45,827 nucleotides of DNA from Acetobacteraceae bacterium. Lineage in GTDB: Bacteria; Pseudomonadota; Alphaproteobacteria; Acetobacterales; Acetobacteraceae. The notes under the pieces were generated by a model, which was not told the origin of the DNA, did no database searches, and worked only from the letters and a program-made list of their open reading frames with translations. Position numbers and translations under genes: made by a program. Location: contig CANJJS010000034.1 in NCBI GenBank assembly GCA_947474705.1, positions 1-45,827 on the forward strand, read 5' to 3'. Every line of letters begins with the position of its first letter. The first letter of the stretch is position 1. Shown one piece after another: positions 1 to 45,827 of this stretch.

Positions 1-417
1 GAAAAGAACCGCCGCCGCGATCGCCCCCGCCACCACATCGTCGCCCATCGTCGCGACCGCCCCATGACGCCGGTCCACCCAGCCGACCGGGCCCGGCTTC
101 CAAATGTCGAACAACCGGAACAACACGAACGCCGCCACGACACCTGACAGCGACACATGCCGCAACCCGATCATCGCCACCCACTGGCCCGCGAACTCGT
201 CGATCACGATCCAGCCGGGATCGCCACGCTCGCCCAAGGCATGGACCGCCCAAATGCCCGCCAGCGTGGCCGCGATCGCCATCCACACCAGCAACCGCGG
301 ATCGGCCCACAGCGCCACCACGCCGATCGCCAGCGCGGCCAGCGACCCCGCCGTGCCCGGCGCCACGGGAAAAAACCCGGTCCCGCCGCCACTGGCGATC
401 CATTTCGCCGGAGTCAT
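1..417 (-). CDS. pgpA: Phosphatidylglycerophosphatase A, 3' part cut by window edge
   Basis: The minus-strand frame opens at the ATG at 417 and stays open for 139 codons to the window edge, so the C-terminus is missing. The start reads MTPAKWIASGGGTGFFPVAP, followed by a glycine-rich segment, several hydrophobic stretches and DEFAGQWVAM; these are hallmarks of the PgpA family, which dephosphorylates phosphatidylglycerol phosphate in the inner membrane to give phosphatidylglycerol. A later segment, DIWKPGPVGWVDRRHGAV, and the DDVVAG motif also fit the family. The start lies 19 bp downstream of the lytic transglycosylase stop on the same strand, so the two are probably co-transcribed. Family assignment is strong from motifs; only the missing end is uncertain. 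Confidence 0.88.
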   Translation of the reverse strand, partial: MTPAKWIASGGGTGFFPVAPGTAGSLAALAIGVVALWADPRLLVWMAIAATLAGIWAVHALGERGDPGWIVIDEFAGQWVAMIGLRHVSLSGVVAAFVLFRLFDIWKPGPVGWVDRRHGAVATMGDDVVAGAIAAAVLF

Positions 418-436
418 AAGTCCGCGCCCGCCGGAA

Positions 437-2350
437 TCATCGGCTCCATTGCGCGATCGCCGCCGGCAACGTCCCGGCCCGCCGCGCCTGATACACCACC
501 GCGTTTTCCAGCACCCGCTGCACATAGTTGCGCGTTTCGTTGAACGGGATGGTTTCGATCCAGTCGATCATGTCGCGCCCCCCCACCCGGGGATCGCCGT
601 TCTCCGCCAGCCACTGAGTCACCCGATGCGGACCGGCGTTATAGGCGGCGGCCGCGAGCGGCACGTAATTGTCGAACTTTTGCAAGACCTCGCGCAGATA
701 GGCGGTCCCCAGGCGCATATTGTGGTTCGGATCGGTCGTCAGAAGTGCCTCCGAGGTCGGTTCCCCCAATTGTCGCGCGACCTGGCGCGCCGTCGCCGGC
801 ATCAGTTGCATCAGCCCGCGCGCGCCCGCCGGGCTAACGATACCCACGTCGAAATTGCTCTCCTGCCGGGCGATCGCCAGCGACACCGCCGGTTCGACCA
901 CCGCCGGAGGTTCGAACGGCATCGGCCAGCCCTGCATCGGCGGCACGATCCCGTCGCGCCCCAGACGCCGCACGACCTGAACCGCGACATCCGGCAACCC
1001 GATCGACGCCGCGTAATCCGTCACCGCGATGCGTTCGCCGGGCGAGCGCGCGACCTCGTCCATCCGCAGCAGGAACGGCCGTGCCCGCCGCGCGTCCCCC
1101 CACGCCAGCAAAAGCCGCGCCGCCTCCGCCAGTTCCGCGGTGCCCGCGGTCGCGGCCAGGCCCGGCGATGGCGCGGGCCCGACCCGGAGATTCTGGATCA
1201 ATGTCGCGTCCGGAATCCCCGCCGCGCGCGCGCCGAGTTGCCCGTAGAACGTCATCGGCAAAGCCGCCGCCCGGGCGAAATCGGCCTTCCCGTCGCCGCC
1301 GCCCGCCAGTTTCGCCCGGCCCAGCCAATAGGCCGCGCGCGATTGCGTCAGCGCCGCCGGCGACGCCGCCGCCAGCAAGGAAAAATGCCGTGCCGCCAAA
1401 GCGGGATCGTTCAGTTTCCGCAGCGCCAGGAACCCCGCGAGGAACTCCGCCTCCGCCGCGTTCGCCGGATCCGTCTGCCCATGTCCCGCCGCCACCGCCT
1501 GGGCGTTCGCGTAATCGCCCTCCTTCATCAGCGCGCGGGCCAGTTGTTGCCGCTCCGACCAGAACGCCTCCAAACGATCGGGCGCCGCCTTCTGCGCCGC
1601 GACACCGGAGGCACGCCACACCGCGGCCGCGGCGGCGTTCTGATTGGCACGGCGCAGCAATTTCGCCAGATCGAGCACGCCACCCGGGTCGTCCGTTGGC
1701 GATGGCGTGTAACCCGTGCTCCCCGCCTTCAGTTGCAACCGCCCCGCCGCCTTCGCCGCGGACGCGGGATCGAGCCGCGCCGCCTGACGCTGTGCCGCCG
1801 TTGTGTCGTCCCAGGCGAGCCGCTGAAACCGCGCCCATTGGTCCGCCGCGGTCGCGGCACCGGGGAAACGGGACAGGAACGCGCTTTCGGTGCCGGGATC
1901 GGAGATCGCGAAAACCCAGGCCTCGCGGGCCAAAGCGGCGGCGTCGGCGGGCCGGCCGGCGGCGGACAAAGCCTCGGCGCAGCGGAACAGCGCCGGTCCC
2001 CGCGCGGGGGTCGGCAGCGGCTTCTTCTCCGCGCACAAGGCCGCCACGGTGGCGAGGTCGCGTTCGGCCGCCAAGGCTTCCTGGCGCCGCCGCTCCATCA
2101 GCGTTGGCAGCGGCCAGTCCGGGTTTTGCCGGACAAACGCCGCGATTTCCGCCGCGCCGGCGCCATTGGGGGCGAGCAGGCGGTACCAGACCGTGACTTT
2201 TTCAGCCAAAGCCCCCAGCGGGCGCGCGGCCGCGCGGGCGTCGTCCCAGCGTCCCGCCTGCACGAAGGTCAGGGGGTTTTGCGGCGTCTGGGCCTGAGCG
2301 AACCCGGAAACGGCGGCGAAAGCGGCAAATGCCAGGGCGAGCGTGCGCAT
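437..2350 (-). CDS. slt: Soluble lytic murein transglycosylase (Slt70-type)
   Basis: A 637-residue protein beginning with an apparent Sec signal peptide (MRTLALAFAAFAAVSGFAQA, cleavage near residue 20). The long helical middle is alanine-rich, as in the superhelical U/L domains of Slt70. The C-terminal SLT domain occupies about residues 485-630: ARQESNFD contains the likely catalytic Glu (about E497), followed by GLMQLMP and AYNAGP. The family cleaves peptidoglycan glycan strands in the periplasm, forming 1,6-anhydroMurNAc. Length matches Slt70 (about 645 residues). The reading frame is open further upstream, but the ATG at 2350 is chosen because the signal peptide begins there. It is divergent from the GT41-like gene and precedes pgpA. 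NagZ, which acts later in muropeptide recycling, is encoded at 29.9 kb. Confidence 0.93.
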   Translation of the reverse strand: MRTLALAFAAFAAVSGFAQAQTPQNPLTFVQAGRWDDARAAARPLGALAEKVTVWYRLLAPNGAGAAEIAAFVRQNPDWPLPTLMERRRQEALAAERDLATVAALCAEKKPLPTPARGPALFRCAEALSAAGRPADAAALAREAWVFAISDPGTESAFLSRFPGAATAADQWARFQRLAWDDTTAAQRQAARLDPASAAKAAGRLQLKAGSTGYTPSPTDDPGGVLDLAKLLRRANQNAAAAAVWRASGVAAQKAAPDRLEAFWSERQQLARALMKEGDYANAQAVAAGHGQTDPANAAEAEFLAGFLALRKLNDPALAARHFSLLAAASPAALTQSRAAYWLGRAKLAGGGDGKADFARAAALPMTFYGQLGARAAGIPDATLIQNLRVGPAPSPGLAATAGTAELAEAARLLLAWGDARRARPFLLRMDEVARSPGERIAVTDYAASIGLPDVAVQVVRRLGRDGIVPPMQGWPMPFEPPAVVEPAVSLAIARQESNFDVGIVSPAGARGLMQLMPATARQVARQLGEPTSEALLTTDPNHNMRLGTAYLREVLQKFDNYVPLAAAAYNAGPHRVTQWLAENGDPRVGGRDMIDWIETIPFNETRNYVQRVLENAVVYQARRAGTLPAAIAQWSR

Positions 2351-2469
2351 GCCTGGAGCATAGACCGAACAGGAGGGCGGACGGTAGCGCGCGGTGGCGC
2401 ATCGCTCTTCACGTTTTCTTAACCCCTGGGGTGCACAACACCCCCCGTCACGCCGCCGGAGAGTTATCC

Positions 2470-4665
2470 ATGCGCCCAGGGGCCGCTTCGATGTTCGATA
2501 TCGCGCTCGCGCATCACCAGGCGGGGCGGCCGGAGACGGCGCGCGGGCTGTACCGCGGCCTGTTGGCCGAGGATCCGGAGCACGCGGAGGCCTTGCATTT
2601 ATTGGGTCTGATCGTGGCGCAGGAGGGCGATCCCGCCGGGGGCGCGGCGATGATCCAGCGTGCCATGGCATTGGCGCCGGGCCGCGCGCCGCATCGCAAC
2701 AGCCTCGCCATGGTCTGGCGGCTGATGGGCCGGGACGAGGACGCGGCGGACGAATATCGCGCCGCGGCGGCGTTGCGCCCGGACTCCGCCGAAATCCGCA
2801 ACAACCTCGCCGCCACCCTGCTGTCGCTGGGCCGCCGCCAGGAGGGGCTGGCCGCTTACCGCCAGGCCGCGGTGCTGTCGCCGGGAACGGCGGAGATCTG
2901 GCACAATTTGGCCTGCGCGCTGGACGCGCCAGAAGAGAGCGAGGAAGCCGAGCTTTGCTTCCGCCGCGCCATCGCCACACGCGCCGATTTCGCCGCCGCC
3001 ATCGCCAGTATCGGCCGCTTCCTGCTGACCCGCGCGCGCTGGGCCGAGGCGGAGGCCTGTCTGCGCGAGGCCGTGCGGCTGACCCCGAACGACGCCACCG
3101 CCTGGTCGCAACTGGGCATTCCCGCGCAGGAGACAGGACGCGCGGCGGAGGCGGAGGCCTGTTACCGGCGGGCGATCGCTCTCGATCCGGGTCACGCGGA
3201 CGCGCATCACAATCTCGGCTGCCTGCTGGCGGGCGAGGGAAAGGCGGACGCGGCGATCGCCTGCCACGAGGCCGCGCTGTCGGCCGATCCGTCGCATGGC
3301 GCCGCGCGGCTGGCGGCCTGCATGGCGAAATTGCCGATCCTTTACGAAAGCGAAGCGGACGTGACGGCCCGGCGCGCGCGGTATCTGGCGGCGCTGGACC
3401 GTCTGGACGCGGCGGCCAAGGATCCGGCGATCGCGCGCTCGCTGGGCCGCGCGATCGGCACATCGCAACCGTTTTTCCTGCCGTATCAGGGCCAAAACGA
3501 TGTCGCGGCGCAATCCGCTTACGGCCGGCTCGCCTGCCGCCTGGCGAAACAACGCCCGGTGCCCCTGGCCACGCCGCCCCGCGCCCATGAACGCATCCGC
3601 GTCGGCATCGTCAGCGGCTTCTTCCACGATCACACGATTTTCCGCCTGTTCCTGGAGGGGTGGTTGAGCCGGATCGACCGGGACCGGTTCGAACTGACCG
3701 GCTTTCACACGGGCCGCGTCTCCGACGCCTCGACCGCGCAGGCCCGCAACCGGGCGGACCGGTTCTTTCAACATCTGCCGTCGCCGGAAGACTGGGTGGA
3801 CGCGATCGCCGGCACCGCGCCGCATGTGCTGTTGTATCCCGAAGTCGGCATGGATCCGGTGGCCGGACGTCTCGCCGCGCACCGCCTGGCGCCGGTGCAG
3901 TGCCTCGCCTGGGGGCACCCGGTGACCAGCGGCCTGCCGACGATGGACTTTTTCTTGTCGTCCGATCTGATGGAACCGGCGGACGGTGCCGCCCATTACA
4001 CGGAACATCTGACGCGCCTGCCGGGTCTCGGCGTGCATTACTCACCGGAAACACTCCCCGATCTGTCCCGCCCGGACCTGACGCGAGACGGGCCGGTGTT
4101 CTGGTCGGGCCAGGCGCTTTACAAATACGCGCCGGACCACGACGCGATCTATCCCCGTATCGCCAAGGCAACGGGCGCCTGCCGGTTCGTGTTCATCGAC
4201 TTCGCGAAAAGCGAGACGGTCACGCACATGTTCCGGGGACGGCTGACCCGCGCCTTCGCGGAATCCGGACTGGACGCGGATCGTTACTGCGTCTTTCTGC
4301 CAGCCATGGCCCAGGAGCGGTATCTGGCGGCGATGGCGGCGGCGGATGTGTTGCTGGACACGCCGGGCTGGTCTGGCGGACGGTCCACGCTGGATTGCCT
4401 GGCGGCGAACCCCGCCATTGTCTCCTGGCCCGGCCCCTTCATGCGCAGACGGCACACGGCCGCGATCCTGCGCCAGATTGGCTGCGAGGACACGATCGCC
4501 AAGGATTTGGAAGATTACATCGCCATCGCCGTTCGTCTCGGCCATGACACGGTTTGGCGCGAGACGATCCGGCGGGCGGTGGCCCGGAACAAGCACCGGG
4601 CCTTCCGGGACGACGCTCCGATCCGGTCTTTGGAGACCTTCCTGGAAAACGCCGTCCGCGGCTGA
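2470..4665 (+). CDS. TPR-repeat protein with O-GlcNAc-transferase-like (GT41/SPINDLY) domain
   Basis: About 731 residues. Residues 8-285 are a run of about eight TPR units, with recurring A-x-x-x-Y/C-R-x-A-x-x-L and DP/TP turns. Residues 370-725 match the GT41 (OGT/SPY) catalytic fold: RIRVGIVSGFFHDHT, then PVQCLAWGHPVTSGLPTMDF, FWSGQALYKYAPDH, and a C-terminal LDTPGWSGGRSTLDCLA. These regions bind the nucleotide sugar in characterised members. The ATG at 2470 is chosen because the TPR array starts just after it; the frame is open to 2329 and an ATG at 2491 is also possible. Bacterial members have been linked to protein glycosylation, including flagellin and adhesins, but the target here is unknown. 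It is divergent from slt and convergent with the next gene, with 3 bp between stops. Confidence 0.88.
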   Translation: MRPGAASMFDIALAHHQAGRPETARGLYRGLLAEDPEHAEALHLLGLIVAQEGDPAGGAAMIQRAMALAPGRAPHRNSLAMVWRLMGRDEDAADEYRAAAALRPDSAEIRNNLAATLLSLGRRQEGLAAYRQAAVLSPGTAEIWHNLACALDAPEESEEAELCFRRAIATRADFAAAIASIGRFLLTRARWAEAEACLREAVRLTPNDATAWSQLGIPAQETGRAAEAEACYRRAIALDPGHADAHHNLGCLLAGEGKADAAIACHEAALSADPSHGAARLAACMAKLPILYESEADVTARRARYLAALDRLDAAAKDPAIARSLGRAIGTSQPFFLPYQGQNDVAAQSAYGRLACRLAKQRPVPLATPPRAHERIRVGIVSGFFHDHTIFRLFLEGWLSRIDRDRFELTGFHTGRVSDASTAQARNRADRFFQHLPSPEDWVDAIAGTAPHVLLYPEVGMDPVAGRLAAHRLAPVQCLAWGHPVTSGLPTMDFFLSSDLMEPADGAAHYTEHLTRLPGLGVHYSPETLPDLSRPDLTRDGPVFWSGQALYKYAPDHDAIYPRIAKATGACRFVFIDFAKSETVTHMFRGRLTRAFAESGLDADRYCVFLPAMAQERYLAAMAAADVLLDTPGWSGGRSTLDCLAANPAIVSWPGPFMRRRHTAAILRQIGCEDTIAKDLEDYIAIAVRLGHDTVWRETIRRAVARNKHRAFRDDAPIRSLETFLENAVRG

Positions 4666-4668
4666 GGC

Positions 4669-5733
4669 TTAGTTCAGGCGCAGGTCGAGAATGTGCTTCG
4701 GATCGGCTTTCAGCTCGCCTTTCTCGACGCGCTTGACGATGTCCGTCAGGGCGACGTTGGCGGGCGTGGGAATGCCGACCTCGGCGCCTTTGCGGGCGAT
4801 GAAGCCGTTGAGGAACTCGATCTCGGTGCGGCGGCCCTTGACCATGTCCTGACCCATGGAGGGGCGATGCTCGCCGCCGCCGGATTTCAGGACTTCGGCG
4901 AGGCGGTGCTCGTCGTATTCCTTGGCCGCGGCTTCGTCGCCCTCGCCCGCGCGGGCGATGATTTCGGGGTCGATGTGGTGGACTTCCTCCAGCTCGTAAC
5001 CCAGCGCCTGGCCGACGCGGATGGCTTCGGAGCCGAGGCGGGCGCCGAAGCGGCGCAGCGCGTCGTTGGTGAGGATGTCCTTGCTGATCAGGCCGGTGGA
5101 GGCGGACATGCCGTTGGCCATGCCGTTGGTCACCAGTTTCGACCAGCGTTCGCCCCAGAGGTTGGAGGTCGCCAGCGCGGAATCGGACAGCGCCACCAGG
5201 CGTTCGATTTCCTTGATGCGGTCGGTGATGCGGCCATGCACCTCGCCCGTGCGGAACACGGTGTGCTTGGTGCCGGACTTGCCGGCGGCGCGGCGGACAT
5301 GGCCGGGCTCGCACAGGTCGACGGTGATGGAGCTGGCGATGCAGCCGACGACCTTACCCCAGCCGACGACGCCGGCGATCGTTTCCTCGTTCATGCAGTT
5401 TTGCAACGAGCAGACGAAACCGTTCGGGCCGAGGTACTGGGCGATCATGGTGGTCGCCCATTCGGTATCGTACGACTTCATGCAGACGAAGGCCATGTCG
5501 AAGGGCTTTTCCTTCGCGGACTGCTGCAATTCGGTGAGATGAATGGCCTTCACCGGGGTCGACCATTCCGGCACTTCGCGGATATGGGTGACCTTCAGGC
5601 CCTTGGCCTTCATGGTTTCGACGTTTTCCGGCCACGGGTCGATGAACGTGACGTCCTCGCCCGCGCGCGCCATATGTGCTCCGGCGTAAGCGCCGACGGC
5701 GCCCGTGCCCATGATCGCGATTTTCCAGCCCAT
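4669..5733 (-). CDS. Ketopantoate reductase family protein (PanE/ApbA-like)
   Basis: 354 residues with an N-terminal Rossmann motif GTGAVGAYAGAHMARAG (about residues 10-26) for NADP(H). A central WSKLVTNGMANGMSA segment (about 190-205) carries the Lys/Asn pair typical of the ketopantoate reductase fold, followed by a helical C-terminal domain. The family reduces 2-dehydropantoate to pantoate in CoA synthesis, but many longer paralogues act on other 2-keto acids; at 354 residues this one exceeds classical PanE (about 300), so the substrate is left open. The start at 5733 is well supported by GGGAGGAAACA just upstream. It is divergent from the flavin-dependent oxidoreductase gene at 5870, with a 136-bp shared upstream region. 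Confidence 0.85.
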   Translation of the reverse strand: MGWKIAIMGTGAVGAYAGAHMARAGEDVTFIDPWPENVETMKAKGLKVTHIREVPEWSTPVKAIHLTELQQSAKEKPFDMAFVCMKSYDTEWATTMIAQYLGPNGFVCSLQNCMNEETIAGVVGWGKVVGCIASSITVDLCEPGHVRRAAGKSGTKHTVFRTGEVHGRITDRIKEIERLVALSDSALATSNLWGERWSKLVTNGMANGMSASTGLISKDILTNDALRRFGARLGSEAIRVGQALGYELEEVHHIDPEIIARAGEGDEAAAKEYDEHRLAEVLKSGGGEHRPSMGQDMVKGRRTEIEFLNGFIARKGAEVGIPTPANVALTDIVKRVEKGELKADPKHILDLRLN

Positions 5734-5869
5734 TGTTTCCTCCCGGGGTGCGAATGATGGGGGACAGTTTCGTCAGTTGGGTGGGAAAGGCAATGGGGGC
5801 GTCGCGGGTTGACCTCTCCGACCGCCACCTCCCACACTCCCCAAAACACCCGCAGGGGGGACACGCCGC

Positions 5870-7057
5870 ATGAAAGTCTTCGTCTTCGATCTCCTCGCCT
5901 ATGGCGAGCAACTCGACCACCTGAAACAGGGCAACGAACTTCCCTACCCCCTCGCCGGCAAACATTTCAAACCCGAGGTCGCCGTCCGCACCTATGCCGA
6001 GCACCTCGACGCCTGGGAGGAAGTCGACAAACTCGGTTACGACGGGCTGGGATTTAACGAGCATCATTGCTCCCCCTACGGCCTGATGAATTCCCCCAAT
6101 CTGATGGCCGCCTCCGCCGCGCAGCGCACCAAACGCGTGAAACTTCTGATTTACGGAAATCTGCTGCCGCTGCACGAACCGCTCCGCCTCGCCGAGGAAC
6201 TGGCGATGCTGGATTGCCTGTCGAATGGCCGTCTGATCTCCGGCTTCGCCCGCGGGATTCCGCGCGAATACCAGGTTCACAACGTGCCGCTGGCCGATTC
6301 CCGCGCGCGGTTCGAGGAAGCGTTCGATATCGTGACGAAAGCCTGGAAGGAGGAAGTTTTTTCGTACCGGGGCAAATTCTGGTCGTACAAAGACGTTTCG
6401 CTATGGCCGCGCCCAGTCCAGCAACCGCGGCCCGATATCTGGACGCCCATCGTCAGCAGCAAAGAGTCAATAGAATTCGCGGCGCGCAACGATATCCGCA
6501 TCACGCCGGGCCTCGCGCCTGGGGGGCTGCAAGACGATATCATTCGATACTACGCGAAATGCCTCGCCGAGAACGGCCGGAAAATCACGCCCGAGCATTT
6601 GTCCGTTGGCGTCACCGCCTATGTCGCCGACAGCAAGGAACAGGCGATCAGGGAATGCGGGCCTTATGTCCTCTATTTCAATCGCACCTTGTTCAGTCAT
6701 GGCAATTTCTCCGAAACCGCGCGGCAGCGCGAAACCGGCTACAGCACCGCGAACTCCACCGATTATGTCAGCGCCGAAAACCTGAAAGCCGCTGAGTTCA
6801 ACCGTGGCGATTTTCGCAACATGACCATGGCGGACATCGAGAAAATGGCGGACCGCCTCCCCTGGGGTACGCCGGAGGAAGTCGCGGCGAAGATGATCCG
6901 CCTCGCCGAACACACCGGCGCCGGAACGGTGCAGGTGAACTTCAACCGCGGTGCCATGCCGCAGGAGATGTTCATCGAACAACTCCGCCGTTTCGCGCGC
7001 GATGTTCTGCCCATTCTGCGGGCGCACAAGATCGAGGCCGTGCCGGCGGCTTTATAA
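5870..7057 (+). CDS. LLM-class flavin-dependent oxidoreductase (luciferase-like)
   Basis: 395 residues forming one bacterial-luciferase-like TIM barrel. Family features are the early YDGLGFNEHHCSPYG segment (about residues 57-71), MDCL/MLDCLSNGRL at about 115-125, FARGIPREY, and a C-terminal GTPEEVAAKMIRLAEHTGAGTV (given in part) that forms the last barrel element. Such enzymes use reduced FMN for monooxygenation of organic substrates; the substrate cannot be told from sequence. The ATG at 5870 follows the purine-rich AGGGGGGAC. The upstream neighbour is divergent and the downstream spoVR is convergent across a 263-bp gap, so the gene is likely monocistronic or shares only a promoter region with the ketopantoate-reductase-like gene. 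Confidence 0.88.
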   Translation: MKVFVFDLLAYGEQLDHLKQGNELPYPLAGKHFKPEVAVRTYAEHLDAWEEVDKLGYDGLGFNEHHCSPYGLMNSPNLMAASAAQRTKRVKLLIYGNLLPLHEPLRLAEELAMLDCLSNGRLISGFARGIPREYQVHNVPLADSRARFEEAFDIVTKAWKEEVFSYRGKFWSYKDVSLWPRPVQQPRPDIWTPIVSSKESIEFAARNDIRITPGLAPGGLQDDIIRYYAKCLAENGRKITPEHLSVGVTAYVADSKEQAIRECGPYVLYFNRTLFSHGNFSETARQRETGYSTANSTDYVSAENLKAAEFNRGDFRNMTMADIEKMADRLPWGTPEEVAAKMIRLAEHTGAGTVQVNFNRGAMPQEMFIEQLRRFARDVLPILRAHKIEAVPAAL

Positions 7058-7088
7058 GAAGGGCTGGTGGAAGAGGAAACTGACGGTT

Positions 7089-7112
7089 CCGCCGGCCCGG
7101 TCGGGCCGGCGG
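7089..7112. terminator. GC-rich hairpin between convergent genes
   Basis: Eleven-base arms 7089-7099 and 7102-7112 are perfectly complementary (CCGCCGGCCCG with its complement). The hairpin lies 32 bp after the LLM oxidoreductase stop and 209 bp beyond the spoVR stop. A weaker 8-bp hairpin lies at 7169-7200. There is no T-run, so a factor-independent terminator is only a possibility. The rest of the 7058-7320 gap shows nothing recognisable. Confidence 0.4.
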
Positions 7113-7320
7113 CGCGCGCCACCGTGTCAGCCTCCGTCCGCCGGGCGCGCTGTCCACGCCAGACCGATACCGCCGGACCGAGGGCGGGAAGCCCGGCGGT
7201 GCCATCGCCATTGTCGCGCCGGGCCGGCGCGATCGTTTCCCCGCGGGGGCTTCGGCGAAATCGATCCACCGTCCACGGACCGAACGTCGAGGCGTGGCCG
7301 TGCCCCGAACCGCCGCCGCT

Positions 7321-8883
7321 TCAGGGGTTTTCCAACGGCACGATCCCCGGTCTCGGTTTGGCCGTGTGTTCCTTCAGCACTGTGCCGGCGAGGGCGTCGA
7401 CTTCGGTGAGGGCGACGTTGTAGCCCCAGAGGTCGGCGATGTGTTGCAGCACCAGTTGGGCGTCTTTTTCTTCCAGAAGGATGCGGTTCATCGCGCTGTG
7501 CTGGACCATCAGTTTGCGGTCGCCGGCGAGGTTCACGTCGACGACCTGGATGTCCGGCGTGAAGTAGGCGGGGTCGTAGTGCCGGGCGAGGGCGCGGCGG
7601 ATTTCGCGGTAGCCGCGTTCGTCGTGGATGGCTTCCACCTTAAGGTGGGATTCTTCGGAGTCATTGGTGACGCGGAACAGACCGAAATGCCGGATCAGGC
7701 GCGGGCTGAGATATTGCAGAATAAAACTCTCGTCGCGGTAGTTGGCCCAGACGTCGCGGAGCACGGCCATGTGGTCGCCATTGCCGGCGATGTCCGGGAA
7801 CCAGTCGCGGTCTTCGCCGGTGGGTTCGTGGCAGATGCGCTCGATGTCTTTCATCATCGCGAAGCCGAGCGCGTAGGGGTTGAAGCCGGAATAGCGGGGG
7901 TCGTCGAAATCCGGCTGGAACACGACGTTGGTGTGGGAGCGCAGGAACTCCATCAGCGCGCCCTCGGATATCAGACCTTTGTCGTGCAGGCGGTTCATGA
8001 TCTGGTAATGGACGTAGGTCGCGCAGCCCTCGTTCATCACCTTGGTCTGGGTCTGCGGGTAGAAATATTGGGCGATGATGCGGACGATGCGTAACAGTTC
8101 GCGTTGCCAGGGTTGGAGCCGCGGGGCGGATTTCTCCAGAAAATAGAGGATATTTTCCTGGGGGAGTTCCAGGAGGGCGCGGCGGCGTTCGATGGCGGAA
8201 GGGTCGTGGCGGCCGTTGTCCTTGCCGGGCACCGTGCGCCAGAGGTCGTTGAAGACGCGTTCGTCGTGTTCGCGGCGTTCGCGTTCGCGCTTTTCCTCGG
8301 TACGGAGATCGGTGGTCCGGCGCCTGGGGTATTTGTGCACCCCGTGGTTCATCAGCGCGTGCGCGGCGTCCAGCAGGCGCTCGACCTCGTCGGCGCCGTG
8401 CTGTTCCTCGCATTTCATGACGAAATCGCGGGCGAATTCCAGATAATCCAGGATGCCGTCGGCGTCGGTCCATTGTTTGAAAACGTAATTGTTCTTGAAA
8501 AAATGATTGTGGCCGTACGCCGCGTGCGCGATGACCAGCGCCTGCATGGTCGCGGTGTTTTCCTCCATGATATAGGAGATGCAGGGGTTGGAATTGATCA
8601 CGATTTCGTAGGCGAGGCCCTGCATCCCCGCGCGATACATCGCCTCGTTGCGCGCGAAATGTTTGCCGAACGACCAATGCTTGTAAAACAGCGGCATGCC
8701 GATGGAGGAATAGGCATCCAGCATCTGTTCCGTGCTGATCACCTCGATCTGGTTCGGGTAGACGTTCAGGCCGAGTTCGCCGATGGCGATTTCCTGGCAG
8801 GCCTCGTCGATGCGGCGGATCGTGTCGAAATCCCAGTCGGCGGTTTTGAACAGCAATTTTCCGGAGTCGAGAGAAATGCTCAT
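7321..8883 (-). CDS. spoVR: SpoVR family protein (YcgB)
   Basis: 520 residues matching SpoVR/YcgB end to end: YPNQIEVI near residue 42, MPLFYKHWSFGKHF (about 63-76), then EIVINSNPCISYIMEEN and AAYGHNHFFKNNY, a conserved aromatic- and His-rich core suggestive of metal binding. The family is named from Bacillus spore cortex formation but is widespread in non-sporulating bacteria, where it sits with prkA and yeaH and is induced by starvation or stress; its biochemical activity is unsettled. The start overlaps the yeaH stop by 4 nt (ATGA), implying translational coupling. It is the last gene of the prkA-yeaH-spoVR operon. Confidence 0.95.
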   Translation of the reverse strand: MSISLDSGKLLFKTADWDFDTIRRIDEACQEIAIGELGLNVYPNQIEVISTEQMLDAYSSIGMPLFYKHWSFGKHFARNEAMYRAGMQGLAYEIVINSNPCISYIMEENTATMQALVIAHAAYGHNHFFKNNYVFKQWTDADGILDYLEFARDFVMKCEEQHGADEVERLLDAAHALMNHGVHKYPRRRTTDLRTEEKRERERREHDERVFNDLWRTVPGKDNGRHDPSAIERRRALLELPQENILYFLEKSAPRLQPWQRELLRIVRIIAQYFYPQTQTKVMNEGCATYVHYQIMNRLHDKGLISEGALMEFLRSHTNVVFQPDFDDPRYSGFNPYALGFAMMKDIERICHEPTGEDRDWFPDIAGNGDHMAVLRDVWANYRDESFILQYLSPRLIRHFGLFRVTNDSEESHLKVEAIHDERGYREIRRALARHYDPAYFTPDIQVVDVNLAGDRKLMVQHSAMNRILLEEKDAQLVLQHIADLWGYNVALTEVDALAGTVLKEHTAKPRPGIVPLENP

Positions 8884-10175
8884 GCCTCCACCTCCACGCC
8901 GGTTTTCTTCGCGAACAATTCGCGGAAGACGGGATAGATGTCGCGCCGGTGGCCGACTTTGCGCATGGCCATCGGCGCGCCGTTTTTGATCAGGGTGGCA
9001 TAGGTCTGCCAGAGGTCGCTTTCGCGCCGGATGAATCCGGGCGGGAAATGTTCCGCGTCGCGGCCGACTTCCAAATAGGCGTAGTATTGGCAGATCGGCA
9101 GGAGTTCGTTGGTCAGCAGCGCCGCCGTGCGGTCGTTGTCGCTGGCGGTGTTGTCGCCGTCGGAGGCCTGCGCGGCGTAGATGTTCCAGGCGTCGGGGCT
9201 GTAGCGCGCCTCGACCACCGTCTTCATTTCGTCGAGCGCCGTGGACACGACGGTGCCGCCGGTTTCCGGGCTGTTGAAGAAGGTTTCCTCGTCGACTTCC
9301 GAGGCTTCGTGGGTGTGGCGGATGAACACCACCTCCACGTTTTTGTAACGGCGTTTCAGGAAAATATAGAGCAGGATGTAGAATCGTTTCGCCAGGTCCT
9401 TCATGTGCTCGGTCATGGAGCCCGAGACATCCATCAGGCAGAACATCACGGCCTGCGCGACGGGACGGGGGATCGGGTCGAAACGTTTGTAACGAACATC
9501 CAGCGGATCGATGTAGGGGATCAGGCCGGTGCGGCGCTGTTTGCGCAGCAGTTCCGCTTCCAGCACGGGACGGCGTTCGTCGGATTCGTCCAAAGCCTCG
9601 ATTTCCGCGCGCAGGGCTTCGAGTTCCTCCGGCTTGGGCCGCTTCAACGCGATGCGGCGGGACAGGGAATTGCGCACGGTGCGGTTCAAGGCGAGGTTCG
9701 ACGGATTGCCGGTGACGGAATAGCCCGCGCGCGACCAGGACACGGATTCGACCGTCGCGACGCGGCGTTTGGCGAGGTCCGGCAATTTCAGGTCTTCCAG
9801 GAACAGATCGACGAACTCGTCCCGCGACAAAGCGAAGCGGAAATCGTCCTCCCCTTCCCCGTCCGGACTGCCCTCGTTGCCACCGCCGCCGTCGCCACCG
9901 CGCGGGCGAGGGATTTTGTCGCCGGGCACATACTCCTTGTTCCCCGGCAGCAAATGATCGCGAAACCCGCCATGCGCGGAACGGCGGAATTGCGGCTCGT
10001 GCACCCCCCGCGCGGGCAGCACCACCTCGCCGCCCTCGTCCGCGTCCTTAATGCTTCCTTGGGCCGTGCTTTCATGCACGGCCTTCCGGATCTGAGATTT
10101 CGCCCGCCGCATGAAGCGCTGCCGGTTGGCGAGGTTTTTACCGCCTGGATTTAATCGGCGGTCGACAATGTGCAT
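8880..10175 (-). CDS. yeaH: YeaH/YhbH family protein (DUF444), von Willebrand A-like
   Basis: 431 residues. The N-terminus is basic (MHIVDRRLNPGGKNLANRQR), followed by a glycine-rich low-complexity linker (about residues 90-112). The C-terminal half carries a von Willebrand A-type MIDAS motif DVSGSM at 249-254 within MFCLMDVSGSMTEHMKD. Known YeaH proteins are encoded next to PrkA and are part of the same starvation-response module in enterobacteria; a Bacillus homologue is sporulation-related. Here it lies between prkA (43-bp gap) and spoVR (4-nt overlap), which fixes its identity. A role as a metal-dependent protein-interaction partner of PrkA is inference from the MIDAS motif. Confidence 0.94.
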   Translation of the reverse strand: MHIVDRRLNPGGKNLANRQRFMRRAKSQIRKAVHESTAQGSIKDADEGGEVVLPARGVHEPQFRRSAHGGFRDHLLPGNKEYVPGDKIPRPRGGDGGGGNEGSPDGEGEDDFRFALSRDEFVDLFLEDLKLPDLAKRRVATVESVSWSRAGYSVTGNPSNLALNRTVRNSLSRRIALKRPKPEELEALRAEIEALDESDERRPVLEAELLRKQRRTGLIPYIDPLDVRYKRFDPIPRPVAQAVMFCLMDVSGSMTEHMKDLAKRFYILLYIFLKRRYKNVEVVFIRHTHEASEVDEETFFNSPETGGTVVSTALDEMKTVVEARYSPDAWNIYAAQASDGDNTASDNDRTAALLTNELLPICQYYAYLEVGRDAEHFPPGFIRRESDLWQTYATLIKNGAPMAMRKVGHRRDIYPVFRELFAKKTGVEVEA

Positions 10176-10218
10176 ATCGTTGGACCATCCGCTACCTGAG
10201 GAAATCGCGCGTTACAGC

Positions 10219-12177
10219 CTACCCGGCCTGCTTCACCCGCATGTACCATTCGACCAAACGCCGCACCTGGCGATCGGTATATCCGCGGGTCATCATGCGC
10301 GAGACGAACTCGGTATGTTTCTTCTCGGTCTCGCCGTCCTTTTTCGAACCGAAGCTGATCACCGGCAACAGTTCCTCGACCTGGCTGAACATCCGCTTTT
10401 CGATCACTTCGCGAATTTTCTCATAGCTGGTCCAGTTCGGGTTTTTGCCCGCGTTGTTGGCGCGCGCGCGCAGGCAGAATTTCACGACTTCGTTCCGGAA
10501 ATCCTTGGGGTTCGCGATACCCGCCGGTTTTTCGACCTTGGTCAATTCCTGATTCAGCAGTTCGCGGTTGAGAAGCTGGCCGGTGTCGGGGTCTTTGAAG
10601 TCGATGTCTTCGATCCAGGCGTCGGCGTAGGAGACGTAACGGTCGAACAGGTTCTGGCCGTAATCGTGATAGAATTCGAGATACGCCTTCTGGATTTCGT
10701 TGCCGATGAACTCGGCGTAACGCGGCGCGAGTTCCGCCTTGATGAATTCCAGGTAGCGTTTTTCGGTGTCCTGCGGCAGTTGTTCCCGCCGGATCGATTG
10801 TTCCAGCACATACATCAAATGCACGGGATCGGCGGCGATTTCCGTCGTGTCGTGATTGAACGTCGCCGCCAGCACCTTGAAGGCGAAGCGGGTGGAGGCG
10901 CCGTCCATCCCCTCCTCGACGCCCGCCGCGTCCTTATATTCTTGCAGGCTGCGCGCGCGCGGATCGGTCTCTTTCAGGCTTTCGCCGTCGTAGACCCGCA
11001 TCTTGGCGAAAATCGTGGAGTTTTCGTGCCGCTTCAGGCGCGACAGCACGGTGAAACGGGCCAGCATCTCGAAGGTCGCGGGCGCGCAGGCCGCCGAGCC
11101 CAGTTCCGAGCGCGACACCAGTTTTTCGTAAATCTTCGTCTCCTCGGTGACCCGCAGGCAGTAGGGCACCTTGATGACATAGATCCGGTCGATGAAGGCT
11201 TCGTTGTTTTTGTTGTTTTTAAAACTCTGCCACTCCGATTCGTTGGAATGCGCGAGCACGATGCCCTGGAACGGGATGGCGCCGATGTTTTCGGTGCCGA
11301 TGTAATTGCTTTCCTGCGTCGCCGTCAGCAGCGGATGCAGCATTTTTATGGGCGCCTTGAACATCTCGACGAATTCCAGGAGTCCCTGGTTCGCCCGGTT
11401 CAGGCCGCCGGAGTAGCTGTACGCGTCCGGATCGTTCTGCGCGTGCATCTCCAACTTGCGAATATCGACTTTTCCGACCAGGGACGAAATATCCTGGTTG
11501 TTTTCGTCGCCCGGCTCGGTCTTGGCGATGCCGATCTGGCGGAGCCGCGAGGGCATCACCTTCTGGACGCGGAATTTGGAGATGTCGCCGTTGAATTCGT
11601 CCAGACGCTTCAGGCACCAGGGGCTCATCAGCCCGCTGAGGCGGCGCCGGGGGATGTTGTAACGGTCTTCCAGAAGTCCGCCCATGCGTTCCGGATCGAA
11701 CAATCCGAGCGGGCTTTCGAACACCGGGCTCATTTCGCCACCGGCTTTAAGGACGTAGATGGGGTGGACTTCCATCAGGGCCTTCAACCGTTCGGCCAGC
11801 GAGGATTTGCCGCCGCCGACGGGTCCCAGCAGATACATGATCTGCTTGCGTTCTTCCAATCCCTGCGCGGCGTGGCGGAGGAAGCCGACGATGCGTTCGA
11901 TCGTCTCCTCCATCCCATAAAATTCGCTGAACGCCGGATACATCCGAATCGTCCGGTTCATGAAAATACGGCCCAGACGCGCGTCCCTGGAGGTATCGAC
12001 CATCTCGGGCTCGCCGATCGCCGCCAGCAACCGCTCCGTGGCGGTCGCGTACATCGTCGGCGTGTCGCGGCAGGCTTCAAGGTATTCCAGCAATGTCATT
12101 TCGCCTTCGCGGTGCGTGTCGTAACCGCGGGCGAATACGGAAAAGATATCTTCAACGGGTTGCATTGGCCGCTCCAT
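10219..12177 (-). CDS. prkA: PrkA family serine protein kinase / AAA+ protein
   Basis: 652 residues. The N-terminal AAA domain has the P-loop LGPVGGGKSS at about 117-126, preceded by MNRTIRMYPAF and FYGMEETIERIV, all PrkA signatures. A C-terminal PrkA-type domain follows after about residue 400. The family has been described as a serine kinase and, in some work, as an AAA+ protease-like protein acting under nutrient stress. The ATG at 12177 gives MERPMQPVEDIF; a second ATG at 12165 (MQPVEDIF) is an equally credible start. It heads the minus-strand operon prkA-yeaH-spoVR. The nearest upstream regulatory candidate is a CtrA-like box about 450 bp away. Confidence 0.95.
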   Translation of the reverse strand: MERPMQPVEDIFSVFARGYDTHREGEMTLLEYLEACRDTPTMYATATERLLAAIGEPEMVDTSRDARLGRIFMNRTIRMYPAFSEFYGMEETIERIVGFLRHAAQGLEERKQIMYLLGPVGGGKSSLAERLKALMEVHPIYVLKAGGEMSPVFESPLGLFDPERMGGLLEDRYNIPRRRLSGLMSPWCLKRLDEFNGDISKFRVQKVMPSRLRQIGIAKTEPGDENNQDISSLVGKVDIRKLEMHAQNDPDAYSYSGGLNRANQGLLEFVEMFKAPIKMLHPLLTATQESNYIGTENIGAIPFQGIVLAHSNESEWQSFKNNKNNEAFIDRIYVIKVPYCLRVTEETKIYEKLVSRSELGSAACAPATFEMLARFTVLSRLKRHENSTIFAKMRVYDGESLKETDPRARSLQEYKDAAGVEEGMDGASTRFAFKVLAATFNHDTTEIAADPVHLMYVLEQSIRREQLPQDTEKRYLEFIKAELAPRYAEFIGNEIQKAYLEFYHDYGQNLFDRYVSYADAWIEDIDFKDPDTGQLLNRELLNQELTKVEKPAGIANPKDFRNEVVKFCLRARANNAGKNPNWTSYEKIREVIEKRMFSQVEELLPVISFGSKKDGETEKKHTEFVSRMMTRGYTDRQVRRLVEWYMRVKQAG

Positions 12178-12623
12178 TGGCTAAAGGGTGAAGCCGCTTT
12201 GTCCCATGCAAGATCGGGGCTATCGCGGCGGTCGGACGGCTTCCTGGACGAAAAAATTCTCGAAGGACCGGATCGGCGCTGGTATTCGCATGTGTCGGCA
12301 CGGATCGACGTCGTTGGACGGCACGCGAACAAACGCGGCGCGCCGCGAAGAAAAGCCCGGCCAGGGACAAAGACAGCGCCAGAGACTCGGCCGATGCCCG
12401 CCAGACAGGCCCGATAGCGAGACCATACTTGCGGAGCCGGCCAGGAGGTTTCAAGTTGAATCGTATCGCGGAGGCGCGGGGTCCCGCGCGGACGCCACCA
12501 TTCCCGGCGCCATTGGCCTGGACTTCGCGCCGTCGTTTCGCCGGACCAGACATCGCCGCTCCTCCGATCCCGCGAGGCGAGAATTTTTTGCTGCCTCGGG
12601 TCGATTGAACCTACACCCGCATG

Positions 12624-12639
12624 GTTAACAAGGCGTTAA
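12624..12639 (-). promoter_or_regulatory. Candidate CtrA-type box
   Basis: On the minus strand the site reads TTAA, seven bases (CGCCTTG), then TTAAC, which is exactly the alphaproteobacterial CtrA consensus TTAA-N7-TTAAC. It sits in an unusually AT-rich patch (about 12619-12675) inside a 616-bp gene-free stretch (12178-12793) in GC-rich DNA. Further TTAA motifs nearby do not have the right spacing. It could act on the prkA operon (450 bp downstream on the minus strand) or on an unrecognised transcript. The rest of 12178-12793 shows no convincing gene. One 16-bp match to a short consensus remains weak evidence. Confidence 0.35.
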
Positions 12640-12793
12640 ATTAATAGTTAATCAGACTAACAAATTCGTGAAATCGGCATCCCGCGCCCACTCATGCCGC
12701 GCCGCGCGAATTTCCCGCTGAAAAACGCGGCATCCGCCTCATCGGCGGGCAACCGCGCGGCCCAGGCCAAGCGTCCGAACGGATGGTGTTGTC

Positions 12794-13030
12794 TTATTCG
12801 CCGGTTCGCCCCGCGAGCAGACGCGCCACGATCCGCGCCTCCATTTCGGGCGGCGGCGGTGGCGGCGGTGGCGCATCGGCCAAAAACCGCACGGTACGCT
12901 TCATTTGATCCACGTACCGCCGGCAATGGCCGCAAATCCACAAATGCACCCGCGCGCCCAGTTTCTTGTCCGCCGGCAGCGCGCCTTCCAGCAGGCCGGT
13001 GACCAGCTCGGCCAGTTCCTCGCACTTCAT
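12794..13030 (-). CDS. Small zinc-finger anti-sigma factor (zf-HC2 type)
   Basis: 78 residues. The pattern Cys3, His29, Cys33, Cys36 (MKCEELAEL, then HLWICGHC) is the HxxxCxxC arrangement of the putative zinc-finger anti-sigma family. A proline run (residues about 53-60) precedes a short C-terminal helix. There is no membrane segment, so it should be cytoplasmic. The ATG at 13030 follows GGGAGG at good spacing. Such proteins bind and hold an ECF sigma factor, releasing it upon a signal that in some relatives is redox-dependent through the zinc cysteines. The divergent ECF gene starts 119 bp away. The function is inferred from the motif plus this neighbour. Confidence 0.75.
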   Translation of the reverse strand: MKCEELAELVTGLLEGALPADKKLGARVHLWICGHCRRYVDQMKRTVRFLADAPPPPPPPPEMEARIVARLLAGRTGE

Positions 13031-13149
13031 CGCGGTGCCTCCCTGGCGTGCCAACCGGCCCTGCCGCATCCGGAAAACCATGGTATACGCCCGCCTGCCC
13101 CGGCGGAAAACAAAACCCGGCGGCAATGCCAACAATCACGGGCGGTGGC

Positions 13150-13911
13150 ATGCGCGCGACGGACTTCGACGATCCCGCTTTCCTCCCACGGTTGCGCGCC
13201 GGCGAACCCGCCGCGTACCGCCAGCTCGTACGCCACCTCCACGCCGCCCTGACCCGCTTCGCCGCCACCATCATCGGCAGCCACGCGCAGGCGGAGGAAA
13301 TCGTCCAGGACACCTGGATCGCCGTTTACGAGGGAATCGGCCGCTTCGAGGGCCGTTCGAGCCTCGCGACCTGGATTTATTCGATCGCGATGAACCGCGC
13401 CCGCACCCGGATTTCGCGCGAAGGACGCCTGACCGGTCTCGGATCCCTGATGGACGGCTCCCCGCCCGGCGAACGCGGTGTGCCGGCTTCCGCCTTCTCC
13501 CCCAACGGGCACTGGGCTGAGTCCCCCAGGCTCTGGGACGAACTGGACCCAGAGCGCACGATCGCCGGCCGTCAACTCTGGGACCACGTGCAAACCATCG
13601 TCGGCTCCCTTCCCACCGGGCAGCGGGCGGTGCTGCTGCTGCGCGACATGGACGGGCACACCGCCGAGGACGCCTGCGCGATCCTGGAGATAAGCCCCGA
13701 GAACCAACGGGTTCTGTTGCACCGGGCGCGATCGCGCATCCGGCGGGAAATCGATATCCTGACCGGCGCGGCCCCCGCCCCCCGAACCCAGCCCGCCCCA
13801 ACCGCGCGACGCGGCCCCCGCGGTTCCGGCATGGCTCGCCTGTGGCACGCCCTTGTTTGGTTCGCGCCACGCGTGACGCCCTGGCGCGGCGCGGCCGCGT
13901 TGGGCCGATAG
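13150..13911 (+). CDS. ECF-family RNA polymerase sigma factor
   Basis: 253 residues from the ATG at 13150 (MRATDFDDPAF). Region 2 is at about residues 20-90: AEEIVQDTWIAVYEG and FEGRSSLATWIYSIAMNRAR. Region 4 is at about 145-200, with LPTGQRAVLLLRDMDGHTAE and a helix-turn-helix ending LLHRARSRIRRE. An ATG at 13126 in the same frame is an alternative start. The last 50 residues are a proline/arginine-rich tail not typical of short ECF factors. It is divergent from the zf-HC2 anti-sigma gene rather than in the usual sigma/anti-sigma operon order. The 119-bp space between them could be autoregulated; no clear promoter motif was identified. Confidence 0.88.
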   Translation: MRATDFDDPAFLPRLRAGEPAAYRQLVRHLHAALTRFAATIIGSHAQAEEIVQDTWIAVYEGIGRFEGRSSLATWIYSIAMNRARTRISREGRLTGLGSLMDGSPPGERGVPASAFSPNGHWAESPRLWDELDPERTIAGRQLWDHVQTIVGSLPTGQRAVLLLRDMDGHTAEDACAILEISPENQRVLLHRARSRIRREIDILTGAAPAPRTQPAPTARRGPRGSGMARLWHALVWFAPRVTPWRGAAALGR

Positions 13912-14138
13912 GACAACGCGGATACGCCCAGGCCGTACGCCAGACCGGATGAGTCGCGCCAAAACCAAAATAAGATCCTCGCGATGCACAACGCCACGAT
14001 CGAAACACCTTCATGCCGCCGATCCGACTCCGCGAACGGAAAAATGTTACAAAGATTCTCGCGCGGGCCCGGACCGGCGGCTTCCGGTTCGCGCGCGGCT
14101 GAGGCAAAAGAAAACCGCCAACAGGGAGAACCCCAACA

Positions 14139-15338
14139 ATGAAACGCCGCGACCTTCTCGCCGCCGGAACCGCCATCGCCGCCACGCCCTTGCTCCGTGC
14201 CCATGCCGCCGACACCCCCGGCGTCACCGCGACGGAAATCAAGATCGGGCACACCATCGCCTATAGCGGCTCCGCCTCCGCCTACGGCGTGATCGGCAAG
14301 TCGCACACCGCGTACTGGAACATGGTGAACCAGCAAGGCGGGGTCGGCGGACGGAAAATCAACTTCATCTCCCTCGACGACGGCTACACCCCCCCGAAAA
14401 CGGTCGAACAGGTCCGCCGCCTCGTCGAACAAGACCAGGTCGCCTTCCTCTTCCAGACCCTGGGCACACCGACCAATTCCGCCATTCACAAATACGTGAA
14501 CCAGAAAAAGGTGCCGCACCTCTTCATCTCCACCGGCGCCGACAAATGGGGCGATTACAAAAACTACCCCTGGACCATGGGCTACCAGCCGAGCTACCGG
14601 ACCGAAGCGCAGATCTATACGAAATACATCCTGGAGCAGAAACCGAACGCGAAAATCGCGATCCTGTATCAAAACGACGACTTCGGGAAAGATTACCCGC
14701 TGGGCGTCAAGGACGTGCTGGGCGACCGCTTCGACAAAATGACGGTGCTCTCGACCTACGAAACCACCGACGCGACGATCGACAGTCAGATCACGACACT
14801 GCGGGCCTCCGGCGCCGACGTGCTTCTGGTCGCCGCGATCCCCAAATACGCGGCGCAGTCGATCAAGAAAGTCCACGACCTCGACTGGAAACCGCTGTTC
14901 TTCATGACGAACGTCGCGATCTCCGTCGGCACCGTCATGGTCCCCGCCGGGCCCGAGAACTCGATCGGGATGATCAGCACCAACTACCTGAAAGACTCCA
15001 CCGACCCGCGCTGGAACGACGACGAAGGCATGAAGGAATGGCGGGCCTTCATGGCGAAGGAAATCCCCGGCGGCGACCTGACCGACCTGAGCTACGTCTT
15101 CGCCTACGGCGTCGCCAAAACCATGCACCAGGTCCTGAAACAATGCGGCCAGGATTTTTCGCGCGAGAACATCATGCGCCAGTCCGCCAACCTGAAAGAC
15201 TTCGACGCCCGCGTGCTGCTGCCGGGCATCAAGGTCAACACCAGCCCCACCAACTTCCATCCCATCAAAGCCATGCAGTTGATGAAATGGGACGGTAAGA
15301 CCTGGGTTCCCTTCGGCGGCGTCATCGAAGGCGTCTGA
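14139..15338 (+). CDS. ABC transporter periplasmic substrate-binding protein (branched-chain amino acid type)
   Basis: 399 residues with a signal peptide MKRRDLLAAGTAIAATPLL and likely cleavage after AHA at about residue 23; the double arginine allows either Sec or Tat export. The mature part begins VTATEIKIGHTIAYSGSASA, the start of the Peripla_BP_6 (LivJ-like) fold, and continues with NMVNQQGGVGGRKINF and FLFQTLGTPTNSA. These proteins capture amino acids or small carboxylates, amides or urea in the periplasm for an ABC importer. No permease or ATPase genes are in the window. It is 22 bp upstream of the next gene on the same strand; placement before otnK/otnC suggests an acid-sugar-related ligand, which is inference. 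A purine-rich GGGAG precedes the ATG. Confidence 0.9.
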   Translation: MKRRDLLAAGTAIAATPLLRAHAADTPGVTATEIKIGHTIAYSGSASAYGVIGKSHTAYWNMVNQQGGVGGRKINFISLDDGYTPPKTVEQVRRLVEQDQVAFLFQTLGTPTNSAIHKYVNQKKVPHLFISTGADKWGDYKNYPWTMGYQPSYRTEAQIYTKYILEQKPNAKIAILYQNDDFGKDYPLGVKDVLGDRFDKMTVLSTYETTDATIDSQITTLRASGADVLLVAAIPKYAAQSIKKVHDLDWKPLFFMTNVAISVGTVMVPAGPENSIGMISTNYLKDSTDPRWNDDEGMKEWRAFMAKEIPGGDLTDLSYVFAYGVAKTMHQVLKQCGQDFSRENIMRQSANLKDFDARVLLPGIKVNTSPTNFHPIKAMQLMKWDGKTWVPFGGVIEGV

Positions 15339-15359
15339 TCCAACCAGCCGGAGCGATTC

Positions 15360-16394
15360 ATGCATATCTCCTTGATCGTTCCGGCGCCCTTCGACGCGAT
15401 TTCCGGCGGTTACGAATACGACCGCCGGATCGCCGGAGGTCTTCGCGAACTGGACCATACGGTCGACATCGTCGAACTGCCCGGCGCCTTCCCCCTGTGC
15501 GACGCGGTGGCCCAGACCGCGGCGCGCGACGCCCTGAACACGCTGCCGGCCGGCACCATCCCCGTGATCGACGGCCTCGCTTTGCCCGCGTTTCAGGGCC
15601 TGGAAACGGCGCTGTCCGCACGCCGGGCGGCCGGCCTGATCCACCATCCGGTTTCGCTGGAAACCGGCCTCGACACCAGCGCACAGGCCAGCCTGGAAAC
15701 CGCCGAGCGCGGGCTGTTCGCCGCCCTCGCGCACACGATCGTGACCAGTGAGACGACGGCGGAGACGCTCGCCACACGCTTCGGCCTCCTGGCGGACCGG
15801 ATCGCCACCGTCGTGCCCGGCACTGACGACGCCCCGCGCTGCCACGGCTCCGGCGCGGAGACCGTCGAAATCCTGTCGATCGGCACGCTGATCCCGCGCA
15901 AGGGCCACGACCTGCTGCTGCGCGCCCTCGCCCGGCTCTGGGACCTGGACTGGCACCTCACCATCGCCGGCGCGCCCGATCGCGACCAGGTCCACGCCCA
16001 TGGGCTGATGGCGCTGACCGAGGAACTGAATCTCGGCCCCCGCGTCCGCTTCGCCGGCGAGGTCACCGGACAGAACCTCGAAGCTTTGTGGCGCGGCGCG
16101 GACATTTTCGCCCTGGCCACCCACTATGAAGGCTATGGCATGGCGATCGCGGAGGCGCTGAAACGCGGCATTCCTCCGGTCGTCACCGCCGGTGGCGCCG
16201 CGGGCAACCTGCTCACGCCGGACTCCGGCTGCGTCTGCCCCCCCGGCGATCGCGACCAGTTGTCGAAATCGCTGCGCCGGCTGATCTTCGGCGACGGGCT
16301 GCGCGCCGAAATGGCCGAAGCCGCCTGGCGCATTGGCCAGACCCTCCCATCCTGGCCTCAACAATCCGCCCTGTTCGCCCAATCTCTGGGCTGA
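15360..16394 (+). CDS. GT4-type glycosyltransferase
   Basis: 344 residues with a GT-B, GT4 arrangement. The N-terminal half starts MHISLIVPAPFDAISGGYEYD, where the GG loop is typical. The C-terminal half has VEILSIGTLIPRKGHDLLLRA (given in part, about residues 165-185) and the nucleotide-sugar binding E-x7-E region around HYEGYGMAIAEALKRGIP (about 255-272). It should transfer a sugar from a nucleotide donor. It lies 21 bp after the periplasmic binding protein and 24 bp before otnK, so it appears to belong to the same transcript, an unusual partner for those genes. No membrane segment is evident. Acceptor and donor are unknown. Confidence 0.82.
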   Translation: MHISLIVPAPFDAISGGYEYDRRIAGGLRELDHTVDIVELPGAFPLCDAVAQTAARDALNTLPAGTIPVIDGLALPAFQGLETALSARRAAGLIHHPVSLETGLDTSAQASLETAERGLFAALAHTIVTSETTAETLATRFGLLADRIATVVPGTDDAPRCHGSGAETVEILSIGTLIPRKGHDLLLRALARLWDLDWHLTIAGAPDRDQVHAHGLMALTEELNLGPRVRFAGEVTGQNLEALWRGADIFALATHYEGYGMAIAEALKRGIPPVVTAGGAAGNLLTPDSGCVCPPGDRDQLSKSLRRLIFGDGLRAEMAEAAWRIGQTLPSWPQQSALFAQSLG

Positions 16395-16418
16395 CCCCGG
16401 CGCCAAGGAGATTCCCCC

Positions 16419-17690
16419 ATGCTGTTGGGTTCCGTCGCGGACGATTTCACGGGTGCCACCGACCTCTGCTCCATGCTGGTGCGCGGCGGCATGCGGACCG
16501 TGCAACTGATCGGCACACCCGCCGCGGGAGACCCCGTGCCCGACGCGGACGCCGTGGTCGTGGCGATCAAATCCCGGACCGCGCCGGTGCGATGGGCCGT
16601 CGAACAGAGCCTTTCCGCGCTGGACTGGCTGCGGAAAGCGGGGGCGCGGCAGTATTTCTTTAAGTACTGCTCCACCTTCGACAGCACCGACAAAGGCAAT
16701 ATCGGACCGATCGCCGACGCCCTGATCCAGGCGCTGGACTGCGGGTTCTCGCTGCATTGTCCGGCGTTCCCGACCAATGGGCGCACGCTGTATCTGGGGC
16801 ATTTGTTCGCGGGCGGCGTGCTGTTGAACGAAAGCGGCATGGAAAACCACCCGCTGACGCCGATGACCGACCCCAATCTGGTCCGCGTCCTGTCGCGCCA
16901 GACCGAGGGCACGGTCGGCCTCGTCCCCTTCCCCATCGTCGAGGCCGGGGCGCCGGCGATCCGCGACGCCATGACACGGCTGAAGGAACAGGGCCGCCGC
17001 CATGCCATCGTCGATGCCGTCACCGACGCGCATCTGCTCGCGATCGGAGAGGCCGCGACACATCACGCTTTGCTCTGCGGCGGGTCCGGCGTCGCCATGG
17101 GCCTGCCCGGCAATTTCCGGCGCGCGGGGCTGTTGCCGGACGCGGGCAACGCGGGCGACCTGCCCATGATCGCGGGTCCGGCGGCGGTGCTGTCGGGGTC
17201 CTGCTCTCGGGCCACGCTGAACCAGATCGGCTTCGCGCGGAACCATGCGCCGGTGTTCGAACTGGATGCCTTGACGACGCCCGATGCCGCGAAACTGGCC
17301 GAGGCGGCGCTGGCCTGGACGGACGGCAAAATCGGCGCCACGCCGGTTGTCGTCGCCGCCTCCGCGCCGCCGGACAAGGTCGCGGCGCTGCAATCGGCGC
17401 TTGGCGGGCCAGATAAGGCGGGCGCGTTGCTGGAAGACGCCATGGCGCGCATCGCCGAGGGGCTGGTCGCGCGCGGCGTGCGCCGCCTCGCGGTCGCGGG
17501 CGGCGAGACATCCGGCGCGGTTGTCACGCGTTTGGGCGTGAAGCAATTGCGCATTGGCGGGGAGATCGATCCCGGCGTGCCCTGGACGCTGGCGTCGGGC
17601 TCTGGCCCGGATCTGCTGCTGGCGCTGAAATCGGGCAATTTCGGCGCGCCCGATTTCTTCCTGAAAGCGTTCCGGCTGTTGGAGGGTTGA
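16419..17690 (+). CDS. otnK: Four-carbon acid sugar kinase, 3-oxo-tetronate kinase type (DUF1537)
   Basis: 423 residues. The N-terminus MLLGSVADDFTGATDLCSML carries the ADDFTGA signature of the four-carbon acid sugar kinase family, and the KYCSTFDSTDKGNIGPI segment (about residues 84-100) matches its substrate-binding loop. The C-terminal nucleotide-binding domain ends with VAGGETSGAV and ASGSGPDLLLALKSGNFG. Known OtnK enzymes phosphorylate 3-oxo-tetronate at O4 using ATP. Good ribosome-binding sequence AAGGAG lies 8 bp before the ATG. The next gene encodes the matching decarboxylase, OtnC, which supports the assignment; the other pathway members (dehydrogenase and OtnI isomerase) are not in the window. 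Confidence 0.9.
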   Translation: MLLGSVADDFTGATDLCSMLVRGGMRTVQLIGTPAAGDPVPDADAVVVAIKSRTAPVRWAVEQSLSALDWLRKAGARQYFFKYCSTFDSTDKGNIGPIADALIQALDCGFSLHCPAFPTNGRTLYLGHLFAGGVLLNESGMENHPLTPMTDPNLVRVLSRQTEGTVGLVPFPIVEAGAPAIRDAMTRLKEQGRRHAIVDAVTDAHLLAIGEAATHHALLCGGSGVAMGLPGNFRRAGLLPDAGNAGDLPMIAGPAAVLSGSCSRATLNQIGFARNHAPVFELDALTTPDAAKLAEAALAWTDGKIGATPVVVAASAPPDKVAALQSALGGPDKAGALLEDAMARIAEGLVARGVRRLAVAGGETSGAVVTRLGVKQLRIGGEIDPGVPWTLASGSGPDLLLALKSGNFGAPDFFLKAFRLLEG

Positions 17691-17695
17691 GCGCC

Positions 17696-18328
17696 ATGAA
17701 CGAAACCCAAAGCCGCGACCTGATGACCGAACTGGCCGCGAGTCTGTTCGCGCGCGGGTTTTCCGTTGGCAGTGCCGGCAATATCAGCATGCGCGTCGAG
17801 GATGGGTTTCTGATTTCCCCGACGAATTCCAGTCTGGGGCGGTTGGATCCCGCGCGGATTTCCAAACTGGACGCGAATTTCCGGCATGTCGGCGGCGATA
17901 AACCGTCGAAGGAAGTCTTCATGCACAAGGCGTTCTATGTGACGCGGGCGGACGCGGGCGCGATCGTGCATTTACACTCGACGCTGGCCACGGCGGTCGC
18001 GTGTTTGCCGGATGTGAACCAGGACAATCCCATTCCGCCGCTGACACCTTATTTTGTCATGCGTATCGGACGGAGGATGCCGGTGATTCCGTATTTTCGT
18101 CCGGGAGATCCGGCGATGGAACCGGCGATTCGCGCGGCGGCGCCGGATGCGCGCGCGGTCCTGCTGGCCAATCATGGCCCGGTTGTTTCTGGGAAAACCT
18201 TGCTCGACGCCGTTTACGCGGCGGAAGAACTGGAAGAGGCCGCCAAGCTGTTTCTGACGTTGCGCGGCCATGGGCCTCGTTTGCTGACGCCGGCGCAGGT
18301 GGACGATCTGCTGGAAACGTTCAAGTAG
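17696..18328 (+). CDS. otnC: Class II aldolase family, 3-oxo-tetronate-4-phosphate decarboxylase
   Basis: 210 residues from the ATG at 17696. Class II aldolase/adducin fold: SVGSAGNISMR (phosphate-binding loop), SPTNSSLGRLD, HLHSTLATAVACL with the metal-binding histidines, and a later ANHGPVV histidine. In known OtnC, a divalent metal supports decarboxylation of 3-oxo-tetronate 4-phosphate to dihydroxyacetone phosphate and CO2. A TTG at 17687 overlapping the otnK stop is also in frame, but GGAGGG at 17681-17686 is correctly spaced for the ATG at 17696 and too close to the TTG. It is the last gene of the run, followed by a strong hairpin. Confidence 0.88.
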   Translation: MNETQSRDLMTELAASLFARGFSVGSAGNISMRVEDGFLISPTNSSLGRLDPARISKLDANFRHVGGDKPSKEVFMHKAFYVTRADAGAIVHLHSTLATAVACLPDVNQDNPIPPLTPYFVMRIGRRMPVIPYFRPGDPAMEPAIRAAAPDARAVLLANHGPVVSGKTLLDAVYAAEELEEAAKLFLTLRGHGPRLLTPAQVDDLLETFK

Positions 18329-18337
18329 AGAAATTTC

Positions 18338-18375
18338 CGGCCGCCGCGATCCGGGGTAACAGATCGTGGCGGCCG
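18338..18375. terminator. Bidirectional hairpin terminator between otnC and H1-like gene
   Basis: Fourteen-base arms at 18338-18351 and 18362-18375 are complementary except for one G/T position, with a 10-base loop. The left arm is preceded by AAATTT, which would give a short U-tract on the minus-strand transcript. It lies 9 bp after the otnC stop and 11 bp beyond the stop of the convergent histone-like gene, which is where a shared terminator is expected. Confidence 0.65.
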
Positions 18376-18386
18376 GGTTCGGGCCA

Positions 18387-18959
18387 TCAGCTTTCGGTGG
18401 TTTCGGGTGCGGTCTCCACCGGCACGGGCGCCGGGGTTTTACGGGGACGGCCGGGTCCGCGTCCGGTTCCGGCCTTTTTCGGGGCGGCTTTTTTCACGGC
18501 GATTTTCCGTCCGGCTTTTTTCGGTGCCGCTTTTTTCGCGGAGGGCGGACGCCCAGGACGCTTGGCGGCGACTTTTTTGAGGCCGGTTTTGCGGGCGGAT
18601 TTTTTCGGCGCGGCGGCGGCGGCGCGGCCGGTTTTCTTCGCGGCGGCTTTACGGGCTGTCTTCTTTGGCGCGGCGGCCTTTTTGCCGGCCGCTTTTTTGG
18701 GCGCGGCTTTCTTACCGGCGGCTTTGCGTCCGGCTGTCTTTGCCGCGGCTTTTCTTACCCCGTTCTTCGAGCCGGGCGGGCGTCCACGCCGTTTCGGCTC
18801 GGCGGTTTTGCTCGCCGCTTTACTCGTGGCTTTACTCGCGGCTTTTTTGCCGGCGGATTTTTTCCCCGCCGCCTTCTTCGCGGATTTCCGTCCGGCGGCG
18901 CGCATCGCCATCGGCTGAGCGCGCGCCGGTTCTTCTGTTAGGGTTTCGTCACTGTTCAC
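18387..18959 (-). CDS. Histone H1-like, lysine/alanine-rich AT-hook protein
   Basis: About 190 residues dominated by K, A and P in AAKKAAPKK-type repeats, with three AT-hook-like cores (RRGRPPGSK, KRPGRPPS, RGPGRPRK). This composition is that of bacterial histone H1-like proteins (Hc1/AlgP/BpH-type), which bind and compact DNA without a rigid fold. The tail is acidic/proline-rich (PVPVETAPETTES). The start is uncertain: the GTG at 18959 follows GGGAG and is preferred; an ATG at 19007 adds 16 residues and internal ATGs at about 18912/18906 lack a ribosome site. It stands alone between otnC and the prp genes. The HU protein at 35.9 kb has a similar lysine/alanine tail. Confidence 0.75.
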   Translation of the reverse strand: MNSDETLTEEPARAQPMAMRAAGRKSAKKAAGKKSAGKKAASKATSKAASKTAEPKRRGRPPGSKNGVRKAAAKTAGRKAAGKKAAPKKAAGKKAAAPKKTARKAAAKKTGRAAAAAPKKSARKTGLKKVAAKRPGRPPSAKKAAPKKAGRKIAVKKAAPKKAGTGRGPGRPRKTPAPVPVETAPETTES

Positions 18960-19240
18960 GCCTGGAGACTCCCTGTTACCGGTGCGTTGGCGCGATGTCC
19001 GCCGCATCGAATTCGTTTCACATTCGCACTATACCGGCGCGATCCAACCACCGGCCTTCGTGTTTCGAACACGGACGATTTGTGTTCAGGCACGCCGTTT
19101 CGGTCCGGAGTCTCTCGATAACGCGAGATATCCTCTCCTGTCCGGCTTACGCGATCCAACCTCGCGAATCGCTTCCAATAATTCTGGATTCGCTTCTCGA
19201 CATGTTCAACCAGTATGTCAACCGCGATTTTCGACGGCAA

Positions 19241-19281
19241 TAAAAAAAGCGCCGCCGCGGCACGTGGCCGCGGCGGCGCTT
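19241..19281 (-). terminator. Rho-independent terminator of prpDC
   Basis: Arms 19249-19261 and 19267-19279 form a perfect 13-bp GC-rich stem with a 5-base loop. On the minus strand it is followed directly by a run of seven T residues (top strand A-run 19242-19248). It lies 23 bp past the prpC stop, so it terminates the minus-strand prpD-prpC transcript. This is the clearest intrinsic terminator in the window. Confidence 0.9.
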
Positions 19282-19301
19282 CCGCCGGAAATCCGGGATA
19301 T

Positions 19302-20453
19302 TCAGCCGCGTTGAGCGATCGGCACGAACTTCAGATTTTCCGGACCGATGTAATTCGCCGTCGGCCGGATCAGCTTGTTATCGATGCGTTGTTCGATCAC
19401 ATGCGCGCCCCAGCCGGAGGTGCGCGCGATCACGAACAGCGGCGTGAACATGTTCGTGGGCACGCCCAGCATGTGATAGGAAATGGCGCTGAACCAATCG
19501 AGGTTCGCGAACATTTTCTTCGCGTCCATCATCGTCGACTCGATTCGATCGGCGATGTTGAACAGCCGTGTATCGCCAGCGGACTCCGAAAGACGTTTCG
19601 CGACTTTCTTGATCACTTCGTTGCGCGGATCGGCGATCGTGTAGACGGCGTGGCCGAACCCGATGACGACTTCGCGGTTGACGACGCGCTTGCGAATATC
19701 GGCCTCGGCTTCGTCTTCGGAGCCGTAGCGGTTCTGAATTTCGAACGACACCTCGTTCGCGCCGCCATGCTTCGGCCCACGCAGCGCGCCGATTCCGGCG
19801 GTGATCGCGGAGTGCATATCGGCGCCCGTGCCCGCCACGACGCGGCAGGTGAAGGTCGAGGCGTTGAATTCATGCTCCGCGTACAGGATCAGCGAGGTGT
19901 GCATCGCGCGCACGAATTCCTCGCTGGGCGGCTTGCCGTGCAGAAGGTGCAGGAAATGCCCGCCGATCGAATCGTCGTCGGTTTCGACATCGATGCGCTT
20001 GCCGTTCTGGGAGAAGTGGAACCAGTAAAGCAGCATCGAGCCCAAAGACGCCATCATGCGGTCGATGATGTCTTTCGCGCCGGGGACGTTCTGGTCGTCT
20101 TTCTCGGGCAGCACGCAGCCGAGAACGGAGATGCCGGTGCGCATCACGTCCATTGGATGCGACGCCGCCGGCAGGGCTTCCAGCGCGGCTTTGACGGGCG
20201 CGGGCAGGCCGCGCAACGACTTCAGCTTCGCCTTGTAGTTCCGCAGTTGCGCCTGTGTCGGCAACGAACCGTGAACGATCAAATAGGCGATTTCCTCGAA
20301 CTCGCAGACATCGGCGACGTCGAGAATATCGTAGCCGCGATAATGCAGATCGTTGCCGGAACGGCCGACGGTGCACAAAGCGGTGTTGCCGGCGACGATG
20401 CCGGACAGGCCGACGCCTTTTTTCGCCCGGTTGGGCGTGGCGGTTTCGCTCAT
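19302..20453 (-). CDS. prpC: 2-methylcitrate synthase / citrate synthase family
   Basis: 383 residues, the length of short citrate synthases of the methylcitrate group. It begins [19 protein letters not shown] and [12 protein letters not shown], typical of PrpC. Catalytic elements are visible: [13 protein letters not shown] with the first His, [14 protein letters not shown] with the second His, and a conserved Asp-containing [16 protein letters not shown] (IEQR following) near the end. PrpC condenses propionyl-CoA with oxaloacetate in the cytoplasm. A role in the methylcitrate cycle rather than the TCA cycle rests on the length class and the prpD neighbour 15 bp upstream. The intrinsic terminator just after it ends the operon. 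No prpB (methylisocitrate lyase) is in the window. Confidence 0.88.
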
Positions 20454-20468
20454 GAGTGGGAGTCCTTC

Positions 20469-21968
20469 TCAGATGATACCGGGTTTGCTTTCGGCGAGGG
20501 TGCCCGCCGGCAGCGCGACATTCAACTGGTGCAGCTCGCCCGCCGGCAGGCTGGCGACCGATTGCGCGGCCTCCAGGAAGCGGTTGGATTCGCGCGTGGA
20601 GATGATGCCGTCGGTCAGCGTCAGGAATTTCTTGATGTAGTCGTCGCGGCCGAAGGGTTTGGCGCCCAGCGGATGGGCGTTGGCGACGGCCATTTCGTCG
20701 ACGACGGTCGAGCCGTCGCGCATGACGATTTCGACCTTGCCGCCGAAGGAGAGTTCGTTCGGATCGGTCGTCAGGTAACGGCGGGTCCATTCGGGGTCTT
20801 CGATCGTCTCGATCTTGTGCCACAGACGCACGGTGTCGGCGCGGTTGGCGCGTTTCGGCGCGTAACTGTCGACATGGTGCCAGGACCCGTCCTGCAACGC
20901 GACGGCGAAGATATACATGATCGAATGGTCCAGCGTTTCGCGGCTGGCTTTCGGGTCCATCTTTTGCGGATCGTTCGCGCCCGTGCCGATCACGTAATGG
21001 GTGTGATGGCTGGTGTGGATGACGATCTTGTCGATGTTTTCGAAATCCTCGATCTTTTCGCGCATGCGGAAGGCGAGATCGATCAGCGCCTGCGACTGGT
21101 ATTCGGCGCTGTGTTCTTTCGTATAGCTGTCCATGATCGCGCGTTTGCGCTCGCCGGGGCCCGGCAGCGGCACCTGGTAATGCGCCTGGGGACCGTCGAG
21201 CATCCAGGCGATGACGCTGTCCTCGCCTTCGTAGATCGGGCTGGGGGCGCCTTCGCCGCGCAGGATGCGATCGACGGCTTCGACGGCGAGCTTGCCGGAA
21301 TGCGCGGGGGCGTAGGCTTTCCAGGAGCTGATTTCGCCTTTGCGGGACTGGCGGGTGGTGAAGCTGACATGCACGGCCTGTTGCACGGCCTGGTAGATCG
21401 CGTCCTGCTTCATGCCGAGCAGCGTGCCGATGCCGGCCGCCTGCGCGGGGCAGAGATGCCCGATATGGTCGATTTTGTGTTTGTGCAGGCAGATGGCGCG
21501 CACCAGGTTGATCTGAATTTCATAGCCCGTGGCGAGGCCCCGGATCAGATCGCGGCCGGATTTTTCCATGGTCTGCGCGACCGCCAGGATCGGCGGGATA
21601 TTATCGCCGGGGTGGGAATAATCGGCGGCCAGAAACGTGTCGTGCATGTCCAGTTCGCGCACCGCGGTGCCGTTGGCCCAGGCGGCCCATTCCGGGGTGA
21701 AACGCTTGGCGGCGGGCATGCCGAAGACGGTCGCGCCGCCTTTGAGCGGGCGCGCGAGCGCCATGCCGCGCGCGGAGACGACGGGCCGGCGGTTGATCGC
21801 GGCGATCGCGACCGAGGCATTGTCGATGATCCGGTTCACGATCATCGCCGAGACGTCTTTATCGACCGCGACCTTATCGGCGGCGACACCCGCGATTTTC
21901 CACGCGAGCTGGTCTTCCCGTTTCAGATCGTCCTTGGATGGGTGGACCTTCACGTCATGCGTAATCAT
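20469..21968 (-). CDS. prpD: MmgE/PrpD family, 2-methylcitrate dehydratase
   Basis: 499 residues, matching PrpD length (about 480-500). Family segments include AVAINRRP-like [19 protein letters not shown], the [15 protein letters not shown] active-region loop, and a C-terminal [14 protein letters not shown]. PrpD dehydrates 2-methylcitrate to 2-methyl-cis-aconitate without an iron-sulfur cluster. The frame is open to 22022, but the ATG at 21968 follows GGAGGA at ideal spacing and is chosen. It is the first gene of the prpD-prpC pair and is divergent from the amidohydrolase gene across 153 bp, which should hold both promoters; no regulator gene (PrpR) is adjacent. Confidence 0.88.
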
Positions 21969-22121
21969 ACATTCCTCCGTTCCGCGCGCCTGGGCGTGGA
22001 CAAGACCACGTTTCGCGCACACTCTATGCCAGAAACTCCGTCGTCGCGATGCTTCCTAAGGTCCGGCCGGGACCGCGGCAAGGCCGCTTCGCGCGAATGC
22101 ACCCGAGGATGCGCACATAAC

Positions 22122-23483
22122 ATGTCCACACCCTTCGATCTCGCGTTACTGGGTACCGTCGTCACGACTGACGCGATCTTGCCCAACGGCTATATCGCCA
22201 TTCGCGGGGAGAAAATCGCGGCGATCGGGCAAGGCGCGCCGCCACCCGCCGTGGAAACCGTTTCTCACGGAGAAAATCTGATTCTTCCCGGTCTGGTGGA
22301 TGGACATATGCACACGTCGTCGTCCACGGGATGGCCGGGGATCGAGAGCGCTTCGCGCTGCGCCGCCGCCGGCGGTGTCACGACCTGTTGCGACATGCCC
22401 TACGACGTGCCCGTGCCCGTGACGAATGGCGCGCTGCTGCGTGAGAAAATCGGTTGGGTCGAACGGACGTCGCATGTCGATATGGCGCTTTACGGCACCA
22501 TTACGAAGACGGGCGGGGTCGATGCGATCCCGGAACTGGCGGCGGGCGGGATTTCGGCGTTCAAATTGTCGACCTACGAATACGACGCCGTGCGTTTCCC
22601 GCGCATCGATCACCTGACCATGCTCGCGGCATTTCGAAAAATCGCGAAAATCGGACTGCCGGTGGCGATTCACAACGAAGATCAGGAACTGGTGGAGATG
22701 CTGACGGCGGAGGCGCGGGCGGCGGGACGCACCGATCCGATCATGCATTGCCGCACCCGTCCGCCTCTGGCCGAGTCCATGGCCGATCTGGAAATTTTCG
22801 AAATGGCGCTGGAAACCGGCGCGCATGTGCATATCGCGCACTCCTCGATCGCGCGCGGGTTCGAACTGGCGGAACAATTCCGCGGCATGGGCGCGAAAAC
22901 CACTGGCGAGGCCTGCATTCATTATCTCTGCATGACAGAGGAGGACATCGTCCGGCTGAAAGGTTTTGGGAAATGCAATCCGCCGTTCCGCACCGCCGCC
23001 GAAGTGGAACGGATGTGGACGGCGCTGCTGGCCGATAAAATCGCTTATATTTCCACGGATCACGCGCCCTGGCCGCGCGAACGGAAAACGCCGGAGAATA
23101 TTTTCGATTGCGGTGCCGGTCTGACGGGTCTGCAAAGTTTCGCGCCGTTGATGTTCACTTTGCTGGACCAGCGCGGCCTGCCGCCGACGTTGATGGCGAC
23201 GTACTGCGCCGAGCGCAGCGCGAAGCTGCACGGTCTGTGGCCCGGAAAGGGCGCGATCCGGGTTGGCTCCGACGCCGATTTCGTTGTGCTGGAACGCGGC
23301 GATTTCGTGTTCGACGAAGCCTCCCTGGTCGATCGTCCGGAAATGAACTGGTCGGCCTGGCACGGCGCGAAGATGCGGGCCCGTGTTGCCGCGACATGGT
23401 TGCGCGGGCGGATGATCTGGGATGGAACGAACGTGCTCGGGAAACCCGGCGACGGGCGTTTCGTGCCGCGCGGCCCATGCTGA
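22122..23483 (+). CDS. Dihydroorotase-family amidohydrolase (allantoinase/hydantoinase-like)
   Basis: 453 residues from the ATG at 22122. Cyclic-amidohydrolase metal ligands are visible in order: GLVDGHMHT (His62, His64), FKLSTYE (Lys148, the likely carboxylated lysine), AIHNED (His184), HIAHSS (His240) and STDHAP (Asp313). This set defines binuclear enzymes of the dihydroorotase, allantoinase and dihydropyrimidinase group that hydrolyse cyclic amide rings. Sequence alone does not decide the substrate; ring-opening of a hydantoin- or allantoin-like compound is most plausible. It is divergent from prpD. A frame-shared extension upstream over the prp genes is antisense and rejected. The weak ribosome site GAGGA lies 12 bp upstream. 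Confidence 0.83.
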   Translation: MSTPFDLALLGTVVTTDAILPNGYIAIRGEKIAAIGQGAPPPAVETVSHGENLILPGLVDGHMHTSSSTGWPGIESASRCAAAGGVTTCCDMPYDVPVPVTNGALLREKIGWVERTSHVDMALYGTITKTGGVDAIPELAAGGISAFKLSTYEYDAVRFPRIDHLTMLAAFRKIAKIGLPVAIHNEDQELVEMLTAEARAAGRTDPIMHCRTRPPLAESMADLEIFEMALETGAHVHIAHSSIARGFELAEQFRGMGAKTTGEACIHYLCMTEEDIVRLKGFGKCNPPFRTAAEVERMWTALLADKIAYISTDHAPWPRERKTPENIFDCGAGLTGLQSFAPLMFTLLDQRGLPPTLMATYCAERSAKLHGLWPGKGAIRVGSDADFVVLERGDFVFDEASLVDRPEMNWSAWHGAKMRARVAATWLRGRMIWDGTNVLGKPGDGRFVPRGPC

Positions 23484-23565
23484 CGGGGCGCCGGGACTTT
23501 ACAGCCGCCGTGCGATACGATCGACTTCCCGGTGTTCCCCGTTACGGTCAGGTCAGGATCGCGCC

Positions 23566-24105
23566 ATGAAGCGGATGCCAGGTTTCCTCCCCATCGCGTT
23601 GCTGCTGTTCGCCTGTGCGCCGGCCGCGCCGCCGCCGCCAACTCAGGTGCAGGTTACGCCCGTCGCGGCGCCCGGTTTCCCGCCGACGCTGCGCTGGGGC
23701 CTGACGCAGCGCTGGATCGATTGGAACAACGGCAAAGCCACGCCCGTCTGGCCGCCCAACCATGGCTGCGCGGCGGCGCCCCGGGTCGAGACCCTGGCGC
23801 CCGGAAAAACCATCGACCGTTTTGGCGACGATAATGGCAGTTTCTTCAGTCCGCGCGGCGAGGCCTATGCGACGCGGGCGGTGCCCTATGTTTGCCGCCA
23901 AATGGACTACACCGTGTATCGCGTGGCGAAGCCGATCGCGGTGCAAACCTGCGCCGCCGCGCCCTGGTTCGGCGAACCTGGCGGCGCCACCCAGTATCGC
24001 ACCGCCGAACCCGCCGCCAGGCTGGTGGCCGCCGGTCAGTTGGAGGTCGTGTCGCATGCGTCTGGCGGAAGCACTGGACCGGCTCCGCAATGCGGGCGTC
24101 CCTGA
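23566..24105 (+). CDS. Lipoprotein with TNT-like (NAD+ glycohydrolase toxin) domain
   Basis: 179 residues. A lipoprotein signal peptide MKRMPGFLPIALLLFAC has lipobox LFAC with Cys17, followed by a proline-rich spacer. Residues 60-162 match the TNT domain (DUF4237, named from the Mycobacterium tuberculosis necrotizing toxin): WPPNHG, IDRFG with Arg85, GSFFSPRGEAY, TRAVPY, YTVYRVAKPIAV, and WFGEPGGATQY with Gln143 at the position of the catalytic glutamine. Known members hydrolyse NAD+/NADP+ and kill host or rival cells. An Ala at +2 after the lipid Cys suggests outer-membrane sorting, an odd place for an NAD+-consuming enzyme. The small downstream gene overlaps its end by 50 bp. Domain call is from recalled motifs, not a search. 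Confidence 0.75.
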   Translation: MKRMPGFLPIALLLFACAPAAPPPPTQVQVTPVAAPGFPPTLRWGLTQRWIDWNNGKATPVWPPNHGCAAAPRVETLAPGKTIDRFGDDNGSFFSPRGEAYATRAVPYVCRQMDYTVYRVAKPIAVQTCAAAPWFGEPGGATQYRTAEPAARLVAAGQLEVVSHASGGSTGPAPQCGRP

Positions 24106-24322
24106 CGGGTTCGTCGTCGCCGACGGCGGTCTTGGCGCCGGCGAGTGTCTGGGCGTCGAGCCGGTGCCCGGGGGCTGGTCGATTTATTACAGCGAGCGCG
24201 GCGGCAAATCGCCGCTGGAAACCCACGCCACCGAGGGCGCGGCCTGCCGCGCCCTCCTGCGTCACGCCGACCGCATGATGCGTGCCAACGGCAAGCCCGG
24301 TGTGGCCTGGTCCTCCGGTTAA
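24056..24322 (+). CDS. Small protein, candidate immunity factor for the TNT-like toxin
   Basis: 88 residues in the +2 frame relative to the toxin gene, whose last 50 bp it overlaps. No signal peptide or membrane segment, so it should be cytoplasmic. Features: an N-terminal amphipathic helix (MRLAEALDRLRNAGVPDGF), a central strand pair with GGWSIYYSERGGKSP, and a C-terminal helix ACRALLRHADRMM. I recall W-x-x-Y-Y-S-E-R-G followed by an AC-x-x-LL helix in small proteins encoded after TNT-domain genes, but cannot verify this here. The arrangement toxin then small cytoplasmic partner with overlapping ends is typical of effector/immunity pairs. Function is inferred from position and this remembered motif. 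Confidence 0.6.
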   Translation: MRLAEALDRLRNAGVPDGFVVADGGLGAGECLGVEPVPGGWSIYYSERGGKSPLETHATEGAACRALLRHADRMMRANGKPGVAWSSG

Positions 24323-24344
24323 CAGCGGAAAGGCGCGGCGGGAG

Positions 24345-24431
24345 CCCGCGCGCTACCGCGGGCCTTATCCCGCGCGCTACCGCGGGCTTTATCCCGCGCG
24401 CTACCGCGGGCTTTATCCCGCGCGCTACCGC
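24345..24431. repeat. 24-bp tandem repeat, 3.6 copies, each a small hairpin
   Basis: Units at 24345-24368, 24369-24392 and 24393-24416 and a partial unit 24417-24431. Each unit has arms CCCGCG and CGCGGG around CGCTAC and ends with CTTTAT (CCTTAT in the first). The array sits exactly between the convergent candidate immunity gene and the aminotransferase, and its last 7 bases overlap the aminotransferase stop region. Repeated hairpins plus a short T-rich tail suggest a stacked, inefficient terminator on the plus strand. Not CRISPR: there are no spacers. Confidence 0.85.
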
Positions 24432-25834
24432 ACGACCGCGATCTGCTCCCGGCGCAGTTCGACGGTCAGGGCATCGAGCGAGGCGCCCATCCGGTCGAGC
24501 ATGGCGTCGATATCCGGCGTTTCGATCACCAGCGGCGGGCAGAAACACAGCGTGTCGTTGGCGACCGCGCGCAGAATGACACCGTTTTGTTCGCAGGCCT
24601 TCGTCAGCCGCGCGCCCACCTTCGCGCCCGGATCGAAATTGCCGTGGCTCGCTTTATCCGCGACCAGTTCCACCGCCGCGATCAGCCCGGTGCCGCGAAT
24701 TTCTCCGACCAACGGATGATCCCCGAAACGCCGGCGCAGTTCCGTTTGCAAATACGGCCCCACCTGTCCCACGTGTCCGCCGATGTTCAGTTCGTCGTAG
24801 ATTTTCAGGGTTTCGATCGCCACCGCCGCCGGCACGGGATGCCCAGAGTAGGTGAAACCATGCCCGAAGGTGCCAATCGCGTTGCTTTCCTTGGCCAAAG
24901 CATCGAACACGAACTGGTTCACCATGACGGCGCTGATCGGCAAATAAGACGCCGACAGGGCCTTCGCGCAGACCAGGATATCCGGCTTTATATCCAGGGT
25001 CTGACTGCCCCAGTAATGGCCGGTGCGCCAGAAGCCGCAGATGACCTCGTCCGCGACCAGCAGCACATCGTGTTTTTTCAGCACCGCCTGGATTTTCGGG
25101 AAATATCCCTTGGGAGGCACGATCACCCCGCCCGCGCCCATGATCGGTTCCGCCCACATCGCGGCGACCGTCTCCGGCCCTTCCTTGACGATCAGGGCGT
25201 CGAGTTCGTTCGCGAGCCGGGTCGCGTAATCGTCCTCCGACTCGCCGGGATTGGCGCCGTGATAATGATGCGGCGTCGCGGTGTGGATAAACCCGGCCAG
25301 CGGCACATCGAAGCTGCGATGATTGGCGGGAAGGCCGGTCAGCGAGGCCGAGCCGATCGTAATTCCGTGGTACCCCTTCCAGCGCCCAATGATTTTCTTC
25401 TTTTTGGGCCGCCCGAGCGCATTGTTGAGATACCAGATCATCTTGATCGCCGAGTCATTCGCTTCCGACCCGGAATTGGCGAAAAACACCTTGCTCATCG
25501 GCACCGGCGCCCGTTCGATCAGCATTTCCGCCAGATCGATCATCGGTTCGTGCGATTTCGCCGCGAAGGCGTGGTAAAATGGCAGCTTGCGCATTTGCGC
25601 GGCGGCCGCCTGGATCAGGCGTTCGTTGTCGAATCCGAGCGAGGCGCACCACAGGCCCGCCATCCCTTCGATATATTCCTTGCCGGCATCGTCCCAGATC
25701 CGCACGCCCTGGCCGCGGGCGACGACCATCGGCCCCACCTCCAGATGCGTTTTCAGATCGGTATAGGGATGCAGGACATTGGCGATGTCGCGGGCGGCGG
25801 CGGAATTGGCGCCTGGCGGGGGGGGCGGGGCCAT
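24425..25834 (-). CDS. Class III pyridoxal-phosphate aminotransferase (omega-aminotransferase type)
   Basis: 469 residues. Class III landmarks: IEGMAGLWCASLGF near residue 55, FANSGSEANDSAIK (about 118-131), RWKGYHGIT (151-159), ADEVICGFWRTG with Asp262 contacting the PLP ring, and the PLP-lysine region DILVCAKALSASYLP with Lys291. The C-terminal GEIRGTGLIAAVELV is also typical. Such enzymes move an amino group between omega-amino acids or amines and pyruvate or a keto acid; similarity of GLWCASLGF suggests the beta-alanine/taurine-pyruvate subgroup, without a precise substrate. The ATG at 25834 is chosen because family similarity begins soon after it; the frame continues open upstream. It is divergent from pleD across 193 bp. 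Confidence 0.9.
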   Translation of the reverse strand: MAPPPPPGANSAAARDIANVLHPYTDLKTHLEVGPMVVARGQGVRIWDDAGKEYIEGMAGLWCASLGFDNERLIQAAAAQMRKLPFYHAFAAKSHEPMIDLAEMLIERAPVPMSKVFFANSGSEANDSAIKMIWYLNNALGRPKKKKIIGRWKGYHGITIGSASLTGLPANHRSFDVPLAGFIHTATPHHYHGANPGESEDDYATRLANELDALIVKEGPETVAAMWAEPIMGAGGVIVPPKGYFPKIQAVLKKHDVLLVADEVICGFWRTGHYWGSQTLDIKPDILVCAKALSASYLPISAVMVNQFVFDALAKESNAIGTFGHGFTYSGHPVPAAVAIETLKIYDELNIGGHVGQVGPYLQTELRRRFGDHPLVGEIRGTGLIAAVELVADKASHGNFDPGAKVGARLTKACEQNGVILRAVANDTLCFCPPLVIETPDIDAMLDRMGASLDALTVELRREQIAVVR

Positions 25835-26027
25835 GGGAAAGCACTCCTTGTTCCAGGCGCCGACACTAGCCGGGCGCGGAGAAAAACGCCATGAGTCGTC
25901 AGGGCTCGATCGCGACGCCTTTTCTGGTTCCCACATCTTTTCCGGGCGAATGTATGATGTTACACGAGGTGAGACGCTCGTTGGCAGACCGCCTTGGCCG
26001 GTCGGGTGGGACAGGCAACGTTGGAAC

Positions 26028-27398
26028 ATGACAGCCCGTATCCTCATTGTTGACGATGTGCCGACCAACACGAGACTGTTGGAAGCCAGACTGGCGGCCG
26101 AATATTATCAGGTCTCCAGCGCGCGCGATGGGTTCGAGGCCTTGGAACGCGCCCAGATCTGGCAGCCCGATCTGATTCTGCTCGATGTGATGATGCCCGG
26201 CATGGATGGGTTCGAGTGCTGCCGCCAACTGAAAGCACACGACTCGACCTTGCATATTCCGGTTGTCATGGTGACCGCCCTCGGCGAATCGGCCGAACGG
26301 TTGCGCGGTCTGGAGGCCGGGGCCGACGATTTTCTGACCAAGCCGATCGAATACGAAACGTTGATGGCGCGCATGCGCAGCCTCGTCCGGTTGAAGCGGC
26401 TGCTGGACGAATGGCGCGCGCGGGTGGAAACGGCGCGGGCGATGGGCGTTGGCGACGATCGCGCCTCGGTGCCCGGTGTCACGGGGACGCAGGCGCTCGC
26501 CATCGATCCCTCGGCCGGCAGTCTCGCTACGATCGCCCACGGGTTGGCGCTCGACGGCATCCAGACCCATCCCGCGCATACCGGCGCGGAGGCGATCGCC
26601 GCCGCGGCCCGGCACACATTCGATCTGATCGTCGTCAACGCGAATTTGCCGAACGACGACGCGTTGAAACTGATTTCAGCCCTGCGCGCCTCCGATTCGA
26701 CCCACGAGACGCCTTTGCTGTTGGTCGCCGAGCCCGGCGACAAAGCCCGTGTTCTCCGCGGCTTCGAACTGGGCGCCAGCGACTGGCTCACCATGCCGGT
26801 CGACGCGAACGAGTTGCGGGCACGCGCGCGCAATCAAATCCGCCGCAAGATTTATCAGGACCGTTTCCGCGCCGATCTCGGCACCGCGCTGGAACTGGCG
26901 GTCGTCGATCCCCTGACCTCGCTTTACAACCAGCGCTATTTGCGCCGGCACCTCGACGAGTTGATGCGCCGGCGGGAAGGACCGCCGATCGCGCTGCTGA
27001 TGCTGGATGTCGATCACTTCAAAGCGGTGAACGATCGTTTCGGCCATGCGAACGGCGATATCGCGTTGAAGGCGATCGCCGACACGCTGCGCGCCAATGT
27101 CAGGGCCTTCGACTCCGCCGCGCGGTATGGCGGCGAGGAATTCGTGGTGGTCATGCCGGGATCCGGCATCGACGATGCCACCGCCGCGGCCGAGCGGCTC
27201 CGCGCCGCGGTCGAAACCGTCGTGTTCGAACCCGTCCCCGGCCAGCGCCATCCGCTTACCATCAGCGTCGGCGTGGCCTGCGCGCCGGCGGAAAGCGCCA
27301 CGCCGGACACGCTTCTGCGCGCCGCGGATCGCGCCCTTTACGAGGCCAAGCGGCTTGGCCGCAACCGGGTCGAACTCGCCCCGATGGCGGAAGCCTGA
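26028..27398 (+). CDS. pleD: PleD-type response regulator with diguanylate cyclase domain
   Basis: 456 residues with two receiver domains and a GGDEF domain. First receiver: ILIVDD (5-10), phospho-acceptor Asp53 in LLDVMMPGMDG, Thr83 and Lys105. Second receiver (about 155-270): the acceptor position is Asn204 in IVVNANLPND, so it cannot be phosphorylated and should serve dimerisation. GGDEF domain: GGEEF at 368-372 with the RxxD product-inhibition site at 359-362 (RAFD). These numbers coincide with those of Caulobacter PleD. The protein makes cyclic di-GMP from two GTP when phosphorylated and controls the switch between motile and sessile states. A cognate histidine kinase is not in the window. 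A shared hairpin separates it from convergent rpmG. Confidence 0.93.
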   Translation: MTARILIVDDVPTNTRLLEARLAAEYYQVSSARDGFEALERAQIWQPDLILLDVMMPGMDGFECCRQLKAHDSTLHIPVVMVTALGESAERLRGLEAGADDFLTKPIEYETLMARMRSLVRLKRLLDEWRARVETARAMGVGDDRASVPGVTGTQALAIDPSAGSLATIAHGLALDGIQTHPAHTGAEAIAAAARHTFDLIVVNANLPNDDALKLISALRASDSTHETPLLLVAEPGDKARVLRGFELGASDWLTMPVDANELRARARNQIRRKIYQDRFRADLGTALELAVVDPLTSLYNQRYLRRHLDELMRRREGPPIALLMLDVDHFKAVNDRFGHANGDIALKAIADTLRANVRAFDSAARYGGEEFVVVMPGSGIDDATAAAERLRAAVETVVFEPVPGQRHPLTISVGVACAPAESATPDTLLRAADRALYEAKRLGRNRVELAPMAEA

Positions 27399-27436
27399 CG
27401 GCGGCGGAGTCGCGAAAGATCTGAATACGGAAACGC

Positions 27437-27474
27437 CGAAACCCCTGCTCGCCGATCGGGGAGCAAGGGTTTCG
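27437..27474. terminator. Bidirectional terminator between pleD and rpmG
   Basis: Fourteen-base arms 27437-27450 (CGAAACCCCTGCTC) and 27461-27474 pair with a single mismatch around a 10-base loop. It lies 39 bp after the pleD stop and 34 bp beyond the convergent rpmG stop. There is no long T-run beyond either arm, though the AAA/TTT steps in the lower stem help. It probably serves both transcripts. Confidence 0.65.
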
Positions 27475-27508
27475 AGGCAGCCGGGAAGCGCGCGAGAAGC
27501 GGTGCTGC

Positions 27509-27676
27509 TTACTTAATCTTGCCTTCTTTGAACACGACGTGCTTGCGCGCCACGGGGTCGTATTTCTTCAGTTCCAGCTTGTTGGTCTGGGCGCGGGCAT
27601 TCTTCTTGGTGACATAGAAGAACCCGGTGTCGGCGGTGGACACCAGTTTGATCTGCACGGTGTTGCTTTTGGCCAT
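27509..27676 (-). CDS. rpmG: 50S ribosomal protein L33
   Basis: 55 residues: [20 protein letters not shown], then [20 protein letters not shown] and a basic C-terminus ending KEGKIK, the standard L33 sequence of the proteobacterial cysteine-free type that does not bind zinc. It is a small RNA-binding protein of the large ribosomal subunit near the E site. The frame is open 13 codons further upstream, but GAGGA sits at the right distance from the ATG at 27676. It appears monocistronic, flanked by a convergent pleD and the tail of scpB. Confidence 0.97.
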
Positions 27677-27801
27677 GGCCTGATCCTCAATCGACGTGAC
27701 ACCGCCGCCCGGCAAGAGAGACGGAGGCGAATAAGGCGCGGAACATGCGCATCCGGCGCCGCGAGGTCAAGCCAGGATCGCAAGGCCGCGCCGGAATTCG
27801 C

Positions 27802-28446
27802 TCACGCCGCGGGGTCTGGCGCTTCCGGTGTCCCTTCTGGCTCCCCCTCCCCGCGCTCTTTCGCCTGGGAGGAACGGTCCGGCGGCCGGACCGTCTCCAG
27901 CAGCAGGTCCTGCCGCCTTGGCAATTCCCTTATGTCCTTCAGGCCGAAATATTCCAGGAATTTCGGAGTCGTGCCCCACAGCGTGGGACGTCCCGGGGTT
28001 TCCTTGCGCCCGCGTGCCGCGATCAACTCGTATTCCAGCAGGATGTCCAAGGTTTCCCGCGACAGGCCCGCGCCGCGGATGTCCTCGATTTCCGGCCGGG
28101 TCACCGGCTGATGGTAGGCCACGATCGCCAGCGTCTCCAGCGCCACCCTTGGCAGCCGCCGCGGCACCCGCACGATTTTTCGCAGCTCTGGCGCGAGGTC
28201 CGGCGCGGTGCGGAATTGCAGCCCGCCGCCCACCTCCACCAGTTCGATGCCGCGGCCTTCGTAACGCGCGCGCAACGCCGCGATCGTGGCGATGGCGTCG
28301 ACATCGTCCGGCAACATCTGGGACAAGGCGCGCGCGGTCACCGGGGTAAGGCTGGCGAACACAATCGCTTCCGCCAGCCGTAACTCCGCCTTGCCGGGCT
28401 CCCGAAGCGGCGATGGCGCGGCGGGCGGGGCCGGTTCCGGGCTCAC
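27802..28446 (-). CDS. scpB: Segregation and condensation protein B
   Basis: 214 residues starting at GTG 28446, which overlaps the scpA stop as GTGA; the ScpB-like sequence LRLAEAIVFASLTPVTARAL begins some 20 codons later. The core ALETLAIVAYHQPVTRPEIEDIRG (given in part) and GRPTLWGTTPKFLEYFGL are diagnostic winged-helix segments of ScpB. ScpB dimers bind ScpA and, with SMC, form the bacterial condensin that organises and helps segregate chromosomes. The acidic/proline-rich tail after about residue 185 is poorly conserved. It is the last gene of the nagZ, M50 protease, scpA, scpB string, whose overlaps indicate translational coupling. Confidence 0.92.
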   Translation of the reverse strand: MSPEPAPPAAPSPLREPGKAELRLAEAIVFASLTPVTARALSQMLPDDVDAIATIAALRARYEGRGIELVEVGGGLQFRTAPDLAPELRKIVRVPRRLPRVALETLAIVAYHQPVTRPEIEDIRGAGLSRETLDILLEYELIAARGRKETPGRPTLWGTTPKFLEYFGLKDIRELPRRQDLLLETVRPPDRSSQAKERGEGEPEGTPEAPDPAA

Positions 28447-29231
28447 GGCGTTTCGTGCCCGGGCTCGCCTCCGCCGCGGCCCATGAGGATTGGCCCGAAC
28501 GCCTCGCTTTGGCGCAGGCGCGCCTGGCCGTCGCGCGCCATTTCCAGGGAGGCCAGGAGCATGCTGGCCATCGCCGCCCGGCGTTCCAGCGGTCCGCCGA
28601 GCAATTCCGGCAGAAACCGTTCGAGATCGGTCCACTCCGGCATTCCGCCCAGCAAGGCGCGCACCCGCTTCAGGGCGTCCTGGACGGTGAACCAGGTCAG
28701 TTTGCGCGGCTGGTAGATGGTGGCCTTGGTGCCGCGGCGAATCGCGCGGAGGTAGGCGGAGAGGAAGGCCGACGGATCGATAAGCAGGCGGGAGCGGTCG
28801 ACGACGGTGTGGTCTTCGGGCAAGCCAAGGGCGAAGACGTCCTGACCGAGGACGGGGCGGCGTCCCAGCCAGGCGGCGGCGGCGCGGATCAGTTCCAGGG
28901 CCTGAAGCTGGCTGGTCAGGCGTTCGGCGGCCTGCTCGGGGTCTTCCGGGTCCTCGGGGCTGGCGGGCACCAGCAGGCGGGATTTCAGCCAGGTGAGCCA
29001 GGCGGCCATGACCAGCCACTCCGCCGCCAGTTCCAGGCGGATCTTTCGAAAACCCTCGATCGCCGCGATGTATTGGTCGACCAGAGTGAGGATGGAGATT
29101 TTCGCCAGATCGACCTTTTGCGCGCGGGCCAGGTCGAGCAGCAGGTCCAGCGGGCCTTCGAACCCTTCCAGCTTCAACGGCAGGCTGTCGCCAAAGGGCG
29201 CGCTGTCATTGGCTGGAAGCGTGTCAGCCAT
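28443..29231 (-). CDS. scpA: Segregation and condensation protein A
   Basis: 262 residues. The N-terminal kleisin signature LEGFEGPLDLLLDLARAQKV (residues about 21-40) and WLVMAAWLTWLKSRLLVP are diagnostic of ScpA; the C-terminus carries the winged helix that contacts the SMC head. ScpA bridges SMC dimers together with ScpB. The start ATG at 29231 overlaps the end of the upstream M50 protease gene by 8 bp, and its stop overlaps the scpB GTG start by 3 to 4 nt. This gene order after nagZ is common in alphaproteobacteria. Confidence 0.94.
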   Translation of the reverse strand: MADTLPANDSAPFGDSLPLKLEGFEGPLDLLLDLARAQKVDLAKISILTLVDQYIAAIEGFRKIRLELAAEWLVMAAWLTWLKSRLLVPASPEDPEDPEQAAERLTSQLQALELIRAAAAWLGRRPVLGQDVFALGLPEDHTVVDRSRLLIDPSAFLSAYLRAIRRGTKATIYQPRKLTWFTVQDALKRVRALLGGMPEWTDLERFLPELLGGPLERRAAMASMLLASLEMARDGQARLRQSEAFGPILMGRGGGEPGHETP

Positions 29232-29907
29232 TGTACCCCGTGGCCCAGATGATGAGGCGCACGGCCCAGGGGAGAACGACGCCGAACGTGTCGCCGATGG
29301 GATCGATGCCGAAGGCGTGCGGCAGCAGCACCAGAGCGCCCAGGACGATCAGGATGCCGTAGCGTTCGAGTTGCGCCCAGGAGCGGGCGAGGGATTCGGG
29401 AAGAATGCCGACCATGACGCGGCCACCGTCCAGCGGGGGGATCGGCAGCAGGTTGAACAGGCCCAGCGCCATGTTGACCAGGATGAAATCGAACAATGTA
29501 TCCGCGATCATCGAGTGTGCGCGGGAGTCGACGCCCCAGACCAAAACCAGCGCGGTCAGCCAGGCCAGAAAGAAATTCATCGCCGGTCCGGCCATCGCCA
29601 CGACCGCCATCCCGCGCCTGGGGTTGGGGAATCGCCAGGCCGAAACCGGCACCGGCTTGGCCCAGCCAAACATGAATCCGATTTTGCCGATCGTCAGCAA
29701 CTGGCTGACCAGCAGAAACCCCGGGACGATAATGGTCCCCATTCGGTCGATATGCCTGATCGGGTTCAGCGACAGCCGCCCCTGGTCGCGCGCGGTCGTG
29801 TCGCCCAGCGCCAGCGCCGCGTAGCCGTGCGCCACCTCGTGCAGCGTGATGGCGAAAACCACTGGCACGATCGCCATGGCGGCGCGTGTCAGATACTCGG
29901 CGATCAT
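29224..29907 (-). CDS. Site-2-protease-like M50 family membrane metallopeptidase
   Basis: 227 residues, nearly all membrane-embedded. The zinc motif HEVAH (His23, Glu24, His27) lies in the first hydrophobic segment, and NLLPIPPLDGGRV (about 168-180) provides the third, aspartate ligand. MAGPAMNFFLAWLTALVLVW marks another helix. These are the site-2 protease/rhomboid-unrelated M50 peptidases found beside scpA; their substrates are generally unknown. The ATG at 29907 overlaps the nagZ stop as ATGA, and the stop overlaps scpA, so it is embedded in a coupled operon. The name ywhC/rseP-like is avoided because RseP is larger and has PDZ domains, absent here. Confidence 0.9.
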   Translation of the reverse strand: MIAEYLTRAAMAIVPVVFAITLHEVAHGYAALALGDTTARDQGRLSLNPIRHIDRMGTIIVPGFLLVSQLLTIGKIGFMFGWAKPVPVSAWRFPNPRRGMAVVAMAGPAMNFFLAWLTALVLVWGVDSRAHSMIADTLFDFILVNMALGLFNLLPIPPLDGGRVMVGILPESLARSWAQLERYGILIVLGALVLLPHAFGIDPIGDTFGVVLPWAVRLIIWATGYNG

Positions 29908-30869
29908 ACAGTGCTCCGGTCCCGCTCCCGCGCGAGGTCTTCCAAATTCAAATCCAGCCGCGCCCGTTCGGCCTTTGTCCGGGCCGCGGCCATCCGTTCT
30001 CGCGTTGGGCCGCCGACGTCTGGGCAACGCGCGAGCAGTGCCTCGGTCGGGGCGAACTCGCCGCTGCAATAAAGCGCGAGATCGCAGCCCGCCGCCAGTG
30101 CCTGGACCGCGAGGCCGGCCGGTTCGCCCGCCAAGGCTTTCATGGCGAGGTCGTCGGTGACCAGCACGCCCTGAAACCCGATGCGGCGGCGGACGATCTC
30201 CCCGATGACGAACGGGGACAGCGTGGCGGGCAGATGGGGGTCCAAGGCCGGATAAACAATATGCGCGGTCATCATCCAGGGAAGATCGGCATTCCGCGCG
30301 AAGGGGAGAAAGTCGGCCTCCAGATCGTTGGCTTCCACCACCGGCAGCGACAAATGGCTGTCCACCCGCGCGCGCCCATGGCCAGGGGCGTGTTTGCCCA
30401 CGGGCATGACGCCGGCGGCCAACAGGCCCTCGGCGAAGGCACGGCCCAGCCGCGCCACGTCTTCCGGGTCTTCCGCCAGGGCGCGGTCGCCGATCACGTC
30501 GTGCGCGCCGGGCACGGACAGATCCAGCACCGGGGCGGCCACCGTGTCGAAGCCCGCCGCGGCGCACTGAACCCCGATCGCCGCGCCGCTCAACCAGGCC
30601 CGCCGCACCGTGCCCAAAGCCCGTCCCGGCGGATGCGCGATCCAGTGCGGCGGGCGCAAACGGGCGACACGCCCGCCCTCCTGATCCACCATCGTCACGG
30701 CACCCGCGGGCAACACACCCCGCAACTCCGCCATTAACAGGGACAACTGCCCAGGCGATTCCACGTTTCGCGCGAACAGGATAACGCCGGCCGGCGGCGA
30801 CGCCCGAAACAACGCAAGCTCCCCCGGCGTCAGCGAGGGCCCGGAGATCCCGACGATCGCGGCTTTCAT
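29904..30869 (-). CDS. nagZ: Beta-N-acetylhexosaminidase (glycoside hydrolase family 3)
   Basis: 321 residues, the short single-domain NagZ form. Diagnostic segments: VDQEGGRVARL (about residues 60-71), KHAPGHGRARVDSH with the His that acts as acid/base (about 155-170), and VLVTDDLAMKAL containing the nucleophilic Asp. NagZ removes GlcNAc from GlcNAc-anhydroMurNAc peptides in the cytoplasm during peptidoglycan recycling, downstream of lytic transglycosylases such as the one at 0.4-2.4 kb. The ATG at 30869 begins the family sequence (MKAAIVGISGPSLTP). This start codon and first eight or nine codons lie inside the outermost arm of the long palindrome at 30845-31180, which separates it from the SPOR gene upstream. 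Confidence 0.93.
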   Translation of the reverse strand: MKAAIVGISGPSLTPGELALFRASPPAGVILFARNVESPGQLSLLMAELRGVLPAGAVTMVDQEGGRVARLRPPHWIAHPPGRALGTVRRAWLSGAAIGVQCAAAGFDTVAAPVLDLSVPGAHDVIGDRALAEDPEDVARLGRAFAEGLLAAGVMPVGKHAPGHGRARVDSHLSLPVVEANDLEADFLPFARNADLPWMMTAHIVYPALDPHLPATLSPFVIGEIVRRRIGFQGVLVTDDLAMKALAGEPAGLAVQALAAGCDLALYCSGEFAPTEALLARCPDVGGPTRERMAAARTKAERARLDLNLEDLARERDRSTV

Positions 30870-31180
30870 GGGCGTGGGGCCTGTGTTTGGGGAAACCCCG
30901 GGGCGCTGCCCCGGCCCCCGCGAGGGGCTTTGCCCCTTCGAACCCCAGCAAAGGCACACCTTTGCAATCCAATCGTTTGGTTGGTGGTAAGAGGGGGCCT
31001 ACTCGGTTGTTCCAACGCCACGGTAGGCCCCCTCTTACCACCAACCAAATAAATGGGTTCCAAGGCCCGGCCTTGGCGGGGTCGAGGGGCGGAGCCCTCG
31101 TGGGGTCCGGGGCAAAGCCCCGGGACCTCCCGAAACACCGGCCTCACCCCCAAGAAAAACCGCGATCGTTCAGGACTCGG
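30845..31180. repeat. Long palindromic element, copy A
   Basis: Central arms 30976-31002 and 31023-31049 are a perfect 27-bp inverted repeat around a 20-base loop (TCGGTTGTTCCAACGCCACG). Outside them are a left hairpin with arms GCAAAGG/CCTTTGC, a right one with CCAAGGC/GCCTTGG, and on each side a hairpin CCGGGGC-N3-GCCCCGG (30898-30914 and 31107-31123). Beyond these, 30851-30900 and 31121-31170 mirror each other with about 80 percent identity at exactly symmetric distance. The outermost left arm includes the nagZ start codon, the right one reaches the stop codon of the SPOR gene. No protein-coding potential or transposase is visible. Copies B to D share the conserved parts but not the central or outer stems. 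Confidence 0.9.
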
Positions 31181-31847
31181 CCACGCTGCACTGGGTACCT
31201 TTGGCTTTCAGTTTGTCGCAGAAGATTTTGGCCTGGGCGGCATCGGCGAAGCCGCCGGTGCGGAGGCGCCACGCGTTGGCGCCTTGTTGGTTCGTTTTCA
31301 GGAACAAGGGCCGGCGTTGCGCCAGCAGGTCCGGCGATTTTTTGGCCAGTTTGTCCCAGGCGGCCTGGAGTTCGTTTTCGGTTTTGGCGTTCGCGAGTTG
31401 TACGCTGAATGTTTTCGCGACCGGCGCCGGCGGTGGCGGCGCCACGGGGCGCGCGGGATCCGGGGCAGCGCGCAGCGCGTGCGGATTGGGCTCCTCGGTC
31501 GAAGGCGCGAGCCGGCTTTCGTTGGGATTGGATTGTTTCGTCTCGGGTCCGACCTGCATCCCGCCGGCGTTATCCGGTTTCACCCGCAGCGGCCGCGCGT
31601 CCGGCTGCACTACCGGCAGATCGGCGCCGGAATGGCCGCCGGTCAGGCTGTAGATCGCGATCCCCGCGAGAATGACCACGCCGCCCAGCCCCATGCCATA
31701 GAGCAGCTTCATCGTGCCGGGGTCGATCCCCCGATCGTCGTCGTGCGATGCTTTGTACATCGGACCCGAGAGCTGGGGCCCGGACATGGTTCCCGACAGG
31801 GGGCCTGAGGCGCTGACCTGATCCGACACGATGGCTTCTCCCGACAT
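31170..31847 (-). CDS. SPOR-domain membrane protein
   Basis: 225 residues from the ATG at 31847; a GTG at 31868 is an alternative start. One membrane helix at about residues 47-65 (MGLGGVVILAGIAIYSL) follows a polar cytoplasmic segment of about 45 residues. A proline-rich linker leads to a C-terminal SPOR domain (about 140-225) with KTFSVQLANAKTENELQAAW, AWRLRTGGFADAAQAKIFC and LKAKGTQCSV. SPOR domains bind glycan strands lacking stem peptides at the division septum, so a role in envelope constriction is likely. The gene lies between argS and nagZ, as in many alphaproteobacteria. Confidence 0.87.
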   Translation of the reverse strand: MSGEAIVSDQVSASGPLSGTMSGPQLSGPMYKASHDDDRGIDPGTMKLLYGMGLGGVVILAGIAIYSLTGGHSGADLPVVQPDARPLRVKPDNAGGMQVGPETKQSNPNESRLAPSTEEPNPHALRAAPDPARPVAPPPPAPVAKTFSVQLANAKTENELQAAWDKLAKKSPDLLAQRRPLFLKTNQQGANAWRLRTGGFADAAQAKIFCDKLKAKGTQCSVAES

Positions 31848-31877
31848 TTTGTCCCCGGGAGGGGCCACCCGGGACGT

Positions 31878-33662
31878 TCAGCGCATTTCCTCGACCGGTT
31901 CGACCCCCATGACCCGCAATCCCGACCGGATCGCGATGGCCGTCGCCGCGACCAGAGCCAGCCTCGCCCGTGTTTCGACGGGCCGGTCGGCCTGAAGGAA
32001 TCGGAGGGTGGAATCGTCTCGTCCCCGGTTCCACAGCATATGAAAGTCGCCCGCCAGGTCATAGAGAAAAAACGCAATTCTGTGCGGTTCGCGCGCGATC
32101 GCCGCGGCTTCCACGGTGCGCGGCCAGGACGCGAGGCGGCGGATCAGGGCGGTGTCGGCCTCGTCGGTCAGGCTGGACAGGTCGGCGTCGGCCAGGGCTT
32201 CGGGTGTCAGGCTGGCGGCGGGTTGGGCCTCGGCGGCGGCGCGCAGGACGGAGCGGCAGCGGGCGTGCGCGTATTGCACGTAAAAGGCGGGGTTTTCGCG
32301 GGTCTGGGCGATCGCCTGATCCAGGTCGAACTCCATCTGCGCGTCGGCTTTCCGGAACAGCATGGTGAAGCGGACGGCGTCGCGGCCGACCTCGTCCAGC
32401 AGATCGCTGAGCGTGACATAGGTGCCGGCGCGCTTGGACATGCGCACGGGCTCGCCGCCTCGGACGATGTGGACGATCTGGCACAACACCGCCTCGAACT
32501 TCACGCGGTCCTGGCTGATGGCGCGGACGGCGGCCTTCATGCGGGGGACGTAGCCGCCGTGATCGGCGCCGAGAACGTCGATCAGGATGTCGTAATTTCG
32601 AGAAACCTTATCGTTGTGGTAGGCGATGTCGTTGGCGAAATAGGTGTTGGAGCCGTCGGATTTGCGTAAGGGACGATCGACGTCGTCGCCGAATTCGGTG
32701 GCGCGGAACAGGGTTTGCGGGCGGGGTTCCCAGTCGTCGGGAGTTTTGCCTTTTGGCGGTTCCAGCACGCCTTCGTAGATCAGGCCGTCCGCTTCCAGTT
32801 TCGCGAGCATCGCGTCGGCCGCGCCTGAGGCGACGAGCGCGCGTTCGGAACTGAACACATCCTGGTCCACGCCAAGCCGTTTCAGGTCCACGCGGATCTC
32901 GCGCATCATCAGGTCGATGGTCTTTTCGCGGACGGTGTCGAGCCACAGGTCCGGCGGCGCGACGGTTTTGTCCGGCGTGGCGAAGGCGGTGCCGTGCGCG
33001 CGGGCGAGTTCCTCGCCGACGGGGATGAGGTAATCTCCGCGGTATTGCAGGCCGCCGGGGACCGCCGCGGAGAATTCCTCCTCGGTCATCGCCGTGCCGA
33101 TGGCCTGCAAATATCGCCAGTATGCGGCCCATGCGAGTGCGGCGACCTGCGCGCCGGCGTCGTTGATGTAGTATTCCTTGGTGACGTTGTACCCGGCTTT
33201 GGCCAACAGATTGGCCAGCGCGTCGCCGACCACGGCACCGCGGCAATGGCCGATATGCATGGGGCCCGTGGGATTGGCGGAGACGTATTCCACATTGACC
33301 CGCGTGGCTTTGCCGAGAGTGGAATCGCCGTAGGCTTCTCCGGCGCGCAACACGACAGGCAGGACGGCACGGAACACGGCGGGGTCGAGCGTCAGGTTCA
33401 CGAAGCCGGGACCGGCGACGTCGGCTTTTTGGATCGCCGGATCGGCGCGGAGGGCTTCGGCGATGGCGGCGGCCAGCTTCGCCGGAGCCTGGCGCGCGGC
33501 CTTGGCGCTGACCATCGCCGCGTTGGTCGCCATGTCGCCATGCGCGGTGTCGCGGGTCGGCGTGACCTCCACGCGCGCGGCGATGTCCGGCGGCAAATCG
33601 GGCACGGCGGCCGCGAGGGCGGCGAGGACGGTCTGGCGGATCGAGGCGAAGAGGTCGGTCAT
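31878..33662 (-). CDS. argS: Arginyl-tRNA synthetase
   Basis: 594 residues, a class I synthetase. The HIGH motif is at 136-139 in NPTGPMHIGHCRGAVVGD, and the KMSKS-equivalent loop is MSKRAGTYVTL (about 400-410), the modified form common in ArgRS. The N-terminal additional domain (residues 1-110) recognises the tRNA D-loop, and the C-terminal DALR domain with YVQYAHARCRSVLR binds the anticodon. It charges tRNA-Arg with arginine. It lies 30 bp upstream of the SPOR gene and is probably the first gene of, or upstream in, the minus-strand housekeeping run; the 321-bp gap to dgt contains a dispersed palindromic repeat. Confidence 0.96.
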   Translation of the reverse strand: MTDLFASIRQTVLAALAAAVPDLPPDIAARVEVTPTRDTAHGDMATNAAMVSAKAARQAPAKLAAAIAEALRADPAIQKADVAGPGFVNLTLDPAVFRAVLPVVLRAGEAYGDSTLGKATRVNVEYVSANPTGPMHIGHCRGAVVGDALANLLAKAGYNVTKEYYINDAGAQVAALAWAAYWRYLQAIGTAMTEEEFSAAVPGGLQYRGDYLIPVGEELARAHGTAFATPDKTVAPPDLWLDTVREKTIDLMMREIRVDLKRLGVDQDVFSSERALVASGAADAMLAKLEADGLIYEGVLEPPKGKTPDDWEPRPQTLFRATEFGDDVDRPLRKSDGSNTYFANDIAYHNDKVSRNYDILIDVLGADHGGYVPRMKAAVRAISQDRVKFEAVLCQIVHIVRGGEPVRMSKRAGTYVTLSDLLDEVGRDAVRFTMLFRKADAQMEFDLDQAIAQTRENPAFYVQYAHARCRSVLRAAAEAQPAASLTPEALADADLSSLTDEADTALIRRLASWPRTVEAAAIAREPHRIAFFLYDLAGDFHMLWNRGRDDSTLRFLQADRPVETRARLALVAATAIAIRSGLRVMGVEPVEEMR

Positions 33663-33850
33663 GGGGCGGGAACAGCGCTTTCAGGCGAAATGGGCGCGCG
33701 GGATATCGTGGCGAGGCCCGAGGGTGCGGGCATCCTTACGCAAAGGGGGCGCGGGGCGGCAAGGGGCTGGTTCGGCGGAGGGCGTTGGGGCAGGCGACGG
33801 ACGAAAATAAGAGGTCCGTTTGAGGCACGTGCCGCCACATACGCCGTCAT

Positions 33851-33926
33851 GGTCCGCGAAGGCGGGCCATCCACGACCTGCGGTGCCGGACTTGCGAAAG
33901 ACGTGGCTGGTCCGCCTTCGCGGACC
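33851..33926. repeat. Dispersed 25-bp inverted repeat (GTCCGCGAAGGCGGAC type)
   Basis: Arms 33851-33875 and 33902-33926 pair over 25 bp with two mismatches, around a 26-base loop; the core is GGTCCGCGAAGGCGG with its complement. It lies in the 321-bp gap between the dgt stop and the argS start, both on the minus strand. I recall this core as an abundant intergenic repeat in Rhodospirillales genomes, which cannot be checked here. Unlike copies A to D, symmetry ends within a few bases of the arms. The rest of 33663-33983 shows nothing recognisable. Confidence 0.75.
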
Positions 33927-33983
33927 CTGACGAGGGGGCGGGTGCGTGTTCCGCGGACGGCCTGGTTAATGTCGTGCGCCGCC

Positions 33984-35144
33984 TTATCCGTTCACCGCGA
34001 TATCCGTCAGCCGCTTGTGCTCGTCCATCGCGTAACGGTCGGTCATCCCCGCGACATAGTCGCCGACCACGGTCGCGGCGCGCTGTGTCCCGCCCTCCCC
34101 CGCCCGCGCGCGCCAGTCGTCGGGCAGCATGGAGGGATCGCCGTGGAGAATGCGAAACACTTCCTCGGTCAGGCGGCGGGCTTTCGCGCTCATGCGGTTA
34201 ACACGCCAGTGGCGGTACATGCGGGCGAACAGGAAGTCCTTAATGGCCTGGTTGGCCTCGGCGACCGGCGGGCTGAAGCCAACGACGCGGGTGCGGGAGC
34301 GGCGGATCGCATCGACATCCTTTGGCGCCAGTTTGGCCAGGCGCGCGCGTGTTTCCACGAGGAGATCTGTCACGAGGCGGTTGATCACGCGCCGGATCGT
34401 TTCGTGCCGCAGGCGAGGCGGCGGCATGTCGAGGCTGGCCTGGCGCGCCTCCGCCAAGGCCTCGCCCACGATCGGGAGGTGACGGAGATCGTCGGGCGTG
34501 AACAAGCGCGCGCGGAGTCCGTCGTCGAGGTCGTGGGCGTGGTAGGCGATGTCGTCCGCCTGCGCCGCGACCTGCGCCTCCGCGCTGGCGTGCGTGTGCA
34601 GGTCGAGCTTATGCCGGGCGTTGTAATCGGCGATGTAGGCGGGTGGATCGCGCAGGGGGCCGTTGTGTTTGGCGAGGCCTTCCAGCGTCTCCCAGGTCAG
34701 GTTCAGCCCGTCCCAGCCCGCGTATCGGCTTTCCAGCAGCGTCACGATCCGCAGGCTTTGCGCATTGTGGTCGAAGCCGCCAAAGGGTTTCATGCCGATG
34801 TTGAGCGCTTCCTCGCCCGCGTGGCCGAAGGGCGGGTGGCCCAGATCGTGCGCCAGGGCCAAGGCTTCGGTCAGGTCCTCGTCGAGGCCCAAAGCGCGGG
34901 CGATGGAGCGGGCGATTTGCGCGACCTCGATGGAATGGGTCAGGCGGGTGCGGTAGAAATCGCCCTCGTGATTGACGAACACCTGGGTTTTATACTGAAG
35001 CTTTCGGAAGGCCGAGCTGTGCACGATGCGATCGCGGTCGCGCTGCCAGGGCGAGCGTCCGGGACCCTCGGGTTCCGCGTGCAAGCGGCCGCGGGCGGTG
35101 GCGTCTTGCACCGCGTAGGGCGCGAGGGGAATGCGGCCTGTCAT
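33984..35144 (-). CDS. dgt: Deoxyguanosinetriphosphate triphosphohydrolase-like protein
   Basis: 386 residues of the HD superfamily. Family start RIVHSSAFRKLQYKTQVF is followed by the metal ligands: His70 in RTRLTHSIEVAQIA and His99-Asp100 in ALAHDLGHPPFGHAGE, and a later conserved region ADDIAYHAHDLDDGL. The family removes triphosphate from dGTP or other dNTPs; this shorter, Dgt type 2 form is the usual alphaproteobacterial one. The ATG at 35144 gives MTGRIPLAPYA; the frame is open far upstream but through a palindrome, so this start is preferred. It is divergent from the erpA-like gene, with palindrome copy B filling the 363 bp between them. Confidence 0.92.
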   Translation of the reverse strand: MTGRIPLAPYAVQDATARGRLHAEPEGPGRSPWQRDRDRIVHSSAFRKLQYKTQVFVNHEGDFYRTRLTHSIEVAQIARSIARALGLDEDLTEALALAHDLGHPPFGHAGEEALNIGMKPFGGFDHNAQSLRIVTLLESRYAGWDGLNLTWETLEGLAKHNGPLRDPPAYIADYNARHKLDLHTHASAEAQVAAQADDIAYHAHDLDDGLRARLFTPDDLRHLPIVGEALAEARQASLDMPPPRLRHETIRRVINRLVTDLLVETRARLAKLAPKDVDAIRRSRTRVVGFSPPVAEANQAIKDFLFARMYRHWRVNRMSAKARRLTEEVFRILHGDPSMLPDDWRARAGEGGTQRAATVVGDYVAGMTDRYAMDEHKRLTDIAVNG

Positions 35145-35162
35145 GCAACCGCGCTTACACGA

Positions 35163-35496
35163 GGGTGCCCCTGGGTTCAACCGAAGGACGATCGGGTGGG
35201 GGCGTGGTTGGCGCCGGGGCTCCGCCCCAGACCCCGCGAGGGGCTTTGCCCCTTCGAACCCCACCAGGGGAACGTCCCCTGGACCGCGATCGATTTTGGT
35301 AGGCGAACAAGGGAGCGCCCACGCGGACGTTGAAACGTCTCGGATGGCCCTCCCTTGTTCGCCTACCAAACCCCGGGGTTCCAAGGGCGAGCCCTTGGCG
35401 GGGTCGAGGGGCGGAGCCCTCGCGGGGTCCGGGGCAAAGCCCCGGCGCCAACCACACCTCGCCCGATCCCCCTTCAATTCCCCGCCGGAACACCCT
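35163..35496. repeat. Long palindromic element, copy B
   Basis: Perfect 21-bp central arms 35295-35315 and 35350-35370; the loop contains the smaller hairpin GACGTTGAAACGTC. Left internal hairpin CCAGGGG/CCCCTGG, right CCAAGGG/CCCTTGG, and outer hairpins 35214-35230 and 35429-35445. The 12 bases 35204-35215 are perfectly mirrored by 35444-35455, then GATCGGG and, further out, AGGGTG (35163-35168) against CACCCT (35491-35496), all with the same centre of symmetry. It occupies almost the whole space between divergent dgt and the erpA-like gene, so both promoters must lie in or beside it. Confidence 0.9.
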
Positions 35497-35507
35497 ATGT
35501 ATGCCGC

Positions 35508-35837
35508 ATGGGACAATTCGCCGTGACAGATCGGGCCGCGGCCCGGATCGCTGAAATCGCCGCCGCCGAGGGCAACGGCCTCGCGCTGCGGATCTCCGTG
35601 CTCGCGGGTGGGTGCAGCGGGTTTCAATATAAATTCGAGTTGGACAAAGACGTCCAGCCGGACGACCTGATCATCGAGAAATCCAGCGCCCGGGTTTTGG
35701 TCGATCCCACCAGCCTGGACCTTCTGGAAGGTTCGGAACTCGACTTCGCCGAGGCTCTGATGGGCAGCCATTTCGCGGTGAAAAACCCGAACGCGACCTC
35801 ATCCTGCGGCTGCGGGACCAGTTTTTCCATCGAGTAA
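35508..35837 (+). CDS. erpA: Iron-sulfur cluster insertion protein, A-type (ErpA/IscA)
   Basis: 109 residues. The three conserved cysteines of A-type carriers are present: Cys36 in LAGGCSGFQYKFE and Cys100/Cys102 in SSCGCGTSFSIE. The spacing fits ErpA/IscA, which carry 2Fe-2S or 4Fe-4S clusters to target enzymes. ErpA rather than IscA is preferred because no isc/suf genes are nearby and in alphaproteobacteria a lone erpA often lies divergent from dgt. The ATG at 35508 starts the family sequence and lies 12 bp beyond palindrome B. It is convergent with the HU gene. Confidence 0.88.
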   Translation: MGQFAVTDRAAARIAEIAAAEGNGLALRISVLAGGCSGFQYKFELDKDVQPDDLIIEKSSARVLVDPTSLDLLEGSELDFAEALMGSHFAVKNPNATSSCGCGTSFSIE

Positions 35838-35889
35838 CAACACTGGTCCGCGCGCGCTGAAAAACCGGGAAACGCCTCGGCGCTCCCCG

Positions 35890-35916
35890 GTCACGTCAGC
35901 CCGCCTGACCCGTGAC
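35890..35916. terminator. Hairpin between convergent erpA and HU genes
   Basis: Outer arms GTCACG (35890-35895) and CGTGAC (35911-35916) with an inner TCAG/CTGA pair and a CCCGC loop. It is 52 bp after the erpA stop and directly abuts the HU stop. A second possible stem, ACCGGG with CCCGGT, lies just upstream. No T-run is present, so termination strength is uncertain. Confidence 0.45.
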
Positions 35917-35917
35917 G

Positions 35918-36280
35918 TCAGACTGATTCTTTCAGCTCTTTCGCCGGCCGGAACGCGATCTTCTTGCTGGCGGCGATCTGGATCTGCGCGCCGGTGGCCG
36001 GGTTGCGGCCCATGCGCGCGGCGCGTTCCCGCACCTGCAGGATCCCAAGCCCCGTCAGACGGACCTTATCGCCCTGCTTCAGATGCTGGGCGGTCGCGGT
36101 CACCAGATCGTCCAGCACCGCCTCCGCCAGTTTCTTCGAAATATCGTGCGCCGCGGCCACGCCCGCCGCGAGTTGTTTCAATGTCACCGTCGGCTGAGCG
36201 GCGGCTTTCTTCGCCGGAGCGGCCTTCTTCGCGGGCGCGGCCGCTTTTTTCGCCGGAGCGGCCTTCTTTGCTGCGGGCAT
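35918..36280 (-). CDS. HU-family DNA-binding protein with lysine/alanine-rich N-terminal tail
   Basis: 120 residues. Residues 2-30 are a basic tail of AAKKA/PAKKA repeats; the HU fold follows from about residue 32 (TVTLKQLAAGVAAAHDISKK) through LTGLGILQVRERAARMGRNP and ATGAQIQIAASKKIAFRPAK, where GRNPATG is the DNA-inserting beta arm. HU proteins bend and compact DNA as dimers. Tailed HU proteins are known in several GC-rich lineages, where the tail increases DNA bridging. The ATG at 36280 places the tail immediately after the start. Possibly co-transcribed with the thioesterase 141 bp upstream, though that gap has a weak hairpin. Confidence 0.9.
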   Translation of the reverse strand: MPAAKKAAPAKKAAAPAKKAAPAKKAAAQPTVTLKQLAAGVAAAHDISKKLAEAVLDDLVTATAQHLKQGDKVRLTGLGILQVRERAARMGRNPATGAQIQIAASKKIAFRPAKELKESV

Positions 36281-36421
36281 GGGATTCCTCACTGTTGAGC
36301 ACTGGCACCATGGCAACCTCACCATAGGCGACCGAGTCGGGCAACAGATTCTTGCTTTCAATCAAGGAATTTCGACGTTTTTCCGCGACCGCGGCGAAAA
36401 ATCCCGCGCCTGGCGGGAGAT

Positions 36422-36856
36422 TCAGGCCAGTCCCCCCATCTCCCGCAACCGGACGGCGACATTTTCCGCGATCGGATTCGGCCGCGAGGTTTCGCGATCC
36501 ACGCAAACACTCCGGTTCATCGCCACCGCGACACAGCCCGAATCGTCGTAAATCCCATAGCCCAGCGAAAACGACGTCCGCCCCACGTGAATCGGCGCCA
36601 GTTCGACGGTCAGGACACCCGGATACTCCGCCGAACGCCGGTAGCGAATCGTCAATTCCGCGATCGGCCAGGTCACCGACTCCGGCAAACCCAGTTCGCG
36701 ATCCAACAGGCGCCGGAACGCGAGCCGCGCTTCCTCCAGATAAATCAAATAACGCGCGTGATTCACATGCTCGTTGGGATCGAGATCCGAGTAACGGATT
36801 TCGCTCCGCGTCCGGAACCGGTTGGGATCGGACACCAGAAACGGATCGAGGTTCAT
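36422..36856 (-). CDS. Acyl-CoA thioesterase, 4HBT hotdog fold
   Basis: 144 residues. The signature SEIRYSDLDPNEHVNHARYL (about residues 18-37) has the Asp that acts as catalytic residue in 4-hydroxybenzoyl-CoA thioesterase-like enzymes, followed by FRRLLDRELG and a basic RYRRSAEYPGVL strand. The fold is a single hotdog domain. The family hydrolyses acyl-CoA thioesters; the acyl group is not predictable. The ATG at 36856 overlaps the stop of the upstream HAD gene by 4 nt (ATGA), so the two are translationally coupled. It ends 141 bp before the HU gene. Confidence 0.86.
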   Translation of the reverse strand: MNLDPFLVSDPNRFRTRSEIRYSDLDPNEHVNHARYLIYLEEARLAFRRLLDRELGLPESVTWPIAELTIRYRRSAEYPGVLTVELAPIHVGRTSFSLGYGIYDDSGCVAVAMNRSVCVDRETSRPNPIAENVAVRLREMGGLA

Positions 36857-37581
36857 ACGCCCATGCTCTCCGGTTCGGTCAACGCCGCCGCCAGTTCGGA
36901 AAAATCCTTCACGATCAGATCGGGCTGGTGCGGCGTCTCGCCGAACGGCCGCCGGCGCCGGTCGATGAATGCCGTCCGCATGCCGTAAGACTTCGCGCCG
37001 ATGCAGTCGAAGGCGTGGTTGGCGACGAACAAACAACTCGAACGATCGAGGCCGATCAGTTCCTCCGCCTTGGCGTAGGTCTTCCAGTGCGGCTTGAAAT
37101 AACCGGCCTCCTGCACCGAAATCACCCGGTCGAACGGGAATCCGATATGCGGCGCCGCCGCTTCCAACATGTCGCGATCGCCATTCGACAGAATCACCAG
37201 CTTGTACCCCGCCGCCCGCAGCCGATGCAGCGACTCCAGAACATCCGGAAACGGCGCCAAATTCTCGATCTCCGAGACCAGCCAGCGCACCTCGTCCTGG
37301 GTGTAGGAAAAGCCGATGCGGTCCATCACCTGCGACACCGCGCGATGACCGATCTGCCGGTACGGCGTGTGCCCGCGATCGCACAAGGCGTCGATCATCG
37401 AGTTCTCGTAATGCGTGCGCCGCCACCAGGTCACGAAGCTGTTCGCGCTGCCATGCCAGCCCTTGGCAAACAAAAACGGCTCGACCACCTCGGTCAAACC
37501 CTTCTGCATGTCCACGATCGTGCCATACTGATCGAACACCAACGCGCGAACCTCGCGCCGCAACACCTCGACACGCTCCAT
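36853..37581 (-). CDS. Haloacid dehalogenase type II-like hydrolase (HAD)
   Basis: 242 residues. HAD motif I is VFDQYGTIVD with nucleophile Asp17; motif II is LVILSNGDRDML; motif III includes FKPHWKTYAKA; motif IV is FVANHAFDCIGAKSYGM. The DxYGT form and the N-x-x-F-D motif IV are those of L-2-haloacid dehalogenases, which release halide from short 2-halo acids, but many such proteins have other substrates. The ATG at 37581 is preferred, preceded by GGGGGA; an ATG at 37611 is possible. It overlaps the thioesterase start by 4 nt. Palindrome C lies between it and the upstream lutC. Confidence 0.88.
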   Translation of the reverse strand: MERVEVLRREVRALVFDQYGTIVDMQKGLTEVVEPFLFAKGWHGSANSFVTWWRRTHYENSMIDALCDRGHTPYRQIGHRAVSQVMDRIGFSYTQDEVRWLVSEIENLAPFPDVLESLHRLRAAGYKLVILSNGDRDMLEAAAPHIGFPFDRVISVQEAGYFKPHWKTYAKAEELIGLDRSSCLFVANHAFDCIGAKSYGMRTAFIDRRRRPFGETPHQPDLIVKDFSELAAALTEPESMGV

Positions 37582-37619
37582 GCCAACATCCCCCGGACTC
37601 GATGCCCGCATCTGACGCG

Positions 37620-37920
37620 GGCGGAGGCGGATGGCAAGGGATGGAGGCGGTGGAAGCCCTGGAGCGTTGCCCCAGACCCCACGGGGGCTTTGCCCCTCGA
37701 CCCCACCAGGGCGGGGGCCCTGGACCCGTTTAATGGGTGAGATGAAGAAGGGGGCCTACTCGGAAGTTTCAACGTCGAGGATGGCCCCCTTCTTCATCTC
37801 ACCCAAAAGATGGCATCCAAGGCCCTGCCTTGGCGGGTTCGAAGGGCAGCGCCCTCGCGGGGTCCGGGGCAGCGCCCCGGCGCTTCAACCGTCTCCGTCC
37901 TCTATCATCACCACGTGCAG
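37620..37920. repeat. Long palindromic element, copy C
   Basis: Perfect 23-bp central arms 37734-37756 and 37783-37805 around a 26-base loop. Internal hairpins: left CCAGGGC/GCCCTGG, right CCAAGGC/GCCTTGG. Outer hairpins are at 37658-37675 and 37864-37880. Outermost arms 37640-37657 and 37882-37899 pair over 18 bp with three mismatches. The right outermost arm is coding sequence: it contains the last four codons and stop of lutC, and symmetry decays further into that gene. No coding capacity of its own is evident. Confidence 0.9.
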
Positions 37921-38559
37921 CCGCCGGGGTCCGTGCGCGCCGAGTTCCAAGGCTTGTTCGATATCGGCGGAGCGCGAGGGGCCGGTCACCAGCATGACGT
38001 TGCGAGGCATGCCGCCCATTTCGGCGCGCAGCAGATCCCAGGCCTCTTCGTAAGCGCCGACGACGCGGGAGGCGCGGAGCACCACGATTTCGGTGTCGGT
38101 CAGGACGTTCAGCGTGGTCGGGCGGACGGGGGCGGAAGGCAGCATCAGGGTGCCGGTTTCCGCGATCGCGGCGAATCCATGCTGAATGCTGACCATGTCG
38201 GTGCCCTCGGCGCGTCCCTCGCGGATCTCCAACAGCGGGCGGGACGACCAGGGGATGGCGCGCAGGTCCGGGTGCGGGGCCATGATGGGGTTGGCGGGCA
38301 GGTTCTGCGCGGCGAGGTAATCCGCGACGGCGGCGGGCACGTCCGCGGCCGTCGCGACCCGCGCGACGGTGCCGAACTCTTTTTCGACGTTGGCGGCGAA
38401 GAGGTCGACCTGGCCGGGGTGCGGCAGGCGGCTCCGGGCGGGGATTGTGTGTCTCGGGTGGCGTTCCAGCCGTCCGCGCAGCATGGCCTGCTGGTCCTCT
38501 GGCAGGGGGCCGCGCCGCAGGCCGCGGCGGAGCGCGCCCAGAATCGCGTCCTTGGTCAT
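37885..38559 (-). CDS. lutC: Lactate utilization protein C (LutC/YkgG)
   Basis: 224 residues of the LUD domain family. Recognisable parts are VDLFAANVEKEFGTVARV near residue 50, an AETGTLMLPSAPVRPTTLNV (about 130-149) nucleotide-like segment conserved in LutB and LutC, and LVTGPSRSADIEQALELGAHG near the end. LutC is a subunit of the LutABC complex that oxidises L-lactate to pyruvate. The ATG overlaps the lutB stop as ATGA. Its last four codons lie in the outer arm of palindrome C. LutA is not encoded upstream, where lutB begins. Confidence 0.9.
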   Translation of the reverse strand: MTKDAILGALRRGLRRGPLPEDQQAMLRGRLERHPRHTIPARSRLPHPGQVDLFAANVEKEFGTVARVATAADVPAAVADYLAAQNLPANPIMAPHPDLRAIPWSSRPLLEIREGRAEGTDMVSIQHGFAAIAETGTLMLPSAPVRPTTLNVLTDTEIVVLRASRVVGAYEEAWDLLRAEMGGMPRNVMLVTGPSRSADIEQALELGAHGPRRLHVVMIEDGDG

Positions 38560-39989
38560 GTCAGGGCCTTCGCGCGTTGCTCGCGGGCGTAGCGGGCGAA
38601 GAACGTGTCGCCTTCCGGAGCCGGGAGGTCGCGTGCCGCGGTCCATCCGCCCGCCAGCGGCATGGAGGTAAATCGTCCCTTTTTTCGGCCCAGCCACCCC
38701 AGGCCCAAAGCGGCGGCGCGGGTCGCGAGGCGGTAGAGGCTGGGCCGGCGGGCGAAGAAGGCCCACAGACCGAGGTTCCAGCGGACGGCGGCGGGGGTGA
38801 GATGACGCTCGAATTCGCGTTCCCGCCAGTGACGCATCAGTTTCGGCAAGGGAATGCGCACGGGGCACACGCTCTCGCACTTGCCGCAGAAGGTGGAGGC
38901 GTTCGGCAACTGTCCCGCTTGTTTCACGCCGATCAGGCTGGGGGTCAGCACGGAGCCCATCGGACCCGGATAGACCCAGCCATAGGCGTGGCCGCCGATG
39001 GCGCCGTAGACCGGGCAGTGGTTCATGCAGGCGGCGCAGCGGATGCAGCGGAGCATGTCCTGGAACTCGGTGCCGATCATCGCGCTCCGGCCGTTGTCGA
39101 CCAGCACGACGTGGTATTCTTCCGGCCCATCCAGATCGCCGGGCCGCCGCGCGCCGGTCGAGAATGTCGTGTAAACCGAGAAATCCTGACCCGTGGCGGA
39201 GCGCGCGAGGACCCGCAGCAGCGAGGTGCAATCCTCGATGGTCGGCACCATTTTCTCGATGCTGGCCAGCACGATGTGGACTTTTGGCAGGGTCTGGGTC
39301 AGGTCGCCGTTGCCCTCGTTCGTGACGATGACGGAGGAACCGGTTTCCGCGATCAGGAAATTCGCGCCGGTGATGCCGACATCGGCGGCCAGGAAGCTGG
39401 ACCGCAATTTCGTCCGCGCTTCCGTCAGAATATCCCGTCTTTCGGAAAAAACCCGGTCGGCCGGAAGGTCGGTATGGGATTTCCGGAAGGCCTCCTCCCA
39501 GTCGTCCATGTTCAGATGGAACGCGGGGGCGATGATGTGACTCGGCAGTTCGTCGCGAAGCTGGATGATGTATTCGCCGAGATCGGTTTCGACCGGCGTG
39601 ATCCCGTGTTGTTCCAGATGGTGGTTGATGGCGAGTTCCTCGCCGATCATCGACTTGCCCTTGGTGACCGTGCGCGCCCCCGCCTTCTGGCAGATGGCGA
39701 GCACCGCCGCCCGCGCCTGATCGGCGTCGGCGCACCAGTGCACTGTGCCCCCGGCGGCGACGACCTTGCGCTCGTACTCCTCCAGATAGAAATCCAGATT
39801 GGTCAGCGTGTGGTTCTTGATGTCGCGGGCGGTGTCGCGCAATTGCTCGAATTCCGGCAACCCCGCCACGGCGGAAGCGCGCCGCGCGATGAAACTGGTG
39901 CCGCTGCGGGCCAGCGCCCGTTGGAGACCGGCATCGCCCAACGCGCGATGGGCATTTTCCTTGAACGCGGATGAGGTCGCGACGTGCAT
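38556..39989 (-). CDS. lutB: Lactate utilization iron-sulfur protein B (LutB)
   Basis: 477 residues. An N-terminal LUD domain (about residues 60-300; AETGSSVIVTNEGNGD at 214-229) is followed by a two-cluster ferredoxin segment: Cys315, Cys318, Cys321, Cys325 (CIRCAACMNHCPVYG) and Cys368, Cys371, Cys375 (CGKCESVCPV), with a last cysteine or altered ligand elsewhere. LutB carries electrons within the L-lactate oxidising LutABC complex. The ATG at 39989 has AAGGAG at ideal spacing. It is first in the lutBC pair; palindrome D lies between it and the divergent glycosyltransferase. Absence of an adjacent lutA is unusual. Confidence 0.92.
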   Translation of the reverse strand: MHVATSSAFKENAHRALGDAGLQRALARSGTSFIARRASAVAGLPEFEQLRDTARDIKNHTLTNLDFYLEEYERKVVAAGGTVHWCADADQARAAVLAICQKAGARTVTKGKSMIGEELAINHHLEQHGITPVETDLGEYIIQLRDELPSHIIAPAFHLNMDDWEEAFRKSHTDLPADRVFSERRDILTEARTKLRSSFLAADVGITGANFLIAETGSSVIVTNEGNGDLTQTLPKVHIVLASIEKMVPTIEDCTSLLRVLARSATGQDFSVYTTFSTGARRPGDLDGPEEYHVVLVDNGRSAMIGTEFQDMLRCIRCAACMNHCPVYGAIGGHAYGWVYPGPMGSVLTPSLIGVKQAGQLPNASTFCGKCESVCPVRIPLPKLMRHWREREFERHLTPAAVRWNLGLWAFFARRPSLYRLATRAAALGLGWLGRKKGRFTSMPLAGGWTAARDLPAPEGDTFFARYAREQRAKALT

Positions 39990-40009
39990 GGCAACTCCTT
40001 CGCCGCGAC

Positions 40010-40350
40010 CATACCCGCCCGGCGCGGGAATGTCAGGCCTGGTGGAAGCGGTGGCGCGGCGGAGATGCCGGGGCTTTGCCCCGGACCCCACGAGGGCTCC
40101 GCCCTTCGAACCCGCCAGGGGAACGTCCCCTGGACCGCGATCGATTTGGCGGGTTGTTAAGGGAGGGCCATGCGAGGCTGTTTAAACCTCCGTGGAAGGC
40201 CCTCCCTTAACAACCCGCCACCCCGGGGTTCCAAGGGCGAGCCCTTGGTGGGGTTCGAAGGGGCAAAGCCCCTCGCGGGGCCTGGGGCGGCGCCCCAGCG
40301 CTTCGGCCGCTCCGCCGCCTCCAACCAGGCCCAGGCTTTCGCCGCCGCCG
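40010..40350. repeat. Long palindromic element, copy D
   Basis: Perfect 23-bp central arms 40147-40169 and 40198-40220 around a 28-base loop containing GAGG and CCTC. Left internal hairpin CCAGGGG/CCCCTGG is shared with copy B, as is the following GACCGCGATCGATTT. Outer hairpins: left 40068-40084 (CCGGGGC/GCCCCGG) and right 40281-40298 (CTGGGGC/GCCCCAG), the latter changed on both sides of one pair. Outermost arms around 40036-40067 and 40299-40331 are copy-specific and mirror each other; GGCCTGGT at 40036-40043 pairs with 40324-40331 at exact symmetry. It lies between divergent lutB and the glycosyltransferase. The remainder of 39990-40385 holds nothing else recognisable. Confidence 0.9.
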
Positions 40351-40385
40351 TGGGGCGTGGCAAAGAGCGGGCGGGGTCGGGGGCG

Positions 40386-41327
40386 ATGGGCATGGCGGGT
40401 TCCACACTGGCGCGGGCGTTGATCGTGACGGGCGGCGATTCGGTGTATTTTCCGATGATCGACGAGTTGCGTCAGTCGCTACTCGCCGCGTTTCCGGCTG
40501 GAGCGCCGCCTTTCGGGGTCATCGACGCGGGTCTGACCGTCGATCAGACCGCGGCGCTTCGGGCTCATGGCGTCCTGGTCGCCACGTTGCCGGAGGACCG
40601 GTCGCTTCCCGCGGAGATGTTGCGGAAGCGGCCCGCTTTGGCGGCGAATTTCGGCAAGCTCTGGCTCGACCGCATGTTCCCTGGACATGAAGTTCTGATT
40701 TGGCTCGATGCCGACACCTGGGTGCAGGATCCCGCGGCGGTCGAGCTCGTGGCGGGCGCGGCGGACACGGGGGCGCTGGCGATCGTGCCCGGCGGCGGCA
40801 GGTACTGGGAACGGCATATCGAGGTTCGGTGGCTGCTGAACGGCTTGTGGAGTCTCGCGCAGGTGCGGTCGTTCAATATGAAGAACGGGCGGCACGCGGG
40901 GTTGCCGTTGAAGGTCCTTCGCGATATCGCGACCCGGCCGCTGTTGAACGCCGGTGTGTTCGGGCTGCGCGCGGACGCGCCGCACTGGGATGCGATGCGC
41001 CGGTGGCAGGCGCATATTCTCCGGCGCGGCAAGCCGTTCACCTCGGACCAGATCGCCATGGCGCTGGCGATCCATACCGACGGGCTGCCGGCGGAACTGC
41101 TGCCGGACACCTGCAATTACATCCGTCCCTGGCGTTTCGATCCCAAGCAGGCGGCTTTGGTCGAATTCTACTACCCTTATCCCAAGGTCGGCATCGTCCA
41201 CCTCGCAGGCCAGAAAGAGATGCGTTTCGATCCCGCCGCCACCACGGAGGTCGTGGACATGGAAAACCGCGTCCACCGCCTGTCCCTGCGCTTCGGCCGC
41301 TTTCAGGCGATGGCGCGCGGCGAATAA
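40386..41327 (+). CDS. DxD-type glycosyltransferase (GT8-like)
   Basis: 313 residues. The central LIWLDADTWVQDPAAV segment (about residues 97-112) has a DxD motif that would hold the metal and nucleotide sugar. Earlier, MIDELRQSLLAAFP and later LLNAGVFGLRADAPHWDAMR (about 183-202) and FTSDQIAMALAI resemble GT8-type or related retaining GT-A enzymes. A late GIVHLAGQKEMRF His segment also fits. No signal or membrane segment. Two adjacent in-frame ATGs (40386 and 40392) follow a G-rich stretch; the first is used. Donor and acceptor are unknown. It is divergent from lutB, across palindrome D. Confidence 0.75.
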   Translation: MGMAGSTLARALIVTGGDSVYFPMIDELRQSLLAAFPAGAPPFGVIDAGLTVDQTAALRAHGVLVATLPEDRSLPAEMLRKRPALAANFGKLWLDRMFPGHEVLIWLDADTWVQDPAAVELVAGAADTGALAIVPGGGRYWERHIEVRWLLNGLWSLAQVRSFNMKNGRHAGLPLKVLRDIATRPLLNAGVFGLRADAPHWDAMRRWQAHILRRGKPFTSDQIAMALAIHTDGLPAELLPDTCNYIRPWRFDPKQAALVEFYYPYPKVGIVHLAGQKEMRFDPAATTEVVDMENRVHRLSLRFGRFQAMARGE

Positions 41328-41633
41328 ACCGTCCGGAACGAACCGCCGGGAATAAATCGCCGGCGCCATACGTCCAGCCCTCAGTCGCGGGTGCGCCCGA
41401 GAGCGTCCCCGGCCACTGACACCGGTGAATTCCCCAATGGCCGGCGCCAGTCGAACCGCCACGCGAGCGCGCGCGCGTGGCGGTCCAACCATCCACCGTC
41501 TCGAACGCCCGCCGCCTTGCACACCCGCCGCCTTGCACACCGGCCGCCTGGAAAACCGGCCCTTGGATCGCGGGACGCCTTGGAATAACCTGCTCTTCTG
41601 AACCGTCATTCGTCGGTACGAGGAGAGGCGACG
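41328..41633. other. Gene-free stretch upstream of second ECF sigma gene
   Basis: 306 bp with no convincing gene. It holds a short direct repeat, CGCCGCCTTGCACAC, twice at about 41510-41540, and otherwise ordinary GC-rich sequence. It probably carries the promoter of the sigma/anti-sigma operon; the only hint is a GGAATA at 41582 about 40 bp before the ribosome site, not a firm match to any ECF promoter. Confidence 0.5.
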
Positions 41634-42206
41634 TTGGGGAACGACCTCCGGCAGGCGTTGACGGCATTGCTGCCGCGTCTGCGCCGATTTGGACTGACGT
41701 TGACGGGTTCGGGCAGCGATGCCGACGACCTCGTGCAAAACCTTTGCGAACGGGTGCTGCTCCGATCGGATCAGCTCCGCGAGCACGCGAGACTGGACGC
41801 ATGGCTTTACGGGATCATGAGAAACATTTGGTTCGACGAGTTGCGCCACCGTAAGGTGCGCCGCCACGACGACATGGACGCCGCCGCCGGCGTGATCGGC
41901 ACGGACGGCGAAGCCGTGGTCGAAGGCCGCATGACGCTCGCCGCGGTCCGCACCGCGCTGGGCGGCATGCCGACGGATCAACGCACCGTCCTGATGCTCG
42001 TTTGCGTCGATGGCCTCAGTTACAAAGAAGCCGCCGAAACGCTGGGCGTTCCCATGGGCACGATCATGAGCCGTCTGTCGCGCGCCCGCCAGGATCTGCA
42101 CGAACGCCTGACCGCCGGCGGCGGCGTCGTGACACCGTTCCCGCCGCGCGATCCATCCACCCTTTCGCGGCCCGCCGCCAGCCGCGATAAAGCGAGACCC
42201 GCGTGA
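41634..42206 (+). CDS. ECF-family RNA polymerase sigma factor, TTG start
   Basis: 190 residues. Region 2 is at about 10-80 (FGLTLTGSGSDADDLVQNLC and LDAWLYGIMRNIWFDELRHR) and region 4 at about 105-165 (LGGMPTDQRTVLMLVCVDGL, YKEAAETLGVPMGTIMSRLS, RARQDLHERL). No ATG is available near the front: the TTG at 41634 lies 6 bp after AGGAGAGG (41620-41627), which decides the start. The last 25 residues are a proline/arginine-rich tail. Its stop is separated by one base from the start of the membrane anti-sigma gene, so the pair is a classic ECF operon, with the anti-sigma factor holding it at the membrane until a signal arrives. Confidence 0.9.
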   Translation: MGNDLRQALTALLPRLRRFGLTLTGSGSDADDLVQNLCERVLLRSDQLREHARLDAWLYGIMRNIWFDELRHRKVRRHDDMDAAAGVIGTDGEAVVEGRMTLAAVRTALGGMPTDQRTVLMLVCVDGLSYKEAAETLGVPMGTIMSRLSRARQDLHERLTAGGGVVTPFPPRDPSTLSRPAASRDKARPA

Positions 42207-42207
42207 G

Positions 42208-43011
42208 ATGACAGGCACCGACACCGACGACATGGATGCCCTGCTCGCCGCCTATGCCGACGGCGAACTCGATCCGGCCGGCATCGCCAAGGTCGAGGCA
42301 TGGATCGCCGCGTCTCCCGCGGCCCGCGACACGCTGGCGATCCATCGGGAGACCACGGCGCTGCTGCGCGCGGCTTTCGCGGAATCCTTGTTCGCCGCCC
42401 CGGCGATCCGCCTTCCTTCGCCTGCCCATATCCCGCCTGCTCATCTCCCGCCTGCCCATATCCCGCCTGGGCGCGTGCCATTGGGCCGCTCCCGCGCGCC
42501 CCGCTTTGTGTGGGCCGCCGCCGCCTCTGTTTTCCTGACCGTCGCCGGATACAGCGCCGGCGTTTTTTGGCCCGGCCTGCTGGTCTCCGAACGCGACCGC
42601 ATGTTAACCGAAGTCGCCGAATACCACGCGGTGTACTCGCGCGAGACGGTTCATCTCGTCGAGGTTCCGGCGGCCCAGGCGGATCATTTAAAGGCGTGGC
42701 TGGGGAAACGGGTGAACCGGGCGCTGGTGATTCCGGATTTCAAAACGGCGGGTCTGACCTTCGCCGGCGGGCGCATGGTCGTCGTCGACGGCGCGCCGGT
42801 GGCCGAACTGATGTACACGCGGGAAAGCGGCCTGCCGATCGCGTTCTGCGTCTTCTACCGCGCGGGAAAGCCCGGTGGCGTTCAGGAAACCAGCCGCGGC
42901 GCCGTCAACCTCGCGACATGGGACGACGGGTCGCATTCCTACGTCGTCGTGGGCGAGGCCGCGCCGGGCACCATCCGCGAACTGGCCGCGCTGGCGCGCA
43001 AACAGATATAG
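42208..43011 (+). CDS. Membrane-anchored anti-sigma factor
   Basis: 267 residues. The N-terminal LLAAYADGELDPAGIAKVEA (about 12-31) is the anti-sigma helix typical of RskA/FecR-like partners. It lacks the zinc HxxxCxxC motif. A proline-rich linker (70-92) with three near-copies of A-H-I/L-P-P is encoded by a 15-bp tandem repeat at about 42421-42465. One transmembrane helix, RFVWAAAASVFLTVAGYSAG, is at about 99-118, and the C-terminal 140 residues are periplasmic, with VNLATWDDGSHSYVVVGEA. It should bind the ECF factor encoded one base upstream. The sensed signal is unknown. It is convergent with a glycosyltransferase gene, 14 bp away. Confidence 0.85.
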   Translation: MTGTDTDDMDALLAAYADGELDPAGIAKVEAWIAASPAARDTLAIHRETTALLRAAFAESLFAAPAIRLPSPAHIPPAHLPPAHIPPGRVPLGRSRAPRFVWAAAASVFLTVAGYSAGVFWPGLLVSERDRMLTEVAEYHAVYSRETVHLVEVPAAQADHLKAWLGKRVNRALVIPDFKTAGLTFAGGRMVVVDGAPVAELMYTRESGLPIAFCVFYRAGKPGGVQETSRGAVNLATWDDGSHSYVVVGEAAPGTIRELAALARKQI

Positions 43012-43025
43012 GCGCGGACGCCGCG

Positions 43026-44225
43026 TCAGCCCGTCCCGGCGCGCCGCGCGACGACCTCCCGAAACAGGCGCAACTGACCGGCGGTGGTTTCGTCCCAACT
43101 GAACGGTTCGGCATAGGCCCGCGTCGCCGCGCGGGACGGCGCCGCCGCGAACAGCCGCCGTACCCCCTCGGCGATTCCGCCGGGTGTGTTTTCGCGGGTG
43201 ATCGTGCCCGCGGCTTCGGTCCGCACGACCTCCGGATTGCCCCAGATATTGCTTGCCACCACCGGCGTGCCGCAGGCCATGGATTCCAGCAGGACGTTCG
43301 CCCATCCCTCGCGCGACGAGGACAGGACAGAGGCATCCGCCGCGCCATAGAGCGCCGGGAGCTCGGCATGCGGGCGCGTGCCCATCAGCCGGACGCGGCC
43401 GCCAAGGCCCAGACGCGCGATCTGGGCCTCCAACGCTTTCCGTTCGGGCCCATCGCCGAAAATCGCCAGGTCGAACTCTGGCAATCGGGTCATCGCTTCG
43501 ATGGTCCGGTCGTGGCCTTTGCGTTCGATCAGATGCCCGACCGAGATCAAGGCGGGCCGTTCGCCGAACCCCACCGCCGCGCGGGCCGCCGCGCGATCCG
43601 CTGGCGGGTGAAATAACGCGGTGTCCACCCCATTGCGCAGGACGGTCACCTTGGACTCGGGGGCGCCCAACGCCACCAGCGCGTCCTTCATGGCCGCGCT
43701 GACACCGATCAACGCATCCGCATGGGCGATCGCGCCTTGAATGAGTTTCCGCGGCCGCGGGTAATTGGGGATCAGACTGACATCGGTCCCCCGCGCGGTC
43801 GCGACCACCGGCAGGCCGAAACGCCGCCCCAGCCACACCGCCGCGACCCCGTCGGGATAGATATAATGCGCGTCGATCGCGTCGAAGCCGCCATGTTCGC
43901 GCAGCAGCCGCGCGAACACCGGCACCATCGCCCGGTACAGCAGTCTGGGCGCGATCGACATGCCGATTTTGGGCAGCACCGGAAACCGAGGATGGTGAAT
44001 CGTCAGCCCGTGCCGTGTTTCCTGGCGGACGGCCTTCGCGTTCAAAGCCCAGTCGCCGAAGCGCGGATGCGCGCTCGGAAACCAGGGAACGGGCGCGACG
44101 ACCAGGCTCGTGGCCTCCCCGCTCGCGACCAGATGGCGCAGGCGGTTTTCCACGAACACGCCATGGTTCGGACGCGCGTCGTTGGGAAACAACGTCGAAA
44201 ACGTCAGCAGACGCAGCGGCGGCAC
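43026..44225 (-). CDS. GT4-family glycosyltransferase
   Basis: 399 residues with a complete GT-B fold. N-terminal half: LLTFSTLFPNDARPNHGVFV, then HYIYPDGVAAVWLGRRFGLP and VVATARGTDVSLIPNYP. C-terminal half: LISVGHLIERKGHDRTIEAM (about 220-240), LAIFGDGPERKALE, and the donor-binding SREGWANVLLESMACGTPVV (about 318-337) with the two glutamates spaced as in GT4 enzymes. The start is a GTG at 44225; no ATG fits. It follows the PrsT-like TPR gene by 31 bp on the same strand, so it probably belonged to an exopolysaccharide or exosortase-type gene group. Confidence 0.88.
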   Translation of the reverse strand: MPPLRLLTFSTLFPNDARPNHGVFVENRLRHLVASGEATSLVVAPVPWFPSAHPRFGDWALNAKAVRQETRHGLTIHHPRFPVLPKIGMSIAPRLLYRAMVPVFARLLREHGGFDAIDAHYIYPDGVAAVWLGRRFGLPVVATARGTDVSLIPNYPRPRKLIQGAIAHADALIGVSAAMKDALVALGAPESKVTVLRNGVDTALFHPPADRAAARAAVGFGERPALISVGHLIERKGHDRTIEAMTRLPEFDLAIFGDGPERKALEAQIARLGLGGRVRLMGTRPHAELPALYGAADASVLSSSREGWANVLLESMACGTPVVASNIWGNPEVVRTEAAGTITRENTPGGIAEGVRRLFAAAPSRAATRAYAEPFSWDETTAGQLRLFREVVARRAGTG

Positions 44226-44256
44226 CGGAGCGGACCCGAGGCGGACGGAAACGGCG

Positions 44257-45678
44257 TCAGGAGCCCTTCAACTCCTGCAACAGCCGTTGCGCGTCTTCCT
44301 TTTCCTGAACCGCGCCGGAAAGACCGACCGCGATCGTCAGTTGTTTGATCGCCTCCGCCTTGTTGCCGGTGTCTTTCAGCGCGACGGCGTAGTGATAAAC
44401 AACGCGCGGATCGCCGGAGGCTTCCGTCGTGGCCTGGCGCAGCAACGACACGCCGGTCGCGGGGTCGCCGGTCGTGACCAGGATCCATCCCAGCGTGTCG
44501 GCGGTTTGCGCGTTCGGCGACAAAACATAAGCGCGCCGCGCCGTCACAAGGGCCCGCTTGTCGCCTTTTTGCTGATACAGCCACGCCAGATTGTTGAGCC
44601 CCACGGGGTCGTGCGGCTTCTTCGTCAGCAATTGCTCCAGAACGGCGATCGCCTTGTCGTAATCCTTCACCGCCAGGTAGACTTCCGACAGTTGCTGGAT
44701 CGCGGCGATGTCGTCCGGCCGCTGGCCGGTCCAATCGACCAGGATCTTCACCGCGGCGTCCACCCTGCCGGACCGCAGGGTCGCCGTGACCAGCCGGGCG
44801 ACCAGAAGCTGCGACGGCGCGGCCTGAAGTTCTTTCTGGTAGGCGTCCGCCGCGTCCGCCGGCCGGTTCGCGGCCATGTAAAGGTCGCCTTTCAGCGCCC
44901 GCAAATCGGCGAATTCGCGATCCTGATTCTGCAACCGGTCGGCCGACGCCAGCGCCGCCTCGATCCCGGTCGCCTTCAGGTCGATCATCGCGAGGTCCTG
45001 ATAAAGCTGGAAATTCCGCGGATTCGCCGCGATCCCCGCCGTCAGCGTGCCGCGCGCCGCCTCGAACTCGCCGGCCTCGATCTGCAAAGCGACCAACTGC
45101 CGGCGCGCGCCGACGATCTTGGCGTCCTGTTTCAACAGTTCCACATAGGTGTCGCGCGCTTCTTTCTTGCGGCCCAGCGCCAGGTAGCTCGCCGCGCGCA
45201 GGCTGAAAATCTCAATCGCCGCGGACATTGGCGGCTTCTGCGCCAGCGCGAGGTCCAGCGCCTTCTGCGCCTTGCCGTCCCGGATATACAACTCGCCGAG
45301 ATTGGCGAGCAGCGACGCCGCCCCGGGTGCCGCGGCGGAGGCCTTCTGAACCAGGTCCGTCGCCTCGGCGACACGCCCATTTTGCAGCTTGTAGAAGACC
45401 GCCATGGTCAGCGCGGGTTCCGCGTTCGGGGTCTTCGCCAGGATTTCCCCCAGCAGAACCTCCGCCTTGGGCTGATCGCCCCGCATGGCGACAATCCGCG
45501 CCAAATTGGTCTTCGCCGCCGCGAAATCCGGATATTTCTTCACCAGCGCCAGGAACGCGTCTTCCGCTTTGGGAAGATCCGTCTTCGCGAGATACAGCAA
45601 CCCCTGGAGGTTTCCGGTCACCTCGGTATCGCCCTGCGCGGCCTTGATTTTGACCAGCACGTCGGCGGCGCGCTCCAT
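44257..45678 (-). CDS. TPR-repeat protein, PrsT-like, 5' end removed by an IS element
   Basis: The remaining 473 residues are about a dozen TPR-like units, for example NLARIVAMRGDQPKAEVLLG, LANLGELYIRDGKAQKALDL and LNNLAWLYQQKGDKRALVTA, with the last pattern DTLGWILVTTGDPATGVSLL typical of the PEP-CTERM/exosortase-linked PrsT family, whose members have about 900 residues. The frame continues to the boundary at 45680/45681, where IS21-type terminal sequence begins, so roughly half the gene, with its signal peptide, is missing. The ATG at 45678 sits right at the junction and lacks a proper ribosome site, so expression of this fragment is doubtful; it is best regarded as a pseudogene. Confidence 0.75.
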   Translation of the reverse strand: MERAADVLVKIKAAQGDTEVTGNLQGLLYLAKTDLPKAEDAFLALVKKYPDFAAAKTNLARIVAMRGDQPKAEVLLGEILAKTPNAEPALTMAVFYKLQNGRVAEATDLVQKASAAAPGAASLLANLGELYIRDGKAQKALDLALAQKPPMSAAIEIFSLRAASYLALGRKKEARDTYVELLKQDAKIVGARRQLVALQIEAGEFEAARGTLTAGIAANPRNFQLYQDLAMIDLKATGIEAALASADRLQNQDREFADLRALKGDLYMAANRPADAADAYQKELQAAPSQLLVARLVTATLRSGRVDAAVKILVDWTGQRPDDIAAIQQLSEVYLAVKDYDKAIAVLEQLLTKKPHDPVGLNNLAWLYQQKGDKRALVTARRAYVLSPNAQTADTLGWILVTTGDPATGVSLLRQATTEASGDPRVVYHYAVALKDTGNKAEAIKQLTIAVGLSGAVQEKEDAQRLLQELKGS

Positions 45679-45680
45679 AT

Positions 45681-45827
45681 TGTCAATCAGCGTTGAATAG
45701 TTTCCAGGTCACAGCGCCCAAAAGTTTCCAGTTGGTCAGCCCGATTTCGTTTGTTTTTTGCGCTGCTTGAAGCGGAAGGAATCGTTCCCGGTTTCCAGGA
45801 TGTCGCAGTGGTGGGTAATGCGGTCGA
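45681..45827. mobile_element. IS21-family insertion sequence, one end, continues beyond window
   Basis: The terminus starts TGTCAATCAGCG at 45681, with the TG/CA ends usual in IS21 elements. The subterminal motif AGTTTCCAG occurs twice as direct repeats (45699-45707 and 45723-45731), the multiple internal repeats expected at an IS21 end. The istB 3' end follows directly inside. The target-site duplication cannot be seen because the other end is outside the window. The insertion interrupts the PrsT-like TPR gene. Confidence 0.85.
45736..45827 (-). CDS. istB: IS21-family ATP-binding helper protein IstB, C-terminal end only
   Basis: The last 29 residues are visible: DRITHHCDILETGNDSFRFK, then a basic tail QRKKQTKSG and stop at 45736-45738. 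HHCDILETGNDS-F/Y-RFK is the conserved end of IstB, the AAA+ helper ATPase that works with the IstA transposase and selects target sites. The rest of istB and istA lie beyond the window edge. Confidence 0.9.
   Translation of the reverse strand, partial: DRITHHCDILETGNDSFRFKQRKKQTKSG

What the first reader, a model, noticed from the sequence alone, without database searches (positions are those of the whole stretch)
30845..40350. Family of four long palindromes with conserved tips and copy-specific stems
Copies A (30845-31180), B (35163-35496), C (37620-37920) and D (40010-40350) share one design: a conserved apical segment of about 32 nt (GTTNNAAC at its centre, GGATGGCC or similar at its edge), a perfect 21-27 bp stem whose sequence differs completely between copies, then conserved small hairpins. 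Internal hairpins covary: CCAGGGG/CCCCTGG in B and D, GCAAAGG/CCTTTGC in A, CCAGGGC/GCCCTGG in C. Perfect pairing with unrelated stem sequences cannot be simple copying. Either structure is selected, as in a large folded RNA, or a mechanism such as template switching or hairpin-primed repair keeps rewriting one arm from the other. No coding region or transposase is present, and all four lie within 9.5 kb and upstream of a gene start.
Basis: partly seen in the sequence, partly recalled or inferred. Interest (0 to 1): 0.88.

Follow-up and report, generated by a model that had tools for sequence, protein, structure and literature searches.

The report
Self-rewriting hairpin repeats that copy neighbours
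The four palindromes belong to a family of dozens of non-coding hairpin elements in one group of acetic-acid-type bacteria, and their matching arms look maintained by DNA copying between arms and between copies, a process that also seems to stamp upside-down copies of neighbouring DNA, including ends of genes, on the other side of many elements.

Summary
The palindromes are real. They are four of at least 40 copies in this genome, with more in related species. Each is about 230 nt: three small hairpins per arm around a long central hairpin. Stems are not simply copy-specific: 40 copies carry 30 distinct stem strings in a few shared classes. But 975 of 990 central pairs are Watson-Crick and 4 are G-T; of the departures from the commonest pair, 231 cells change on both sides and 11 on one.

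New here: the inverted repetition continues outside the element, in unrelated neighbouring DNA. In 33 of 108 testable copies the two flanks match in inverted orientation above the 99th percentile of between-copy comparisons; in direct orientation 1 of 108 does. Copy A carries, just after the SPOR gene's stop, a degraded inverted copy of the neighbouring nagZ-like gene's first codons. Between two species about 92% identical at the sox site, orthologous elements have exchanged stems and tips, and some swapped arms.

Best explanation: DNA-level hairpin copying (template switching or palindrome-centred inverted duplication) plus exchange among copies, rather than selection on an RNA. How the elements spread is unknown; no RAYT partner fits.

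The parts
30896..31123 (.). Copy A of the element (H1 to H1')
   Evidence: matches 39 other places in the genome
30976..31049 (.). Copy A central hairpin: 27-bp perfect stem, 20-nt tip
30854..30888 (.). Copy A left outer inverted repeat; contains the start codon and first codons of the GH3 (nagZ-like, name recalled) gene on the minus strand; native side
   Evidence: inverted score 26; between-copy 99th percentile 14; these codons are conserved in L096, L099 and L094; family
31133..31168 (.). Copy A right outer inverted repeat: degraded inverted copy of the nagZ-like start region, directly after the stop codon of the SPOR gene
35214..35445 (.). Copy B of the element, between the HD-domain (dNTPase-like) gene and the Fe-S biosynthesis gene (divergent)
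35295..35370 (.). Copy B central hairpin: 25 bp with one mismatch
35153..35210 (.). Copy B left outer inverted repeat (partner 35449-35504); weak
   Evidence: score 15, just over the threshold of 14; joined flanks score 15, only at the 95th percentile of random stretches
35449..35504 (.). Copy B right outer inverted repeat; weak
37658..37880 (.). Copy C of the element, between the HAD hydrolase gene and the lutC-like (LUD) gene
37734..37805 (.). Copy C central hairpin: 23-bp perfect stem
   Evidence: outer flanks not significantly inverted (score 12 against threshold 14)
40068..40298 (.). Copy D of the element, between the lutB-like gene and a divergent gene
40147..40220 (.). Copy D central hairpin: 23-bp perfect stem
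40009..40063 (.). Copy D left outer inverted repeat (partner 40303-40360)
   Evidence: score 19; joined flanks 23 against 7 at the one empty site examined, G042
40303..40360 (.). Copy D right outer inverted repeat

Best explanation
A genus-level family of non-coding, intergenic DNA repeats, each a nest of seven hairpins that together form one giant interrupted palindrome. SHOWN: high copy number; near-perfect, two-sided covariation; stem classes shared within a genome; replacement of stems and tips, and some arm swaps, at orthologous sites; absence of the central hairpin from one of two orthologues at some sites; and flanks that are inverted copies of each other around many elements, in some cases with a conserved native side. 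INFERRED: during replication or repair a strand carrying the palindrome folds back on itself (or pairs with the sister in inverted orientation) and is extended on its own other arm. Switches inside the element make arms match and turn inner parts round. Switches at its outer edge copy some tens of nt of one neighbour in inverted form before synthesis returns to the original template. Exchange among dispersed copies spreads the resulting stem variants. The host's apparent lack of a canonical SbcD hairpin nuclease may let such palindromes persist. The mode of spread is unknown. The elements look selfish or neutral; no cellular function was found.
For: 40 copies in the genome. 975 of 990 stem pairs are Watson-Crick, 4 G-T, 11 other. 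231 two-sided against 11 one-sided departures in 964 cells. Outer flanks inverted above the 99th percentile in 33 of 108 copies against 1 of 108 in direct orientation; 29 of 72 against 0 of 72 with hairpin-defined borders; own genome, first test, 36 of 40 copies: within-copy mean 17.6, between-copy 8.1, sd 2.1. Empty orthologous sites score 7-16; joined flanks of the own copies score 36 (sox), 23 (D), 22 (L049) and 15 (B); random window stretches have a 99th percentile of 19. Copy A: an inverted copy of native nagZ-like codons lies directly after the SPOR stop. Site L049: the left flank is partly conserved in relatives and the right flank is its inverted copy. G013/G040: arms swapped in 3 of 8, stem pairs changed in 6 of 8. 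SbcD model over its cut-off in 0 of 32 genomes, 8 of 14 controls. Precedents: palindrome-centred inverted duplication at a 246-bp interrupted palindrome in E. coli lacking SbcCD and RecA (PMC3315005: abstract and passages); template switching homogenises arms and inverts spacers (PMC8604942: abstract; PMC8794818: abstract and passages).
Against: By genome, outer inverted repeats exceed the threshold in 18 of 40 (own), 9 of 30 (G013), 5 of 24 (G040) and 1 of 14 (G016) copies; with hairpin-defined borders 0 of 9 in G040. Moving the fixed border out to 100 nt lowers the total to 23 of 107, with 1 direct. Copy C is not significant and copy B marginal. Joined sox flanks of G040 score 18, under the random 99th percentile of 19. 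In the G013/G040 sox pair the two flanks drift separately, so flank copying looks like discrete rare events, perhaps at insertion, rather than continuous rewriting. Of 37 changed stem pairs between orthologues, 12 are not clean two-sided changes. Exchange between copies could account for much of the paired change without arm-to-arm copying. All 32 genomes have sub-threshold SbcD-like hits, and the own one is an Mre11/SbcD-like protein. No reads, experiment or named strain were available.
Confidence: 0.6

Rival explanations
1. A mobile MITE- or REP-like element whose copies evolve in concert: copies exchange sequence by ordinary gene conversion in either orientation, and inverted flanks arise once, as a by-product of insertion.
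For: Stem classes are shared within a genome; stems and tips are replaced between G013 and G040; the sox flanks are alike in G013 and G040 and drift independently; empty sites exist.
Against: No partner transposase found: of the transposases only the Y1 (RAYT-type) family was searched, and it is absent from G013, G040, G016 and G004 (G013 is only 64% and G016 84% complete). No direct repetition shows in the 60-nt flanks (1 of 108), though duplications of a few bases would be missed. Gene conversion alone does not create an inverted copy of unique flanking DNA.
Confidence: 0.25
2. A large structured non-coding RNA under selection for pairing.
For: Very strong two-sided covariation.
Against: Hardly any G-T or one-sided intermediates; pairing continues into neighbouring gene ends; tip sequence and orientation vary; no orientation rule (20 tandem, 13 divergent, 6 convergent of 39 classified); no Rfam family at gathering score and only microRNA-precursor hits below their gathering scores.
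Confidence: 0.08
3. Insertion of an ordinary element into pre-existing palindromes such as bidirectional terminators.
For: Would give inverted flanks without copying. Sox empties L317, L318 and L322 score 16, just over the random 95th percentile of 15.
Against: The other empty loci at the sox, L049, B and D sites score 7-14, within the random range. D rests on one empty locus, and two of the 13 sox loci (L322, L326) gave no soxD. Only 6 of 39 copies lie between convergent genes.
Confidence: 0.05
4. Assembly artefact (fold-back chimaeras).
For: Several contigs end inside these elements, two G013 tips contain N (L436, L458), and inverted flanks resemble chimaeric reads.
Against: The inverted flanks are diverged rather than identical, and the sox flanks recur in the separate assemblies of G013 and G040.
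Confidence: 0.02

Closest known systems
REP / BIME / REPIN elements with RAYT transposases
   Same: Dispersed, intergenic, palindromic, in many copies; inverted pairs of hairpins (general knowledge and search listings).
   Different: About 230 nt with seven hairpins; no Y1 transposase in several carrier genomes; inverted copies of flanking DNA. GTAG-tagged ends were not tested.
CGTC-tagged palindromic repeats of alphaproteobacteria (PMC3733652, passages read)
   Same: Alphaproteobacterial hairpin repeats without a dedicated transposase.
   Different: REPs are 20-40 bp by that paper's abstract; it reports CGTC repeats missing from Acetobacteraceae.
Quasipalindrome template-switch mutation (PMC8794818, abstract and passages; PMC8604942, abstract)
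   Same: Arm homogenisation, multi-base compensatory change and spacer inversion; patterns of these kinds are seen here.
   Different: Described there as separate mutations in RNA genes and yeast genes; here it would act on a whole repeat family, with copying that runs out into the flanks.
Palindrome-centred inverted duplication in E. coli lacking SbcCD and RecA (PMC3315005, abstract and passages)
   Same: Interrupted palindrome of similar size (246 bp); hairpin end formation; neighbouring DNA becomes an inverted duplicate around the palindrome.
   Different: There the duplications are large chromosome duplications; here they are tracts of tens of nt that end inside the intergenic region or a gene end.
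Repetitive hairpin-forming elements of sponge mitochondria (PMC2800124, search listing and start of abstract only)
   Same: Hairpin repeats in intergenic regions.
   Different: Organellar; flank copying was not looked up.

Membership tests
REP/RAYT system | RAYT-type Y1 transposase present in carrier genomes | tested here: not met
   Y1_Tnp in 5 of 32 genomes; none in G013, G040, G016 or G004 (G013 64%, G016 84% complete); the own single hit lies in an IS200-like locus in which a search for the H1 hairpin pattern found nothing
REP/RAYT system | Short (20-40 bp) palindromic unit | tested here: not met
   unit is about 230 nt with seven hairpins
REP/RAYT system | GTAG tag at one end | not tested
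   no formal search for the tag
MITE | Terminal inverted repeats with direct target-site duplication | tested here: inconclusive
   arms are inverted repeats; direct-orientation flank similarity in 1 of 108 copies; duplications of a few bases would be missed
MITE | Ends shared with an autonomous transposon in the same genome | not tested
   only Y1 transposases were searched
Structured ncRNA family | Match to a described Rfam family | tested here: not met
Structured ncRNA family | Expressed transcript | not testable with these tools
   no RNA-seq
Template-switch (quasipalindrome) products | Multi-base two-sided changes with few one-sided intermediates | tested here: met
   (231 against 11 cells); between orthologues 25 of 37 changed pairs two-sided, 12 not
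Template-switch (quasipalindrome) products | Inversion of inner segments between repeat arms | tested here: met
   arms swapped in 3 of 8 two-flank orthologous pairs, one by alignment score and two judged by eye from hairpin type
Palindrome-centred inverted duplication | Neighbouring unique DNA present in inverted form on the other side | tested here: met
Palindrome-centred inverted duplication | Host lacks SbcCD | tested here: inconclusive
   no SbcD over the cut-off in 32 genomes, all 32 with sub-threshold hits; the own one is an Mre11/SbcD-like protein below all cut-offs; SbcC and RecA not searched

The most novel reading that the evidence does not exclude
A transposase-free hairpin repeat that lives off the host's own replication and repair: fold-back copying keeps its arms matched, turns its inner parts round, creates new stem sequences and, when it overruns the edge, prints inverted copies of adjacent gene ends across the element. 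Such families would be a natural record of palindrome-centred inverted duplication over evolutionary time in bacteria without canonical SbcD, and could spread by the same fold-back and template-switch route.
Probability: 0.3. Interest if true: 0.85.

Novelty: new variant of a known kind. Interest (0 to 1): 0.72.

Why it matters
Two-sided covariation is often taken as proof of a functional RNA. Here is a bacterial repeat family with textbook covariation that is better explained by DNA copying, with spill-over into neighbouring DNA as an internal check that selection on an element's RNA would not readily mimic. If right, it gives many natural examples of short inverted duplication at palindromes, which the E. 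coli work cited studied with an introduced palindrome, and shows that the process can reach the ends of genes.

Tried and rejected
RAYT mobilisation was rejected as a general explanation. Known RNA families were rejected (the sub-threshold microRNA hits are likely what any long hairpin gives). Terminator function as the main role was not supported (6 of 39 convergent). Pre-existing palindromes at target sites were rejected for the sox, L049 and D sites; at B the own flanks are too weak to say.

For the own-genome sox site I first read the SoxD tail as overwritten by the soxA start. Translation of relatives shows that both gene ends remain family-like in the own genome, so the direction there is unsettled. 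In G013 and G040 the last residues of SoxD look like the inverted soxA start. SoxD was found in 17 of 20 loci examined (L322, L325 and L326 gave none). A first attempt at this translation used a poor motif and gave nonsense.

Gene calls for neighbour orientation come from a rough codon score of my own (1 copy of 40 unclassified). The hairpin-border method loses copies (72 of 80 bounded; 9 of 29 for G040 and 19 of 32 for G013, where 0 and 7 exceeded the threshold), so I repeated the flank test with fixed offsets; moving the offset to 100 nt lowers the count to 23 of 107, with 1 direct. One-flank orthologous pairs were left out of the final eight, as was L421/L450, where no central hairpin was found in G040.

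The eight paper searches listed no title or abstract that describes this family or flank copying at a bacterial repeat family; that library lacks most subscription journals.

Full report
WHAT IS THERE. The four palindromes exist. From H1 to H1' they span 30896-31123, 35214-35445, 37658-37880 and 40068-40298. Each has three small hairpins on the left, a long central hairpin and three small hairpins on the right, the two arms being imperfect inverted copies of each other. A search of the whole genome with copy A listed 40 distinct places, with only 40 of 200 first-look candidates scored, so 40 is a lower bound. The four window copies and the 36 others were read with flanks. In one search, 17 of 40 genomes matched: our own and 16 of 23 same-genus genomes, and none of the 16 from other families of the class. 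Among 80 named contigs around arginyl-tRNA synthetase relatives, L095 (an Acetobacteraceae-type MAG) has a full copy and L109 a 56-nt match. The nearest relatives by that protein include Acetobacteraceae and Rhodopila MAGs; the genus is not named by the tools.

STEMS. Over 40 copies the central stems hold 990 pairs: 975 Watson-Crick, 4 G-T and 11 others. In an alignment of 25 columns and 964 cells, 231 cells differ from the commonest pair on both sides and 11 on one side. There are 30 distinct left-strand stem strings in 40 copies, in a few classes, some differing only in length; one 25-nt strand occurs five times and one 24-nt strand four times.

THE FLANKS ARE INVERTED TOO. Beyond the outermost small hairpins, DNA differs from copy to copy, yet left and right flanks of the same copy tend to match in inverted orientation. 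A first test on 36 of the 40 own copies gave a within-copy mean of 17.6 against 8.1 between copies (sd 2.1). With hairpin-defined borders 72 of 80 copies from seven genomes could be tested: 29 exceed the 99th percentile of 1858 between-copy comparisons, and in direct orientation none does. With fixed borders 108 copies from four genomes could be tested (7 dropped for short contigs; 11 copies of four other genomes left out as too few): 33 exceed the 99th percentile inverted and 1 direct (own 18 of 40, G013 9 of 30, G040 5 of 24, G016 1 of 14); with borders 8 nt further out, 23 of 107 and 1. A separate hairpin-border run gave 7 of 19 in G013 and 0 of 9 in G040. Of the window copies, A (26), D (19) and B (15) exceed the threshold of 14, and C (12) does not. 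A longer gapped alignment without a null gives A 31, D 24, C 21 and B 20.

WHICH SIDE IS THE COPY. In A the left flank is the start of the GH3 (nagZ-like) gene, with codons conserved in L096, L099 and L094, and the right flank is a degraded inverted copy that begins directly after the SPOR stop codon (families). At site L049 the left flank is partly conserved in G042, G018 and G004, and the right flank is its inverted copy. At the sox site of G013 and G040 the soxA start is family-like and the last SoxD residues read as its inverted copy; in the own genome the direction is unsettled (sox gene names are recalled from the protein motifs). Empty orthologous sites are not markedly palindromic: sox 8-16 (13 loci), L049 7-12 (18 loci), B 8-11 (7 loci) and D 7 (1 locus), against own joined flanks of 36, 22, 15 and 23; the joined sox flanks of G013 and G040 score 23 and 18; random window stretches have a mean of 11.3, a 95th percentile of 15 and a 99th percentile of 19. 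B and the G040 sox site are therefore not outstanding by this cruder measure.

CHANGE BETWEEN SPECIES. G013 and G040 are about 92% identical around the sox site, with flank identities of about 79-96% at the other sites used, and both carry tens of copies. Eight orthologous elements with both flanks matched and the central hairpin present in both were compared; in one (L415) the two G040 flanks lie on two contigs, and in one (L436) the G013 tip contains N. Two show no changed stem pair; six do. Of 200 aligned stem pairs 37 changed, 25 of them on both sides with pairing kept and 12 otherwise. In three of eight the arms have changed places relative to the flanks (the sox pair by alignment score; L427/L438 and L415/L380 by hairpin type, judged by eye); in the sox pair the tip kept its orientation while the arms swapped. 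At two further sites G013 lacks the central hairpin that G040 has (L469, L470). Flanks in the sox pair drift separately.

MECHANISM. The inner changes need arm-to-arm copying, exchange among copies, or both. The outer inverted repeats need copying of unique DNA in inverted form. One process, fold-back or inverted-template synthesis at a giant palindrome, would account for arm matching, inner inversions, loss of the central hairpin and flank copies of tens of nt; exchange among copies adds the shared stem classes. Template switching with such outcomes is described (PMC8794818, PMC8604942), and palindrome-centred inverted duplication was shown in E. coli at a 246-bp interrupted palindrome without SbcCD and RecA (PMC3315005). 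None of 32 genomes has SbcD over its cut-off, against 8 of 14 controls, though all 32 have sub-threshold hits and the own one is an Mre11/SbcD-like protein. That is permissive, not proof. How copies reach new sites is not explained.

WHAT IT IS NOT. Not a described RNA. Not generally RAYT-driven. Not mainly terminators (20 tandem, 13 divergent, 6 convergent of 39 classified; no element centre inside a predicted gene, by rough gene calls).

VERDICT. A real, genus-level family of hairpin repeats of a known general kind, with an unusual and well-supported trait: inverted copies of neighbouring DNA around many copies. The mechanism is inferred.

Noticed in passing
window 33845-33932: A different 88-nt imperfect hairpin between the argS and HD-domain genes, not of this family.
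   Followed up: no
L469 720-960 and L470 790-1010 (G013) against L440 and L388 (G040): Orthologous elements in which G013 lacks the central hairpin and the arms are joined near H3.
   Followed up: partly
L446, L448, L463, L464, L468 (contig ends): Contigs in these assemblies end inside the elements, so short-read drafts probably undercount them.
   Followed up: no
L474 (G000:C60:30000-31348): An IS200-like Y1 transposase in the own genome, with its own GC-rich hairpin nearby; a search for the H1 hairpin pattern of this family found nothing there.
   Followed up: partly
L181 about 532-791 (G048): An element with another stem beside the lutC-like gene, where copy C lies in the window; the gene on the other side differs, so possibly an independent insertion.
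   Followed up: partly
L206 1350-1520 (G004): A short tandem repeat (about 16-17 nt, several copies) at the empty site of copy B.
   Followed up: no
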